From Cytophagaceae bacterium (lineage in GTDB: Bacteria; Bacteroidota; Bacteroidia; Cytophagales; Spirosomataceae), in contig CANFVE010000014.1 in assembly GCA_947450365.1 (NCBI GenBank), positions 1 through 64,000 on the forward strand: DNA of 64,000 bases, in the 5' to 3' direction. Every line of letters begins with the position of its first letter. Within the stretch, counting starts at the first letter, position 1. The notes beneath the pieces were generated by a model. It ran no database searches, was not told the DNA's origin, and worked only from the letters and a program-made list of their open reading frames with translations. A program made the translations under genes and the position numbers. This document shows positions 1-64,000 of the stretch, piece after piece.

Positions 1-53
1 AAATAAAAAGTCAATTTATTTAATTGTGTTAAACACTCCTAAATAAATTGACT
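1..53 (-). terminator. Rho-independent terminator of the tRNA-Ser/tRNA-Pro operon
   Basis: Positions 9-21 and 41-53 form a perfect 13-bp inverted repeat, with a smaller GTGT/ACAC pairing in the loop. Read on the minus strand, the hairpin lies 3 bases past tRNA-Pro and is followed by CTTTTTATTT, a terminator-like T-rich tail. Confidence 0.75.
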
Positions 54-56
54 GTG

Positions 57-130
57 TCGGGGTGGCAGGATTCGAACCTACGACCTCTTGGTCCCAAACC
101 AAGCGCGATACCGGGCTACGCTACACCCCG
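57..130 (-). tRNA. tRNA-Pro(TGG)
   Basis: The minus strand folds as a 74-nt cloverleaf: a 7-bp acceptor stem CGGGGTG/CACCCCG, a T-loop TTCGAAT and an anticodon loop TTTGGGA giving anticodon TGG. The discriminator base is A, and no CCA end is encoded. It lies 10 bases downstream of tRNA-Ser, so the two are probably cotranscribed. Confidence 0.95.
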
Positions 131-140
131 AAAAACACTG

Positions 141-227
141 CGGAGAGAGAGGGATTCGAACCCTCGGTACCGTTGCCAGTACGACAGTTTAGCAAACTGT
201 TCCTTTCGGCCTCTCAGGCATCTCTCC
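141..227 (-). tRNA. tRNA-Ser(GCT)
   Basis: This is an 87-nt type II tRNA on the minus strand. The acceptor stem is GGAGAGA/TCTCTCC with discriminator G. The anticodon loop TTGCTAA gives anticodon GCT, and there is a serine-type long variable arm. CCA is not encoded. It is the first gene of a two-tRNA unit with tRNA-Pro. Confidence 0.95.
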
Positions 228-244
228 TAGCATTTAAGAGAGCA

Positions 245-276
245 CAAAAATAATAATAATATTTATAAATGCCACA
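245..276 (-). promoter_or_regulatory. Candidate promoter of the tRNA-Ser/tRNA-Pro operon
   Basis: On the minus strand TATTTTTG (252-245) matches the Bacteroidota -7 element TANNTTTG. A TGTG (276-273), one mismatch from the -33 TTTG, lies 20 bp further upstream. Transcription would begin about 10 bases before tRNA-Ser. Confidence 0.5.
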
Positions 277-297
277 TAAATCGTAACATTTATTATT

Positions 298-1791
298 TTA
301 ATTTAAATCTAGGCTTGATACCATTTTGCCTTCCAAGGTCGATTTTTCCATTAAATGTAAATCTATATTTCTGGCGGCTTCTCTTCCCTCAGAAATGGCC
401 CACACAACTAATGATTGACCTCTACGAGCATCACCGGCAATATATATTTTTGAATTTGCCGATTTATAATCTTGCCCCGCTTGTAGATTACCTCTTTCAT
501 CCGTTTGTACGCCAAAATCTTGTAACTCTGAAACAATGTTGCCATGGTCAGTATGCAAAAATCCAGCAGCAATAAGAGCTAAATCACAAGGAATTTCCCG
601 AATGTTTGAAACTTGAGATTCCATTTTCCCATCCTTAGCCACATAGGTAATATCACCAATCAATAAACCTTTTAAATTTCCATTTGAGTCTTTTACAAAT
701 TCTTGTAAAGAAATTGACCAAAGTCGCGTGACCCCTTCATCATGGGAAGTTGATGTACGCAACATATTTGGCCAATTCGGCCAAGGTGTATTGGCTGCAC
801 GTTCTACAGGAGGCTTAGGCATTACTTCAATTTGGGTAATCGATTTTGCCTTATGGCGATTAGATGTTCCCACACAATCTGATCCCGTATCTCCCCCGCC
901 GATAACTACTACATGTTTTCCTGTTGCTAAAATATCACCTAACGAATATTCTTCCCCTTTGTGATTGACTTGAACGGGAATATTTGAAACGCGTTTATTT
1001 TGTTGAGATAAAAATTCCATCGCTGGAAAAATACCGATGGCATCACTTCCCGGTGCTGAAATTAGTCGGGGTGTGGTAGAACCTGTGGTGACTAACACAG
1101 CATCAAAATCAGCATGAAGTTTTGATAATTTGATATCGGTACCAATATGACAATTGGTCACAAATTGAATTCCCTCCTTCTCCATCACCTCGATTCGCCG
1201 AGAAACAACGGATTTATCTAATTTAAAATCAGGAATACCATAACGTAATAAACCTCCTGGTCGATCTGCTCGTTCGTAAACAGTCACTAAATGGCCAACT
1301 TTATTTAACTGACTTGCTGCAGCTAAACCGGCTGGTCCTGAACCCACAATTGCGATTGTTTTCCCAGTTCTTTTGGAAGGAACCTTTGGTATAACCCAAC
1401 CTTCACTGAATGCCTTCTCGATAATTGATTTTTCAATTAATTCGATAGCCACTGGCGGCTTATTAATTCCTAATACACAGGCTGATTCACATGGAGCAGG
1501 ACAAATTCTGCCCGTAAATTCCGGAAAGTTATTCGTCGAACTTAAAATTTCGTAAGCGTATTTCCAATTTTGTTCATACACGGCGTCATTGAATTCCGGA
1601 ATTATATTACCGAGTGGACAACCGCTATGGCAAAAAGGAGTACCGCAATCCATACACCGACTCGCCTGTGATTCTGTTTCACTTGGATTAGGCAATAATT
1701 CGATTTCCTTGTAATCTAGAATACGTTCCTCTACCGCTCTTTTAGTTGATGTTTTACGATCAATTTCCAAAAATCCTGTTGGCTTCCCCAT
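298..1791 (-). CDS. gltD: Glutamate synthase small (beta) subunit GltD
   Basis: This is the NADPH-oxidising flavoprotein subunit of glutamate synthase. It passes electrons to GltB, which makes two glutamates from glutamine and 2-oxoglutarate. The N-terminus carries two cysteine clusters for Fe-S centres (C46, C49, C54, C58 and C97, C101, C105). A Rossmann FAD motif (GSGPAG, about 150-155) follows, and a second GGGDTG motif near 295 binds NADPH. The 497-residue length is normal for the family. The start lies 6 bases after the gltB stop, so the two subunits form one operon. The stop precedes the tRNA pair on the same strand. Confidence 0.96.
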   Translation of the reverse strand: MGKPTGFLEIDRKTSTKRAVEERILDYKEIELLPNPSETESQASRCMDCGTPFCHSGCPLGNIIPEFNDAVYEQNWKYAYEILSSTNNFPEFTGRICPAPCESACVLGINKPPVAIELIEKSIIEKAFSEGWVIPKVPSKRTGKTIAIVGSGPAGLAAASQLNKVGHLVTVYERADRPGGLLRYGIPDFKLDKSVVSRRIEVMEKEGIQFVTNCHIGTDIKLSKLHADFDAVLVTTGSTTPRLISAPGSDAIGIFPAMEFLSQQNKRVSNIPVQVNHKGEEYSLGDILATGKHVVVIGGGDTGSDCVGTSNRHKAKSITQIEVMPKPPVERAANTPWPNWPNMLRTSTSHDEGVTRLWSISLQEFVKDSNGNLKGLLIGDITYVAKDGKMESQVSNIREIPCDLALIAAGFLHTDHGNIVSELQDFGVQTDERGNLQAGQDYKSANSKIYIAGDARRGQSLVVWAISEGREAARNIDLHLMEKSTLEGKMVSSLDLN

Positions 1792-1797
1792 GAATAA

Positions 1798-4700
1798 TTA
1801 TTTTAAATCAATTTGAATATCTGTATACACCTTATTTTTATCTGCTAACACATCCGAAATACTTAAATTCCGAGACGATAGTGCATTTTTATAATCCACT
1901 GGTAAAACTTTTTTGAATTGACTGACGAGCGCATCTAATTGATCTAATACATATTTCCCTTTCACAGAATTTGTATAGGCCACGTGTTTTTCCAAATACA
2001 TACGAATAATATGCTTATCCTCTTGGGTCAATTCGGTGATTTCAACCATTTCACGATTTACTCGTGATTCAAAATCATTTCGCTCATCCAACACATAGGC
2101 CACACCCCCGGACATTCCCGCGCCAAAATTGCGTCCTGTACCTCCTAAAATTATAACTAAACCACCAGTCATGTATTCACAACCGTGATCTCCAATCCCC
2201 TCGACAACAATTTTAGCTCCTGAATTTCGTACACAGAAACGTTCTCCAGCCATACCTGCTAAATAAGCTTCACCAGAAGTTGCTCCATAAAAGGAAACAT
2301 TTCCAACAATACTGTTCGAAGACGCAATAAATTGAGCATCAGGAGAAGGATAGGCAATAATTGTCGATCCACACATCCCCTTTCCAATATAGTCATTGGA
2401 ATCACCTTCAATCTCCAATTGCAAACCTTTTACAGAAAATGCCCCAAATGATTGACCCGCGGTACCGATAAATTTAAATCGAATACTTCCATCAGGCAAA
2501 CCCTTTTCACCAAATTTCTTTGTGATTTCATTTGATAAAATTGTCCCGACCGAACGATTTACATTGATGATTGGCAACTCAGCATAAACTTTATTCTTCG
2601 ATTCTAAGGCTTCTTTTGCCAATTCTAATAATTTCCAATCTATCTGCTCACCTAATCCATGATCCTGCTCTTCCGATTTAACAACGGATACATGATCAGG
2701 ATTATATGGCAAATTTAAAATTGGCGATAAATCAACATTTTTGAATTTCCAATGTGAAGAAACGTCGGCCATTTCCAATAAATCGACACGCCCTACCATT
2801 TCTTCCAACGTACGGAAACCTAATTCTGCCATAATCTCACGCAATTCTTGCGCTAAAAAGTGAAATAAATTCACCACATGATCAGCTTGCCCCGTATATA
2901 ATGCTCGTAATTCAGGATTTTGAGTGGCTACCCCGACTGGACAGGTATTTAAATGACATTTACGCATCATAATACATCCAGCAGTAACCAATGCTGCAGT
3001 CGCAACACCAAATTCTTCCGCTCCTAATAATGCCGCAATGGCAATATCTCGTCCTGTTTTTATTTGTCCATCGGTTTGAATAGTCACCCGACCACGCAAT
3101 TTATTTCGAACCAACGTCTGATGCGTCTCCGCCAAACCTAATTCCCAAGGCAAACCTGCATGGCGAATTGAGGACAATGGCGACGCTCCGGTACCTCCAT
3201 CATATCCTGCAATCAAAATATGATCCGCATGGGCCTTGGCCACACCAGCAGCAATAGTTCCTACGCCAGCTTCTGAAACTAACTTAACAGAAATTCTCGC
3301 CGCACGATTGGCATTTTTTAAATCAAAAATCAATTGTGCTAAATCCTCAATTGAATAAATATCATGATGTGGCGGAGGTGAAATTAGGCCTACTCCCGGA
3401 GTTGAATGACGCGTTTTTCCAATCCAATCATCTACCTTATGGCCCGGCAATTGACCACCTTCACCCGGTTTTGCCCCCTGAGCCATTTTGATTTGTAATT
3501 CAGCCGCATTCGTTAAATAATGAGCCGTAACACCAAAACGACCTGAAGCCACTTGTTTAATTGCCGAATTCATGGAATCACCATTCGCCAATTTTTCAAA
3601 ACGAATGGGATCTTCTCCCCCTTCACCCGTATTCGATTTTCCACCAATGCGATTCATGGCAATGGCTAATGTCGTATGCGCTTCATATGAGATGGACCCG
3701 AATGACATCGCTCCAGTAGCAAAACGTTTTAAAATTCCTTCGATTGGCTCAACTTCATCAATTGAAATACTTGATAAACTCTTAAATTTCAACAAACCAC
3801 GCAAAGTAATCGCCTTATTCGTCTGATCATCAATCAGTTTCGCATATTTCTTGTAGGTTGAGTAATCATTGGTTTTAGTGGCCTGTTGCAACAAATGAAT
3901 TGTTTGAGGATTAAATAAATGTTCCTCACCACGTTGTTTCCATTGATAAATACCACCAACCTCTAACTTAGGATAATCCGCTTTCAATAAATTGTAGCCA
4001 GAAGCATGTTTAATTAAAGCCTCTTTCGCTATAGTATCTAAGTCTATTCCCTCAATACGTGAAATTGACCCTGTAAAATAGCGATCTACCACTTCCTTAC
4101 TGAATCCCAAAATCTCAAAAATCTGCGCTCCTTGGTAAGATTGCAAAGTAGAGATCCCCATTTTAGAGAATATCTTCAATAATTCTCCATTTACCGCTTT
4201 TATATAATTGTACTCTAATTTCTCATAGGATAAACTAGCATCTACCCAACCGTTTTCCTTCATGGATTTTAACGTTTCAAATGCCATGTAAGGATTAACT
4301 GCCGACGCGCCATACCCAATTAAGGTAGCAAAATGATGCGTTTCCCACACATCACCAGCCTCTAAAATAATACCTACTTTAGCCCGCTTTTTAGCGCGAA
4401 TCAAATGATTATGCACAGCGCCTAAAGCTAACAAGGAAGGAATCGGCGCATGTGAAGAATCAATACCCCGATCTGTTAATAAGATAATCGAATATCCGTC
4501 ATCGACCGCATCCTCTGCATATTGACTAATCCGATCTAGTGCCTTTTTCAGTACACCCTCTTCGCCGGTTGACTTAAACGTCATGTGAATGGATTTCGTC
4601 TGGAAATTTTCATGATCAATCCAACGGATTTTTTCAACTTCTTTATTTCGCAACACAGGTTGTTGAATTTCAATCTGTTTACAATGACCTGGTCCTTCTT

Positions 4701-6366
4701 CTAATAAATTCGATAAACCACCTATGTCTGTCAATAAGGACATGACCATTCGTTCACGAATTGGATCGATAGGTGGATTTGTTACCTGAGCAAACAATTG
4801 TTTGAAATAACTAGATAAATGTTGAGCTTTATCCGATAACACCGCTAAGGGAGTATCAATACCCATCGAACCTAAAGCTTCTTTCCCCGTTTCAGCCATT
4901 TGGGCTAATACGACACGAATATCCTCTGTGGTAAACCCAAAAATTTGTTGACGCGAAATGATTTCCAATGCCTTTGGTTGGCGATACTCACTCCCGGCCT
5001 CAGGGAGATCCTCGACACGAATTTTATTCTCACGAAGCCATTGGCCGTACGGTTGTTGCTGGCATATCTTTTCTTTCAATTCCTCATCGGGAATAATTCG
5101 ACCTTGCTCCATGTCCACGACGAACATTTTACCTGGTTGAAGTCGACCTTTGGAAACGATACTTGCCGGATCTAAATCCAATACCCCCGCCTCAGAAGCC
5201 ATAATTACATGATCATCATTCGTAACCCAATAGCGAGAAGGGCGTAAACCATTGCGATCGAGTGTAGCCCCAATCATTTTACCATCTGTAAATGAGATAC
5301 TTGCTGGACCATCCCAAGGCTCCATCATCGCGGCATGATATTCATAAAAATCCTTCTTGTAGGATTCCATTGCTTCATTTCCATCCCATGCTTCAGGAAT
5401 TAACATCATCATGACGTGTGGAAGGGAACGACCACTTAGATATAACAATTCAATCGCATTATCTAAAATAGCTGAATCCGATTGTCCCAAACTGCAAACA
5501 GGAAGAATCATATCCAATTCTTCTTGGCTAAAGTATTTACTGGAAAACAAAGCCGATTGTGCTTGCATCCAAGATGAATTTCCTTTAACAGTATTAATTT
5601 CACCGTTATGAGCAATAAATCGGAAAGGTTGGGCCAATTTCCATTCAGGGAATGTATTCGTCGAAAAGCGCGAATGAACAATCGCTAAAGCCGATGTGAA
5701 ATTTTCCTGTGCTAAATCACTGAAATAACCAGGAACCTGCATGGTGGTTAACATGCCTTTATAAATAATCGTCCGACACGATAGCGATGCAAAATAAAAC
5801 TTATTCTCCAAAGCAGGAATCGTTTCATTCAATAAACGAGTCACATATTGACGAAATACATATAATTTTCTTTCAAAATCTATTTCTGATGCACAGGTAG
5901 AAGGACGATCAATAAATAATTGTTGGATCGATGGCTCCGCCTTCCCCGAATCAGCCCCCTGAATATCTGTATTATCTACCGGTACAATTCGATATCCCAA
6001 AACTTTTAAAGACAGCTTTTTGGCCTTGCGCTCAATGACTTCTTTGCATTCTTTAATTAAATTCTCATCGGAAGGAAAAAAGACCATACCCACCCCGTAA
6101 TTTCCTAATGCTGGCAAAGAAAAACCTAGTTTACGAGTCTCCTCAAGTAAAAACTCATGGGGCAATTGCAACAATACGCCGGCACCATCGCCTGAATTTG
6201 GATCACACCCACAAGCACCCCGATGATCCATCCGAATCAACATCTTGATGGAATCTTCCACAATTCGGTGCGATTTTATTCCCTTCAAACTGGCTACAAA
6301 ACCAATTCCACATGCATCATGCTCGAATTCCTTGCGGTACAATCCTTGTTCGGTATTGTTGTTCAT
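1798..6366 (-). CDS. gltB: Glutamate synthase large (alpha) subunit GltB
   Basis: This is the catalytic subunit of glutamate synthase. An 18-residue propeptide precedes C19 in HDACGIGF. That cysteine becomes the N-terminal nucleophile of the glutamine amidotransferase domain (about 19-440). A central domain follows, then the FMN-binding synthase barrel (about 830-1200), the 3Fe-4S ligands in CIMMRKCHLNTCP (about 1130-1145) and a C-terminal GXGXG domain. Ammonia made at the N-terminal site is channelled to 2-oxoglutarate at the FMN site. At 1522 residues it is full length. It is the first gene of gltBD, with about 205 bp of upstream non-coding DNA available for control. Confidence 0.97.
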   Translation of the reverse strand: MNNNTEQGLYRKEFEHDACGIGFVASLKGIKSHRIVEDSIKMLIRMDHRGACGCDPNSGDGAGVLLQLPHEFLLEETRKLGFSLPALGNYGVGMVFFPSDENLIKECKEVIERKAKKLSLKVLGYRIVPVDNTDIQGADSGKAEPSIQQLFIDRPSTCASEIDFERKLYVFRQYVTRLLNETIPALENKFYFASLSCRTIIYKGMLTTMQVPGYFSDLAQENFTSALAIVHSRFSTNTFPEWKLAQPFRFIAHNGEINTVKGNSSWMQAQSALFSSKYFSQEELDMILPVCSLGQSDSAILDNAIELLYLSGRSLPHVMMMLIPEAWDGNEAMESYKKDFYEYHAAMMEPWDGPASISFTDGKMIGATLDRNGLRPSRYWVTNDDHVIMASEAGVLDLDPASIVSKGRLQPGKMFVVDMEQGRIIPDEELKEKICQQQPYGQWLRENKIRVEDLPEAGSEYRQPKALEIISRQQIFGFTTEDIRVVLAQMAETGKEALGSMGIDTPLAVLSDKAQHLSSYFKQLFAQVTNPPIDPIRERMVMSLLTDIGGLSNLLEEGPGHCKQIEIQQPVLRNKEVEKIRWIDHENFQTKSIHMTFKSTGEEGVLKKALDRISQYAEDAVDDGYSIILLTDRGIDSSHAPIPSLLALGAVHNHLIRAKKRAKVGIILEAGDVWETHHFATLIGYGASAVNPYMAFETLKSMKENGWVDASLSYEKLEYNYIKAVNGELLKIFSKMGISTLQSYQGAQIFEILGFSKEVVDRYFTGSISRIEGIDLDTIAKEALIKHASGYNLLKADYPKLEVGGIYQWKQRGEEHLFNPQTIHLLQQATKTNDYSTYKKYAKLIDDQTNKAITLRGLLKFKSLSSISIDEVEPIEGILKRFATGAMSFGSISYEAHTTLAIAMNRIGGKSNTGEGGEDPIRFEKLANGDSMNSAIKQVASGRFGVTAHYLTNAAELQIKMAQGAKPGEGGQLPGHKVDDWIGKTRHSTPGVGLISPPPHHDIYSIEDLAQLIFDLKNANRAARISVKLVSEAGVGTIAAGVAKAHADHILIAGYDGGTGASPLSSIRHAGLPWELGLAETHQTLVRNKLRGRVTIQTDGQIKTGRDIAIAALLGAEEFGVATAALVTAGCIMMRKCHLNTCPVGVATQNPELRALYTGQADHVVNLFHFLAQELREIMAELGFRTLEEMVGRVDLLEMADVSSHWKFKNVDLSPILNLPYNPDHVSVVKSEEQDHGLGEQIDWKLLELAKEALESKNKVYAELPIINVNRSVGTILSNEITKKFGEKGLPDGSIRFKFIGTAGQSFGAFSVKGLQLEIEGDSNDYIGKGMCGSTIIAYPSPDAQFIASSNSIVGNVSFYGATSGEAYLAGMAGERFCVRNSGAKIVVEGIGDHGCEYMTGGLVIILGGTGRNFGAGMSGGVAYVLDERNDFESRVNREMVEITELTQEDKHIIRMYLEKHVAYTNSVKGKYVLDQLDALVSQFKKVLPVDYKNALSSRNLSISDVLADKNKVYTDIQIDLK

Positions 6367-6461
6367 ATGTCAATATAATTATTTCAATAAAAAACTTAAT
6401 ATAATCCTAAAAATATTATCGATATAAAATTATGCTTATTCGATATTAAAGACAGCTATTT

Positions 6462-6469
6462 CAAATTTA
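6462..6469 (-). promoter_or_regulatory. Possible -7 element upstream of gltB
   Basis: On the minus strand TAAATTTG matches TANNTTTG about 96 bp before the gltB ATG. The nearest upstream TTTG is 24 bp away, longer than the usual 19-21, so the match is partial. The rest of 6367-6571 is AT-rich and holds no gene; its one other feature is an imperfect palindrome at 6517-6537. Confidence 0.3.
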
Positions 6470-6516
6470 ATCAAAAATTAATTTGGCTAAAATCAAAAAA
6501 CACAAAATATAATATT

Positions 6517-6537
6517 GTTTTACGATTATCGAAAAAC
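6517..6537. promoter_or_regulatory. Imperfect 21-bp palindrome between the STAS gene and gltB
   Basis: GTTTT-a-CGAT-t-ATCG-a-AAAAC has 10-base arms with a single mismatch around a central T. It lies about 150 bp upstream of gltB and 35 bp past the end of the STAS gene. There is no clear T-tract after it on the minus strand, so an operator is as likely as a terminator. The function is unknown. Confidence 0.35.
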
Positions 6538-6571
6538 AAGAATAAAATATCTTGGCAAAATCCAATAAAGC

Positions 6572-7006
6572 TTAATAATCTTCCCCAGATTCAGAAAATT
6601 CGCTTCCGTATTCTTCATCTTCTTCGGCCCCATCCTCAAAATCATTCTCTAAATCATTTAGGTAAATAGCGTCAACTGCCTCCTGAACTGTATTGAGCAA
6701 AGTCAAATTTTCAATTTTAGCTTGATCTAATCGGTCTTGTAAGGCGTCGTTTTTTGTCACTACGGCAAATAAGCCTAATTCATTTGTACAAATTTTTGTC
6801 CCTTTTCGAATCGCAGATACGCCATACCCATCTAATTCACTTACATGACTAAGGTTTAAAATGATGTTCGCGTATTCTTTCTTAAATAAAAACCGAACTG
6901 CAAGTTCGAGTTCTTCATAATTGGACTGAACTAATTCTGCCGCTTTCCAATCGATGCGGGCATAACTTTCATTTTGTTCAAGAGTATAAAATGTACTAGT
7001 TGACAT
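6572..7006 (-). CDS. STAS-domain protein with acidic C-terminal tail
   Basis: This 144-residue protein resembles the STAS fold of anti-sigma-factor antagonists over about residues 10-110. The signature strand-loop reads [17 protein letters not shown]. The family DSSG phosphoacceptor loop is replaced here by DGYG, so the usual regulatory serine is missing. The last 30 or so residues are mostly Asp and Glu. Its start overlaps the purC stop by 11 bp, which suggests translational coupling. No anti-sigma kinase gene is nearby. The partner is unknown, and a scaffold or non-phosphorylated antagonist role is inference. Confidence 0.8.
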
Positions 7007-7937
7007 GATTTAAATATGATATTACATTTGAAAAAATTCTATTATTTAAATTATCCTGTGGTTCTTTGACAAACTTCATACCTGTTATCTCTTCGAACAG
7101 CAAAATATACCGATTTGAAATTTCATCCACAAATTCATCCGTGATTACTGGGATTACTTGACCTTCCTTTCCTTGAAAATTATTTTTAATTAACCATTCC
7201 CTCACAAATTCTTTTGATAATTGTTTTTGAGCCAATCCTTTTTTAAATAATTCTTGATACGGCTCCAAATAAAAATAGCGAGAGGAATCTGGTGTATGAA
7301 TTTCATCCATAAGCATGATATCACCCTGAAACATGCCAAATTCATATTTTGTATCGACTAAAATCAATCCTTTATCCTTGGCCATTTGAGTACCCCGTTC
7401 ATATAATTGATGCGTGATGAGGACCAATTTTTCCATGACCGTTGGCGCTACAATACCTTTTGAAATAATATCAGCCACGGAAATATCTTCATCGTGACCT
7501 TCGGAAGCTTTGGTCGTTGGAGTTATAATAGGTTGAGGTAATTGTTGGTTCTCAACTAAGCCATCAGGTAATTTCACACCACAAACAACTCGATTACCTG
7601 CTTTATATTCTCTCCATAAATGACCTACTAAATAGCCCCGAATAACCATTTCAATCGGAATAGGAACACATTTATACCCGAAAGATGCATTCGCATCAGG
7701 GGTAGCCAATAACCAATTAGGCACGATATCCTGCGTAGCCTGCAAGAAATAAGAGGCAATTTGATTTAATACTTGACCTTTATACGGAATGAGTCGTGGT
7801 AAAACGACATCAAAAGCGGATATCCGATCTGAAGTTATCATAAGTAAATGACCCCCTATTCCATATACATCTCGTACTTTACCACGGTAAAAAGATGTTT
7901 GATTTGGAAAATAAAAGGGTGCTTCAGGAATTTGCAT
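6996..7937 (-). CDS. purC: Phosphoribosylaminoimidazole-succinocarboxamide synthase
   Basis: SAICAR synthase joins aspartate to CAIR using ATP in purine biosynthesis. Family motifs are visible: YRGKVRDVY near the N-terminus, TSDRISAFD, the [13 protein letters not shown] segment, [12 protein letters not shown] and LVDTKYEFG. At 313 residues it is the longer form common in Bacteroidota, with a C-terminal extension. It follows the preceding unrecognised gene after 3 bp and overlaps the STAS gene downstream by 11 bp. It therefore sits third in a four-gene unit. Confidence 0.96.
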
Positions 7938-7940
7938 AGG

Positions 7941-8474
7941 TCAATAATTTAATAATTTTTCTTTTTTCTTCATCAAGTCTAACACTAAAATAGCATCCTT
8001 GTAAGCTAATTTCGAATTTAACTGTTTCGAAATACTATTTATAGGACGAGATGAAATATTTTTTCGGATCGTGGTTCGATTTAAATGCGCATAAATTTCA
8101 AATAGCTTCACTAAGGAATCATCCGTCCAATTCAACAAAATTCCTGCTTTCATATACTGATTTGTTTGCCTTAAATGGTTTTCTCTGGCCGATAATATCC
8201 CTTTTTCAGCATACGATAGATTCTCTCGCGAAACATCAAAATGAATTGAATTTGCTGGTAATTTTAAGGATAAAACATAGGCTAGCTTCGACATTTGTGG
8301 ATTGTCGAATATTGTTTCGTTTCTGATTTTCTTAATCTTCAAATACGATTCTTTGTAAAATCCTCGCTCGATTAGTTGATTTATTTCTTGAACACTCGTA
8401 TTGTATTGTACACTTCCTCCCAAAAAGATCAATTGGTAAAAAAGAAAAAGGCTATATATAAGCGTTGAAAACAA
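7941..8474 (-). CDS. Unrecognised exported or membrane-anchored protein
   Basis: I do not recognise this 177-residue protein. An N-terminal hydrophobic stretch (about 3-19) looks like a signal or anchor. The rest is helical and Lys/Asn/Ile rich, with a weak tetratricopeptide look (EINQLIERGFYKESYLKI, about 30-47). Its start is 2 bases after the stop of the upstream membrane protein, and purC begins 3 bases after its own stop, so it is cotranscribed with both. A helper role for the upstream gene product is inference. Confidence 0.7.
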   Translation of the reverse strand: MFSTLIYSLFLFYQLIFLGGSVQYNTSVQEINQLIERGFYKESYLKIKKIRNETIFDNPQMSKLAYVLSLKLPANSIHFDVSRENLSYAEKGILSARENHLRQTNQYMKAGILLNWTDDSLVKLFEIYAHLNRTTIRKNISSRPINSISKQLNSKLAYKDAILVLDLMKKKEKLLNY

Positions 8475-8476
8475 TC

Positions 8477-9139
8477 CTAATACTTTATAATTTGAAAAGA
8501 CAAAAATAGTTCGCTTAGCAACAAAATGCCTAACAAAATTAATAAATATAGATCCAAATTAGAGTTAAAGCCCAAATATTCCTGTTTTTTAGCCAAATTC
8601 TCTATCGAAATTTGATCCCAAGAACTCCCATGGGTACGTATGTAAAACCCTGGACTTTTGTCTTTTACACCTTTCAAAAAGGGTAAATCTTCCTTATCAA
8701 TGGTTTTTACATTTTTCAAATCTTTGTTCCTTAAATAAGTAAGAAATGAAAGATATGAAGTTTTAGGAATGACTAAGGCTAGGCGACCTTTCTCTTTATC
8801 GAACGTCATTAACTTATATGATGAATAGTAATCCCCAATTTGATTGGAAAAAACCATCAATTTGTCCTCATCAAATGTTTTATTAAATGAATTCTCTGAA
8901 ACGAGAATAGCTTCAAAATCATTAATTTGTTTAGAATTAAATGAATTTTTGATGGAGGAGAACTGAATAAGCAAATAGATAAAAAGGTTAATTAAGCAAA
9001 AGCGTAATAATAATTTCACAACCACAAATCCAGAAAACCGAAATTTTACCCGGCTAAATGACCTATATCGATAGGCTAAAATGCCATAGATCAAAAGGAG
9101 CGCAAAATTCAGAATAAGAAAATAGCTCAAATAATTCAT
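8477..9139 (-). CDS. Unrecognised membrane protein with N- and C-terminal membrane segments
   Basis: I do not recognise this 220-residue protein. It has hydrophobic helices at about 4-22 and 43-62, a soluble central region of about 130 residues, and a last helix at about 196-216 ending near the C-terminus. This layout faintly recalls Bat/VWA-type membrane proteins, but no MIDAS motif (DXSXS) is present, so that link is weak. It heads the minus-strand unit that continues with the 177-residue protein, purC and the STAS gene. The 63 bp to the divergent alaA gene must hold both promoters. Confidence 0.7.
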   Translation of the reverse strand: MNYLSYFLILNFALLLIYGILAYRYRSFSRVKFRFSGFVVVKLLLRFCLINLFIYLLIQFSSIKNSFNSKQINDFEAILVSENSFNKTFDEDKLMVFSNQIGDYYSSYKLMTFDKEKGRLALVIPKTSYLSFLTYLRNKDLKNVKTIDKEDLPFLKGVKDKSPGFYIRTHGSSWDQISIENLAKKQEYLGFNSNLDLYLLILLGILLLSELFLSFQIIKY

Positions 9140-9172
9140 TTAAATAGCTTCTAACAATTAAAAGTAAATTAG

Positions 9173-9180
9173 TAGTTTTG
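9173..9180 (+). promoter_or_regulatory. Candidate -7 element for alaA
   Basis: TAGTTTTG matches TANNTTTG 22 bases before the alaA ATG. No good TTTG is seen at the -33 position, so support comes from the -7 element alone. Confidence 0.4.
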
Positions 9181-9202
9181 CATCTTTACTTGCAATATTT
9201 TC

Positions 9203-10414
9203 ATGGAGATTCACAAAAGTAAGCGTTTAGATCATCTAAAATACGAAATCAGAGGACCTGTTTACGAAAAAGCGTTAATGCTTCAAAATCAAGGTTACAA
9301 AATTACATCGCTGAACATCGGAAATCCAGCTTCTTTTGGATTTGAAACTCCTGATGAAATTATTCACGATATTATAGTAAATATCCGGAATGCACAAGGA
9401 TATGTAGATTCTAGAGGGCTATTCGCCGCTAGGAAGGCAGTCATGCAATATTATCAAAATCGTGGTGTTAAGAATATTTTAATCGAGGATATTTATATTG
9501 GTAATGGGGTAAGCGAATTAATTTCGTTGGTCATGATGGCGCTATTAAATGCTGAAGACGAAATACTTATCCCCTCGCCTGATTATCCTTTATGGACCAC
9601 TGTGGTCGGTTTAGCTGGAGGAAATGCCGTTCATTACTCCTGTGATGAACAGGATGATTGGAATCCGGATTTAGCGGATATGGAATCCAAAATCACCGCA
9701 AAGACAAAAGGAATCGTATTGATTAATCCGAATAACCCGACTGGAGCCGTTTATCCCAAACATATTGTTGACGGAATCGTCAAATTGGCTGAGAAGCATA
9801 AATTAATATTATTTTCAGACGAAATTTATGACAAAATAATATTTGATGACGCTAAACATTATTCGGCGGCTGGTTTATGCGATGATATTTTAATCGTAAC
9901 CATGGGTGGTTTGTCAAAAAATTACCGTGCAGCAGGTTTTCGAGGTGGTTGGATGATCCTAACGGGTGCCAAACATAAAGCCAAATCGTATATCGAAGGC
10001 TTGAACTTCTTATTTAGCACACGATTATGTGCCAATGTAATAACACAATTTGGCATTCAAACCGCTCTAGGAGGCTATCAATCCATTGAAGATTTAGTGC
10101 TACCTACGGGTCGTTTGCATCGACAAATGGAATTGGCCTACGATAAATTAGTCGCTATTCCGGGAGTAAGCTGCGTAAAACCCAAAGGCGCCCTTTATTT
10201 ATTTCCGAAAATTGATTTGAGTCAATTTACCTTTGAAGACGAAAACCATTTTGTGATGTCGTTACTAGAAGAACAAAAAATATTAGTCGTAGGAGGAAGA
10301 GGATTTAATTTTATACCTAAAGATCATTTTCGAATTGTTTTCTTGCCTCATGTAGAGCAACTTAATCTTGCTTTAGACAAAATTGCCCTTCATTTTAATA
10401 ATTACAGAAAATGA
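9203..10414 (+). CDS. alaA: Alanine aminotransferase (class I, AlaA-like)
   Basis: This PLP enzyme of aminotransferase class I closely matches the AlaA type that interconverts pyruvate/glutamate and alanine/2-oxoglutarate. Diagnostic stretches include YEIRGPV near the start, LNIGNPASFGF, INPNNPTGAVY and SDEIYDKI. The PLP lysine lies in GLSKNYRAAGFRGGW. At 403 residues it has the usual length. The last four bases (ATGA) are shared with the start of yhhQ, indicating coupling. Related aspartate or aromatic transaminases are possible alternatives, but the N-terminal motif favours AlaA. Confidence 0.9.
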   Translation: MEIHKSKRLDHLKYEIRGPVYEKALMLQNQGYKITSLNIGNPASFGFETPDEIIHDIIVNIRNAQGYVDSRGLFAARKAVMQYYQNRGVKNILIEDIYIGNGVSELISLVMMALLNAEDEILIPSPDYPLWTTVVGLAGGNAVHYSCDEQDDWNPDLADMESKITAKTKGIVLINPNNPTGAVYPKHIVDGIVKLAEKHKLILFSDEIYDKIIFDDAKHYSAAGLCDDILIVTMGGLSKNYRAAGFRGGWMILTGAKHKAKSYIEGLNFLFSTRLCANVITQFGIQTALGGYQSIEDLVLPTGRLHRQMELAYDKLVAIPGVSCVKPKGALYLFPKIDLSQFTFEDENHFVMSLLEEQKILVVGGRGFNFIPKDHFRIVFLPHVEQLNLALDKIALHFNNYRK

Positions 10415-11139
10415 CCTTTGACCAATTCTCCCGCAAACAAAAGTTATTTATTTTCCTATTTGGTTTATTTCTAACGAATGCGATCGTGGCAGAAATTATT
10501 GGGGTCAAAATTGTATCGATTGAAAAAACATTAGGGTTCGAGCCATTGGGTTTATTGACATGGTGGGGTGATACTTGGGATTTAAACCAAACTGCAGGTG
10601 CATTAAATTGGCCTCTTGTATTTATCACCTCCGATATTATCAATGATTACTTCGGTAAAAAAGGTGTCAAATTTATTTCCTATACAACTGCTGTATTTAT
10701 CGCCTTCGCGTTTTTTATTATATACATAGCTACTATTTTAGTTCCGGCAGACTTTTGGTTAACTGTCAATAAGGAAATGAATATCAATACGGCATTTAGC
10801 CTTATTTTTAGACAGGGATTAGGAATTATTTTAGGTTCGCTCTCCGCATTTTTGGTCAGCCAAATTATTGATGCGACGGTATTTGAAAAAATTAAAGGTA
10901 GAACGGGAAAGAAAAATATTTGGCTGAGAGCGACTGGATCCACGTTAGTTAGTCAGTTAATCGACAGCTTTCTCGTGATTGGAATTGCTTTTTATGCATT
11001 TGGGAATTGGACAATCGGACAATGGATGAACGTTTCTTTAAACAATTATTTGTATAAATTTTTTATTGCTATTTTATTTACGCCTCTACTTTATTTAGCA
11101 CATTATCTGATTGAATTATATTTAAAGGAAGATAATTAG
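10411..11139 (+). CDS. yhhQ: Queuosine precursor transporter (YhhQ/QueT family)
   Basis: This 242-residue inner-membrane protein has about six hydrophobic helices. Motifs include NAIVAEIIGVK near the N-terminus, WPLVFITSDIINDYFG and TLVSQLIDSFLVIG, characteristic of the YhhQ (formerly DUF165) family. Members import queuosine precursors such as preQ1 or preQ0. It overlaps alaA by 4 bp upstream. Its stop overlaps the convergent methyltransferase gene by 4 bp. queD, another queuosine-pathway gene, lies far away at 62595. Confidence 0.88.
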   Translation: MTFDQFSRKQKLFIFLFGLFLTNAIVAEIIGVKIVSIEKTLGFEPLGLLTWWGDTWDLNQTAGALNWPLVFITSDIINDYFGKKGVKFISYTTAVFIAFAFFIIYIATILVPADFWLTVNKEMNINTAFSLIFRQGLGIILGSLSAFLVSQIIDATVFEKIKGRTGKKNIWLRATGSTLVSQLIDSFLVIGIAFYAFGNWTIGQWMNVSLNNYLYKFFIAILFTPLLYLAHYLIELYLKEDN

Positions 11140-11876
11140 TGGTTCCTTCTTAAATTATCCAAAATAATTCCGGTTGAAATTGCCACATTTAACGATTCGG
11201 CCTCTCCTATCCGAGGAATTGTTATGTCATCTTTTATATAAGGTAAAATTGAATCCCGGATCCCCAAGGATTCATTTCCCATCAAAATAAAACCTTCGGT
11301 TGGAAATTGAAAGCTGTAAATTGACTGTCCTCTTAATGTCGCACCGATGACCGGTAAATCCGAATGGCGTTGAAAAAACTCGGCTAAATCTGTGTACAAA
11401 AACTTAATTCGTGAGAAAGAACCCATACTCGCGGAAACGACCTTGGGATTATAATACTCTGTAGAATCCTCTGAAAGAATCATTTGCGTGATGCCGTACC
11501 AATCACAAATACGAATAATGGTACCTAAATTACCCGGATCACGAACCCCATCCAATACGACAGTCATTTGGTCCAGAAATGAAAAAGCCTTTTCTTCATA
11601 AAATATCGATTCTACCACTGCAAAACCATAAGCATTATTCGTTAAACTGGATAATTTAACCACCTCCGTTTCAGGCAAGAAACAAACCTCTGTATTCGAG
11701 TGAACAGTTGGAATATTTGCTAAGGTTTCATTTAAAACCATTAATTTTATATGATAATGGGAGGTTTGTAATTCGTAAATTCCTTTTTCACCTTCCACTA
11801 AAAATAAATTCGTGTCCTTACGACCTTTTTTAGCATGTAGGGAATTAATTAACTTAATTTGTTTATTCGTTAGCAT
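11136..11876 (-). CDS. TrmH-family (SpoU) RNA 2'-O-methyltransferase
   Basis: This 246-residue protein combines an N-terminal RNA-binding substrate domain (VEGEKGIYEL, about 28-37) with a SPOUT methyltransferase domain. The three knot motifs are visible: LDGVRDPGNLGTIIR, LMGNESLGI and IPRIGEAESLNVAIS. It methylates ribose 2'-OH in tRNA or rRNA using S-adenosylmethionine; the target base cannot be told from sequence. Its ATG faces the Omp85 gene start with 3 bases between them. Confidence 0.92.
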   Translation of the reverse strand: MLTNKQIKLINSLHAKKGRKDTNLFLVEGEKGIYELQTSHYHIKLMVLNETLANIPTVHSNTEVCFLPETEVVKLSSLTNNAYGFAVVESIFYEEKAFSFLDQMTVVLDGVRDPGNLGTIIRICDWYGITQMILSEDSTEYYNPKVVSASMGSFSRIKFLYTDLAEFFQRHSDLPVIGATLRGQSIYSFQFPTEGFILMGNESLGIRDSILPYIKDDITIPRIGEAESLNVAISTGIILDNLRRNH

Positions 11877-11879
11877 CTT

Positions 11880-14171
11880 TTGAAATTACGACCTATCCTT
11901 TTATTTTTTTGTCTAGCTTCACTCCTATTTTCTTGTGGTGACTACGATAGGTATGTCATTCAAAAACCTAGCATCAATCAAATTAAAATCATTGGTAATA
12001 AGAAAATAAAAACGGAAGATATTCGAACAAATATAACGGGTTTAAAAGAAAGCAACACCAGATTTATTTCAATTCGAATAAACTCCTACCTTCAAAGTAA
12101 GCGAGCTAAGAAAGATTCAGTACATCAAAAACAAGCCTTTCTTCGTTTTTTCAAAAAAATGCCTTCCCTTTTAAATCTGAGTGAAATAGAATTAAACGCC
12201 AAATCACTCTCAAAATATTATCGTTCGAAAGGATTTTTACATACTAACATTTCATATACAATTGATAGTTTAAAAGAGTTCAACAATGCGTTTAATGTAA
12301 CCTATTTTATCCAAGAAGGCATTGAGAGTGAATTCACAAAAGAAGATTCCCTGCAAATCAATAATCCGGTTTTAGAAGAAAAAATAAATTTGTTTTTGAA
12401 AAATGAAAGTTTGATTCATCCGCACAAAACGCTTGAATTAGATGTCATTAAACAGGAAAAGGAACGGCTAGCAAATCACTTGAAAAATCAAGGTTATTTC
12501 TATTTTTCTCCTGAGGTAGTAGGTATTAAAATCAATGATTTAAAAGATACGACACTAAATAAAATTAGCCTTATTTATAAAATACCCGATTTTAAGGCTA
12601 ATCAACAAAATAATATCTACGATCGATTATTTCGATATGGCCCAATTGATTTTCGTGAAAATGCCTATGTAGATGAGGCAAACACAGGAAGTATCAATGC
12701 GATATCTAAATCATCCAATGAATTAAAAAAGTTGGTGAGTATCAAAGAAAATGATTTGTATTCATCGGATAAACTGAATTATAGCCTTCAAAACATTTAT
12801 GAAACGGATCAATTTAAATCTGTCTCAATCCAATTTGATACGAATAGTACAAAAATTTACCCTCGCATTGAATTAATCCGAAATGATAGATATAATATAT
12901 CCTCCGAATTAGGCGGAAGTTCATTTAGGGGTATACCAGGTCCATTTATTACAAATTCACTTAAAATAAGACGTGTCTTCTCTGAACTTGATTTTTTAGA
13001 AATAACGGGGCGCTTAGGTTTTGAGGCTCAGGCCGGTTTCATTAATACCGATGTAACGCGAAAAAATTTAGATATTAGTCTTGGAGCTACGGCTAATTTT
13101 CCGACTTTATTTTTACCGAGTCAATTAACTTCAAAATTTGGCGAATATTATGGTGCAAAAACCCAAATGGGTATTGGATACGATTATATCGATCGGCCTG
13201 AATACAATAGGACTAATTTCAAGATATTCCAACGGTATTTATGGCGTAAATCGGCCTTTACCTTTTATCAGTTGTCCTTGGTAGATCTAAATGTATTAAA
13301 TACGAATTACCCGCAAACCAACACCTCCCAATTATTTCAAACCTATTTAGATGAACTGCGAATTAAAGGAAATAACCTTTATCGTAGTTTTAATCCTAGT
13401 TTTGTTTCAAGTATCAACTTTTCATATGTCCATCGGACATTCATTCCAACGAATGGACTAGTCGAAGGTAAGGCATTAACCTTGGGTATTGAATCAGGTG
13501 GAACTAGCTTGAATTTTTTGACGGATAACAAAATCAAATTTGTTGAAAACTTATTAGGCAATAGTCAAAACATGCAGTTTTATAGGTACCTACGATTTAA
13601 TTTTGATTTCAGAAAATATCATTTTGTGGGACTAAAACGCAAATCCCAAATAGCCTACAAATTCATTGGGGGACTTGCTTATGCTTATGGGGCGGAAAAT
13701 GGCTATCAATTGCCATATGAAAAGAATTTCTTTATTGGTGGCCCAAGTAGCTTACGAGCTTGGAAGCCGAGAAGATTAGGGCCAGGAGGATATCAGGCGG
13801 GATCAAATCTAATCGAACAACCCGGTAGTGTATTATTGGAAAGTTCAATCGAATATCGCTTTAAAATGTTTAAATTTTTGGGGGACATGAATGGCGCCTT
13901 TTTTATGGATGCTGGAAACATTTGGTCTTTAACTGATTTACCGAATGAAACCGGAAAATTTAAATTTGATTCATTCATAAATCAAATAGCCCTAGGAACA
14001 GGATTCGGCCTACGGTGGGATTTTAATTATTTTCTCTTACGCCTGGATTTAGCTACTAAAGTGATCAATCCCGCAAATCCGGTAAATAAAAAATGGGTCC
14101 TCTCCGAAACATCTTTTAGTTCAGGAGAAAACCCAATTGAATTTAATATCGGTATTGGCTATCCGTTTTAA
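11880..14171 (+). CDS. TamA/BamA-like Omp85 outer-membrane protein, lipoprotein form
   Basis: The 763-residue protein begins with a lipoprotein signal (lipobox LLFSC, Cys at about 19). A POTRA-like segment follows (about 33-100, IKIIGNKKIKTEDI). The C-terminal half is a 16-strand-type surface-antigen barrel, with the conserved loop GGPSSLRAWKPRRLGPG at about 620-636 and a terminal aromatic residue. It would insert or export outer-membrane proteins. The start is TTG: an in-frame TAG lies three codons upstream, and no later start keeps the signal peptide. Confidence 0.87.
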   Translation: MKLRPILLFFCLASLLFSCGDYDRYVIQKPSINQIKIIGNKKIKTEDIRTNITGLKESNTRFISIRINSYLQSKRAKKDSVHQKQAFLRFFKKMPSLLNLSEIELNAKSLSKYYRSKGFLHTNISYTIDSLKEFNNAFNVTYFIQEGIESEFTKEDSLQINNPVLEEKINLFLKNESLIHPHKTLELDVIKQEKERLANHLKNQGYFYFSPEVVGIKINDLKDTTLNKISLIYKIPDFKANQQNNIYDRLFRYGPIDFRENAYVDEANTGSINAISKSSNELKKLVSIKENDLYSSDKLNYSLQNIYETDQFKSVSIQFDTNSTKIYPRIELIRNDRYNISSELGGSSFRGIPGPFITNSLKIRRVFSELDFLEITGRLGFEAQAGFINTDVTRKNLDISLGATANFPTLFLPSQLTSKFGEYYGAKTQMGIGYDYIDRPEYNRTNFKIFQRYLWRKSAFTFYQLSLVDLNVLNTNYPQTNTSQLFQTYLDELRIKGNNLYRSFNPSFVSSINFSYVHRTFIPTNGLVEGKALTLGIESGGTSLNFLTDNKIKFVENLLGNSQNMQFYRYLRFNFDFRKYHFVGLKRKSQIAYKFIGGLAYAYGAENGYQLPYEKNFFIGGPSSLRAWKPRRLGPGGYQAGSNLIEQPGSVLLESSIEYRFKMFKFLGDMNGAFFMDAGNIWSLTDLPNETGKFKFDSFINQIALGTGFGLRWDFNYFLLRLDLATKVINPANPVNKKWVLSETSFSSGENPIEFNIGIGYPF

Positions 14172-14176
14172 ACCAA

Positions 14177-15130
14177 TTACTTTCTAGAAATTGCTTTCAT
14201 CGCCTTTTCTACAATGGAAGCGGCGTTTAAACCATATTTTTCCATCAATTCAGCTGGTTTACCCGATTCACCAAATGAATCATTGACACCCACAAATTCC
14301 ATCGGTGTGGGTTTCGTAACTGCCAAAAATTGCGCTATTGAATCACCTAATCCCCCATTGTACTGATGCTCTTCCGCACTAACTACACAACCCGTCTTTA
14401 CTACCGATTTTAAAACTGAATCCGTATCCAAAGGCTTAATCGTATGAATATTTATGACATCCGCATGAATACCATTTTCTTTCAAAATTTCAGCAGCTAA
14501 AATCGATTCCCAAACCAAATGACCGGTGGCAAAAATACTTACATCTGCGCCTTCCATTAAATGAATGGCCTTACCAATTTCAAAAGTTTGGTTTTCTGGT
14601 GTAAACACGGGTACAACTGGCCGACCAAAACGTAAATATACGGGTCCTTCATAATCAGCCACCGCAATCGTGGCAGCCTTTGTTTGGTTATAATCACACG
14701 GATTAATGACTACCATACCCGGAAGCATTTTCATCAAACCAATATCTTCTAAAATTTGATGCGTAGCGCCATCTTCCCCTAAAGTTAAACCTGCATGACT
14801 ACAAGCAATTTTCACATTTTTACCAGAATAGGCTACTGATTGACGAATCTGATCATATACCCTACCGGTTCCAAAATTAGCAAATGTCGTCGCAAATGGG
14901 ATATAACCTCCAACGGCTAACCCTGCCGCAATTCCGATCATATTTGCTTCGGCAATTCCTGTTTGGAAAAAACGCTCAGGACTATTCTTAATAAATGCCT
15001 CTAATTTCAAAGAACCAATCAAATCGGCACAAAGCGCAACGACCTTAGGACTATTTAAACTTAAATATTCCATTCCCGCACCGAAGCCAGAGCGTGTATC
15101 TTTTTTAGTTTCAAATGTATATTGAGCCAT
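14177..15130 (-). CDS. Transketolase, C-terminal subunit
   Basis: This 317-residue half carries the pyrimidine-binding and C-terminal domains of transketolase, which moves two-carbon units between pentose-phosphate sugars. Motifs include GIAEANMIGIAAGLA, with the catalytic glutamate, then CSHAGLTLGEDGATHQ and a late VSAEEHQYNGGLG. It starts 1 base after the N-terminal subunit ends. The two chains together equal a full transketolase, and the order is preserved. It is the last gene of a five-gene minus-strand run from sucC. Confidence 0.93.
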   Translation of the reverse strand: MAQYTFETKKDTRSGFGAGMEYLSLNSPKVVALCADLIGSLKLEAFIKNSPERFFQTGIAEANMIGIAAGLAVGGYIPFATTFANFGTGRVYDQIRQSVAYSGKNVKIACSHAGLTLGEDGATHQILEDIGLMKMLPGMVVINPCDYNQTKAATIAVADYEGPVYLRFGRPVVPVFTPENQTFEIGKAIHLMEGADVSIFATGHLVWESILAAEILKENGIHADVINIHTIKPLDTDSVLKSVVKTGCVVSAEEHQYNGGLGDSIAQFLAVTKPTPMEFVGVNDSFGESGKPAELMEKYGLNAASIVEKAMKAISRK

Positions 15131-15131
15131 C

Positions 15132-15989
15132 TTAATAATCTCCTAAAGTTTCTGTTAATTGAGCCAAAGCATCTGCTAATTGTTGGTCATTCGGTGCCAC
15201 CCCATGCCACTTATGACTACCCATCATGAAATCTACACCTGCACCCATTTCTGTTTGCATTAAAACCATAATGGGGGCACCTTGACCACTTAATTTTTTT
15301 GCACTTGCGATGGTTTGTTGAACATCTGCTGCATCATTGCCGGCCATATGTAAAACTTCCCAACCGAATGCTTTATATTTTTCACCTAAATCACGATTAT
15401 TCATCACCTTGTCAGTAGGTCCATCAATCTGTTGCCCATTGACATCAATGAATGTGATTAAATTATCTACTTGATGATGTGGCGCGTACATAGCCGCTTC
15501 CCACACTTGACCTTCATTTTGTTCGCCATCACCCATTAAACAATACACCAAAGAATTATCTTTGGATAATTTTTTAGCCTGTGCAGTACCTATCGCCACA
15601 CTAAGACCTTGTCCTAATGATCCCGATGCGATCCGAATACCTTCTAAATGTTCGTGGGGAGTTGGGTGACCTTGTAATCGTGTATTAATTTTCCGAAAAG
15701 AAGCTAATTCACTAACAGCAAAATAACCTCTACGAGCTAAAACGCTATAAATCAATGGTGAAATATGACCATTTGATAAGTAAAAAACATCTTCTCCTTC
15801 TCCATCCATTTGGAAAACAACATTTCCGGAAGAGTCTGTTTTCAAAATCATGGCATTGAAAAATAATTCGACCAATAAATCTGTACATCCTAAAGACCCA
15901 CCAGGGTGTCCTGATTGACATCCATGAACCATGCGTAAAATATCACGCCGAACCTGAGAGGCAATTTTTTCTAATTCTTGTGTTTGCAT
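15132..15989 (-). CDS. Transketolase, N-terminal subunit
   Basis: This 285-residue half binds the diphosphate of thiamine. The visible motifs are HGCQSGHPGGSLGCTDLL, the ThDP/Mg motif GDGEQNEGQVWEAAM with a downstream N, and a LSNGHISPLIYS segment. It must pair with the adjacent C-terminal subunit to be active. It lies 11 bases downstream of bcp, and the split occurs at a clean domain boundary. Split transketolases of this kind are common in Bacteroidota and Archaea, so this is not a frameshift. Confidence 0.93.
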   Translation of the reverse strand: MQTQELEKIASQVRRDILRMVHGCQSGHPGGSLGCTDLLVELFFNAMILKTDSSGNVVFQMDGEGEDVFYLSNGHISPLIYSVLARRGYFAVSELASFRKINTRLQGHPTPHEHLEGIRIASGSLGQGLSVAIGTAQAKKLSKDNSLVYCLMGDGEQNEGQVWEAAMYAPHHQVDNLITFIDVNGQQIDGPTDKVMNNRDLGEKYKAFGWEVLHMAGNDAADVQQTIASAKKLSGQGAPIMVLMQTEMGAGVDFMMGSHKWHGVAPNDQQLADALAQLTETLGDY

Positions 15990-16000
15990 AATTATGGTGA

Positions 16001-16447
16001 TTAGTGGATTTGTGAGGTATGATTTTTTGTATCCACTTTCTCAATTACATCTGAAATTATTCCCTCCTCATTAATAATAAAAGTTGTGCGTGCTGTTCCC
16101 ATGTAAGTTTTTCCATACATGGATTTTTCAACCCAAACGCCATAAGCTTCCACCAACGAATGATCTGTATCCGCTACCAATGAAAATTGTAAATTATATT
16201 TTTTCTTAAACTTTGTATGCGCAGCATCTGAATCAATACTTACGCCGATCACAACAAATCCATCGGATTGAAGTTTTTCTAAGTTTTCATTTAAATTGCA
16301 GGCTTGCGCAGTACAGCCTGGTGTATCATCCTTAGGATAAAAATAAAGAACAACTTTCTTGCCTTTTAAAGCTTTCAAATCAATCAAATGACCATCTGAA
16401 TCCATTTTTTGGAAAGATGGTGCGGGTTGGCCTACGATGGGTTTCAT
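16001..16447 (-). CDS. bcp: Thiol peroxidase, Bcp/PrxQ-type peroxiredoxin
   Basis: This 148-residue thioredoxin-dependent peroxidase reduces hydroperoxides. The peroxidatic cysteine lies in TPGCTAQACN, with a second cysteine 5 residues later as expected for the intramolecular disulfide of PrxQ-type enzymes. The fold motifs VVLYFYPKDDTPG and TARTTFIINEEG support the call. It overlaps the upstream FAH-family gene by 4 bp. A cytoplasmic location is likely because no signal peptide is seen. Confidence 0.94.
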   Translation of the reverse strand: MKPIVGQPAPSFQKMDSDGHLIDLKALKGKKVVLYFYPKDDTPGCTAQACNLNENLEKLQSDGFVVIGVSIDSDAAHTKFKKKYNLQFSLVADTDHSLVEAYGVWVEKSMYGKTYMGTARTTFIINEEGIISDVIEKVDTKNHTSQIH

Positions 16448-17052
16448 GCAATGGTTAAATCAAATAACTTTTCTGAACTTAGAAATCCGGTTAATTTATC
16501 TCCTATTTGAACAGGACCTACGCCAGCTGGAGTACCGGTAAAAATAATATCCCCTGTTTTCAGGGTAAAATACGTTGAGACTTCTTCGATTAATTCTGAT
16601 ACATTCCAAATCATTAAAGATGAATCACCTGTTTGAACACGTTGATCATTAAGATCTAAATGAAATTGAATAGGATGATCTAATAGAGCTGAATCAAAGG
16701 GCTTTAAATCGGAAATAAACGCGGATCCGTTAAAAGCTTTAGCCTTTTCCCACGGTAAGCCTTTATCTTTCAGTTTAGCTTGAACATCACGCGCAGTAAA
16801 ATCAATTCCTAAGCCATAGGCATCAATATACTTGTGCGCAAATTTGGCCTCGATATTCTTACCAATTTTCCCAATACGAAAGACTAATTCTAATTCATAA
16901 TGAATGTCTTTGGAAAAATGAGGATAATAAAACTTATTAGATTCCAATAAAGCAGTATCGGGTTTTATGAAAACTACAGGTTCACTCGGCCTATCATTCG
17001 ATAGTTCCTTAATATGATCTACATAATTACGTCCGATGCAAACAAATTTCAT
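16444..17052 (-). CDS. FAH-family hydrolase/decarboxylase (FAHD1-like)
   Basis: This 202-residue protein is a short, single-domain member of the fumarylacetoacetate hydrolase family. The metal ligands are visible in HYELELVF (Glu-x-Glu) and GIDFTARD. Short members like this act on acylpyruvates or oxaloacetate; the exact substrate cannot be fixed from sequence. It sits 15 bp after sucC and overlaps bcp by 4 bp. That context fits, but does not prove, a role around the TCA cycle. Confidence 0.88.
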   Translation of the reverse strand: MKFVCIGRNYVDHIKELSNDRPSEPVVFIKPDTALLESNKFYYPHFSKDIHYELELVFRIGKIGKNIEAKFAHKYIDAYGLGIDFTARDVQAKLKDKGLPWEKAKAFNGSAFISDLKPFDSALLDHPIQFHLDLNDQRVQTGDSSLMIWNVSELIEEVSTYFTLKTGDIIFTGTPAGVGPVQIGDKLTGFLSSEKLFDLTIA

Positions 17053-17067
17053 AAAACCCGACCCTCT

Positions 17068-18258
17068 TTATTTTAAAACTTCTGAAACTAATTTAGCCGC
17101 ATCTTTTAATAAAACCGCCGAGAATACTTTCAAGCCAGAATTATTGATGATTGCAGCACCTTCCTCAGCATTGGTCCCTTGAAGACGCACAATGATAGGC
17201 ACATTAATTTGTCCTATGTTCTTATAGGCTTCGACAACTCCGTTAGCCACCCGATCGCAACGAACAATTCCGCCGAAAATATTAATCAAAATTGCTTTTA
17301 CATTAGGATCTTGTAATATAATCCGGAATCCGGCTTCTACTGTTTTCGCATTTGCTCCACCCCCAACATCCAAGAAATTAGCGGGTTCACCACCTGATAA
17401 CTTAATGATATCCATCGTTGCCATCGCTAAACCTGCTCCGTTAACCATGCATCCTACGTTCCCGTCCAACTTCACATAGTTCAAGTCATTTTCAGAAGCC
17501 TCTACTTCCAAAGGATCTTCTTCAGATGTATCACGCAATACTGCTAAATCCTTGTGACGGAATAACGCATTATCGTCTAAATTCACTTTAGCATCAACCG
17601 CTAAGATTTTATCATCTGACGTCTTTAATACAGGATTAATCTCAAACATGGATGAATCCGTTTCTACATAGGCCTTGTATAACGATTGGATAAATTTCAC
17701 CATCTCTTTAAACGCCTGACCACTCAAACCTAATGAGAAGGCAACTTTGCGGGCTTGAAAATCTTGTAAACCAACCCGAGGGTCAATCCATTCTTTCACA
17801 ATCTTTTCAGGATTATGTTCAGCTACCTCTTCGATATCCATTCCTCCTTCCGTACTAGCCATAATGACATTGCACGCACGACCACGATCTAATAAAATCG
17901 ACAGGTAATATTCCTTAGGTTCAGAAGCACCTGGGTAATACACATCTTCACTGATCAACACCTTATTCACCAATTTACCCTCAGGGCCCGTTTGATGCGT
18001 AATTAATTGCATTCCCAAAATTTGAGATACACGTTCCTTTACTTCGTCTAGATTCTTGGCCAATTTAACCCCTCCTCCTTTTCCTCTTCCTCCTGCATGA
18101 ATTTGGGCTTTCACCACAAACCAACCTGTTCCTGTTTGCGCCTTTAAAGCTTCAGCCGCTGATATCGCATCTTCTACTTGATCAACAACAATACCCTCTT
18201 GAATCTTTACTCCGTAACCTTTTAAAATTTCCTTTGCTTGGTATTCGTGAATATTCAT
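17068..18258 (-). CDS. sucC: Succinyl-CoA ligase beta subunit
   Basis: SucC binds nucleotide through an N-terminal ATP-grasp domain and interconverts succinyl-CoA and succinate with SucD. Recognisable segments are [16 protein letters not shown] at the start, [19 protein letters not shown], the FEINPV motif and [13 protein letters not shown] near the C-terminus. At 396 residues the length is normal. sucD is not adjacent; it must lie outside the window. It appears to head the unit sucC, FAH, bcp and the split transketolase. Confidence 0.96.
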
Positions 18259-18355
18259 TTAGTATAAAATTTTTATTTCGTGAAATTACTATTTATTTGC
18301 CAAACTTTTAAAAAGTTCTTGATTCTCTTGAATATTCTAAAAAAAAGACAAAAAA

Positions 18356-19009
18356 ATGTTAGAATTAAAAAACATTTCAAAATCCTATGGATCTCAATTA
18401 ATTCTAAATGACATTTCTTTTCATGTAAATGCAAACGAATTAGTTTCTATTTTAGGTCCTTCCGGTTCAGGAAAAAGTACCTTGTTGCAAATTATTGGTT
18501 TATTAAATCAAGCTGATTCGGGAATTGTAAAGCTTGACAACATCGATTATAGTGGCCTTCAAGAAAAAGATAAAGGTATTTTTCGAAATGAAAAACTAGG
18601 CTTTGTATTTCAATTTCACAATTTATTACCAGAATTTACTTGTCAAGAAAACATCCTTTTTCCATTGTATATCCGGGAAAAAACTATTTCGGAGGAAGAA
18701 AAGGAACGCTATGAACATATATCATCGAAATTGGGCATTCATCATTTAGGTCCTAAATATCCGAGCCAATTATCTGGAGGTGAACAACAACGAATTGCCG
18801 TTGCCCGTGCCTTAATCAATAAACCGAGACTTCTTCTGGCCGATGAACCTACGGGCAATTTAGATAATACCAATGCGCAAAACCTGTATGATTTATTCTT
18901 AGAATTAAAAGAGGATTGGTCCCAATGCATCATCATGGTGACGCATAATGAACAATTAACCAAACAATCTGATCAAATTATCTATTTAAATTCCGGCAAA
19001 ATCATGTAG
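18356..19009 (+). CDS. ABC transporter ATP-binding protein, LolD/MacB type
   Basis: This 217-residue ATPase has a Walker A motif GPSGSGKST (34-42), a Q-loop at [10 protein letters not shown], the signature [15 protein letters not shown] (about 140) and a Walker [13 protein letters not shown]. The TGNLD ending and short length place it with LolD/FtsE/MacB-type ATPases that serve FtsX-like permeases in lipoprotein release or extrusion. The permease is not adjacent, so the exact system is unclear. It is 51 bp upstream of miaB on the same strand. Confidence 0.88.
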
Positions 19010-19029
19010 TTTAATCTGCCAAAATGTCA

Positions 19030-19037
19030 TAAATTTG
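19030..19037 (+). promoter_or_regulatory. Candidate -7 element for miaB
   Basis: TAAATTTG matches TANNTTTG 23 bases upstream of the miaB start. A TTTA at 19010-19013, one base off the -33 TTTG, lies 16 bp upstream, shorter than usual. It could give miaB and the following genes a promoter independent of the ABC ATPase gene. Confidence 0.4.
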
Positions 19038-19060
19038 TAATTAGTTTCGATTTAAAATTT

Positions 19061-20482
19061 ATGCAAGAGTTAAAAACACTTTCAAAAGAAGAATTAGAGG
19101 GATTAGATGTACCGAGAATTTCACCTAGTTATTTGGCGGAACAATCGAAGGGAAAGGTATATATTGAAAGTTATGGATGTCAAATGAATTTCGCTGATTC
19201 GGAGGTTGTGACATCGATTTTAATGACAAATGGATATAGTACCACGGATAACATAAAGGACGCGGATACCATATTATTAAATACATGTGCGATTCGTGAA
19301 AATGCCGAGACAAAAATTCGACATCGCCTACGTGGTTTTCATGCCCTAAAATCTAAGAATCCGTTATTAAACATAGGTATTCTAGGTTGCATGGCAGAAC
19401 GCCTGAAAACAAAATTAATCGAAGAGGAAAAAATTGTCGATTTAGTGGCGGGACCCGATGCCTATCGGGATTTACCGAATTTACTCGAACAATTAAGTAC
19501 GGAAGACAAAGCGATCAATGTGTTTCTTTCAAGGGAAGAAACATATGGAGACATTGAGCCAGTTCGTTTGCATAGCAATGGGGTGACAGCCTTTGTAAGT
19601 ATTATGCGAGGATGTGATAATATGTGTACCTTTTGTGTTGTTCCCTATACAAGAGGTCGAGAACGTTCCCGCGATTTGGCCTCTATCCTATCCGAATGTC
19701 AAACATTGTTTGAACAAGGTTATCGAGAAGTAAGTTTATTAGGTCAAAATGTCGACTCGTATAAATTTGAAGATCCAACAAATGGGCAAATCATTTCATT
19801 TGCAAATTTATTAGAAAAGGTAGCTTTAATTCATCCCGATTTACGTGTTCGATTTTCTACTTCACATCCAAAAGATATTACAGACGAAGTTTTGCATACG
19901 ATGGCCAAATATGAAAATATTTGCAAAAACATTCATTTACCAGCCCAAAGTGGAAGTAATCGTATTCTTGATTTGATGAATCGAACATATACCCGGGAAT
20001 GGTATATCGATCGAATTAACGCGATCCGGTCCATTTTAGGTGAAAGTTGTGGTATTTCCCATGATATGATCGCCGGTTTTTGCACAGAAACAGAAGAGGA
20101 TCAATCTGAAACATTATCTTTAATGGATTATGTACAATATGATTTTGGTTACATGTTTTCATATTCCGAGCGTCCCGGTACACCGGCTGCTAAAAAATAT
20201 GTAGATGATATATCGGAAGAGGTAAAGAAACGTCGGTTAGCAGAAATCATAGAAAAACAACGTTTCCATTCTGGTATTCGAAATCATATGTTAATTGGTA
20301 CGATACAAAAAGTATTAGTCGAGGGGGATTCAAAGAAATCGGATTTACATCATTATGGCAAATGTGATTCGGGAAAGGTTGTTGTATTTCAGAAGCAAAA
20401 AGAACAAAAGGGTGAATACGTTTTTGTCAAAATAACTCAATGCACAACAGGTACTCTTTTAGGTGAAATAACGAATATATGA
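19061..20482 (+). CDS. miaB: tRNA-2-methylthio-N6-dimethylallyladenosine synthase
   Basis: MiaB is a radical-SAM enzyme that adds a methylthio group to i6A37 of tRNAs reading UNN codons. The UPF0004 domain begins at [14 protein letters not shown] (C40). The radical-SAM CxxxCxxC motif is CDNMCTFC (about 185-192), followed by [11 protein letters not shown], a MiaB hallmark. A TRAM domain ends the 473-residue protein. Its last four bases overlap the start of the sigma-54 activator gene, so the two are coupled. Confidence 0.96.
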
Positions 20483-21783
20483 GCGAAATTAGTCATTTAG
20501 CAAGTATTAAGGCACGTTTTGGGATCATTGGAAACTCCCCCGCGTTGCTTCGTGCGATTTCGATTGCGGAACAGGTGGCACCCACGGACATGACTGTACT
20601 CATTACCGGGGAAAGTGGCTCAGGGAAAGAATCCTTTTCTAAAATCATTCATTCTTTATCCAAAAGAAAACATGGCCAATTCATTGCGGTCAATTGCGGG
20701 GCGATCCCCGAAGGAACCATCGATTCTGAATTATTTGGCCATGAGAAGGGTTCCTTTACAGGGGCGATTGAAGCCAGAAAAGGATATTTTGAGGTAACTG
20801 ATGGCGGTACTATCTTTTTAGATGAAATCGCTGAAATGCCTTTGGGAACTCAGGCAAGACTTTTGCGTGTATTAGAAAATGGTGAATTTCTTCGAGTGGG
20901 TTCTTCGAAGGTGCAGCGAACAAACACCCGCGTGGTGGCTGCTACGAATTTAAATCTCCAACAAGCCATCGAAAATGGCAAATTCAGAGAAGACCTTTTT
21001 TATCGATTAAGCACTGTACCCATTTATGTTCCTCCTTTGCGTGAACGTGGCGATGACATCGAATTATTATTCCGAAAATTCACGACTGATTTCTCAGAAT
21101 CTCATCGCGTAAAACCGATTTCCTTAACAAATGAGGCTAAAATTTTATTGCAAAAACAACGCTTTCCCGGAAATATACGCCAATTAAAAAATTTGGCTGA
21201 GCAAATATCCGTCTTGGAAATGGGTGATCGAATTGTAGACGAACATAAATTACAGGATTACTTAGCGTTTAATGAACCCAAAATTAGTTCACATGTCATG
21301 AAAGGGGATTTTTTCCAATCTAAGGATGGAATGAATGAACGAGAGATTTTGTACAAAATTCTTTTTGACCTTAAAAAAGATGTGACTGAGCTCAAAAAAA
21401 TCCTTTTAAAAGTAATTGAAACCGGCAATACAAATGTGTATGATGTGTTACATGATAATATGTCTTTGTTTGAAGACATTAGACCAGTTCAAGAAGAAAC
21501 CTCAACGTTGGGACTCTCACTGCCAAGTTATAACGATTCTGAAAATCAATTAAAAATAGACAGCAAACCCGAAAAAGAAGAATTAGAAGAAGCCCAATTT
21601 GAGGAAATAAGCATGAATGCCAATGATGTGACACTTTCTTTAGAAAAACAAGAAAAGGAAATTATCATTCGGGCCTTAAAAAAGAATAAGAATAAACGAA
21701 AATACGCAGCACAAGATTTAGGGATATCTGAGCGGACCTTGTATCGAAAAATTAAACAATACGACCTTGAAGATTTGGCATAA
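20479..21783 (+). CDS. Sigma-54-dependent transcriptional activator without receiver domain
   Basis: This 434-residue enhancer-binding protein starts almost directly with the AAA+ domain: Walker A GESGSGKE (44-51), GSFTGA (91-96, a variant of the sigma-54-contacting GAFTGA) and Walker B GTIFLDEI (110-117). A linker of about 130 residues follows, with an acidic part, then a Fis-type HTH (about 395-434, ending [12 protein letters not shown]). No receiver, GAF or PAS sensor precedes the ATPase, so activity may be set by its amount or by the linker. It overlaps miaB by 4 bp and lptE by 17 bp. A sigma-54-like promoter lies downstream at groES. Confidence 0.93.
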
Positions 21784-22276
21784 AATAATCAGCTTGGGAT
21801 TCCTTGTAGCCATCAATTTTTTGATGATTTCTTGCTATAGTTTTAAAGGAGCAAGTTTATCGCCTGATTTGAAAACTATTCAAATCAATAATATACGTAT
21901 GGAAACAGCTGGAGGCCCAAGCAATCTCTCGTTGACCATTAATGAAAAATTGAAGGAATATTTTCAACGAAATACAACTTTAAAGATTATTAATCAAAAT
22001 CCCGATTTATTGTTGGAAGGTAGTATCACAGGCTACGAATTAACTCCCCAGGCCCCTACCTCCGACGATAAGGCTGGATTAAATAGACTTACGCTTCGTG
22101 TTCAAATCCAATTAACAAATCGACTGGACGAAACGAAAAACTTCGATCAGGAATTTAGTTTTTACCAGGACTTTCCTCAAAATCAAACACTTAGTCAAGT
22201 TGAAAAGACCTTAATCCCTAAACTTGCAGATCAAATTATTTTAGACCTATTTAACAAAATAGCTGGAGATTGGTAA
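21767..22276 (+). CDS. lptE: LptE-family LPS-assembly lipoprotein
   Basis: This 169-residue lipoprotein has a signal ending in lipobox LMISC (Cys at about 23), then a small alpha/beta domain (IQINNIRMETAGGPSNLS; LEGSITGYELTPQA) typical of the Bacteroidota LptE family. LptE plugs the LptD barrel that delivers LPS to the cell surface. The start is TTG inside the end of the activator gene, a 17-bp overlap; no later start would preserve the signal peptide. Its stop overlaps the next ATG by one base. Confidence 0.85.
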   Translation: MKIWHKIISLGFLVAINFLMISCYSFKGASLSPDLKTIQINNIRMETAGGPSNLSLTINEKLKEYFQRNTTLKIINQNPDLLLEGSITGYELTPQAPTSDDKAGLNRLTLRVQIQLTNRLDETKNFDQEFSFYQDFPQNQTLSQVEKTLIPKLADQIILDLFNKIAGDW

Positions 22277-22803
22277 TGAAAGATCCGATTAAATCACAAA
22301 AATTATGGTTTTTATTAAATCGATTTGATCGGTCGAAGGAAGAGGAATTGCGTTTTTTTGATGAAGACAAAAAGAAATATCCATTTTTTTACTTGTTGGA
22401 TTGGAATGAACGATTCAATAAACATGCCCAACGAATCATTGCGCTCAAATCGAGTAATCGGAATCAACTATTTGCCTCAATTTTTGATATTGAAGAAGAA
22501 AGACAAGGAAATGTTACCTCAACGACCTTAAAGCAAGATCAATTAATCGATCAATTTTTAGAAAATTTGCCTTCCTTATCTCGCTTGAAAAAAGTGAGTC
22601 AAGAAGAACCAGAAGTAGAAATTGACCTTTCCGAAAGCCATTGGAACCTTCCTACATCGGAAACTTTTGCTATGATCTTGGAAAAACAGGGAAAATACCA
22701 GCAAGCAATTGAGGTTTATGAAAAATTAAGTTTGTCTAAACCCGAAAAAAGCCATTACTTTGCAACTCGAATTTCAGAATTATCATTAAAAATAAATAAT
22801 TAA
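22276..22803 (+). CDS. Conserved hypothetical protein with C-terminal TPR-like repeat
   Basis: This 175-residue protein has no signal peptide. Most of it is charged and unrecognised. A tetratricopeptide-like pair of helices is visible near the C-terminus (AMILEKQGKYQQAIEVYEKL, about 133-152). I place the start at the ATG overlapping the lptE TAA by one base rather than at the TTG two codons upstream. Lying between lptE and secG, it may have an envelope-linked role, but that is inference from position only. Confidence 0.8.
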   Translation: MKDPIKSQKLWFLLNRFDRSKEEELRFFDEDKKKYPFFYLLDWNERFNKHAQRIIALKSSNRNQLFASIFDIEEERQGNVTSTTLKQDQLIDQFLENLPSLSRLKKVSQEEPEVEIDLSESHWNLPTSETFAMILEKQGKYQQAIEVYEKLSLSKPEKSHYFATRISELSLKINN

Positions 22804-22805
22804 TC

Positions 22806-23132
22806 ATGTTTACTTTATTAATTTCTCTCATCGTTTTATTCTCAGCCTTATTAATCATTTTAATATTGGTTCAAAATCCTAAAGGCGGCGGTATTAGCGG
22901 TGAGTTTTCATCCTCTGGGGCTACGCAGATGTTTGGTGTTCAAAAAACAGGGGATTTGGTAGAACAATTAACTTGGGGTTTCTCCATTGCGATTTTGGTA
23001 TTAGCCTTATTGACGAATTTCACGATTTCGACTGAGACGGGAGATGCGATTAAGTCTGTAAATGTCGAAAAAGCAGCCACAAAAACAGTTCCCGCGGCAC
23101 CAGCGCCGGTTCAAAAGCCTGCCAGCAAATAA
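22806..23132 (+). CDS. secG: Preprotein translocase subunit SecG
   Basis: This 108-residue protein has two hydrophobic helices (about 2-22 and 55-72) joined by the SecG loop LVQNPKGGGISGEFSSSGATQMFG. It ends in an Ala/Pro/Lys-rich tail. SecG assists SecYE-mediated protein export at the inner membrane. It starts 2 bases after the preceding stop and closes the plus-strand run from miaB. The 118 bp after it contain the groES control region. Confidence 0.93.
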   Translation: MFTLLISLIVLFSALLIILILVQNPKGGGISGEFSSSGATQMFGVQKTGDLVEQLTWGFSIAILVLALLTNFTISTETGDAIKSVNVEKAATKTVPAAPAPVQKPASK

Positions 23133-23147
23133 TATTTTACGACCTGA

Positions 23148-23163
23148 CTGACAAATTTGTCAG
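23148..23163. promoter_or_regulatory. Perfect 16-bp palindrome upstream of groES
   Basis: CTGACAAATTTGTCAG is a perfect inverted repeat. It ends 12 bases before the GG of the sigma-54-like promoter and about 38-53 bases before the likely transcription start. It is not the CIRCE element (TTAGCACTC-N9-GAGTGCTAA) of HrcA. It probably binds a regulator of groESL; the local sigma-54 activator is one candidate. Confidence 0.6.
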
Positions 23164-23173
23164 TTTATTCAAT

Positions 23174-23190
23174 TTGGCATGTGTCTTGTA
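23174..23190 (+). promoter_or_regulatory. Sigma-54-like (-24/-12) promoter of groES-groEL
   Basis: TTGGCATG-N4-TTGTA fits the RpoN consensus TTGGCACG-N4-TTGCA, with GG at 23176-23177 and GT (for GC) at 23188-23189, exactly 10 bases between. The predicted start is near 23201, leaving a leader of about 50 bases to groES. No matching TTTG/TANNTTTG promoter was seen in this interval. Confidence 0.6.
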
Positions 23191-23250
23191 GGTTCATGCC
23201 TTGTCTCTTTTAAGAGCAATCAATTAATTAACATTCAAAACTTATAAAAC

Positions 23251-23529
23251 ATGTCAAAATTAACTATCAAACCCTTGGCGGATCGGGTAATTGTTGAACC
23301 CGCGCAAGCTGAAGAAAAAACTGCATTTGGTATTATCATTCCAGATACGGCAAAAGAAAAGCCACAAAAAGGAGTTGTCGTAGCAGTTGGTAATGGTAAA
23401 AAAGATGAGCCAATCACTGTTAAAGTAGGTGATGATGTCTTGTATGGTAAATATTCTGGGACAGAAATCACAATCGATGGAAAGGATTACCTGATCATGC
23501 GTGAATCTGACATTTTTGCAGTATTATAA
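23251..23529 (+). CDS. groS: Co-chaperonin GroES
   Basis: The 92-residue GroES forms the heptameric lid of the GroEL folding chamber. It starts [12 protein letters not shown], has a mobile-loop region [19 protein letters not shown] at about 23-41, and ends in the beta-strand segment [18 protein letters not shown]. groL follows after 37 bp, forming the usual bicistronic heat-shock unit. The upstream palindrome and sigma-54-like promoter suggest regulated expression. Confidence 0.97.
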
Positions 23530-23566
23530 ATTAAGAATTTAACAAAACTTTAAAAGACATATCATT

Positions 23567-25198
23567 ATGGCTAAGGAATTATTTTTCGACAGCGAAGCAC
23601 GCGAAAAGATGAAGAGAGGGGTTGATACCCTTGCAAATGCTGTTAAAGTTACACTTGGACCCAAAGGTCGTAACGTAATTATTGACAAGAAATTCGGTTC
23701 TCCATCCATTACAAAAGATGGGGTTTCGGTAGCTAAAGAAATTGAATTGGAGGATCCTGTAGAAAACATGGGAGCTCAATTAGTGAAAGAAGTAGCTTCC
23801 AAAACAGCTGACCAAGCCGGAGATGGAACTACGACTGCAACAGTTTTGGCACAATCGATCTATACGATTGGATCTAAAAACGTAGCTGCGGGTGCAAATC
23901 CAATGGATTTGAAAAAAGGAATTGAGAAAGCAGTTGAAGCAATCGTTGCTGATTTACAAAAACAATCTCGTCCAATTACTACATCAAATGAAATCGCTCA
24001 AGTGGCTACCATTTCAGCAAACAACGATTCTGAAATCGGTCAAATGATTTCTTCTGCGATGGATAAGGTAGGTCGTGAAGGGGTTATTACTGTAGAGGAA
24101 GCTCGCGGAACTGAAACTGAAGTTAAAACCGTGGAAGGTATGCAATTTGACCGTGGATATTTATCCGCCTATTTTGTTACGAATACGGACAAAATGGAGG
24201 TTGAATTAGAGAAACCTTTTATTTTGATATCAGAGAAGAAAGTTTCTTCGATGAAAGAATTATTACCTGTATTAGAAGCGGTTGCACAAACAGGACGCCC
24301 TCTATTAATTATTTCAGAAGATGTGGATGGAGAGGCATTAGCAACGTTAGTAGTGAATAAGATTCGTGGAGCTCTGAAAGTTGCTGCTGTAAAAGCACCA
24401 GGTTTCGGTGATCGTAGAAAAGCGATGTTAGAAGATATCGCAATTTTAACGGGAGGAACTGTAATTGCAGAAGAGCGTGGATTTAAATTAGAGAATGCAA
24501 CGATTGAATATTTAGGTCAAGCGGAGAAAGTGATTATTGATAAAGATAATACAACCGTAGTAAATGGTTCAGGTTCAAAAGATGATATCACCAATCGCGT
24601 GAATCAAATTAAATCTCAAATCGAAAACACTACATCAGATTATGATCGTGAAAAATTACAAGAGCGCTTAGCCAAATTATCTGGCGGGGTAGCAATTTTG
24701 TACATTGGTGCGGCAACTGAGGTAGAAATGAAAGAGAAGAAAGACCGGGTTGATGATGCTTTGCACGCAACACGTGCGGCTGTTGAAGAAGGAATTATCG
24801 CCGGTGGTGGTGTTGCTTTAATTCGTGCTATTGCCTCTTTAGATAAATTAAAAGGAGAAAATGAAGATCAGACAACGGGTATTAATATCATCCGTCAGGC
24901 TGTTGAATCACCTTTACGTACCATTGTATCCAATGCTGGTGGCGAAGCCTCTGTCGTTGTAAATGCAGTTCGTGCTGGTAAAGATGATTTTGGATATAAT
25001 GCACGCGAAGATAAATATGAAAATATGATTGCAGCGGGTATTATTGATCCAACAAAAGTTACTCGTTTAGCCTTAGAAAATGCAGCTTCAATTGCAGGAT
25101 TGCTATTAACTACGGAATGTGTGATTGCAGATAAGCCAGCCAATGAGCCAGCGCATAGCCATGCACCAGGTGGTGGCGGTATGGGTGGAATGATGTAA
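23567..25198 (+). CDS. groL: Chaperonin GroEL
   Basis: The 543-residue GroEL subunit assembles into a double ring that folds proteins with ATP. Family motifs seen include [14 protein letters not shown], the ATP site [12 protein letters not shown] and apical-domain [24 protein letters not shown]-like [16 protein letters not shown] is also present, and the chain ends in the flexible GGM-rich tail GGGGMGGMM. It is followed 20 bases later by a strong terminator, so groES-groEL is a closed transcription unit. Confidence 0.98.
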
Positions 25199-25217
25199 TT
25201 TATGTCTTATTAAATTT

Positions 25218-25249
25218 AAAACTCCCCAATTCATTGGGGAGTTTTTTTT
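25218..25249 (+). terminator. Rho-independent terminator after groEL
   Basis: ACTCCCCAA and TTGGGGAGT pair around a TTCA loop (25221-25242), followed by a run of eight T. It separates groESL from the nucleotidase/transporter unit that starts 8 bases later. Confidence 0.9.
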
Positions 25250-25256
25250 AGTTCCT

Positions 25257-25793
25257 ATGAAAAGAATAGCCATCGATATGGATGATGTATTAGCCGATAC
25301 ATCTATCAAAATTATTTCTGAAATTAATAAGCGACTGAATAAATCCTATTCAATGCCTGAATTGCTTAGCAACGATGTGCGTAAGATGGAATTTTATCAG
25401 GATTACTTAGCTCATAATTCATTTTTAAAGGAGCCTGGTTTTTTCTTAGATTTGCCAGTGAAGGAAAATGCCGTTGAAATCGTAAAAGAATTGGGGAAAC
25501 ACTATGAGATTTTCATTGTATCCGCGGCAACCGAATTTCCAGAATCATTAAAAGAAAAATTAAGCTGGCTTGAAGAACATTTTCCCTTCATTTCCTGGAC
25601 ACATGTCGTATTTTGCGGACATAAATACATGATTCAGGCCGATTATTTGATTGATGATCACGAAAAGAATCTAAGAACTTTTTCAACTGGGACACCTCTC
25701 CTATTTTCGGCTCTACATAATTTACACATAGAAGGCTATGAACGCGTAAATTCATGGAATGAAATTGGCAACTTATTAATACCACATGAATAA
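25257..25793 (+). CDS. 5'(3')-deoxyribonucleotidase (HAD family)
   Basis: This 178-residue protein opens with the HAD nucleophile motif IAIDMDDVLADT, where the first Asp attacks phosphate and the second acts as acid/base. A later ADYLIDDHEKNL supplies the acidic metal-binding motif. The family dephosphorylates deoxynucleoside monophosphates. It begins 8 bases after the groEL terminator and overlaps the next MFS gene by 8 bp. A broader HAD phosphatase role is possible. Confidence 0.86.
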   Translation: MKRIAIDMDDVLADTSIKIISEINKRLNKSYSMPELLSNDVRKMEFYQDYLAHNSFLKEPGFFLDLPVKENAVEIVKELGKHYEIFIVSAATEFPESLKEKLSWLEEHFPFISWTHVVFCGHKYMIQADYLIDDHEKNLRTFSTGTPLLFSALHNLHIEGYERVNSWNEIGNLLIPHE

Positions 25794-26946
25794 AAATCGG
25801 TACTCCATCGGAATCTTATTCTTTCTGTGTGGATTAAATTTTGCGAGTTGGGCTACCCGAATTCCTGATTTCAAAGAAACCTTATCTCTTTCAGATGCAG
25901 CCTTAGGGACTGTTTTGATGGGTTTACCAATTGGATCCATGGTTTCGCTACCATTAGCTGGATGGTTAATTTCTAAATTTGAATCAGCATATATTTGTCT
26001 TTTAGCTGTCATATTATATATCATCATCTTACCATTATTCGGACATATTAATAGTCCAATTCAGCTATTTATAAGTTTATTCGCATTTGGCATGGCGGGC
26101 GATATTTTAAATATTGCCATGAATACTCAGGTGGTGAGCTTAGAGTCCCAAATGAAAAAAATAATAATGTCGAGTTTTCATGCTATTTTTTCCGTCGGAT
26201 TAATGCTAGGCGCTTTTACAGGAGGCTATTTGATAAAATACAATATAAGTTTACCCATTCATTTTATTGGCATCAGTTTAATAAACCTAATAGGAATTCC
26301 CCTCTTTTTCAAAGGCCTTATACCCGATGGTTTTAAACAAAGGGAAGAAAAAACATCTCAAAAAGTACATTTCTTTAATATCGGCAAGTACCTACTAATC
26401 TTATCATTAATCGCCTTTTGTGGAATGCTTTGTGAGGGGGCGATGGCAGATTGGATTACACTCTATGTAAAAGAAAGCGCGTTAGGTAATCCCTTTCCAA
26501 TCACGATAGGCTTTACATCCTTTGCCTTTGCGATGGTTATTGGGCGTTTGATAGGGGATTATTTAACAAATAAATTCAATGTTCGTGGCATTTTAATATA
26601 TAATGGCCTTGCTATTGCAGTCGGCATCTCGCTTTGCTTATTATTTACCCAGATATTCTTAATTATCATAGGATGTGCCGTTGCTGGCCTAGGTATTTCG
26701 ACTATTGTACCCATTATCTATTCCAAAGCCGGTGCGGCAAAAAATATGAGTCCTTCCATGGCTTTGGCAAGCGTTTCGACCATTGCATATGTTGGATTTC
26801 TTCTAGGACCCGTGTTAATCGGATTTTTATCCGAATATTTTGGATTAAAAATTGCCTTAACCTTATTAATTTTCTTAGGTTTATCCATTAGTATATTATC
26901 CAAGTATTTTTTATCATTAAGTTCCAATCCGGAAAGTCATGAATAA
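25786..26946 (+). CDS. MFS transporter, YbjJ/FucP-like
   Basis: This 386-residue protein has about 12 hydrophobic helices and the N-terminal pattern CGLNFASWATRIPDFKETL, typical of the YbjJ-type MFS group. The substrate is unknown; relatives handle sugars or other small molecules. It overlaps the nucleotidase upstream and the second transporter downstream by 8 bp each, so all three are translationally coupled. The loop between helices 2 and 3 and the mid-protein loop QREEKTSQKVHF are cytosolic-looking. Confidence 0.86.
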   Translation: MNKNRYSIGILFFLCGLNFASWATRIPDFKETLSLSDAALGTVLMGLPIGSMVSLPLAGWLISKFESAYICLLAVILYIIILPLFGHINSPIQLFISLFAFGMAGDILNIAMNTQVVSLESQMKKIIMSSFHAIFSVGLMLGAFTGGYLIKYNISLPIHFIGISLINLIGIPLFFKGLIPDGFKQREEKTSQKVHFFNIGKYLLILSLIAFCGMLCEGAMADWITLYVKESALGNPFPITIGFTSFAFAMVIGRLIGDYLTNKFNVRGILIYNGLAIAVGISLCLLFTQIFLIIIGCAVAGLGISTIVPIIYSKAGAAKNMSPSMALASVSTIAYVGFLLGPVLIGFLSEYFGLKIALTLLIFLGLSISILSKYFLSLSSNPESHE

Positions 26947-28246
26947 ACACGTATTATTTTGGTCCATCACCGTAGGTTTAGGTGGAATGTTATTTGGTTT
27001 AGATGTAGCTGTTATTTCAGGGGCTGAATTAGCTATCCAGGCTTTATGGAAATTAGATAGTTGGACGCATGGTTTAGCCATCGCGACAGCTTTGTACGGA
27101 ACGGTAGTGGGCGCAGCTTTGGGGGGAATACCCGCTGACCGATTTGGCCGTAAACCTACCCTATTGTGGATTGGGATATCCTTTTTCATTTCCTCGATTG
27201 GCGCGGCCTTAGCGAGCAATGTCGAATATTTTATGTTGTTTCGATTTTTAGGTGGTTTAGGGATCGGTGCGTCTTCTGTAGTTGCCCCAATTTACATATC
27301 AGAAATAGCTCCTGCCAAACACCGGGGTAAACTTGTGATTTCATTTCAATTGAATGTGGTTTTAGGTATTCTGATCGCCTATATATCTAATTATTTCATT
27401 CAAGGGATGGAAAATGATTGGCGAATCATGTTGGGTGTTGTGGGTATACCTAGTCTCCTTTTTTCCATTTTAATCTTATTTACGCCTGAAACACCTACCT
27501 TCCTTTTATTAAAAAGAAATGACGTGGTTGGGGCAAAAAAAGTATTGGCCCTGGCAGATCCAAACCCAGAAGAAACAATCCAACGAATTACCGATAACCA
27601 AAAATCACAAATCCAAGGTGATCGATTATTTTCGAAAAAATTCATAACTCCCCTCGTTTTATCATTCCTTTTCTCCTTTTTTAATCAAATGTCAGGCATC
27701 AATGCGATCATTTATTATGCGCCAAGAATCTATGAATTAACGGGACTGGGCAAAGAAAGTGCCTTATTATCTACGGCAGGAATCGGATTGGCTAATTTAA
27801 TATTCACCATGATTGGTTGGTATTTGATCGACCGTGTGGGACGTAGGAAATTAATGTATATTGGTTCATTTGGGTATATAATTTCACTTGGCTTAATCAC
27901 CTTATCTTTTTATCAAGAAAGTTTTAGCCTAGTTCCTTTATATATATTTGTTTTCATTGCCTCACATGCCATTGGTCAGGGGTCGGTCATTTGGGTTTTT
28001 ATATCTGAAATTTTTCCAAATTCCGTTCGTGCTTCCGGTATGGCCTGGGGTTCTTTAACACACTGGGTTTTAGCGGCATTGGTGGCTAATTTTTTCCCCA
28101 TTTTTACAGAAATGTTTGGAGGAACAGTTATTTTTGGTTTCTTTGGGCTTATGATGATTGGTCAATTAACCTATGTCATTTTTATGATGCCAGAAACCAA
28201 AGGGACTTCTTTAGAGGATATTGAGAAACAAATGATAATTCATTAA
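26939..28246 (+). CDS. Sugar porter (MFS, XylE/GLUT type)
   Basis: This 435-residue, 12-helix transporter carries sugar-porter signatures: GGMLFGLDVAVISGA in helix 1, ADRFGRKPTL in loop 2-3, RFLGGLGIGASSV, the central FFNQMSGINAIIYYAP of helix 7, and a C-terminal PETKGTSLEDIE. These mark proton-linked hexose or pentose uptake. The sugar cannot be named. It precedes a GntR regulator by 5 bp, which points to sugar-responsive control of the whole unit. Confidence 0.92.
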   Translation: MNKHVLFWSITVGLGGMLFGLDVAVISGAELAIQALWKLDSWTHGLAIATALYGTVVGAALGGIPADRFGRKPTLLWIGISFFISSIGAALASNVEYFMLFRFLGGLGIGASSVVAPIYISEIAPAKHRGKLVISFQLNVVLGILIAYISNYFIQGMENDWRIMLGVVGIPSLLFSILILFTPETPTFLLLKRNDVVGAKKVLALADPNPEETIQRITDNQKSQIQGDRLFSKKFITPLVLSFLFSFFNQMSGINAIIYYAPRIYELTGLGKESALLSTAGIGLANLIFTMIGWYLIDRVGRRKLMYIGSFGYIISLGLITLSFYQESFSLVPLYIFVFIASHAIGQGSVIWVFISEIFPNSVRASGMAWGSLTHWVLAALVANFFPIFTEMFGGTVIFGFFGLMMIGQLTYVIFMMPETKGTSLEDIEKQMIIH

Positions 28247-28251
28247 TTGGT

Positions 28252-29259
28252 ATGATACATTTTGATCCTTCGAGTAATAAACCGAAATACCAACAATTAA
28301 TCGATAGCATCATCGACGCTATTGATTCTGGTGAGTTTGAACGAGGAAAACAACTACCTTCCATCAATGTAGTAGCCAATGAATTTAACATGGCACGCAT
28401 GACTGTAACAAAAGCCTATGATGAATTACGAGAACGAGGCTTAATTACTTCTCACCATGGCAAAGGATTTTATGTAGCGAGTACCGATACACGTAGTAAC
28501 CTACACGTATTCATTTTAATGGATGCCTTGACCCCATATAAAGAAATTCTATTAGAGAGTATTTTAACCCATTTAGGTGAAGGAGTTACCCATTCCTTAT
28601 TCTTCCATTATCACGATATTCAGGTATTTGAAAACCTAATAAATAATAATTTAGGCAAGTTTAATCATTACATCATATTACCCCATTTTAATATAAGTGT
28701 GTCTAAAATCATTTCAAAAATCCCAAAAGATAAATTATTGATATTAGACATAGATGTGAAGGAATTTTCAAGTGATTACGCAATCTTGTACCAAAATTTT
28801 GAAAAAAACATGTACCAAGGCCTAAATACATGTGCGGAAAAAATTAAAAAGTATGAAAGTATAAACTTGGTATTAAGTCAAAAAAGTTTTCAATATACCC
28901 CAAAAGGGATCATCAAAGGATTCACTAAATTCTGTGAGGAAAAATCAATCCCTCATGATATCATTCCAGATTTAGAGGCCGAAATTGACTTAAAAGAAAA
29001 TCAGGCTTATATCGTTTTTAGAGAATTTGACCTTATAAAAATGATCAATTGGGCTACTAAAAAACAATGGACATTCGGAAAGCATATCGGGGTTTTATCC
29101 TACGATGACACACCTTTAAAAGAGATCATTTCGGAAGGGATTTCAGTCATATCCAATAACTTTTCTTTAATGGGTAAACGCGCTGCCGAAATGATTTTAA
29201 ATAAAGAAAAAGGCCGTTTTTCGAATGAATTTTATTTTGAGGATCGGTGCTCCTTATAA
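28252..29259 (+). CDS. GntR-family regulator with LacI-like ligand-binding domain
   Basis: This 335-residue protein joins a GntR winged helix (about 1-75, KQLPSINVVANEFNMARMTV and GLITSHHGKGFYV) to a periplasmic-binding-protein-like domain (about 80-330) as found in sugar-responsive regulators. It follows the sugar porter by 5 bp, so it probably controls its own operon in response to the imported sugar. No convincing operator palindrome was identified near the operon start. The 3' end overlaps the convergent GNAT gene by 6 bp. Confidence 0.89.
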   Translation: MIHFDPSSNKPKYQQLIDSIIDAIDSGEFERGKQLPSINVVANEFNMARMTVTKAYDELRERGLITSHHGKGFYVASTDTRSNLHVFILMDALTPYKEILLESILTHLGEGVTHSLFFHYHDIQVFENLINNNLGKFNHYIILPHFNISVSKIISKIPKDKLLILDIDVKEFSSDYAILYQNFEKNMYQGLNTCAEKIKKYESINLVLSQKSFQYTPKGIIKGFTKFCEEKSIPHDIIPDLEAEIDLKENQAYIVFREFDLIKMINWATKKQWTFGKHIGVLSYDDTPLKEIISEGISVISNNFSLMGKRAAEMILNKEKGRFSNEFYFEDRCSL

Positions 29260-29706
29260 ATCCAAATGAACATTTAACCATTCGCCGTCTAGCCTAACTC
29301 CGTATTGTTCATAAAATTTAATCGCAGGCTCGTTCCAATCCAACACTTGCCACATCATTCCACTCGATTTTGTCCGTTTAGCCTCTTCAATCGTGGCTTC
29401 AATTAAAATTTTACCATAGCCTTTCCCTCTGTATTCTTCTTTAACAAATAGATCTTCTAAATAAAACCGTTTGCCTTTCCAAGTTGAAAATCGATAATAC
29501 CACAGCGCAAAACCTGCTAAATTTTCACCTTCAAATAATAAAAAACAATCGAATAAAGGATTTTCTTTAAATCCATTGGCTTCATAATCTGCCTCGGTGG
29601 CAGTTATTTCATGAGGGGCTTTTTCGAAAATAGCCAGTTCTTTCACGAGGGAAAAAATGAACGGAATATCTGATTTTTCAGCTCTTCGTACAATGTAATT
29701 ATCCAT
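29254..29706 (-). CDS. GNAT-family N-acetyltransferase
   Basis: This 150-residue protein has the acetyl-CoA-binding motif A of GNAT enzymes, LFVKEEYRGKGYGKILIEA (about 89-107). The late motif WNEPAIKFYEQYGVRLDGEW resembles spermidine/diamine acetyltransferases. The substrate remains open; a diamine is plausible given the polyamine genes near 50000. Its start overlaps the end of rluD by 8 bp, suggesting cotranscription. Confidence 0.88.
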   Translation of the reverse strand: MDNYIVRRAEKSDIPFIFSLVKELAIFEKAPHEITATEADYEANGFKENPLFDCFLLFEGENLAGFALWYYRFSTWKGKRFYLEDLFVKEEYRGKGYGKILIEATIEEAKRTKSSGMMWQVLDWNEPAIKFYEQYGVRLDGEWLNVHLDL

Positions 29707-30724
29707 GCAATGCTCTTAATTTCGTTAATAATTTAGCCATATCTTGAGGAAAATCCTTTTTAAAATGCATCATTTCTAGAGTTCTTGGATGTTCAAAACC
29801 CAAAGAATAGGCATGTAAAGCTTGTCGCGGACATAGTTTAAACATATTTTCCACGAAGGTCTTAAAATTAGCCATCGTACTCATGTATTTAATTTTATCA
29901 CCCCCATACGAGGCATCCGAAATTAGGGGATGCCCCATCGATAATGCATGTGCACGAATTTGATGCGTACGACCTGTCTCCAAATTGAATTTTAATAAGG
30001 AACAAAAACCAAAGGATTCAATCAATTCATAATGCGATATGGCTAATTTACCTTCCTCAGCGTCTTCCGGCAGCATGGTCATTACCTTTCTGTCTTTGGG
30101 ATTTCGTGTTATTTTTCCTCGCAATGTACCCTTCTCAAGTTTCGGAACTCCCCAAACAATAGCATAATACGTTCTTTCGATACTATGATCGAAAAACTGT
30201 TTGGCTAAATAGGTTAAGGCAAATTCGGATTTGGCTACTACTAGAAGTCCTGACGTATCCTTATCGATTCGATGCACTAAACCAGGTCGGATAGACTTTT
30301 GACCGGGTAATTGTTGGCAGTGGTATAACAACGCATTCACCAAAGTACCCGACCAATTTCCATGAGCCGGATGTACCACCATTCCCGGTTCTTTATTAAC
30401 TAAAATGATATCATCGTCCTCATAAATAATATCAACTGGTATATTTTCCGGATAAACCTCTGTATCACGTGGAGGATGAGAAAATGAAACTGAAATTTGA
30501 TCAAAAGGCTTAACGCGATAATTCGATTTAATTTGCAGATGATTTACCTTCACCGAACCGGCCTCAATCCCTACTTGTATTTTCGATCGGCTCGCATTGG
30601 AAATTTTTAACAATAAATATTTATCTATTCTGAGTAATTGCTGACCTTTGTCCACGACAAAATTGAAATGCTCAAATAAGTCATCTTCGGAATCAAGCGG
30701 ATATAAAGTAGGATCTATGGACAT
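29699..30724 (-). CDS. rluD: RluD-type 23S rRNA pseudouridine synthase
   Basis: This 341-residue enzyme isomerises uridines in 23S rRNA. An N-terminal S4 RNA-binding domain (about 30-80, LLRIDKYLLLKI) is followed by the synthase core. The catalytic Asp lies in VHRIDKDTSGLLVVAKS, and RTHQIRAHALSMGHPLISD supports the RluA/RluD family. No alternative Met lies nearby, so the ATG at 30724 is used, overlapping the 5' end of the divergent desulfhydrase gene. RluC is a less likely alternative. Confidence 0.9.
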   Translation of the reverse strand: MSIDPTLYPLDSEDDLFEHFNFVVDKGQQLLRIDKYLLLKISNASRSKIQVGIEAGSVKVNHLQIKSNYRVKPFDQISVSFSHPPRDTEVYPENIPVDIIYEDDDIILVNKEPGMVVHPAHGNWSGTLVNALLYHCQQLPGQKSIRPGLVHRIDKDTSGLLVVAKSEFALTYLAKQFFDHSIERTYYAIVWGVPKLEKGTLRGKITRNPKDRKVMTMLPEDAEEGKLAISHYELIESFGFCSLLKFNLETGRTHQIRAHALSMGHPLISDASYGGDKIKYMSTMANFKTFVENMFKLCPRQALHAYSLGFEHPRTLEMMHFKKDFPQDMAKLLTKLRALHG

Positions 30725-31604
30725 AGAAAAATTTCAACAAATACACTTACAAATACCCAGTCCATTACATGAAATCCATGATTCCTTATGGTCAGAGCAA
30801 AATATTCGAATTTTTATCAAACGAGATGATTTAATTCATCCCATCATTTCAGGTAATAAATGGCGCAAATTAAATGAATATATTCGGTTAGCCCAACAAA
30901 CACCAGACTATTCCCTACTTAGTTTTGGCGGCGCCTTCTCGAATCACCTATATTCCCTCGCTTATGTCGGGTATGTCATGGGTATAAAGACTATTGGAAT
31001 AATTCGCGGAGAGGAATTAAACATTCAAAGCAACCCCTATTTGATTCAAATGAATCAATGGGGAATGAATTTACATTTTATATCAAGAGATGCCTATCGA
31101 AAAAAGGAAATACCTACTCAGCTAGGAGAAATTAGATTCATTTTAATTCCAGAAGGGGGATATGGTAAATTAGGTTTAAAAGGAATGAAAGACCTAAGTT
31201 CAGAAATCATGCAAGAAATAAAACCTGATTATTTGATTACCGCACTCGGTACAGGTACCACTGCATTAGGCCTAATCCAATCTTATAATATCAAAACAAT
31301 TGGGATTTTAACTCTAAAAAATAAAAAAGAAATTGAAGAGCATATCATTGAACATGCTATAAATGCCGAAAATTTAGACCTTCATACGGTCTATGTTTTT
31401 GATAAATACGCGAAAAGCCATGATTTTTTAGATACTTTTTGTGCGCTATTTGAAACATCTCATCAAATAAAAATAGAGCCCATATACACCGGAAGGATGT
31501 TCTATGGACTCTATGATTTATTAAAAAAGAAATATTTTGAATCGGGCTCAACAATCGTCGCCTTACATACAGGCGGCATCAAATTAACCGACGGAGCCTT
31601 CTAA
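30717..31604 (+). CDS. D-cysteine desulfhydrase / ACC deaminase family PLP enzyme
   Basis: This 295-residue fold-type II PLP enzyme has the lysine motif SGNKWRKL (PLP Lys) and [15 protein letters not shown] for cofactor and substrate binding, and a C-terminal HTGGI. The family includes D-cysteine desulfhydrase and 1-aminocyclopropane-1-carboxylate deaminase; sequence alone does not separate them. I use the ATG at 30717; the longer frame starting at 30648 would lie inside rluD. The 3' end overlaps sufB by 21 bp. Confidence 0.88.
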
Positions 31605-33032
31605 AGAAATAGCTAATAACTTTTGGGCTTCCACTGCGAATTCCATGGGCAATTGATTCAATACTTCCTTCGCGTATCCATTTACTATTAACGCAATAGC
31701 TGTTTCAGAGGAAAGACCTCGCTGATTGCAATAAAATATTTGATCTTCGCCAATTTTAGAGGTCGTTGCTTCATGTTCTACTGACGCTGTATTATTTTTA
31801 ACCTCCAAATAGGGAAACGTATGTGCCCCACAGGTATCCCCTAATAATAAAGAATCGCATTGTGAAAAGTTCTTAGCTTTATCCGCTCTTTTACTGATTT
31901 GCACTAAACCACGATAAGAATTTTGTGAAAATCCAGCCGAAATACCTTTAGAAACAATTCGAGATTTGGTGCCTTTGCCCAAATGGATCATTTTGGTTCC
32001 TGTATCTGCTTGCTGGTAATTATTTGTAACCGCAACTGAATAAAATTCTCCAATGGAATAATCCCCTTTCAGGACCACAGATGGGTATTTCCAGGTTACT
32101 GCCGAACCTGTTTCGACCTGGGTCCAAGATAATTTCGCATGAGCCCCGTCACAAATTCCACGTTTGGTCACAAAATTATATATCCCTCCTTTTCCTTCTT
32201 TATCTCCTGGGTACCAGTTTTGAACTGTTGAATATTTAACCTCAGCACCAGCATGAACAAATATTTCGACTACCGCAGCATGCAACTGATTTTCATCCCG
32301 CATAGGCGCCGTACAGCCTTCTAAATAACTGACATAGGATTCATCTTCGGCAACGATTAAGGTACGTTCAAATTGACCAGTTCCAGAAGCATTAATCCTG
32401 AAATAAGTTGATAATTCCATCGGGCAACGAACACCTTTGGGAATAAAACAAAAAGATCCATCTGAAAATACCGCAGAATTAAGGGCAGCAAAGAAATTAT
32501 CCTTGACGGGAACAACACTTCCCAAATACTTTTTTATTAATTCAGGATGTTCCTGAACCGCTTCCGAAATGGAACAAAAAATAACACCCTTTTCGGCTAA
32601 AGTATCTTTAAACGTCGTTGCAACAGATACTGAATCAATGACCGCATCCACGGCAACATTCGATAAACGCTTTTGTTCATCCAAACTTATGCCTAATTTT
32701 TCAAAGGTTCTGCGAAGTTCAGGATCGATTTCGTCTAATGAATTTAACTGCTTCTTTTGAACAGGCGCAGAATAATATTTTAGGGATTGATAGTCCGTTG
32801 GCGTATACGCCACATTCGCCCAGGTAGGTTGTTTTAGGGTCAACCAATGTCTGAATGCTGCTAAACGCCATTCCAACATCCATTCAGGCTCATTTTTCTT
32901 TTTCGAAATAAAATGAATAATGGATTCATCCAATCCTACGGGAGCCTCATCCGTTTCAAAAAAAGACTCAAAACCATATTTATAATCTGATGAAGTAACC
33001 TCTTGTAAAATCTCGTCTACCTTTTCTGCCAT
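31584..33032 (-). CDS. sufB: Fe-S cluster assembly scaffold SufB
   Basis: This 482-residue SufB is part of the SufBCD scaffold that builds Fe-S clusters. Characteristic regions include [25 protein letters not shown]-like central beta-helix segments, YLEGCTAPM, and the conserved late [16 protein letters not shown]. It is followed by a convergent gene, so sufC, sufD and sufS are not downstream here. A candidate promoter lies about 22-29 bp upstream. Confidence 0.95.
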
Positions 33033-33053
33033 GATGTATCAATAAAATATATA

Positions 33054-33061
33054 CAAAATTA
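33054..33061 (-). promoter_or_regulatory. Candidate -7 element for sufB
   Basis: On the minus strand TAATTTTG matches TANNTTTG, about 22 bases before the sufB start. A TTTG lies upstream but only 16 bp away, shorter than the usual 19-21, so this is moderate support at best. Confidence 0.35.
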
Positions 33062-33112
33062 CAAAATTGATTTCATCCAAACATCCATTTATTTAGAACT
33101 ATTCTTAATAAA

Positions 33113-33577
33113 TTAAAATAATGGTGTATTTCGGATAAGGCTTTCTTGTAAGGATATAAATGTTTCGGTTCGTTGGATGCCGGTAACCCGTTGAATTTTA
33201 TCGTGTAAAACCTCGCGTAGATGCTGGGTATCCCGACAAATAATTTTGGCAAAAATGGAATAAATACCTGTTGTATAATGAATATTGACAACTTCTGGGA
33301 TTTTTTCTAATTGTTTAGCCACATCCTCATATAATGAGCTTTTATCAAGATAGATACCCAAAAATGCGCTGATATCCCAACCAATTTTAGAATAGTCAAT
33401 TAGTAATTGTGCACCTTTTACGATACCTAAAGATTCCATTTTTTTCATACGAACGTGAACCGTTCCACCTGAAACATCCAATCTTTGGCCTATTTCTGTA
33501 TAAGGTAAATTAGCGTCAGCCACTAATATTTCCAATATTTTAAAGTCAAGAGGATCTAAATCAAATTTTCGTTCCAT
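33113..33577 (-). CDS. Lrp/AsnC-family transcriptional regulator
   Basis: This 154-residue protein has an N-terminal winged HTH (LDFKILEILVADANLPYTEIGQRLDVSGGTVHVR in the family pattern, about 8-40) and a C-terminal ligand-binding RAM domain (about 65-145). Such proteins sense amino acids and form octamers that control transport or metabolism. It lies 80 bp upstream of sufB on the same strand, and both are transcribed leftward. Its target genes cannot be told here. Confidence 0.92.
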   Translation of the reverse strand: MERKFDLDPLDFKILEILVADANLPYTEIGQRLDVSGGTVHVRMKKMESLGIVKGAQLLIDYSKIGWDISAFLGIYLDKSSLYEDVAKQLEKIPEVVNIHYTTGIYSIFAKIICRDTQHLREVLHDKIQRVTGIQRTETFISLQESLIRNTPLF

Positions 33578-33621
33578 GTAAATTTTTCAAAGATTAGGTC
33601 AATTATTTAAAAAAGATTTAG

Positions 33622-33629
33622 CAAAAGTA
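33622..33629 (-). promoter_or_regulatory. Candidate -7 element for the Lrp/AsnC gene
   Basis: On the minus strand TACTTTTG matches TANNTTTG 45 bases before the Lrp/AsnC start. No TTTG is seen at the -33 distance. It is back-to-back with the promoter of the tRNA-like gene. Confidence 0.35.
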
Positions 33630-33646
33630 TATTTTTTTTAAAATAT

Positions 33647-33678
33647 TTTGAATTTATAAAAATACCTATTTATATTTG
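33647..33678 (+). promoter_or_regulatory. Promoter of the tRNA-like gene
   Basis: TTTG (33647-33650), 20 bp, then TATATTTG (33671-33678): a full match to the Bacteroidota -33/-7 consensus. The expected start is near 33685, about 30 bases before the tRNA-like sequence. Confidence 0.7.
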
Positions 33679-33713
33679 CACACACAATAATTACAAAGGT
33701 AGTTATTTTTCAC

Positions 33714-33856
33714 TGTAGGGTGATGAAATTGGCAGACGTGCCCTCCTGTCTCGGGGGTGATGAATCTAGGATAAACGCGGCATAATGGGTTGACCACTAA
33801 GTTAGTTCTGTGTCGTGGCTAACTACATCTTGGAGGTTCGAATCCTTCTCCTACAG
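33714..33856 (+). tRNA. Atypical type II tRNA-like gene, GTC at anticodon position
   Basis: A 143-nt RNA with a cloverleaf core: acceptor TGTAGGG/TCCTACA, a leucine-like D-arm with GG, anticodon stem CCCTC/GGGGG around loop CTGTCTC (GTC at 33748-33750), T-stem GGAGG/CCTTC with loop TTCGAAT, discriminator G, no CCA. C33713 can pair with G33856, giving an 8-bp acceptor. The 74-nt variable region (33758-33831) is far longer than usual. It appears folded: GATG (33759-33762) pairs with CATC (33826-33829), and 33789-33797 pairs with 33815-33823. Its own promoter and terminator flank it. GTC is an aspartate anticodon, yet the body is of leucine/serine type, so the charged amino acid, if any, is unknown. 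Confidence 0.6.
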
Positions 33857-33901
33857 CATTTTAATTAATTAGTTTTTAGTTTGTTGATGAAGTGTAATGT
33901 T

Positions 33902-33932
33902 AAAAGCAATTCTATTTTAGGATTGCTTTTTT
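33902..33932 (+). terminator. Rho-independent terminator after the tRNA-like gene
   Basis: AAAAGCAAT (33902-33910) pairs with ATTGCTTTT (33922-33930), and four further inner pairs leave a TTT loop, giving a 13-bp stem. It is followed by T residues. It closes the transcript begun at about 33685. Confidence 0.85.
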
Positions 33933-33949
33933 ATTTGAATATTACTCTA

Positions 33950-33957
33950 TAAATTTG
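33950..33957 (+). promoter_or_regulatory. Candidate -7 element for the peroxiredoxin gene
   Basis: TAAATTTG matches TANNTTTG, 32 bases before the ATG at 33989. No TTTG is found at the proper -33 spacing. Confidence 0.4.
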
Positions 33958-33988
33958 ATAGAATATTTCACTATTAAATACAAAAGCT

Positions 33989-34624
33989 ATGTCATTACGA
34001 TTAGGAGATATCGCGCCAGATTTTCAAGCGGATACAACGCAAGGACCCATTTCATTTCATGATTGGATTGGTAATTCATGGGTATTATTTTTTAGCCATC
34101 CAGCAGACTTCACCCCTGTTTGTACAACGGAATTAGGTAAGACAGCATTATTGCACGGGGAATTTGAAAAAAGAGGAGTAAAAGCAATTGCTATTTCAGT
34201 GGATTCGTTGGACTCACACAATAAATGGGTGCCGGATATTGAGGAAGTGAATCATGTTGAGATGAATTTTCCAATCATTGCCGACCCAGAAAAAAAAGTG
34301 GCCATATTATATGATATGATTCATCCAAATGCGTCAGAAAAGGCAACGGTTCGTTCAGTATTCATTATTGGGCCTGATAAAAAAATCAAATTGACACTTA
34401 CCTATCCGGCGTCTACAGGTCGTAATTTTAATGAAATATTACGTGTGATTGATTCTTTACAATTAACGGCTAATTACCAAGTAGCTACACCAGCCGATTG
34501 GAATTATGGTGAAGATGTAATCATTACACCTGCAGTTTCGAACGAGGATGCTGTTGCTAAATTTCCAAAAGGATTTACATCCGTAAAACCTTACCTGCGG
34601 AAAACGCCTCAACCGAATTTATAG
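33989..34624 (+). CDS. 1-Cys peroxiredoxin (Prx6 type)
   Basis: This 211-residue peroxidase carries the catalytic cysteine in HPADFTPVCTTELG (about residue 47) and the conserved Arg in ATVRSVFIIGPD. The C-terminal extension of about 50 residues is typical of the Prx6 subfamily, which lacks an internal resolving cysteine. It reduces hydrogen peroxide or lipid peroxides in the cytoplasm. It stands alone between a terminator upstream and another downstream, so it is monocistronic. Confidence 0.92.
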   Translation: MSLRLGDIAPDFQADTTQGPISFHDWIGNSWVLFFSHPADFTPVCTTELGKTALLHGEFEKRGVKAIAISVDSLDSHNKWVPDIEEVNHVEMNFPIIADPEKKVAILYDMIHPNASEKATVRSVFIIGPDKKIKLTLTYPASTGRNFNEILRVIDSLQLTANYQVATPADWNYGEDVIITPAVSNEDAVAKFPKGFTSVKPYLRKTPQPNL

Positions 34625-34643
34625 ATAAGATAAAAACATTAAC

Positions 34644-34678
34644 AATGGGAAGCAATTAACTTGTCTTCCCATTTTTAT
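34644..34678 (+). terminator. Rho-independent terminator after the peroxiredoxin gene
   Basis: ATGGGAAG (34645-34652) pairs with CTTCCCAT (34665-34672) around a 12-base loop, then TTTTATTT. Confidence 0.75.
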
Positions 34679-34693
34679 TTACCCATACACTTG

Positions 34694-34701
34694 TATTTTT
34701 G
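34694..34701 (+). promoter_or_regulatory. Candidate -7 element for pgi
   Basis: TATTTTTG matches TANNTTTG 19 bases before the ATG at 34721. A TTTT 18 bp upstream could act as a weak -33. The element argues against an upstream start at 34661. Confidence 0.5.
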
Positions 34702-34720
34702 TATAAAAAGAAACCAACGT

Positions 34721-36367
34721 ATGCTATTAACCAAAAACTTCACAGAGACTTCCGCCTATCAAGCCCTATCAGCCGATTATAAACGCCTCGAAAATAGCCA
34801 CTTAAAAGATTTATTTGCGACTGATTCAAGACGAGCTGAAAAATACAAATTGTTATTTCAGGATATTTATTTTGATTTTTCAAAAAATATAATTGACGAA
34901 AAAACATTCCAGCATTTAATTGAATTGGCCAACGAATGTGGTTTACATGAAGCCATTCGGTCGCAATTCAGTGGCGATCCAATCAACCAAACCGAAAATA
35001 GAGCTGTTTTACACACGGCGCTTCGGGCCAAAGCCTCAAAGGAAATATTCGTTGGTGGCAAAAACATCATCCCCGTTATCCAGGCTGTTAAAAATCAAAT
35101 GAAATCATTTTCAGATTCTGTCATAGCCGGAAATTGGAAAGGGTATACAGGGAAATCGATTACAGATGTTGTCAATATTGGGATTGGAGGATCTGACCTA
35201 GGTCCCGTGATGGTTACCGAGGCATTAAAAGCCTACAAAACGCATTTGAATTTACATTTTGTAAGCAATGTGGACGGAACGCATATTGCTGAAACATTGA
35301 AAAAGGTTAACCCTGAAACAACACTTTTTTTAATTGCGTCGAAAACGTTTACCACACAAGAAACAATGGCTAATGCATTTTCAGCACGGGATTGGTTCTT
35401 GGGAAATGCCAAAGACATTGCACACGTGTCTAAACATTTCGTCGCTCTTTCAACGAACGCCAAGGAAGTCGCTAATTTTGGTATTGATGTAGCCAATATG
35501 TTCGAGTTTTGGGATTGGGTAGGCGGTCGATATTCTCTATGGTCTGCGATTGGTCTATCCATCTGCCTTTCGATTGGGTACACGAATTTTGAGGCTTTAT
35601 TAGCAGGAGCTCAAGCCATGGATGAGCATTTTGAAACAGCCTCATTCGATCAAAACATTCCCGTTATATTAGGGTTATTGGGTATTTGGTATGTGAATTT
35701 CTTTCATTCAGCTACACACGCCATTTTACCTTATGATCAGTACATGCATCGGTTTGCGGCTTATTTCCAACAAGGAGATATGGAATCCAATGGTAAAACC
35801 GTTGACCGAACAGGAAAGCGAGTTAATTATGCGACAGGACCAGTCATTTGGGGAGAACCAGGAACGAATGGCCAGCACGCATTTTTTCAATTAATTCATC
35901 AAGGATCCCAACTAATTCCCGCTGATTTTATTGCTCCAGCCATTTCTCACAATAAAATTGGTAAACATCATACCCTATTGATGTCCAATTTCTTTGCCCA
36001 AACGGAAGCCTTAATGAATGGAAAAACGAAGGAAATCGTAGTTTCCGAATTAAAAAATGCAAATCTTTCTGATGAGGCGATCGAAAAATTAAGTCCATTT
36101 AAAGTATTTGAAGGTAACAAACCGACCAATTCCTTCCTAGTAAAAAAAATAGATCCGAAAACATTAGGCGCATTAATCGCCATGTATGAACATAAAATCT
36201 TTGTTCAAGGCGTGATTTGGAACATTTTCAGTTATGACCAATGGGGCGTGGAATTAGGCAAACAATTAGCCAATTCGATTTTACCTGAATTGGAAAATGA
36301 GGAAATAGTTAGTAGCCATGATAGCTCAACCAATGCGTTAATAAATCAATTTAAAAACTGGCGTTAG
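34721..36367 (+). CDS. pgi: Glucose-6-phosphate isomerase
   Basis: Pgi interconverts glucose-6-phosphate and fructose-6-phosphate in glycolysis. The 548-residue protein shows [14 protein letters not shown] (about 152), the [10 protein letters not shown] and [15 protein letters not shown] segments, and [18 protein letters not shown] with its active-site region. I chose the ATG at 34721; the longer open frame from 34661 runs through the upstream terminator. Its 3' end overlaps the convergent hisS by 4 bp. Confidence 0.96.
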
Positions 36368-37725
36368 GCCTTAATTAATTGGATTAGTCTTGAAATGGAG
36401 ATCAATTGTTGGTCTCCATTTTTCATATCCTTCAAGGAAATCTGATTGTTTTTCAGTTCCTCATCCCCTATTACAGCCACAAATGGAATTTCTTTTTTAT
36501 CTGCGAACTCGAAGGATTTTTTAATCTTGGTAACATCCGGATACACCTCAGCTTTAATCCCTTCCTTTCGTAATACATTACAATACGTAAATGCCTGTCT
36601 TTGACCTTCAGCAGAAAAATAGGTGAAAAGTATTTGACTGCCACTGGCGTTTAATGCAGGAAACAAACCTAATGTTTCCATGACATCTAATATCCGTTCA
36701 ATTCCAAAGGAAATACCCACACCAGACATGTTTGGCAATCCAAATGAACTGGTTAAATCATCATATCGACCACCGCCAACGATACTTCCAAACGGAACAT
36801 CTTGCGCCTTACCTTCATAGATCAAACCCGTGTAATACGAAAGTCCACGAGCTAATGTTATCTCAAATATTAAATTATCATTTGAAAATCCATTGGTTTC
36901 AGAAAGATTTAGGACGGTTTGAATTTCCTTTAATCCTTGTTGACCTATCTCAGAATTCTTAAAATAAACGGCTAAATATTCGATTTTTTCTTGATTCATT
37001 CCTGAAAATGATATCATTGATTTGATGGACTCACATTGATCGATTGAGAAACCCTTGTCAATTAGTTCCTGATTAACAGCATCCCAACCTACCTTATCTA
37101 ATTTATCTAAGGCAACAGCAAAATCAACAAATTGATTTTGTAATCCCAGAGAATCCACCATGCCCATCAGAACTTTGCGTGAATTAATCAATAAATTCGT
37201 TTTAAGTCGGAGACTTGAAAAAATAGATTGAAATAACGCGATGAGTTCCGCCTCATTAACCAATGAATCAGAACCGATGATATCGGCATCACATTGATAA
37301 AACTCGCGATAACGACCTTTCTGTGGTCTATCTGCGCGCCAAACCGGTTGAATTTGGTACCGACGAAATGGAAAAGCTAATTCATTTCGATTCATCGAAA
37401 CATACCGAGCAAAAGGAACTGTCAAGTCGTAACGAAGGCCTTTTTCGGCTAATTTAGGCAAGGTTTTTTTTGACCCGGCAACTAAATCCTCCGGAGAGAT
37501 ATCCTTTAAATAATTGCCCGAGTTTAAAATTTTAAATAACAATTGATCTCCCTCTTCCCCATACTTACCAGTTAACGTATTTAAATTCTCGATCGACGGG
37601 GTTTCAATCGCTTGAAAACCAAATTCAACAAAATGCTTTTTGATGATATCAAAAACATAATTCCGTTTGGCCATTTCTTTGGGGCCAAAATCACGTGTAC
37701 CTCTTGCGTTACTTGGTTTTTGCAT
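36364..37725 (-). CDS. hisS: Histidyl-tRNA synthetase
   Basis: This class II aminoacyl-tRNA synthetase is 453 residues long. Motif 2 is seen in [27 protein letters not shown], and the histidine-specific [13 protein letters not shown] and VGGGRYDDL segments follow. The C-terminal domain (about 355-450) binds the anticodon. The protein starts [19 protein letters not shown]. The start lies about 90 bp from the divergent small basic protein gene, so both promoters share that space. Confidence 0.96.
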
Positions 37726-37765
37726 AATTTTAAAAAAACAAAATTAATTAATTATGTCTAATATT

Positions 37766-37796
37766 TTTGATAAATAGCTGATATTACCTATTTTTG
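37766..37796 (+). promoter_or_regulatory. Promoter of the 47-residue basic protein gene
   Basis: TTTG (37766-37769), 19 bp, then TATTTTTG (37789-37796) match the Bacteroidota -33/-7 consensus. The expected start is about 15 bases before the ATG. Confidence 0.75.
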
Positions 37797-37815
37797 CAAA
37801 CCTAATTTTAAAGAC

Positions 37816-37959
37816 ATGGCCGTAACAAGATTAAAACGTAAAGACAGAAGAAATAAAGCAGTAGCTAATAATAAAGTAGCTGCTATTAAAATTTTAAAGC
37901 GTAAGCCAATTATTAAATTGGTTGATGTAGAAGAAATCAAAGCTTCATTCGCTAAATAA
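37816..37959 (+). CDS. Small basic conserved protein (47 residues)
   Basis: This reading frame encodes 47 residues rich in Lys, Arg and Asn, beginning MAVTRLKRKDRRNKAVANNK, with a C-terminal LVDVEEIKASFAK segment. I recall similar short proteins as conserved hypotheticals in Bacteroidota, but the function is unknown. A consensus promoter is upstream and a terminator 20 bases downstream, so it is a complete monocistronic gene. The charge suggests RNA or ribosome binding; that is inference. Confidence 0.82.
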   Translation: MAVTRLKRKDRRNKAVANNKVAAIKILKRKPIIKLVDVEEIKASFAK

Positions 37960-37978
37960 TTAGAATTTCTTTATATTT

Positions 37979-38003
37979 AAAACCGGTTTATGCCGGTTTT
38001 TTT
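37979..38003 (+). terminator. Rho-independent terminator after the 47-residue gene
   Basis: AACCGG and CCGGTT (37981-37998) form a hairpin with a TTTATG loop, followed by seven T. Confidence 0.88.
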
Positions 38004-38036
38004 ATACCCCAAATTTTATACCTCAAACTTAATAAC

Positions 38037-38792
38037 ATGAAACTAACTCACATGTATGTTGCTGGACTATTCCTAGTAGGCGCATATTCAGCACAAGCAC
38101 AAGACCATCGTTTTGCATCTGAAAATCCTAAAAACCCGGAAGTAACCGAATATTGGGATCCAGAAATTCGTGTGGTAACGCCCGGACCTATTCCATCTGA
38201 TGCAATTGTTTTATTTGATGGAAAGTCCTTGGATAATTGGGAAAGTGCGAAAGATGGCTCACCGGCTAAATGGAAGGTTGCGGATGGAAAAATGACAGTT
38301 GTTGGGAAAACGGGTAATATTTCTACTAAACAAAAATTTACAAACTATCAATTGCATATCGAATGGCAATCACCCATCGAACCAGATACTAAGAAAAGTC
38401 AGGGGAAAGGAAATAGTGGTATTTTTATGCAGGGTATGTATGAAGTTCAAGTGTTAAACTCGTATAATAACCGCACCTATCGCAATGGCCAGGCGGGAAG
38501 TATTTATAAACAATCGGCACCGATGGTGAATGCAACTTCTAAAATGGGTGAATGGAATACCTATGACATTATTTATACGGCACCAAAATTCACAGTAAAT
38601 GGAGGAATTGACACGCCTGCCTATGTAACGGTTATTCATAATGGTGTAGTTGTGCAAAACCACACAAAAATCCAAGGAACCACCGAGTACATCGGCCAGC
38701 CTTTAAATCCAGTTCACGGCCCTGGTCCTATTAGCCTTCAGGATCATGGAAATGAAGTGAGTTTCCGAAATATTTGGATTCGAGAACTTTAA
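38037..38792 (+). CDS. Secreted DUF1080 (3-keto-disaccharide hydrolase-type) protein
   Basis: This 251-residue protein has a Sec signal peptide (about 1-22, ending AYSAQAQ) and one DUF1080 domain, a concanavalin-like beta-sandwich. Family features include VLFDGKSLDNWES, FTNYQLHIEWQSP, GNSGIFMQGMYEVQVLNSY and a late ISLQDHGNEVSFRNIWIREL. Some family members hydrolyse 3-keto-glycosides; the substrate here is not evident. A terminator closes the gene on each side. Confidence 0.88.
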   Translation: MKLTHMYVAGLFLVGAYSAQAQDHRFASENPKNPEVTEYWDPEIRVVTPGPIPSDAIVLFDGKSLDNWESAKDGSPAKWKVADGKMTVVGKTGNISTKQKFTNYQLHIEWQSPIEPDTKKSQGKGNSGIFMQGMYEVQVLNSYNNRTYRNGQAGSIYKQSAPMVNATSKMGEWNTYDIIYTAPKFTVNGGIDTPAYVTVIHNGVVVQNHTKIQGTTEYIGQPLNPVHGPGPISLQDHGNEVSFRNIWIREL

Positions 38793-38810
38793 TTTTAAAA
38801 AATAAATGAG

Positions 38811-38846
38811 GGAAGGTTTTTTTAACGAGAAACCTTCCTTTTTTTT
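38811..38846 (+). terminator. Rho-independent terminator after the DUF1080 gene
   Basis: GGAAGGTTT (38811-38819) pairs with AAACCTTCC (38830-38838), followed by eight T. Confidence 0.9.
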
Positions 38847-38851
38847 GTAGT

Positions 38852-39616
38852 ATGAAATACATCATCAGTTGGGTTTTACGTTCCATCCCCCGGAAAATCA
38901 TTCAATTATTTGCCCATCGGCTTTTAAAAATTTACAGTCTTTTTCTCAAAGGAAATAAAGTCTATTGCCCCGTTTGCGATCATTCCTTTTCTAAATTTTT
39001 ACCTTACGGAAGACTAAATCCACGGGAAAATGCCTTATGCCCATCTTGTTTAAGTTTGGAGAGGCACCGACTGATGCATTTATTTTTAAAACAAGAAACT
39101 GATTTTTACACATCAAAACCGAGGGTGTTGCATATTGCCCCAGAATATTGTTTCATTGAACGCTTTGAAAGATATTTAGGTGACAACTACATCACGGCGG
39201 ATATTGAATCCCCATTGGCTAAGGTTAAAATGGATTTACATGATATTCCATTTGAAGAAAATGCATTTGACGTAGTGTTTTGCAATCACGTCATGGAACA
39301 TGTAAATGATGATGTACGATGTATGCAAGAAATCCGCAGGGTATTAAAACCGAGTGGTTTTGCATTAATTCAAAGTCCACAACGCTATGATTTAGAGAGT
39401 ACCTACGAAGACCCTAGCATTACAGATCCCAAAGAGCGCGAAATCCATTTTTTACAAGACGACCATCTACGAATTTATGGTCGCGACTATGGCAAAGTAC
39501 TGCAAAATTCCGGCTTTCAAGTTCATGAAGTAGATATGATAAGCAAATTGGGAATTTCGGAAAGCCAAAAAATGGCCTTGCCCATGGAGGAAATCATTTA
39601 TCAATGCACCAAATAA
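38852..39616 (+). CDS. SAM-dependent methyltransferase with N-terminal zinc-ribbon-like region
   Basis: This 254-residue protein has a cysteine quartet CPVCDHSF...CPSCLSLERHRL (about 31-75) resembling a zinc ribbon. A class I methyltransferase core follows (VLHIAPEYCFIERF, TADIES, FDVVFCNHVMEHV, EIRRVLKPSGFAL). The substrate is unknown; similar domains occur near cell-surface glycan genes. The N-terminus is basic and mildly hydrophobic but not a clear signal. It begins 5 bases after a terminator and is followed by pepP after 15 bp. Confidence 0.82.
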   Translation: MKYIISWVLRSIPRKIIQLFAHRLLKIYSLFLKGNKVYCPVCDHSFSKFLPYGRLNPRENALCPSCLSLERHRLMHLFLKQETDFYTSKPRVLHIAPEYCFIERFERYLGDNYITADIESPLAKVKMDLHDIPFEENAFDVVFCNHVMEHVNDDVRCMQEIRRVLKPSGFALIQSPQRYDLESTYEDPSITDPKEREIHFLQDDHLRIYGRDYGKVLQNSGFQVHEVDMISKLGISESQKMALPMEEIIYQCTK

Positions 39617-39631
39617 CCTATTGAAACCTTT

Positions 39632-40927
39632 ATGAGATACGATGCCTTTCCTTCCGAATTATTTTGTAAAAACAGAGCCAAATTAACGGCATCCTTATCT
39701 CCTAAGGCGATTGTTGTTTTAAGTTCTAATGACATCATGCCTACGAACGCAGATGGCACGATGGGTTTTAAACAACAAACAGATCTATTTTATTTGACCG
39801 GCATCGACCAGGAGGAAACTATCTTGATTTTGTATCCCGATGCCCCTGAGGAACATTTAAAAGAGATTTTATTTGTCAAGGAAACATCTGAATTAATTGC
39901 GGTTTGGGAAGGGCATAAATTAACTAAAAAGGAAGCCTCGCAAATCAGTGGTATTAAAAATATTCAGTGGGTGCATAATTTTGATGCTATTTTAAAAACC
40001 ATCATATATTCATCCGAATCTATTTATTTACACGCGAATGAACATATTCGAAACGCCTCTCCCGTTGAAACGCAAAATGATCGTTTAGCAAAAAAAATAA
40101 AAGCGCTTTATCCATTACATCCAATTAATCGGTTGGCCCCTCTTCTCAATACCATACGCATGGTGAAGGAATCGGCAGAACTTGTAGCTCTTCAAAAAGC
40201 CATTGATATTACAGAAAAGGCTTTCAGAAGGGTTCTATCATTTACGAAACCAGGAGTTTTTGAATTTGAAATTGAGGCAGAATTCATTCATGAGTTTATA
40301 AAAAGCAGAAGTGGTGGATTTGCCTATACGCCTATAATTGCTTCGGGAGCTAATGCCTGTGTGTTGCATTATATTTCAAATGAGTTGCCTTGTCAAGATG
40401 GCGATTTATTATTATTAGATGTAGGTGCCTGCTATGGAAATTATAATGCTGATATGACAAGAACTATTCCGGTGAATGGCCGATTTTCAGCACGTCAAAA
40501 AGCTGTTTATGTAGCGGTTCAATCGGTATTGAATTTTGCGACTGAATTAATGAAACCCGGGATATACTGGGTTGATTATCAAAAAGAAGTCGAGCGTTTT
40601 ATGGAAGGCCAATTAATCGATTTAGGGCTTTTTTCTAGGAAGGATGTTGAAAAACAAGACCCTTCCGCTCCCCTATTTAAGAAATATTTCATGCATGGAG
40701 TGGCACACCATTTGGGATTGGATGTGCATGATGTTTGGGACAAATACAAACCCTTTCAAGCGGGTATGGTGCTAACTTGTGAACCTGGGATATATATTCG
40801 CGAAGAAGGTTTAGGCATACGATTAGAAAATAATTTACTCATCACGGAACAGGGTACTGATAATTTAATGAAACATATTCCGATACATTGGGATGAAATT
40901 GAACAATTGATGCAGGCCAACAAATGA
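39632..40927 (+). CDS. pepP: Xaa-Pro aminopeptidase (aminopeptidase P)
   Basis: This 431-residue metallopeptidase removes N-terminal residues preceding proline. An N-terminal creatinase domain (about 1-165) is followed by the pita-bread catalytic domain. Its five metal ligands are visible: Asp in LLLDVGACYG, Asp in YNADMTRTIPV, His in GVAHHLGLDVHD, Glu in CEPGIYI and Glu in IRLENN. It overlaps the next gene by 4 bp (ATGA). No signal peptide is apparent, so it is likely cytoplasmic. Confidence 0.93.
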   Translation: MRYDAFPSELFCKNRAKLTASLSPKAIVVLSSNDIMPTNADGTMGFKQQTDLFYLTGIDQEETILILYPDAPEEHLKEILFVKETSELIAVWEGHKLTKKEASQISGIKNIQWVHNFDAILKTIIYSSESIYLHANEHIRNASPVETQNDRLAKKIKALYPLHPINRLAPLLNTIRMVKESAELVALQKAIDITEKAFRRVLSFTKPGVFEFEIEAEFIHEFIKSRSGGFAYTPIIASGANACVLHYISNELPCQDGDLLLLDVGACYGNYNADMTRTIPVNGRFSARQKAVYVAVQSVLNFATELMKPGIYWVDYQKEVERFMEGQLIDLGLFSRKDVEKQDPSAPLFKKYFMHGVAHHLGLDVHDVWDKYKPFQAGMVLTCEPGIYIREEGLGIRLENNLLITEQGTDNLMKHIPIHWDEIEQLMQANK

Positions 40928-42129
40928 TCCAAGATGAAATATCTATATTTATCTTTTTAGTCATTTTATTGGCTGCCATTTATTATGTGGCGCATTTGCC
41001 TTATAAATGGACTCAAATCATTTTCAAAGCCGTACCTACCCTTTTATTCTGTTATTTCTTACCATCTGCCTTTGTTTCATGGGGTGTGATTGATGTAAGT
41101 AAAAGTGATTTAAACGGAAGCCTTTCTAAAACGCTATTGCCATTTTGCATTTTTTATTTTTCGTTAGGTTTACCAATTCATCAATTAAAAAAATTAGGGA
41201 AAATAAGTCTCTTGATTTTTTTTGCGGGAAGTATTGGGGTTATTGTTGGAGGACCCATTTCACTCGGGATAAGTCATTACTTTTTCCCTGAATCCTTTAG
41301 CGCTGAATCGTACAAAGGGATGGCGACCATTGCTGGTTCTTGGATTGGTGGCACGGCTAACCAAATGGCGCTCAACGCAATTTTTACTCCTAGTGCAGAT
41401 GAATTAGCCAAAGCCGTCACTGTGGATGTTTTTTTTGGCGAAACTTGGTTAGCCATGCTGCTTCTTTTAATTCCATTTCAGGCCCGCATAAACCGATATT
41501 TTAAGGCAAAATTTGATGATCAATTCTTGGAATTACATTGGGAAGAACATCAAACCCACAAGCCGTTTACCTTTTTAAATCTTTTATATATTCTTGGTTT
41601 GGGTTTTGCCATTACACAAATAGCCCAATTTTCAGCAACAAACTTGGTCGGATTAGGAAACAATGAACCCATCTTTCAATTTTTAAATAAAAGCTTTTGG
41701 GTATTTCTCTTGAGTACAATTTCAGGCATTCTGTTAGGAATGACCAAATTACGAAAACTATATGCTGAAGGTGGAGATGTCATTTCAACCATGTTTTTGT
41801 ATTTTATTATTGCGTCGATTGGTTTAAAAATATCAATAAGTCATTTATTTTCAACACCAATCTTATTATTTACAGGATTTATATGGATTGCCATTCATGG
41901 CTTGGCTATATTTGTAGTTGGAAAATGGCTAAAGGCCCCTTACCACTATATGGCCATTGCATCACAGGCAAATGTGGGAGGAATTGCCTCTACTTCCATC
42001 GTGGCAACAGCATTTAGTCCAAAATTAACTCCTATGGGAATAATTTTGGCTTTATTGGGATACGCGGTGGGAACTTATGGTGGATATTTATCTGCTATTT
42101 TAATGAAATGGATTAGTGTAACTTATTAA
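40924..42129 (+). CDS. DUF819-family integral membrane protein
   Basis: This 401-residue protein has about ten hydrophobic helices. The family motif GMATIAGSWIGGTANQMAL lies at about 138-156, and a second inverted counterpart SQANVGGIASTSIVATAF is near 345. DUF819 proteins are predicted transporters of unknown substrate with an internal repeat. It overlaps pepP by 4 bp and precedes lepA by 6 bp, so it belongs to the same unit; a functional link to either is not evident. Confidence 0.87.
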   Translation: MIQDEISIFIFLVILLAAIYYVAHLPYKWTQIIFKAVPTLLFCYFLPSAFVSWGVIDVSKSDLNGSLSKTLLPFCIFYFSLGLPIHQLKKLGKISLLIFFAGSIGVIVGGPISLGISHYFFPESFSAESYKGMATIAGSWIGGTANQMALNAIFTPSADELAKAVTVDVFFGETWLAMLLLLIPFQARINRYFKAKFDDQFLELHWEEHQTHKPFTFLNLLYILGLGFAITQIAQFSATNLVGLGNNEPIFQFLNKSFWVFLLSTISGILLGMTKLRKLYAEGGDVISTMFLYFIIASIGLKISISHLFSTPILLFTGFIWIAIHGLAIFVVGKWLKAPYHYMAIASQANVGGIASTSIVATAFSPKLTPMGIILALLGYAVGTYGGYLSAILMKWISVTY

Positions 42130-42135
42130 TATTGA

Positions 42136-43923
42136 ATGAAACACCTACGTAATTTTTGTATTATCGCGCACATCGACCACGGGAAAAGTACTTTGGCTGA
42201 TCGTTTAATTGAATTCACGAATACGGTTCAAAAACGAGATATGATGAATCAATTGCTCGATGATATGGATTTAGAACGCGAACGTGGAATAACCATTAAA
42301 TCTCACGCGATTCAAATGCAGTATCCAAAGGATGGAGAATTGTACACGTTGAATTTAATAGACACACCGGGACACGTCGATTTTTCATATGAAGTTTCAA
42401 GGTCGATTGCGGCATGTGAAGGCGCATTATTGATTGTTGATGCCTCACAAGGCATCGAAGCGCAAACGATTTCCAATTTGTATTTAGCCATCAATCATGA
42501 TTTGGAAATTATTCCGGTTTTGAATAAAATTGATTTACCTGGAGCCATGCCGGATGATGTTTCGGATCAAATCATAGACTTAATCGGTTGCAAAAAAGAA
42601 GATATCATTCATGCTTCAGGAAAAGAGGGAATCGGGATACAGGAAATATTAGATGCGGTTATTGCTCGAATTCCAGCGCCTAAAGGAAATCCAGAGGAAC
42701 CTTTGCAAGCTTTAATTTTTGATTCTACATTTAATTCTTACCGAGGAATTGAAGTTATTTTCCGAGTGTACAATGGGGAAATTCGTAAAGGGGATCGTGT
42801 CAAGTTCATGAATACGGGCAAAGAATATTTTGCGGATGAAATTGGAACCCTAGGATTAGAACAAGAACCTAAATCGATCATTAAAACTGGTGATGTTGGA
42901 TATTTGATATCCGGTATTAAAGAAGCCAAAGAGGTAAAGGTGGGTGATACCATTACCCAAGTAGCTAATCCATGTATTAGGGCCATTCAAGGATTTGAAG
43001 AGGTAAAACCTATGGTATTCGCGGGGATTTATCCTGTAGAAACGTCAGAATTTGAGGATTTGCGGGATGCGATGGAGAAACTGCAATTAAATGATGCCTC
43101 CTTGGTTTGGGAACCTGAAACGTCGATGGCCTTAGGATTTGGGTTTCGGTGCGGATTCTTGGGGATGTTGCACATGGAAATCGTCCAAGAACGCTTGGAA
43201 CGCGAATTTGACATGACTGTGATCACCACCGTTCCTTCCGTAAAATTTAAAGTATTGACCACAGCGGGTGAAGAACAATGGGTTTCGGCTCCAAGTGAAT
43301 TGCCCGAACCGAATTTGATCGATGTGGTGGAAGAACCTTACATCAAGGCTCAAATCATCACAAAATCAGAGTATACAGGGGTGATTATGAGTTTATGTAT
43401 GGACAAACGTGGTATTTTAAAGAATCAAATCTATTTAACCACGGATCGAGTAGAATTAACCTTTGACATGCCATTGTCAGAAGTCGTTTTTGATTTTTTT
43501 GATCGGTTAAAAACAATTTCAAGAGGTTATGCGTCTTTGGATTATGAATACAAAGGATATGAACCTGGAATGATGGTAAAATTGGATATCATGCTGAATG
43601 GAGAGAAAGTGGATGCATTGTCAGCCATTGTTCATCGGGATAAGGCATATGATTGGGGGAAACGTTTGTGTGAGAAGTTGAGGGAATTATTGCCACGCCA
43701 ACAATTTGAAATCGCTATCCAAGCCGCCATAGGCCAAAAAATAATAGCCCGTGAAACAGTAAAAGCTTTACGTAAAGATGTTTTGGCGAAATGTTATGGG
43801 GGAGATATTTCTCGGAAGCGGAAATTATTGGAGAAGCAGAAAAAAGGAAAGAAACGAATGCGCCAAGTAGGTAACGTGGAAATTCCACAGGAGGCCTTTA
43901 TGGCCGTTTTAAAACTAGATTAA
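42136..43923 (+). CDS. lepA: Elongation factor 4 (LepA)
   Basis: This 595-residue translational GTPase back-translocates or remodels stalled ribosomes. G1 is [15 protein letters not shown]2/G3 lie in [11 protein letters not shown] and [12 protein letters not shown], and G4 is NKIDLPGA. The LepA-specific C-terminal domain ends [23 protein letters not shown] and the usual tail. Length is normal. It closes the methyltransferase-pepP-DUF819 run. Confidence 0.97.
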
Positions 43924-43968
43924 GACAAATAATTTTACAAAATAATTTTAAAAGAAGCGTTTTAAGCG

Positions 43969-43976
43969 TAATTTTG
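43969..43976 (+). promoter_or_regulatory. Candidate -7 element for the E2 gene
   Basis: TAATTTTG matches TANNTTTG 18 bases before the ATG at 43995. A TTTA 18 bp upstream is a possible weak -33. Confidence 0.45.
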
Positions 43977-43994
43977 AAATTCAAATTTTAAGAA

Positions 43995-45608
43995 ATGGCT
44001 GAAGTAATACGAATGCCCAAGATGAGTGACACCATGGTAGAAGGTGTAATCGCAAATTGGCTCAAAAAAGAAGGTGACGTAATTAAATCTGGTGACATTA
44101 TTGCCGAGGTGGAAACTGATAAGGCAACCATGGAATTGGAAAACTATGAAGATGGCACGCTATTATACATTGGAATCAAAGCTGGCGAAGCTGTGCCTGT
44201 GGATGGGATCATCGCCATTGTGGGAACTCCCGGGGAAGATTATTCCGCTTTATTAGCAGGAAATAGTCCGGCCGTGGTAGCAGCGCCTGTCGCAAGTGAA
44301 CCAATCGTCGAGGTTTCTGCCAACGTTCCTCAAGCAGCCATTGCCATCGATTTAAGTGGGATTGCTGCAAAAGCTGTTCGTATGCCTAAAATGAGTGATA
44401 CGATGATTGAGGGAGTGATTGCCAAATGGTTGAAAAAAGAGGGTGATGTCGTGAAATCGGGTGATATCATAGCAGAAGTGGAAACCGACAAGGCGACCAT
44501 GGAGCTAGAAAATTATGAGGATGGAACCATTTTATATATTGGGGCGAAGGAAGGTCAAGGAATTATTGTTGATGGTATTATTGCCATTGTCGGTGAAAAA
44601 GGCACTGATTTTCAGAAAATATTAGATGCGGAAGCGGCTCCAGTTGTAGCAGCGTCAGCCCCAGCACCTGTTGTGGTGGCGGCTCCAAGTGCCCCAGCTC
44701 CTAAACCACTAGAAACTCCTAAAGCAGCAGTAGCAACAGCTCCTCAAGCATCCAAACCAGGTGTTGAGTTAAAAGCATCTCCATTGGCCAGAGCGTTAGC
44801 AAAAGAAAAAGGATATAATTTAAATTGGATTCAAGGAACTGGAGAAGGTGGACGCATTACGAAAACGGATATTGAAAATTACAATCCTAATTCGGGGGGT
44901 GCGATGTCGACTTTTGTAAGCGGAACTGAGAGTTTTGAAGATATTCCGAATAGTCAAATGCGTAAAACGATTGCGCGTAGACTTTCTGAATCTAAATTCA
45001 GTGCGCCGGAGTTTTACTTGACCATGGAAATTAATATGGACAAGGCGATTGAAGCACGTGTCAGTATGAATGAGGTTTTACCAGTTAAAATTTCATTTAA
45101 CGATATGGTGATTAAAGCCGTCTCATTATCCTTGGTAAAACATCCTAAGGTTAATTCATACTGGATGGAAGACCGTATTCGAGTGAATAAGCATGTACAT
45201 ATTGGTATGGCTGTGGCCGTAGAAGATGGTTTATTGGTTCCTGTGATTCGTTTTGCAAATGAAAAATCAATTGCACAGATATCAGCTGAGGCGAAAGACT
45301 TAGGAGGAAAAGCGAAATCCAAACAATTGCAGCCGAAGGATTGGGAAGGAAATACCTTTACTGTGAGTAATTTAGGCATGTTTGGCATCGATCAATTTAC
45401 ATCAATTATCAATTCACCTGAATCTTGTATTCTAGCGGTGGGTGGTATAAAAGAAACTGTAGGTGTTAAAAACGGGACTTTTTATGCGACAAACATTATG
45501 AAGTTGACCTTAACTTGTGACCATCGCGTCGTGGATGGGGCTACAGGTGCCGCATTCCTATTAACCCTTAAACAGTATTTAGAGGATCCTCTTAAAATGT
45601 TTTTATAA
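43995..45608 (+). CDS. Pyruvate dehydrogenase E2 (dihydrolipoamide acetyltransferase)
   Basis: This 537-residue acyltransferase has two lipoyl domains (about 3-78 and 130-207), each with the lipoylation site ETDKATMELE. An Ala/Pro linker, a peripheral-subunit-binding domain (about 260-297, ASPLARALAKEKGYNL) and the catalytic core ending in TCDHRVVDGATGA follow. The active His is in that last motif. It forms the core of the pyruvate dehydrogenase complex. E1 and E3 genes are not adjacent. A 2-oxoglutarate or branched-chain E2 is less likely because those usually carry one lipoyl domain. Confidence 0.93.
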   Translation: MAEVIRMPKMSDTMVEGVIANWLKKEGDVIKSGDIIAEVETDKATMELENYEDGTLLYIGIKAGEAVPVDGIIAIVGTPGEDYSALLAGNSPAVVAAPVASEPIVEVSANVPQAAIAIDLSGIAAKAVRMPKMSDTMIEGVIAKWLKKEGDVVKSGDIIAEVETDKATMELENYEDGTILYIGAKEGQGIIVDGIIAIVGEKGTDFQKILDAEAAPVVAASAPAPVVVAAPSAPAPKPLETPKAAVATAPQASKPGVELKASPLARALAKEKGYNLNWIQGTGEGGRITKTDIENYNPNSGGAMSTFVSGTESFEDIPNSQMRKTIARRLSESKFSAPEFYLTMEINMDKAIEARVSMNEVLPVKISFNDMVIKAVSLSLVKHPKVNSYWMEDRIRVNKHVHIGMAVAVEDGLLVPVIRFANEKSIAQISAEAKDLGGKAKSKQLQPKDWEGNTFTVSNLGMFGIDQFTSIINSPESCILAVGGIKETVGVKNGTFYATNIMKLTLTCDHRVVDGATGAAFLLTLKQYLEDPLKMFL

Positions 45609-45622
45609 CATAAAATAATTGG

Positions 45623-45657
45623 CAAGCCTCGGAAACATTCGGGGCTTAGCTATTTTT
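45623..45657 (+). terminator. Weak candidate terminator after the E2 gene
   Basis: AAGCC and GGCTT (with one G-T and two inner G-C pairs) form a stem around GAAACATT, followed by a T-rich but broken tail. hisG begins 66 bp after the E2 stop, so the hairpin could separate the two units. Confidence 0.4.
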
Positions 45658-45673
45658 AGAAAGATACAATTTC

Positions 45674-46537
45674 ATGAGCACAGAAAATTTGCGCATAGCA
45701 GTACAGAAATCAGGGCGTTTGAGCGAGGATTCGTTGAAACTATTCAAGGAGTGTGGAATTAAATTTGAATCAGGCGGTTCTAAATTGCGATCAGTATCGA
45801 GCAATTTTCCTATTGAATTTTTATTTCTTCGCGATGATGATATCCCCGGGTATGTAGAGGATGGTGTAGCCGATTTAGGCGTTATTGGCCAAAATGTGTT
45901 AATGGAAAACACCAAAAAAGTGGATATCGTAAAGGAATTAGGATTTTCGAAATGTCGTTTATCCCTAGCCATTCCTAGAAATGAAAATTATACTGATTTA
46001 ACCTATTTTGAGGGTAAAAATATTGCAACCTCCTACCCAAATTTGACGAATCAATTTTTATTGTCCAATGGAGTTAAAGCACAAACGCATGAAATTTCAG
46101 GCTCTGTTGAGATAGCGCCGAGCATCGGATTGGCAGAAGGCATTTGTGATATTGTGTCTACCGGCGGAACCCTGTTAAGTAATGGATTGAAGGAAGTTGC
46201 TGAAGTTTTCAAAAGCCAAGCTGTCTTAATTGCTTATTCAAATTTATCCAAAGAAAAGAAGGCCATTTTAGCAAAATTACTTTTTCGGATAGATTCCGTA
46301 CAAAGAGGTCAAAATGCTAAATATGTAGTTTTAAATGCTAAAAAAGAGCATTTGGATCAAATCATTTCCTTGTTACCTGGCATGAAGTCACCTTCCGTGG
46401 TTCCATTGGCTACTGAAGGATGGTTTTCTTTACATTCTGTCATTTCTGAAAATGATTTTTGGGAAATTATCGAATCCTTACGCGAAGCAGGTGCGGAAGG
46501 AATTTTAGTGTTGCCGATCGAAAAAATGATTTTATAA
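45674..46537 (+). CDS. hisG: ATP phosphoribosyltransferase, long form
   Basis: HisG catalyses the first, feedback-controlled step of histidine synthesis, joining ATP and PRPP. The 287-residue chain is the long form with a C-terminal regulatory domain (about 210-285). The core shows LRIAVQKSGRLSEDSL, FLRDDDIPGYVEDGVADLG and IVDIVSTGGTLLSNGL-like motifs. The last base of its TAA is the first base of the hisD ATG, so the two are coupled. Confidence 0.96.
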   Translation: MSTENLRIAVQKSGRLSEDSLKLFKECGIKFESGGSKLRSVSSNFPIEFLFLRDDDIPGYVEDGVADLGVIGQNVLMENTKKVDIVKELGFSKCRLSLAIPRNENYTDLTYFEGKNIATSYPNLTNQFLLSNGVKAQTHEISGSVEIAPSIGLAEGICDIVSTGGTLLSNGLKEVAEVFKSQAVLIAYSNLSKEKKAILAKLLFRIDSVQRGQNAKYVVLNAKKEHLDQIISLLPGMKSPSVVPLATEGWFSLHSVISENDFWEIIESLREAGAEGILVLPIEKMIL

Positions 46538-47799
46538 TGTTTGAAGTAAACCGTTTTCCAGAACCGAGTGAATACGAAGCATTGTGCGAAAGACCCGCAT
46601 TGGAAACGGCCTCGTTGGGAAATGTCATACAAGATATTTTTGAACAAGTAAAATCGAAAAAGGATGAAGCATTAAAGGATTTTACGTTAACGTTTGAAAA
46701 GCGTTCCATTGATTCAATCAATTATACCGAATCAGAAATAGATGCACTCGCAAAACAAACGGATCCGACCTTACAAGAAGCGATTAGGCAGGCCTATTTA
46801 AATATTAAAAAATTTCACGAGGCCCAAATTCTTCCGGAAAAAAGGGTAGAAACGATGCCAGGGGTGGTTTGTTGGCAAAAATCAACAGCCATCGAAAAAG
46901 TAGGAATTTATATTCCAGGTGGAACGGCGCCTTTATTTTCAACGATATTAATGTTGGCCATTCCAGCCAAAATTGCCGGATGTTCCGAAATCATCCTGTG
47001 TACCCCAGGTACACACCCTGCCCTATTTTTTACAGCTCAATTATGCGGAATTACGCACATGTCAAAAATCGGTGGTGCGCAAGCAATAGCCGCCATGGCC
47101 TTAGGAACGGAGAGCATTCCACAAGTCTATAAAATTTTTGGACCCGGTAATCAATATGTAACCGCAGCCAAGATGTATGCGAATCAAAAAGGAGTTGCCA
47201 TCGATATGCCGGCGGGTCCCTCTGAAGTGGCTATATATGCAGATACAACTGCAAATCCTCTTTATGTCGCAGCGGATTTATTGTCACAGGCTGAACATGG
47301 AGCAGATTCTCAAGTCATTTTAGTTTCGACTTCAGAAGATATAATCCAACAAACAATTCAAAAAGTTAATCAACAAGTAGAAAATTTACCTAGAAAGGAA
47401 TTTGCCATTCAATCTTTAGCCAATTCGAAATTCATAGTAGTAAAAACTCAAGAGGAGGCTGTAGCCTTCTTAAACAAATATGCAGCGGAACATTTGATTT
47501 TAGCTTGTGAAAAATCTGAAGAAATGGCTTACCAGATTAGCAATGCAGGATCCATTTTCTTAGGAAATTATACGCCTGAATCAGCAGGAGATTATGCCTC
47601 GGGGACGAATCATACCTTGCCAACCAATGGCTTTGCCAGGGCCTATAGTGGTGTTAATTTAGATAGTTTTTGTAAAAAAATTACCTTACAAGCCATTTCA
47701 AAAGAAGGACTAACAAACCTTTCAAAGAGTATTATTACCATGGCCGAAGCAGAATCCTTGCAAGGTCATGCAAACGCAGTAAAATTTAGAATGAATTAA
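46537..47799 (+). CDS. hisD: Histidinol dehydrogenase
   Basis: HisD oxidises histidinol to histidine in two NAD-dependent steps. The 420-residue protein carries IYIPGGTAPLFSTILML, KIFGPGNQYVTAAKMYANQ, DMPAGPSEVAIYAD, the SQAEHGADSQVIL metal/catalytic segment and DYASGTNHTLPTNG. I place the start at the ATG overlapping the hisG stop by one base; the longer frame beginning at 46459 lies inside hisG. It overlaps hisC by one base as well. Confidence 0.96.
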   Translation: MFEVNRFPEPSEYEALCERPALETASLGNVIQDIFEQVKSKKDEALKDFTLTFEKRSIDSINYTESEIDALAKQTDPTLQEAIRQAYLNIKKFHEAQILPEKRVETMPGVVCWQKSTAIEKVGIYIPGGTAPLFSTILMLAIPAKIAGCSEIILCTPGTHPALFFTAQLCGITHMSKIGGAQAIAAMALGTESIPQVYKIFGPGNQYVTAAKMYANQKGVAIDMPAGPSEVAIYADTTANPLYVAADLLSQAEHGADSQVILVSTSEDIIQQTIQKVNQQVENLPRKEFAIQSLANSKFIVVKTQEEAVAFLNKYAAEHLILACEKSEEMAYQISNAGSIFLGNYTPESAGDYASGTNHTLPTNGFARAYSGVNLDSFCKKITLQAISKEGLTNLSKSIITMAEAESLQGHANAVKFRMN

Positions 47800-48848
47800 T
47801 GAATTTTCAATCCTACATATTACCTCATATTTGGAATTTAAAACCTTATTCATCCGCCAGAGATGAATTTAAAGGTAATGAGGGTGTATTCTTAGATGCC
47901 AACGAAAATCCGATTGGTTCCGCAACCCCAGAGGCATGGAACCGATATCCTGATCCATTGCAATACGAAATAAAATCCATTTTGGCAGACATTAAACAAT
48001 GTCAAACAACTCAAATATTCTTAGGCAACGGTTCAGATGAGGCCATTGATTTATTGATTCGCATGACCTGCAAACCCGGCGAACATGAAATCATTCTTTG
48101 CCCACCCACCTATGGCATGTATGAGGTAAGTGCATCCATTAATAATATTCAAATGACTCGGGTAAATCTAACGGAAACCTATCAATTGGATGTCAAAGGA
48201 ATTAAGAAATCCATCAAACCCAATACCCGATTGATTTTTCTTTGTAGCCCGAATAATCCAACGGGAAATAAATTAAATCGATCTGATATTTATGACGTGT
48301 TAAATTCATTCCAAGATGGCTTTGTGGTCGTAGACGAAGCTTATATTGATTTTTCAGACGAACCCAGTTTTATCGGAGAATTGCAAAAATTCCCCCAACT
48401 CATCGTTTTACAAACCCTCTCTAAAGCGTATGGATTAGCCTCTTTGCGATTAGGAATGGCATTTGCGGACCCTATTTTAATCCATTTATTTAATAATATT
48501 AAGCCTCCTTATAACATTGGTGGCGCAACACAGAAAATTGTTTTAGCAGCTTTAGCTAATAAAACATTTGTCAAGGAAACCATCGATTTGATTGAATCAG
48601 AAAAAAATAATCTGATAAGTAAATTGGATAACTTAGCCGGTGTGATCCATGTATTTCCGTCACAGGCCAACTTCCTATTGGTCAAATTCAGAGATGCGCA
48701 AAAGTTATTTGATTATTTAATTTCCCAAAAAGTCATTACAAGAAATAGATCTAATGTATCTTTATGTGAGCATTCGATTCGAATTACTGTCGGATTACCT
48801 GAAGAGAACGCTTATTTATTAAAAAAGATTACCGATTTTTATGCTTAA
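47799..48848 (+). CDS. hisC: Histidinol-phosphate aminotransferase
   Basis: This 349-residue class I/II PLP transaminase makes histidinol phosphate from imidazole acetol phosphate. Motifs include LDANENPIG near the start, FLGNGSDEAIDLLIR, CSPNNPTGN, VVDEAYIDFS and the PLP lysine in QTLSKAYGLASLRLG. Its ATG overlaps the hisD stop by one base. hisB and the other his genes do not follow. Confidence 0.95.
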   Translation: MNFQSYILPHIWNLKPYSSARDEFKGNEGVFLDANENPIGSATPEAWNRYPDPLQYEIKSILADIKQCQTTQIFLGNGSDEAIDLLIRMTCKPGEHEIILCPPTYGMYEVSASINNIQMTRVNLTETYQLDVKGIKKSIKPNTRLIFLCSPNNPTGNKLNRSDIYDVLNSFQDGFVVVDEAYIDFSDEPSFIGELQKFPQLIVLQTLSKAYGLASLRLGMAFADPILIHLFNNIKPPYNIGGATQKIVLAALANKTFVKETIDLIESEKNNLISKLDNLAGVIHVFPSQANFLLVKFRDAQKLFDYLISQKVITRNRSNVSLCEHSIRITVGLPEENAYLLKKITDFYA

Positions 48849-48853
48849 CAGCT

Positions 48854-49374
48854 ATGTATAAAAAATTGCTACTTTCTTTTTCATTGTTATGTATGGCACA
48901 TCTAACTATGGGCCAATTACAACAATGGGCTGCAGGATTCAGAATTGGAGAACCTGGAGGCTTTATGGCTAGAAAGTACTCGGAAAATGGCGTTAATGCG
49001 TTGGAGGTAAACTTAGGAACCTACGGAGGACTATGGGGAACCGACAGAAATTACCGAGATGGAGAATTTAGAAACATTGGTTATTCCATTAACGTTCTTT
49101 ACTTATGGCATCATCCTACCTTAATGAATGCAGATTTACATACTTATTATGGCTTTGGTCCACAAATAAATTCACGGGATTTATATGAAAAGGGCAAAAC
49201 GACCTCTACACGTAACCAAGGGATGGGAGCTGCTGCCGTAGGCGGATTAGAATATTTTCCAATTGATGCCCCAAGCTTATCTTTTTTTGGTGAAGTAGGA
49301 TTTTATGCCGAAATTGCACCAAGTCCTTTTTTCTTCCATGTACAAGGCGGCATGGGAGTTCGCGTAAATTTTTA

Positions 49375-49375
<1 letters not shown>
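48854..49375 (+). CDS. Secreted hypothetical protein, probable small outer-membrane barrel
   Basis: I do not recognise the function of this 173-residue protein. It has a Sec signal (about 1-20, ending HLTMG). The mature part is rich in Gly, Tyr and Phe, with alternating hydrophobic strands and a final GGMGVRVNF that fits a terminal barrel strand. It begins 5 bases after hisC. The last base of its TAG is the first base of tRNA-Ala. Confidence 0.78.
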
Positions 49376-49448
<73 letters not shown>

Positions 49449-49452
49449 CAAA

Positions 49453-49476
49453 AGCACCTCACGAGGTGCTTTTTTT
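49453..49476 (+). terminator. Rho-independent terminator after tRNA-Ala
   Basis: AGCACCTC and GAGGTGCT pair with an AC loop, followed by a T-run. On the minus strand the hairpin is followed by only four T, so it may also weakly serve the convergent nspC unit. Confidence 0.9.
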
Positions 49477-49484
49477 GCTATATA

Positions 49485-50627
49485 TTATAGGCGATCTTTA
49501 TATGAATCGAATCCAAATGATTTAAAAAGTATAAAATCACCTTGGGTGTCAATTTTACCGATATTAGGCAAATTAACCCCGTTGAAGGTCGTTGTTTTTA
49601 CCATGGTATAATGAATCATATCTTCAAAAATGATTTCATCCCCAATATTTAGCGAATGTTCAAAAGAATAATCTCCATAAAAATCTCCCGCTAAACAAGT
49701 CATTCCACCAAATCGATAGGTAGGTTTTCCCGGCTGCGGTTCGGAATTGGCATGTCGTATTCGGGGTTTATAAGGCATTTCTAAGGTATCTGGCATATGG
49801 GCTGCAAAACTACAATCCACAATAGCTACGGTAATACCTGCCGATTCAACGATATCTAAAACCGTAGATTTCAAGAAACCTGTTTGCCAACCCACTGCGG
49901 ATCCTGGCTCTAAAATGATGGTCAAATTAGGATATTTGGCTTTGAAATCATTCAACGTTTTGATCAAATGCTCTACATCATAGCCCTCACGTGTAATCAA
50001 ATGTCCTCCACCTAAATTCAACCATTTCAAGCATGGCAAAAATTCACCAAATTTCTCATCGATTACCGCTAAGGTTCGAGCCAACACAAACGAGTCATTT
50101 TCACACAAGGTATGTGAATGAAAGCCTTCAATCCCATCAGGCAATGTTTGACCTAAATCGGACCTGCGAATTCCTAAGCGAGAACCCGCAATGCAGGGAT
50201 TATACATATCGGTTTCAACCTCTGCATATTCAGGATTTATGCGAATGCCACAAGATATACCTTTATTTTTCGCGCGAGAAGCGAATGTCTCATACTGTCT
50301 CAAGGAATTGAAACTAATATGACTCGCATAGGTCATCATCTCATCAAATTCGCGTTCCAAATAAGCGGGAGAATAAACATGGGATTTAACCTGCATTTCT
50401 TCAAAGGCTAATCGCGCTTCATGTAAGGAACTTGCCGTGGCCCCATCCAAATACTGCTTAACTAATGGGAATTCATGGTAAAAAGAAAAACCCTTCAGTG
50501 CACAGATGATTTCAATACCTGCCTTCTCACGTACAGAAGCCAATAATGTCAAATTTGAAATCAGTAATTCTTCCTCAAGCACATAACAAGGGGATGGAAT
50601 CTGTGGGTATTCCTTCTTAATACTCAT
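49485..50627 (-). CDS. nspC: Carboxynorspermidine/carboxyspermidine decarboxylase
   Basis: This 380-residue PLP enzyme of alanine-racemase fold decarboxylates carboxynorspermidine or carboxyspermidine to the polyamine. The PLP lysine lies in ICALKGFSFY, and HSHTLCENDSF, LNLGGGHLITREGYD, ILEPGSAVGW and TCLAGDFYGDY are family motifs. I chose the ATG at 50627, which gives the typical start SIKKEYPQIPSPCYVLEE; the longer frame extends inside the upstream gene. It overlaps that gene by 11 bp. Confidence 0.92.
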   Translation of the reverse strand: MSIKKEYPQIPSPCYVLEEELLISNLTLLASVREKAGIEIICALKGFSFYHEFPLVKQYLDGATASSLHEARLAFEEMQVKSHVYSPAYLEREFDEMMTYASHISFNSLRQYETFASRAKNKGISCGIRINPEYAEVETDMYNPCIAGSRLGIRRSDLGQTLPDGIEGFHSHTLCENDSFVLARTLAVIDEKFGEFLPCLKWLNLGGGHLITREGYDVEHLIKTLNDFKAKYPNLTIILEPGSAVGWQTGFLKSTVLDIVESAGITVAIVDCSFAAHMPDTLEMPYKPRIRHANSEPQPGKPTYRFGGMTCLAGDFYGDYSFEHSLNIGDEIIFEDMIHYTMVKTTTFNGVNLPNIGKIDTQGDFILFKSFGFDSYKDRL

Positions 50628-51831
50628 GAGGCAATGTACTATTATGCAATTCATTCCATGGCAAGCCATGAATATTTAACAGCTCCATGAAAGGATCCGG
50701 ATCCATTTCCTCTACATTATATACACCCGCAGCGTTCCATGTACCTTCAATCATTAGAGCTGCCCCTATCATGGCTGGAACGCCAGTCGTGTACGATACA
50801 CCTTGCGCCTGAACCTCTTGGTAACAATCTGCATGGTGACAATTATTCCACACATAATACGTGGCTTCTTTCCCATCTTTGATGCCCTTAATTTGACACC
50901 CGATAGAAGTTTGTCCCGAATAATTTTCTCCTAATGTACCAGGTTCCGGTAGAACGGCCTTTAAAAACTCCAAAGGGACAATATCCATTCCATTGAATTT
51001 TATTGGCGCAATCGACGTCATCCCCACATTTTGCAACACTTCTAAATGTGTTAAATAAGCCTGGCCAAAGGTCATCCAAAAACGAGCACGTTTAATACTT
51101 GGGAAATTCTTCGTTAAGGATTCTAATTCCTCATGATATAATAAATAGGATTCTTTGGGTCCAATATTGGGATAATCAATCGGCTTATGAATGGACATCG
51201 GTTCGATTTCAATCCATCGACCATTCTCCCAGTATTTCCCTTTTTGCGTGATTTCGCGAATATTAATTTCCGGATTAAAATTGGTCGCAAATGCTTTTCC
51301 GTGGTCTCCCGCATTGCAATCGATGATATCCAAATAATGCATCTCATCGAAATAATGCTTGTTTGCATAAGCGGTATATACTCCCGTAACACCTGGGTCG
51401 AATCCACAACCCAACAAAGCCATTAAACCTGCCTGCTTAAACTGATCTTGATAGGCCCATTGCCACGAGTATTCAAACTTAGCTTCATCTTTGGGCTCAT
51501 AATTTGCCGTATCCATATAATGCACGCCAGATTCTAAACATGCATCCATAATGGTTAAATCTTGGTAGGGCAATGCCACATTTATGACTAAATAAGGTCT
51601 TTCTTTCTTAAACAAGGCAACCAATTCGGGCACTTGATCCGCATCAACTTGTGCCGTTCGAATTTCGGTGGGTAAACCTATTTTTTTACATTCCTCAGCG
51701 ATCGCATCGCATTTACGCAAAGTACGAGAAGCTAAAATGATTTCCGAAAAATACACTGGATTCATGGCACATTTCTTTGCAACGACGTTACCTACCCCAC
51801 CAGCACCAATAATGATAATTTTTTTTCCCAT
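50617..51831 (-). CDS. Carboxynorspermidine/carboxyspermidine dehydrogenase
   Basis: This 404-residue saccharopine-dehydrogenase-like enzyme condenses aspartate semialdehyde with a diamine, using NADPH, to give the carboxy-polyamine that NspC decarboxylates. It opens with the Rossmann motif IIIGAGGVGNVVAKK. CGFDPGVTGVYTAYA and the pairing with nspC identify the function. The start is taken at 51831, because a -7 promoter element overlaps the upstream Met codon at 51855. Confidence 0.91.
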   Translation of the reverse strand: MGKKIIIIGAGGVGNVVAKKCAMNPVYFSEIILASRTLRKCDAIAEECKKIGLPTEIRTAQVDADQVPELVALFKKERPYLVINVALPYQDLTIMDACLESGVHYMDTANYEPKDEAKFEYSWQWAYQDQFKQAGLMALLGCGFDPGVTGVYTAYANKHYFDEMHYLDIIDCNAGDHGKAFATNFNPEINIREITQKGKYWENGRWIEIEPMSIHKPIDYPNIGPKESYLLYHEELESLTKNFPSIKRARFWMTFGQAYLTHLEVLQNVGMTSIAPIKFNGMDIVPLEFLKAVLPEPGTLGENYSGQTSIGCQIKGIKDGKEATYYVWNNCHHADCYQEVQAQGVSYTTGVPAMIGAALMIEGTWNAAGVYNVEEMDPDPFMELLNIHGLPWNELHNSTLPHEY

Positions 51832-51852
51832 TTGTTCGTTTAAAAAAGCATG

Positions 51853-51885
51853 CAAAAATACATGAACTACGACTAGATTCCCAAG
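51853..51885 (-). promoter_or_regulatory. Promoter of the carboxynorspermidine genes
   Basis: On the minus strand CTTG (51885-51882), 21 bp, then TATTTTTG (51860-51853) resembles TTTG-N19-21-TANNTTTG with one mismatch. The predicted start near 51846 supports the ATG at 51831. Confidence 0.6.
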
Positions 51886-51897
51886 AAAATATCAATA

Positions 51898-52381
51898 TTA
51901 TCTTTTAAATGGACGTAAGGCTTTTACAAAGGAACGAGCCCAATAAATTTGATGTAAGTCATCTTCACGAATTCCTTTGCTTGTACTTGCATGAATAAAT
52001 AGGATATTTTTCGAAGTAATTTGTGTCACTAATCCCACATGGTTAATCTGGGCAGCACCATTCGTTTTAAAAAATAACCAATCTCCTATTTCGATAGAAG
52101 ATTTTTCAATGGGATACCCGAATTCCATTTGTAAGCCCGTTGTACGCGGAATGACAAATGAATTACCCGCATACAGGCTAAACAAAAAACCAGAACAATC
52201 CATTCCGTCCAAATCCATTCCTCCATTTCGATAAGGAATACCAAGAAACTGCTTAGAAGCCAGAATAATTTCTTTTTTCTCTTGGTTTGAAAATGTATTT
52301 AGATGAGTTTCAGAAGTACTTTTTCGAAATAAACTACAACTACTTAGAAATAAGACACTTATAAAAATAAGAACTAATTTT

Positions 52382-52389
<8 letters not shown>
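51898..52389 (-). CDS. NlpC/P60-family lipoprotein peptidase
   Basis: This 163-residue lipoprotein has a signal ending in lipobox FLSSC (Cys about 18) and one NlpC/P60 domain. The catalytic Cys is in GMDCSGFLFSLY and the His in INHVGLVTQ. It likely cleaves peptidoglycan stem peptides at the inner face of the outer membrane. It overlaps the helicase gene by 8 bp, so it is cotranscribed with it; no functional link to DNA repair is evident. Confidence 0.9.
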
Positions 52390-57436
<5,047 letters not shown>

Positions 57437-57441
57437 ATTTT

Positions 57442-59253
57442 ATGGATAAGAATTCAATTACGGGTATTGTATTAATTATGGCCATGTTACTTGGCTATCA
57501 GTATTTCTTTGCACCCAAAGAAGATGCAATTCAACCCAAAACAAAAACTGTAGCAATTGCGACTAAAAATTCAGCGGCAAAACCGACCGTAGATCCATTA
57601 CCAACAATTGCCAAAGACAGTGCCATCAAAGAACAACTTTATACCTTAGAAAATAAAGATGTTAAAATCGAACTTTCTTCATTGGGTGGTAAAATCAGTC
57701 GTGTTGAGTTGAAAAATTATAAAAGCTACAAAACGTATACGACAAATGGGAAGGACGCCATCAGACTTTTTGATAGTAAAAAAGACGTTTTTAGTGTCGA
57801 AATCCCAACAGGATCATCGAAAATAGCGCTAAACAACCTAGTATTCGTAGGAAATCAAACAGGTCAACAAGTTAATTTCACTAGCATATTACCAAATGGA
57901 AAAAGAATTAATCTTACCTATTCGCTTCCTGAAACTGGTTTCCAATTAAATTATGGGATTGATGCGAAAGAAATCGCTGATCAAATTACGGGATCTGACT
58001 ACTTGATACATTGGAAAGAAAATGTCACTCAAAGTGAAAAGGATGCCAATGAAGAGAGAAAAGCCACGATTAATTACCTATTGACGGAGGACGAAGAATT
58101 TGATTATTTGTCGGAAAATCCTTCCTCCCAACAAAGTGAAAGCCTAACAAATTTAACCGATTGGATTTCCTTTAAGAAAAAATATTTCTTAACTGGTTTA
58201 ATTCCTCAAGGATCCCATTTCACAAAAGCAACATTAACAAGCACACCGAATCTCAATGATTCTACCTACATTAAAACCTTAGATGCTCAAATTACAGGGA
58301 GCACCCAAGATTTAATTCAAGGAAAGTCAAATTTCCAATTTTATTTTGGCCCCAATGATTATTCCATCGTCAAAACAGTAGCACCGTCATTTGGGAAGAA
58401 TGTAAAATTGAGTTACGATTTCTTGTTGCCCATCACCCGCTACATATTCGTGCCTCTTTTTGCCTTTTTAGAGAGTATATTTTCTAATTATGGACTTTTG
58501 ATCATCGTTTTGGTTTTAATTATTAAAACTGCCCTATTGCCTTTAACGTATAAATCCTACGTTTCCATGGCTAAAACGAGGATTTTGGCACCTGAGATAG
58601 CGGCAATTAAGGAAAAAATCGGTGACGATCCTGCGAAGGTCCAACAAGAAACCATGAAATTATACGGGGAGGTTGGTGTTAATCCTCTCAGCGGTTGTGT
58701 ACCTGTCTTAGCCACCATGCCCATTTTAATGGCCGTGTTCATGTTATTCCCGAATTTAATTAATCTACGCCAAGAGTCATTTTTATGGGCGGAGGATTTA
58801 TCTACGTATGATTCAATTCTAAATTTACCTTTTACGATACCATTTTATGGGTCACATATAAGTTTATTCTGTTTGTTGATGACCGTATCCCAATTAGCCT
58901 ACGGATATTATAACAATCAGATTACACCGGACCAACCTGGCCAACCTATCAACATGAAAATGATGGCATATTTCACACCTGTGATTTTTATGTTTGTCAT
59001 GAACTCCTTTCCAGCAGGTTTGAGTTTCTATTATTTTATTTCGAATTTGGTCACGATAGGTCAACAATTAGCGATCCGCAAATTTGTTGACGAAGATAAA
59101 ATCAAACTATTACTTGACGAAAACCGTAAAAAAATTGCAGCAGGTGGTGGGGCTAAAAAATCAAGATTCTCTCAATATCTTCAAACCCAATTGAAGACAA
59201 TGGAAGAAACACAGAAAAATACGAAACCGACAACGCCTAAAAAGAAAAAATAA
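57442..59253 (+). CDS. yidC: Membrane protein insertase YidC
   Basis: YidC (603 residues) inserts proteins into the inner membrane, alone or with SecYEG. A first helix (about 5-24) is followed by a large periplasmic beta-sandwich (about 60-330). The five-helix insertase core (about 350-545) has the loop PLTYKSYVSMAKTRILAPE. The basic tail ends KPTTPKKKK. Its last base is shared with the hemL ATG. It sits between pyrG and hemL in one run. Confidence 0.96.
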   Translation: MDKNSITGIVLIMAMLLGYQYFFAPKEDAIQPKTKTVAIATKNSAAKPTVDPLPTIAKDSAIKEQLYTLENKDVKIELSSLGGKISRVELKNYKSYKTYTTNGKDAIRLFDSKKDVFSVEIPTGSSKIALNNLVFVGNQTGQQVNFTSILPNGKRINLTYSLPETGFQLNYGIDAKEIADQITGSDYLIHWKENVTQSEKDANEERKATINYLLTEDEEFDYLSENPSSQQSESLTNLTDWISFKKKYFLTGLIPQGSHFTKATLTSTPNLNDSTYIKTLDAQITGSTQDLIQGKSNFQFYFGPNDYSIVKTVAPSFGKNVKLSYDFLLPITRYIFVPLFAFLESIFSNYGLLIIVLVLIIKTALLPLTYKSYVSMAKTRILAPEIAAIKEKIGDDPAKVQQETMKLYGEVGVNPLSGCVPVLATMPILMAVFMLFPNLINLRQESFLWAEDLSTYDSILNLPFTIPFYGSHISLFCLLMTVSQLAYGYYNNQITPDQPGQPINMKMMAYFTPVIFMFVMNSFPAGLSFYYFISNLVTIGQQLAIRKFVDEDKIKLLLDENRKKIAAGGGAKKSRFSQYLQTQLKTMEETQKNTKPTTPKKKK

Positions 59254-60542
59254 TGAGAGAGTTAAGTGCTGCCTATTTTGAACGTGCCAATCAGGTTATT
59301 CCTGGCGGGGTAAATTCACCTGTGCGGGCATTTAAATCAGTGGGAGGCAATCCTGTGTTCATTCAATCCGCCAAAGGCGCTTATTTACATGATGTAGATG
59401 GGAATTCCTACATAGATTTAATCGGTTCTTGGGGACCCATGTTATTTGGTCAAGCCCATCCTGTCATTGAAGAGGCCGTTCGGGAGGCGCTTGCCGACGG
59501 ATTTTCTTTTGGAGCTCCTAGCCTCAAAGAAGTACAAATTGCCGAAAAAATTGTATCCATGGTCCCATCCATGGAAAAAGTACGTTTAGTGAATTCAGGA
59601 ACCGAGGCAACAATGGCCGCGATTCGCTTGGCTAGAGCCTATACGAAACGCGATAAAATCATCAAATTTGAAGGATGTTACCACGGCCATGGAGATTCTT
59701 TTCTGATCGCTGCCGGATCAGGTGTGGCAACTTTAGGCACGCCTGATAGTCCTGGGGTGACCGTATCTACCGCCAAAGATACATTGATAGCTGTGTATAA
59801 TGATTTGCAGGCTTTAGAATTATTATTTCAAGCTAATCCAGGACATGTAGCCGCTGTCATTTTAGAACCTGTCGTAGGAAATATGGGATTAGTCATACCC
59901 ATAGATGGTTATTTAGCCGGTGTTCAACAACTTTGTCAGGCCTATGGAGCTCTGTTAATTTTCGATGAAGTCATGACAGGCTTTCGTTTATCGGCGAGCG
60001 GTTATCAGGGAATTTGTGGAATCAACCCTGATTTAACGACCTTTGGAAAGATTATTGGAGGGGGCTTGCCTGTAGGCGCCTATGGCGGGAAAGCAGATAT
60101 CATGAATATGATTGCACCTGCGGGGCCCGTTTACCAAGCGGGAACCTTATCGGGCAATCCCTTAGCCACCTCAGCTGGCTTAGCCATGTTGAATTTAATC
60201 ACAAGCGACTTAGACGTTTATACACGTTTAGAAAATAAAGGACAAGCATTAGCCACTGCGATTCGTGCGCAAATCAACAAATATGGAATTAAAGGACATG
60301 TGAATCAAATTGGTTCCATGTTCACCCTATTTTTTACCGATGTGAAGGTTGAAAATTTTGCGGATGCCAAAACATCGAATACCCAATTATTTGGAAAATA
60401 TTTCAAAGGAATGTTAGATCAGGGAATTTACCTACCTCCTTCTCAATTTGAATCTTGGTTTCTCTCGGATGCGATTGGTGATTTGGAATTAACCAAAATT
60501 ATCGAGGCTAGTGATTTGTCCCTTCGTGCCATTTCTGCCTAA
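59253..60542 (+). CDS. hemL: Glutamate-1-semialdehyde 2,1-aminomutase
   Basis: HemL forms 5-aminolevulinate for heme synthesis from glutamate-1-semialdehyde. The 429-residue class III PLP transaminase shows VIPGGVNSPVRAFKSVGG, NSGTEATMAAIRLAR, EGCYHGHGDSFL, FDEVMTGFR and the PLP lysine in TTFGKIIGGGLPVGAYGG (about 265). It overlaps yidC by one base and is followed by a glycosyltransferase after 13 bp. Confidence 0.97.
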   Translation: MRELSAAYFERANQVIPGGVNSPVRAFKSVGGNPVFIQSAKGAYLHDVDGNSYIDLIGSWGPMLFGQAHPVIEEAVREALADGFSFGAPSLKEVQIAEKIVSMVPSMEKVRLVNSGTEATMAAIRLARAYTKRDKIIKFEGCYHGHGDSFLIAAGSGVATLGTPDSPGVTVSTAKDTLIAVYNDLQALELLFQANPGHVAAVILEPVVGNMGLVIPIDGYLAGVQQLCQAYGALLIFDEVMTGFRLSASGYQGICGINPDLTTFGKIIGGGLPVGAYGGKADIMNMIAPAGPVYQAGTLSGNPLATSAGLAMLNLITSDLDVYTRLENKGQALATAIRAQINKYGIKGHVNQIGSMFTLFFTDVKVENFADAKTSNTQLFGKYFKGMLDQGIYLPPSQFESWFLSDAIGDLELTKIIEASDLSLRAISA

Positions 60543-60555
60543 CCGATAGCGAAAG

Positions 60556-61557
60556 ATGGTTGCATATTCTGTCATCATTCCCGTTTACAATCGTCCTCAG
60601 GAATTGGATGAATTATTAACTTGTCTTCAAAAACAAAAATTCAAGGATTTCGAAGTAATTGTAATAGAAGACGGATCCGAAATTAGTTCAGAAAAAGTCG
60701 TTCAGTCACATCAATCCCACTTAGCTATTTCTTATTTTGTCAAAGAAAATGGCGGTCAAGGATTTGCGCGAAATTATGCTTTTGAGCGCGCCAAAGGAAA
60801 CTTTTTTATCATATTAGATTCGGATGCCCTCATCGAGCCAGATTATTTAACGGAGGTAGACTTGGGTATCAAGCAAGGAAATCTCGATTTATTTGGCGGT
60901 CCTGATAAAGAACATCCCAGTTTTAGTTTGATCCAAAAAGCCATAAGTTTCAGCATGACGAGTGTGCTAACCACAGGTGGAATTCGAGGAAAAGCGAAGA
61001 ATATCGGAGGACAATTTCATCCGAGAAGTTTCAATATGGGCATTTCCAGAAAAGTGTGGGAAGAAACCAAAGGATTTAAAATCACCCGAATGGGGGAAGA
61101 TATTGAATTTAGCATTCGATGTATTTCGTTAGGCTTTAGATCAGGCTTATTGCCCAAGGCTTTTATTTACCATAAACGACGTACTAGTTTCACTCAATTC
61201 TATAAGCAATTGCATTTTTTCGGTCGGGCACGAATTAACATCAGCCGCTTTTACCCGCAAGAATTAAAATTAGTTCACTATTTACCTTTTGCTTATTTTC
61301 TATTTTTCTGGAATACAATACTACTAAACATAATTGATGTACATCTAGGTATGTATTTTTCAGGAGTATTGGCGATGTATTGGGTCCTATTAATGATTGA
61401 TGGACTCATTCGTACAAAGAATATTCAAGTAGCCTGTTTAGGCTTAATTGCAGCAAATATCCAATTATTAGCCTATGGAAAAGGATTCCTCGAAGAAGGT
61501 TTGAAAAAAATTACCAGTAAAGTCCTTTCATCAAGTAGTTTTGAACATAATCCTTAA
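60556..61557 (+). CDS. Family 2 glycosyltransferase, membrane-associated
   Basis: This 333-residue protein has a GT-A fold. It begins YSVIIPVYNRPQELDELL; the metal-binding DSD lies in FFIILDSDALIEPDYL (about 87-102), and a later GEDIEFSIRC supplies the ED motif. Two or three hydrophobic helices near 255-320 anchor it to the membrane. It would transfer a sugar to a lipid or surface polymer. The 3' end overlaps the convergent hldD by 47 bp. Confidence 0.9.
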   Translation: MVAYSVIIPVYNRPQELDELLTCLQKQKFKDFEVIVIEDGSEISSEKVVQSHQSHLAISYFVKENGGQGFARNYAFERAKGNFFIILDSDALIEPDYLTEVDLGIKQGNLDLFGGPDKEHPSFSLIQKAISFSMTSVLTTGGIRGKAKNIGGQFHPRSFNMGISRKVWEETKGFKITRMGEDIEFSIRCISLGFRSGLLPKAFIYHKRRTSFTQFYKQLHFFGRARINISRFYPQELKLVHYLPFAYFLFFWNTILLNIIDVHLGMYFSGVLAMYWVLLMIDGLIRTKNIQVACLGLIAANIQLLAYGKGFLEEGLKKITSKVLSSSSFEHNP

Positions 61558-62476
61558 CGCCTTCTTCAAGGCTATAAAAAGGATTTGAATACCCAATACT
61601 TTTCAATTTAGCCATATTGGCTTCTGTAAAATATTGATATTTATCTCGGATATCGATAGGCGTATCCATGTAATTAATGTGAACAGGTTTGTCCAAGGCA
61701 TGAAAGGTAGCGGTTCCAAGCGCATTGAAAGAACGTGCCTTTCCAGTACCTAAATTATAAATACCTGAATTTTTACGGTGTTCCATCAAAAAAACGCAAA
61801 CCTCCACTAAATCCTTGACATAGATAAAATCGCGCAATTGTTCCCCATCCAAATAATTAGGGTGATGTGATTTAAACAATTTCAACGACCCATTGGCTAA
61901 AATCTGATGATAAGCATGCCAAATCACCGAAGCCATCCGACCTTTGTGATATTCATTTGGCCCATACACATTAAAAAATTTCAAGCCTGCCCAAAAAAAA
62001 GGTTTTTTTTCTTGAGCTAATGCCCATATATCAAAATCATTTTTGGAATCGCCATAAGGATTCAACGGCTTTAATTGGGGAATCGTAGCCTCATCATCAT
62101 CATATCCAATCTCTCCTAAGCCATAAGTCGCGGCAGAGGAAGCATATACGAGTGGTATTTGATAAGCGACACAACGATTCCAAATGTCTTTGGAATAATT
62201 CACATTCAATTCATCAAAAATCGCTTTGTTGAATTCCGTCGTATCCGTCCGCGCACCGATATGAAAAATAAATTCTACTTCCTGATAATTGACATCTAAC
62301 CAAGACATGAATTCCGTTCGTTCTACCTTGGCTTTGATTTTTTTGTTGATCAAATTTTTATTTTTCTCTTCGAAAGAAAAATCATCTACGGCAATGATGT
62401 AATTAAAATTTAATTCATTGAGTCGTTGGATCAAACAACTTCCTATAAATCCAGCAGCACCAGTAACAATGATCAT
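61511..62476 (-). CDS. hldD: ADP-L-glycero-D-manno-heptose 6-epimerase
   Basis: HldD converts ADP-D,D-heptose to ADP-L,D-heptose for LPS inner core. This 321-residue short-chain dehydrogenase has the NADP motif VTGAAGFIGSCLIQRL at the N-terminus, SSAATYG, and the catalytic Tyr/Lys in NPYGDSKNDFD. FFNVYGPNEYHKGRMASV is typical of HldD. The final 47 bases lie antisense to the glycosyltransferase. Other heptose genes are not in the window. Confidence 0.93.
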   Translation of the reverse strand: MIIVTGAAGFIGSCLIQRLNELNFNYIIAVDDFSFEEKNKNLINKKIKAKVERTEFMSWLDVNYQEVEFIFHIGARTDTTEFNKAIFDELNVNYSKDIWNRCVAYQIPLVYASSAATYGLGEIGYDDDEATIPQLKPLNPYGDSKNDFDIWALAQEKKPFFWAGLKFFNVYGPNEYHKGRMASVIWHAYHQILANGSLKLFKSHHPNYLDGEQLRDFIYVKDLVEVCVFLMEHRKNSGIYNLGTGKARSFNALGTATFHALDKPVHINYMDTPIDIRDKYQYFTEANMAKLKSIGYSNPFYSLEEGVKDYVQNYLMKGLYW

Positions 62477-62497
62477 CGTTTCATGAGTTTAATTTTC

Positions 62498-62505
62498 AAA
62501 TTTAC
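62498..62505 (-). promoter_or_regulatory. Candidate -7 element for hldD
   Basis: On the minus strand TAAATTTG matches TANNTTTG, 22 bases before the hldD start. A -33 TTTG is not seen. Confidence 0.4.
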
Positions 62506-62534
62506 ATAATATCTCGATACGTTTCGTACCTTTG
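62502..62534 (+). promoter_or_regulatory. Promoter of queD
   Basis: TTTA (62502-62505), 21 bp, then TACCTTTG (62527-62534): a near match to the Bacteroidota consensus. It overlaps the earlier Met codon at 62532, so the ATG at 62595 is the likely queD start. Confidence 0.55.
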
Positions 62535-62594
62535 TTGAATAATTGGACTATCTGCTACTGTTTTCCCAGATATCCGCTAAACAAACTGAAAACA

Positions 62595-63014
62595 ATGGTT
62601 TATGTAATCCGAAAGGAACATTTTAATGCGGCGCATCGCCTATTCAATCCTGCCTGGTCAGACGAGAAAAATCAAGAAATTTTTGGTCCTTGTGCGAATA
62701 ACAATTGGCACGGTCATAATTTTGAATTAATTGTTACCGTTAAAGGAATTCCGGATCAAGACACAGGTTTTGTGTATGATTTGAAACAACTGGGGGATTT
62801 AATCAAAAAAGAGATTATCGATCACGTCGATCATAAAAATCTCAATTTAGATGTACCTTTTATGAAGGACAAATTAGCGAGTTGTGAAATTTTAGTCATG
62901 GAATTTTGGAAAATTTTAGCGCCTAAAATAGCCTCAACATCACAAACAGCTGTTTTACATAAGATTCATTTAATTGAAACAAATAAAAACTCCGTGGAAT
63001 ATTTTGGGGAATAG
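62595..63014 (+). CDS. queD: 6-carboxy-5,6,7,8-tetrahydropterin synthase (QueD family)
   Basis: This 139-residue protein belongs to the 6-pyruvoyl-tetrahydropterin synthase family. Zinc-binding histidines are visible in HFNAAHRL and NWHGHNFELIV, with the catalytic Cys in FGPCANNNWHGH. Bacterial members usually make 6-carboxy-tetrahydropterin in queuosine synthesis, fitting the yhhQ transporter elsewhere in the window. The start at 62595 is set by the promoter. lpxB follows after 3 bp. Confidence 0.9.
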   Translation: MVYVIRKEHFNAAHRLFNPAWSDEKNQEIFGPCANNNWHGHNFELIVTVKGIPDQDTGFVYDLKQLGDLIKKEIIDHVDHKNLNLDVPFMKDKLASCEILVMEFWKILAPKIASTSQTAVLHKIHLIETNKNSVEYFGE

Positions 63015-63017
63015 CCT

Positions 63018-64000
63018 ATGAAATACTTCATCTTGGTTGGCGAAAAATCAGGCGATTTACACGGTTCTAATTTAATCAAAGAACTGATTTCCTTCGATCC
63101 GTCCGCTGAAATCCAAGCATGGGGTGGTGATGAAATGAAACAAGCGGGTGCGAAAGTCCTTGTGCATCATAAAAAATTAGCCATCATGGGTTTATTGGGC
63201 GTCCTCCAAAACCTATCGCGTCTAAAAAATCTCTTTAAATTATTTGGAGAACAAATTGAGGCTTTCCAACCAGACACCGTAATTTTCATCGATTATGGCG
63301 GCTTTAATCTAAAAGCCGCACGCATTGCCAAATTAAAAGGTTTTCACACCCAGTTTTACATTGCACCAAAAGTTTGGGCCTGGAATAAAGGTCGGGTGGA
63401 AACGATTAAAAAATGGATCGATGAGCTCTATGTCATTTTTCCTTTTGAAAAAACGATTTTTGAATCCCAAGGAATTCACACACAATATGTAGGAAATCCG
63501 CTGCAAGATGCTGTGGCAGCCTTTTCACCAGATCCATCCTTACGTATAAGTACTCAGCCCTATGTAGCGCTTTTACCAGGAAGTCGAAAACAAGAGATTC
63601 AATCTTCGATGCCGATTTTTGAACGCTTAAGTATTGAAATGCCTGAGGTGAATTTTATCGTAGCAGGAGTATCGGAATGGAAAGAGGAATATGCAAACTA
63701 TATGATTCCTGTTCTATTTGATAAAACTTATCAGGTTTTGCATGGAGCACAGGCGGCGATTGTGACATCAGGTACCGCCACTTTGGAAACTGCATTATTA
63801 AACATTCCTCAATTAGTTGTTTATAAAACGGATTGGCTATTCTATTCCTTGGCCAAGCTACTCGTCAAAATCAAATACATTTCCTTGGTTAACATCATTT
63901 TAGATCGTGCGGCAGTACCTGAATTAATCCAGCAAAAATTTTCAGTCGCCTATTTAATCAAAGGACTCCATGAAATTATGCCCAATGACTCGAAGGTAAG
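63018..64000 (+). CDS. lpxB: Lipid-A-disaccharide synthase (3' end beyond window)
   Basis: The frame runs open to the window edge; 327 codons are visible. It opens KYFILVGEKSGDLHG, a family hallmark, and has AWGGDEMKQAGA, the FIDYGGFNLK segment, YIAPKVWAWNKGRV and LLPGSRKQEI. LpxB joins UDP-diacylglucosamine and lipid X to form the lipid A disaccharide at the inner membrane. It begins 3 bases after queD, so both are transcribed together. Confidence 0.93.
   Translation, partial: MKYFILVGEKSGDLHGSNLIKELISFDPSAEIQAWGGDEMKQAGAKVLVHHKKLAIMGLLGVLQNLSRLKNLFKLFGEQIEAFQPDTVIFIDYGGFNLKAARIAKLKGFHTQFYIAPKVWAWNKGRVETIKKWIDELYVIFPFEKTIFESQGIHTQYVGNPLQDAVAAFSPDPSLRISTQPYVALLPGSRKQEIQSSMPIFERLSIEMPEVNFIVAGVSEWKEEYANYMIPVLFDKTYQVLHGAQAAIVTSGTATLETALLNIPQLVVYKTDWLFYSLAKLLVKIKYISLVNIILDRAAVPELIQQKFSVAYLIKGLHEIMPNDSKV

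Follow-up and report, generated by a model that had tools for sequence, protein, structure and literature searches.

A gene for a tRNA-shaped RNA

The window analysed here is a stretch of 64,000 nucleotides from Cytophagaceae bacterium (GCA_947450365.1, contig CANFVE010000014.1, positions 1 to 64,000, forward strand), in which positions 33714–33857 (+) are the gene for one member of a family of tRNA-shaped RNAs. Signals for transcription lie on either side of it on the same strand, as the original prediction had stated: TTTG at 33647–33650 and TATATTTG at 33671–33678, a motif that we take to be a Bacteroidota-type promoter (33647–33678), and an intrinsic terminator at 33902–33932, in which the inverted repeat AAAGCAAT..ATTGCTTT leads into a run of T residues. 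A TAnnTTTG box is present no more than 120 nt upstream, mostly at 20–50 nt, in 109 of 179 homologous RNA loci, as against 10% of shuffled sequences. Upstream and divergently transcribed is a gene for an AsnC-like regulator of the Lrp/AsnC family (33113–33577, −), which scores 160 bits with the NCBIfam AsnC model (cut-off 227) and 44 bits with Lrp; beyond it lies sufB (31584–33032, −), and sufB-like genes are near the RNA in 34 of the 146 loci compared. Directly before the terminator is a nearly invariant 20-nt 3′-trailer element (AGTTTGTTGATGAAGTGTAAT, 33878–33898, +), which has the RNA upstream of it in several genera. The same element also occurs without the RNA, alone before terminators at other loci; it was seen, besides the window, at L031, L037, L124, L135, L137, L269–L271, and L273–L275, and it is possibly a small-RNA family in its own right or a 3′-derived small RNA.

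The RNA folds as a complete cloverleaf with the T-loop and D-loop consensus of RF00005. The acceptor stem is formed by TGTAGGG (33714–33720, beginning with U1 and G2) and 33849–33855, and the 3′ strand continues through the discriminator G73 and C74 to 33857. The D-arm (33723–33739) has a 3-bp stem with both-side changes at two of three pairs and 96% of cells paired, and its layout is identical to that of a relative's tRNA-Leu genes, in agreement with the leucine-like D-arm first proposed. The anticodon arm (33740–33758) has 5 bp plus a G–U and compensatory stem changes, and its loop (33746–33752) reads CTGTCTC with the triplet GTC at 33748–33750, again as predicted. The T-arm (33832–33848) has a canonical TTCGAAT loop and compensatory changes, and a contiguous 5-bp T-stem is present in 153 of 176 aligned rows; two loci (L034 and L040) have a T-stem bulge of two extra bases (TT), which is unusual for tRNAs.

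The variable region of 71 nt consists of a basal helix V1, a 5′ bulge, helix V2, an internal loop RAYAAA/CUAA, and an apical helix V3. V1 (33759–33762 with 33826–33829) is the GATG/CATC base of the original prediction; its four pairs hold in 100% of cells, with GGTG/CACC, GAAG/CTTC, GGGG/CCCC, and others substituting for GATG/CATC among the members. V2 pairs TAG (33767–33769) with CTA (33823–33825); all three of its pairs form in 124 of the 167 rows that were parsed (9 of 176 were unparsed), compared with a mean of 51 and a maximum of 67 in 1000 shuffles. The internal-loop strand GATAAA (33770–33775), opposite CTAA (33819–33822), recurs through the 176-row listing, and V3 (33776–33784 with 33809–33817), whose length depends on the member, was derived by reading the sequence; the alignment counts took in its first pair alone, which covaries as CG, GC, and UA. 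An apical motif, GGGTTGACCAC (33787–33797), recurs in 69 of 176 host rows and in 50 of 62 rows of the phage set. Two pairings put forward earlier were not confirmed. Relatives favour V2 and V3 over a helix between 33789–33797 and 33815–33823, and the GACCAC motif in the 5′ half of that helix is present in only 69 of 176 host rows. The eighth acceptor pair is not a family feature: of the 179 loci, 86 have C at position −1, 53 have T, and 40 have A. A pairing of the anticodon loop with a GGGA in the variable arm was also considered and rejected, the G-run being part of helix V2. Open reading frames run over the RNA itself (for example GRSRTCTGRL...) in L109, L092, and others, recur across genomes, and could carry conserved-hypothetical-protein annotations.

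Conservation and distribution in bacteria and phages

The Rfam and ARAGORN searches made here pass over this RNA. It was unmatched in an Rfam 15 (RF00005 tRNA) search of the window, both at gathering and up to an E value of 5, and ARAGORN called three ordinary tRNAs in the window and not this one; a search of the single-contig genome G007, of the same genus, with the Rfam tRNA model gave 34 hits at E≤0.1, among which the homologue at C1:2374728–2374974 is absent. Folded singly, the window RNA is about as stable as shuffled sequences (z −0.69; 50 of 200 shuffles fold as well), and the case for it thus rests on comparison. Searches with blastn recovered close copies within the genus and diverged copies in other families. 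Among 17 members, aligned with MAFFT only and with the structure read from that alignment, 99.5% of cells fit the cloverleaf (33714–33856 in the window) and the variable-arm base, and both-side changes are seen at 13 of 26 pairs, a number reached by none of 500 shuffles. For 88 distinct members, aligned as matches of a covariance model (R1) to which they are fitted and towards whose structure they lean, the figures are 99.3% of cells paired and both-side changes at 17 of 26 pairs (0 of 500 shuffles), with slid controls at 53–59%. Compensatory changes are present in all of the cloverleaf stems and in the variable-arm base. The feature is a real, conserved RNA with a tRNA fold; a pseudogene or a chance resemblance is rejected on the covariation together with the distribution, and neither a lack of homologues nor a loss of pairings in relatives, named at the outset as grounds for abandoning the idea, was encountered.

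Of the 148 genomes of the window's order, 106 carry the RNA, the window's own among them, and a further order member, G049, has it split at contig ends. In the class it was matched in 45 of 247 genomes (36 of the 238 that lie outside the order), and in the phylum in 41 of 395. These R1 counts were made by hand from listings at E≤1e-18, with divergent members under that threshold missed; scores at the level of tRNA-Leu reach about 59 bits, and one true tRNA-Leu, in G747, reaches 67.9 bits and was left out, which makes the phylum count 41 and not 42. Genomes without the RNA include those of the small-genome families f8 and f21. Among the matches listed, which are 80 of 119 pattern-scan stretches, are Hymenobacter, Dyadobacter, Spirosoma, Cyclobacterium, Algoriphagus, Echinicola, Pontibacter, Emticicia, Flammeovirga, Aquirufa, and Saprospiraceae. 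Tandem copies are recurrent, with up to six in each of two genomes (G070 and G125), and a plasmid search gave no match to the RNA. The 176 distinct homologous host sequences that were aligned range from 109 to 196 nt. There is in addition a 77-nt member without the long arm (L365, 1001–1077, −, genome G047), with a variable region of about six bases, which ARAGORN calls as tRNA-Asp(atc); it keeps U1–A72, G2–C71, G73, U35, C36, and C38, and the long arm is thus not essential to what is conserved.

Copies are also carried by phages. The RNA pattern was found in 79 IMG/VR stretches (L281–L359), all 79 of which were confirmed by R1 at 76–139 bits; the viral nature of the contigs was checked for part of them. 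Ten proteins from six viral loci were compared with PHROG, giving terminase (L297, L303), portal (L297), DNA ligase (L311, L345), and a phage GroEL family protein (L311), with two proteins unmatched. At least one ARAGORN tRNA lies no more than 2 kb from 45 of the 79 viral copies, and at least two from 29 of them; in the 636-kb record of an uncultured phage, a copy with 74.7% identity to that of the window sits next to tRNA genes. A search of INPHARED with two phage-derived queries gave no match. Across 57 distinct phage rows, from which 18 low-scoring or truncated matches were left out and for which the search pattern contained the loop, G2–C71, G73, and C74 are invariant, pair 1–72 is U–A in 54 and A–U in 3, and pair 3–70 varies. 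Of the 57 viral stretches returned by a scan with the loop left free, 53 were known from the CT[AG]TCTC pattern; the other four, reading TTGTCTC (three) and CGGTCAC (one), keep U35, C36, and C38.

The apical loops of the phage copies have a feature of their own, a palindrome of at least 8 nt following GACCAC in 36 of 50 rows (25 of 38 distinct tails), compared with about 7% of shuffles. In host copies the figure is 4 of 69 rows (4 of 61 distinct tails), as in shuffled sequences, and the palindrome is thus rejected as a general feature of the family. After GGGGTWGACCAC the phage palindromes vary in sequence and include GCGCGC, TTGTGCACAA, GCATGCATGC, and GCCGGCCGGC; one loop form, AAGCGCGCA, resembles the HIV-1 dimerisation loop. 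The pattern suggests that two phage RNA molecules may pair with each other through these loops. Some phage members from large contigs (L286, L287, L308, L352, and L357) show an apparent additional stem-loop, placed before GGCAGAC in the D-arm region, together with an internal-loop variant, RAATAGR/TGAA.

Identity determinants and genomic associations

Comparison of the RNA with canonical tRNAs shows a mixture of features. Seven are invariant in the 88 distinct host rows, U35, C36, C38, G73, C74, U1–A72, and G2–C71, and in a 94-row alignment G2–C71, G73, and C74 hold in all 94 and U1–A72 in 93. Position 34 is a G in 83 of the 88 rows, A in three, U in one, and C in one, such that the triplets UUC and CUC occur once each. 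Position 10 is a paired G in only 8 rows, A in 59, U in 11, and unpaired in 10, and the pair at 1–72 is U–A; in bacterial tRNA-Asp, G1–C72 is strictly conserved. Among the canonical tRNAs of G007 a U1–A72 pair is confined to tRNA-Asn and tRNA-Gln, a third such entry, Arg(CCT), being read as an ARAGORN offset. The D-loop is GGCAG[AC] in 87 of 90 rows (three unparsed) and, with the numbering of 20a assigned in this analysis, contains no U20a. According to the portions of PMC9976931 covered here, the bacterial Asp set comprises G73, G10, G34, U35, C36, and C38, with G2–C71 as a minor element; the Leu determinant is A73; and U1–A72 permits amidation of Asp-tRNA-Asn, while G1–C72 and U20a oppose it. 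On its sequence the RNA is therefore Asp-like at its end and in its loop, Leu-like in its body, and of the Asn/Gln type at its first pair, and it looks like a substrate for tRNA-dependent amidation.

Both U33 and a purine at position 37 are expected of a decoding tRNA, and each of the 33 distinct canonical tRNAs found in G007 has them. In the 88 rows of the RNA family, U33 is present in 76 and replaced in 12, and position 37 is a pyrimidine in 85. This combination makes decoding unlikely, and a normal tRNA-Asp(GTC) coexists with the RNA in a same-genus genome. The original prediction had offered either a non-standard tRNA or a tRNA-derived RNA used outside decoding, and with 176 distinct homologous sequences aligned it is the second of these, without the eighth acceptor pair and the second variable-arm pairing, that is supported. 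The Asp and GatCAB determinant pattern, the AsnC-like neighbour, the co-occurrence with GatB, and the phage copies formed no part of it.

The AsnC-like gene lies divergently upstream of the RNA in 90 of 146 loci, at a median distance of 154 bp and in the same orientation in all 90; 56 loci lack such a neighbour in the stretch examined, and three locus pairs among the 146 have identical upstream sequence and are probably from the same organism. NCBIfam AsnC is the best match for all six neighbours tested, at 140–171 bits and so below its cut-off of 227. In E. coli, AsnC activates asnA and asparagine abolishes the activation, as described in the portion of PMC4482635 consulted. By analogy with that pair, and from the adjacency, transcription of the RNA is probably set by the AsnC-like regulator beside it.

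Among genomes of the class or phylum, GatB was matched in all 40 that carry the RNA and in 25 of 40 that lack it (Fisher p 1.2e-5, without correction for phylogeny). These genomes, picked before the result and mostly for completeness, are 28 of the 36 positive class genomes outside the order with 12 of 17 further phylum genomes, and 40 of the 202 negative class genomes. In families f61 and f56 it is the RNA-negative genomes tested (G221 and G323 in f61, G256 in f56) that are without GatB, while G184 (f24) and G225 (f65) have GatB and lack the RNA, in families that contain RNA-positive members. Within the order, GatB is present in 14 of 14 positive and 5 of 8 negative genomes, with G049 and G047 counted as positive, and the test on an earlier split into positives and negatives gave a p of 0.05. 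In the window's genus, all 16 genomes of at least 90% completeness have the RNA and GatB, one GatB being partial and under the cut-off; six bins of 73–89% completeness have the RNA with GatB unmatched.

AsnRS scores above its cut-off in 51 of 59 relatives but not in the window's own bin, and GlnRS does so in 5 of 10 genomes tested, the window's included; in the other five, GatCAB would be needed for Gln and need not serve the RNA. Six of the ten genomes tested for AsnB, all RNA-positive, have a match above the cut-off; G000, G007, G020 (two part matches), and G057 have none, and several copies in some genomes make the gene hard to interpret. E. coli-type AsnA was considered as a gene anti-correlated with the RNA and gave no signal, being nearly absent everywhere (3 of 80 genomes, 2 of 40 positive and 1 of 40 negative). 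G007 has AsnRS, GlnRS, and GatB, with AsnA unmatched and no AsnB over the cut-off, and for a gene set of this type it has been proposed, in the part of PMC4206432 covered here, that GatCAB makes Asn on tRNA. The part of PMC3927822 consulted lists 12 of 14 Bacteroidetes with GlnRS and without gatCAB, so that, as far as that list goes, GatCAB is not general in the phylum.

A proposed carrier role and its alternatives

We propose, with a probability of roughly 0.45, that the RNA is a non-decoding carrier derived from tRNA-Leu that would be charged with Asp, probably amidated to Asn, and linked to an AsnC-type regulator. AspRS would charge it through G73, G34/U35/C36, C38, and G2–C71, a step that the established rules make rather probable, and GatCAB would convert the bound Asp to Asn because U1–A72 is present and the D-loop is without U20a, a step for which the same rules leave the chances evenly balanced. 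An RNA with a GUC anticodon and Asn attached would insert Asn at Asp codons and be toxic in translation. This risk would account for three features that would keep the RNA off the ribosome: a U33 that has drifted, a pyrimidine at 37, and a large variable arm. The AsnC-like regulator would set its transcription, much as E. coli AsnC activates asnA; under such control the RNA would probably serve asparagine supply or sensing, although this link is drawn from context and is tentative. The charged RNA may release free Asn or deliver it to another acceptor, and phages may carry copies to keep or redirect its function. It is similarly a speculative picture that the RNA acts with AspRS and GatCAB as a scaffold for making or sensing asparagine, under an AsnC-type regulator, in a layout where an RNA gene would occupy the place that asparagine synthetase A has in E. 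coli, with the copies captured by large phages able to self-pair through their palindromic loops. If the carrier proposal is true, this is a tRNA kept for metabolism rather than translation. The family suggests a possible reason for the retention of GatCAB in some bacteria that have AsnRS as well as GlnRS, and it allows a test of whether a tRNA can persist purely as a metabolic carrier; the determinant pattern makes the question of aminoacylation testable with two purified enzymes.

The invariant Asp features, the co-occurrence with GatB, the AsnC-like neighbour, the 77-nt member, and the gene set and canonical tRNAs of G007 count in favour of the carrier. Against charging by AspRS are the lack of G1–C72 and, mostly, of G10, and the five rows of 88 with a base other than G at position 34; AspRS is not known to take class II tRNAs. 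The RNA-negative genomes that have GatB, the six RNA-positive bins without a match to it, the need for GatCAB in supplying Gln where GlnRS is missing, the loci without an AsnC-like neighbour, the AsnC scores below the cut-off, and the six genomes with AsnB also count against the carrier, to which the scarcity of AsnA lends no support. A different role, which we consider unlikely though the foremost of the alternatives, is regulation or decoy without any charging: in the host or on behalf of a phage, the RNA would bind AspRS, an anticodon nuclease, or a tRNA-modifying enzyme by mimicking a tRNA. Carriage by phages, with at least two tRNA genes close by in 29 of 79 viral copies, the invariant U35, C36, and C38 of the loop, and the palindromic apical loops, which suggest RNA–RNA contact, would all suit a decoy, but the invariant G73–C74 and G2–C71 and the near-invariant U1–A72 exceed what a loop decoy needs, and the association with GatB is left unaccounted for.

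Nor does the long arm make charging by SerRS probable. A seryl-tRNA-like donor recognised through its long arm and G73 would resemble the allo-tRNAs, which in the part of PMC7609411 consulted are suggested to be Ser acceptors and can bear GUC, and G73, G2–C71, and a large variable region all fall within the bacterial Ser set of PMC9976931, as far as covered here. The same source portion describes serine identity as independent of the anticodon, which would leave U35, C36, and C38 unexplained; moreover the Ser set includes C72 where this RNA carries A72, a long arm is missing from the 77-nt member, and the 7-bp acceptor and 5-bp T-stem differ from the 8/4 or 9/3 arrangement of allo-tRNAs. The carrier proposal shares its evidence for charging with another, improbable reading, in which the RNA, charged with Asp or Asn, would contribute to a non-ribosomal product (a peptide, a lipid, or a cell-wall amino acid) and not to asparagine supply. 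Other non-decoding tRNAs do serve enzymes making such products, but the commonest neighbour here is the AsnC-like gene, and no recurrent transferase was seen near the RNA by eye, in neighbour clusters that are unannotated. We also doubt strongly that the RNA is a tRNA-Asp that does decode and merely has an unusual body, a reading for which the GUC triplet, the Asp features, the ARAGORN call of the 77-nt member, and the location among phage tRNA genes could be cited; positions 33 and 37 depart from the rule that every canonical tRNA of G007 follows, a relative has a normal tRNA-Asp, and the family includes the UUC and CUC triplets.

Among known RNAs, the carrier candidate resembles tRNA-Leu in its 3-bp D-stem with an 11-nt loop of the AAATTGGCAGAC type (the tRNA-Leu(GAG) of a relative carries the comparable GTGAAATTGGTAGACAC), a 6-pair anticodon stem, a V stem, and a 2-nt linker, but differs from it in having G73 in place of A73, an Asp-type loop, and the V1/V2/V3 region with its internal loop. 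It is like tRNA-Asp (GUC) in U35, C36, C38, mostly G34, G73, and G2–C71, and unlike it in its class II body, U1–A72, the usual lack of G10, the unfixed U33, and the pyrimidine at 37. With allo-tRNAs and selC-like tRNAs it shares a long variable arm and an unexpected anticodon, but not the acceptor/T layout, and it has a Leu-type D-arm and Asp features; membership in tRNA-Asp, tRNA-Leu, or the allo-tRNAs thus fails on the features compared. In tRNA-dependent asparagine synthesis (ND-AspRS, tRNA-Asn, and GatCAB), Asp likewise sits on a U1–A72 RNA with GatCAB as partner, as it would here; the systems described, in the source portions covered, use a decoding tRNA-Asn, whereas here the carrier would be separate and non-decoding. 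No description of the RNA was found in the literature searched, which covered few subscription papers and included parts of PMC7609411, PMC8007984, PMC9976931, PMC3927822, PMC4206432, and PMC4482635. The family is best taken as a non-decoding tRNA for which neither an Rfam match nor a published description was found, and it matters in the first place as a conserved tRNA-like RNA that the Rfam and ARAGORN searches made here miss although it is present in most genomes of an order and in phages. A tRNA-shaped RNA that does not decode has a precedent in tmRNA; the RNA described here is tRNA-shaped and taken as non-decoding too, but has a complete cloverleaf with an anticodon arm and G73, and no tag reading frame was seen in it. 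Genes like the 77-nt member of G047 may be annotated as tRNA-Asp elsewhere.
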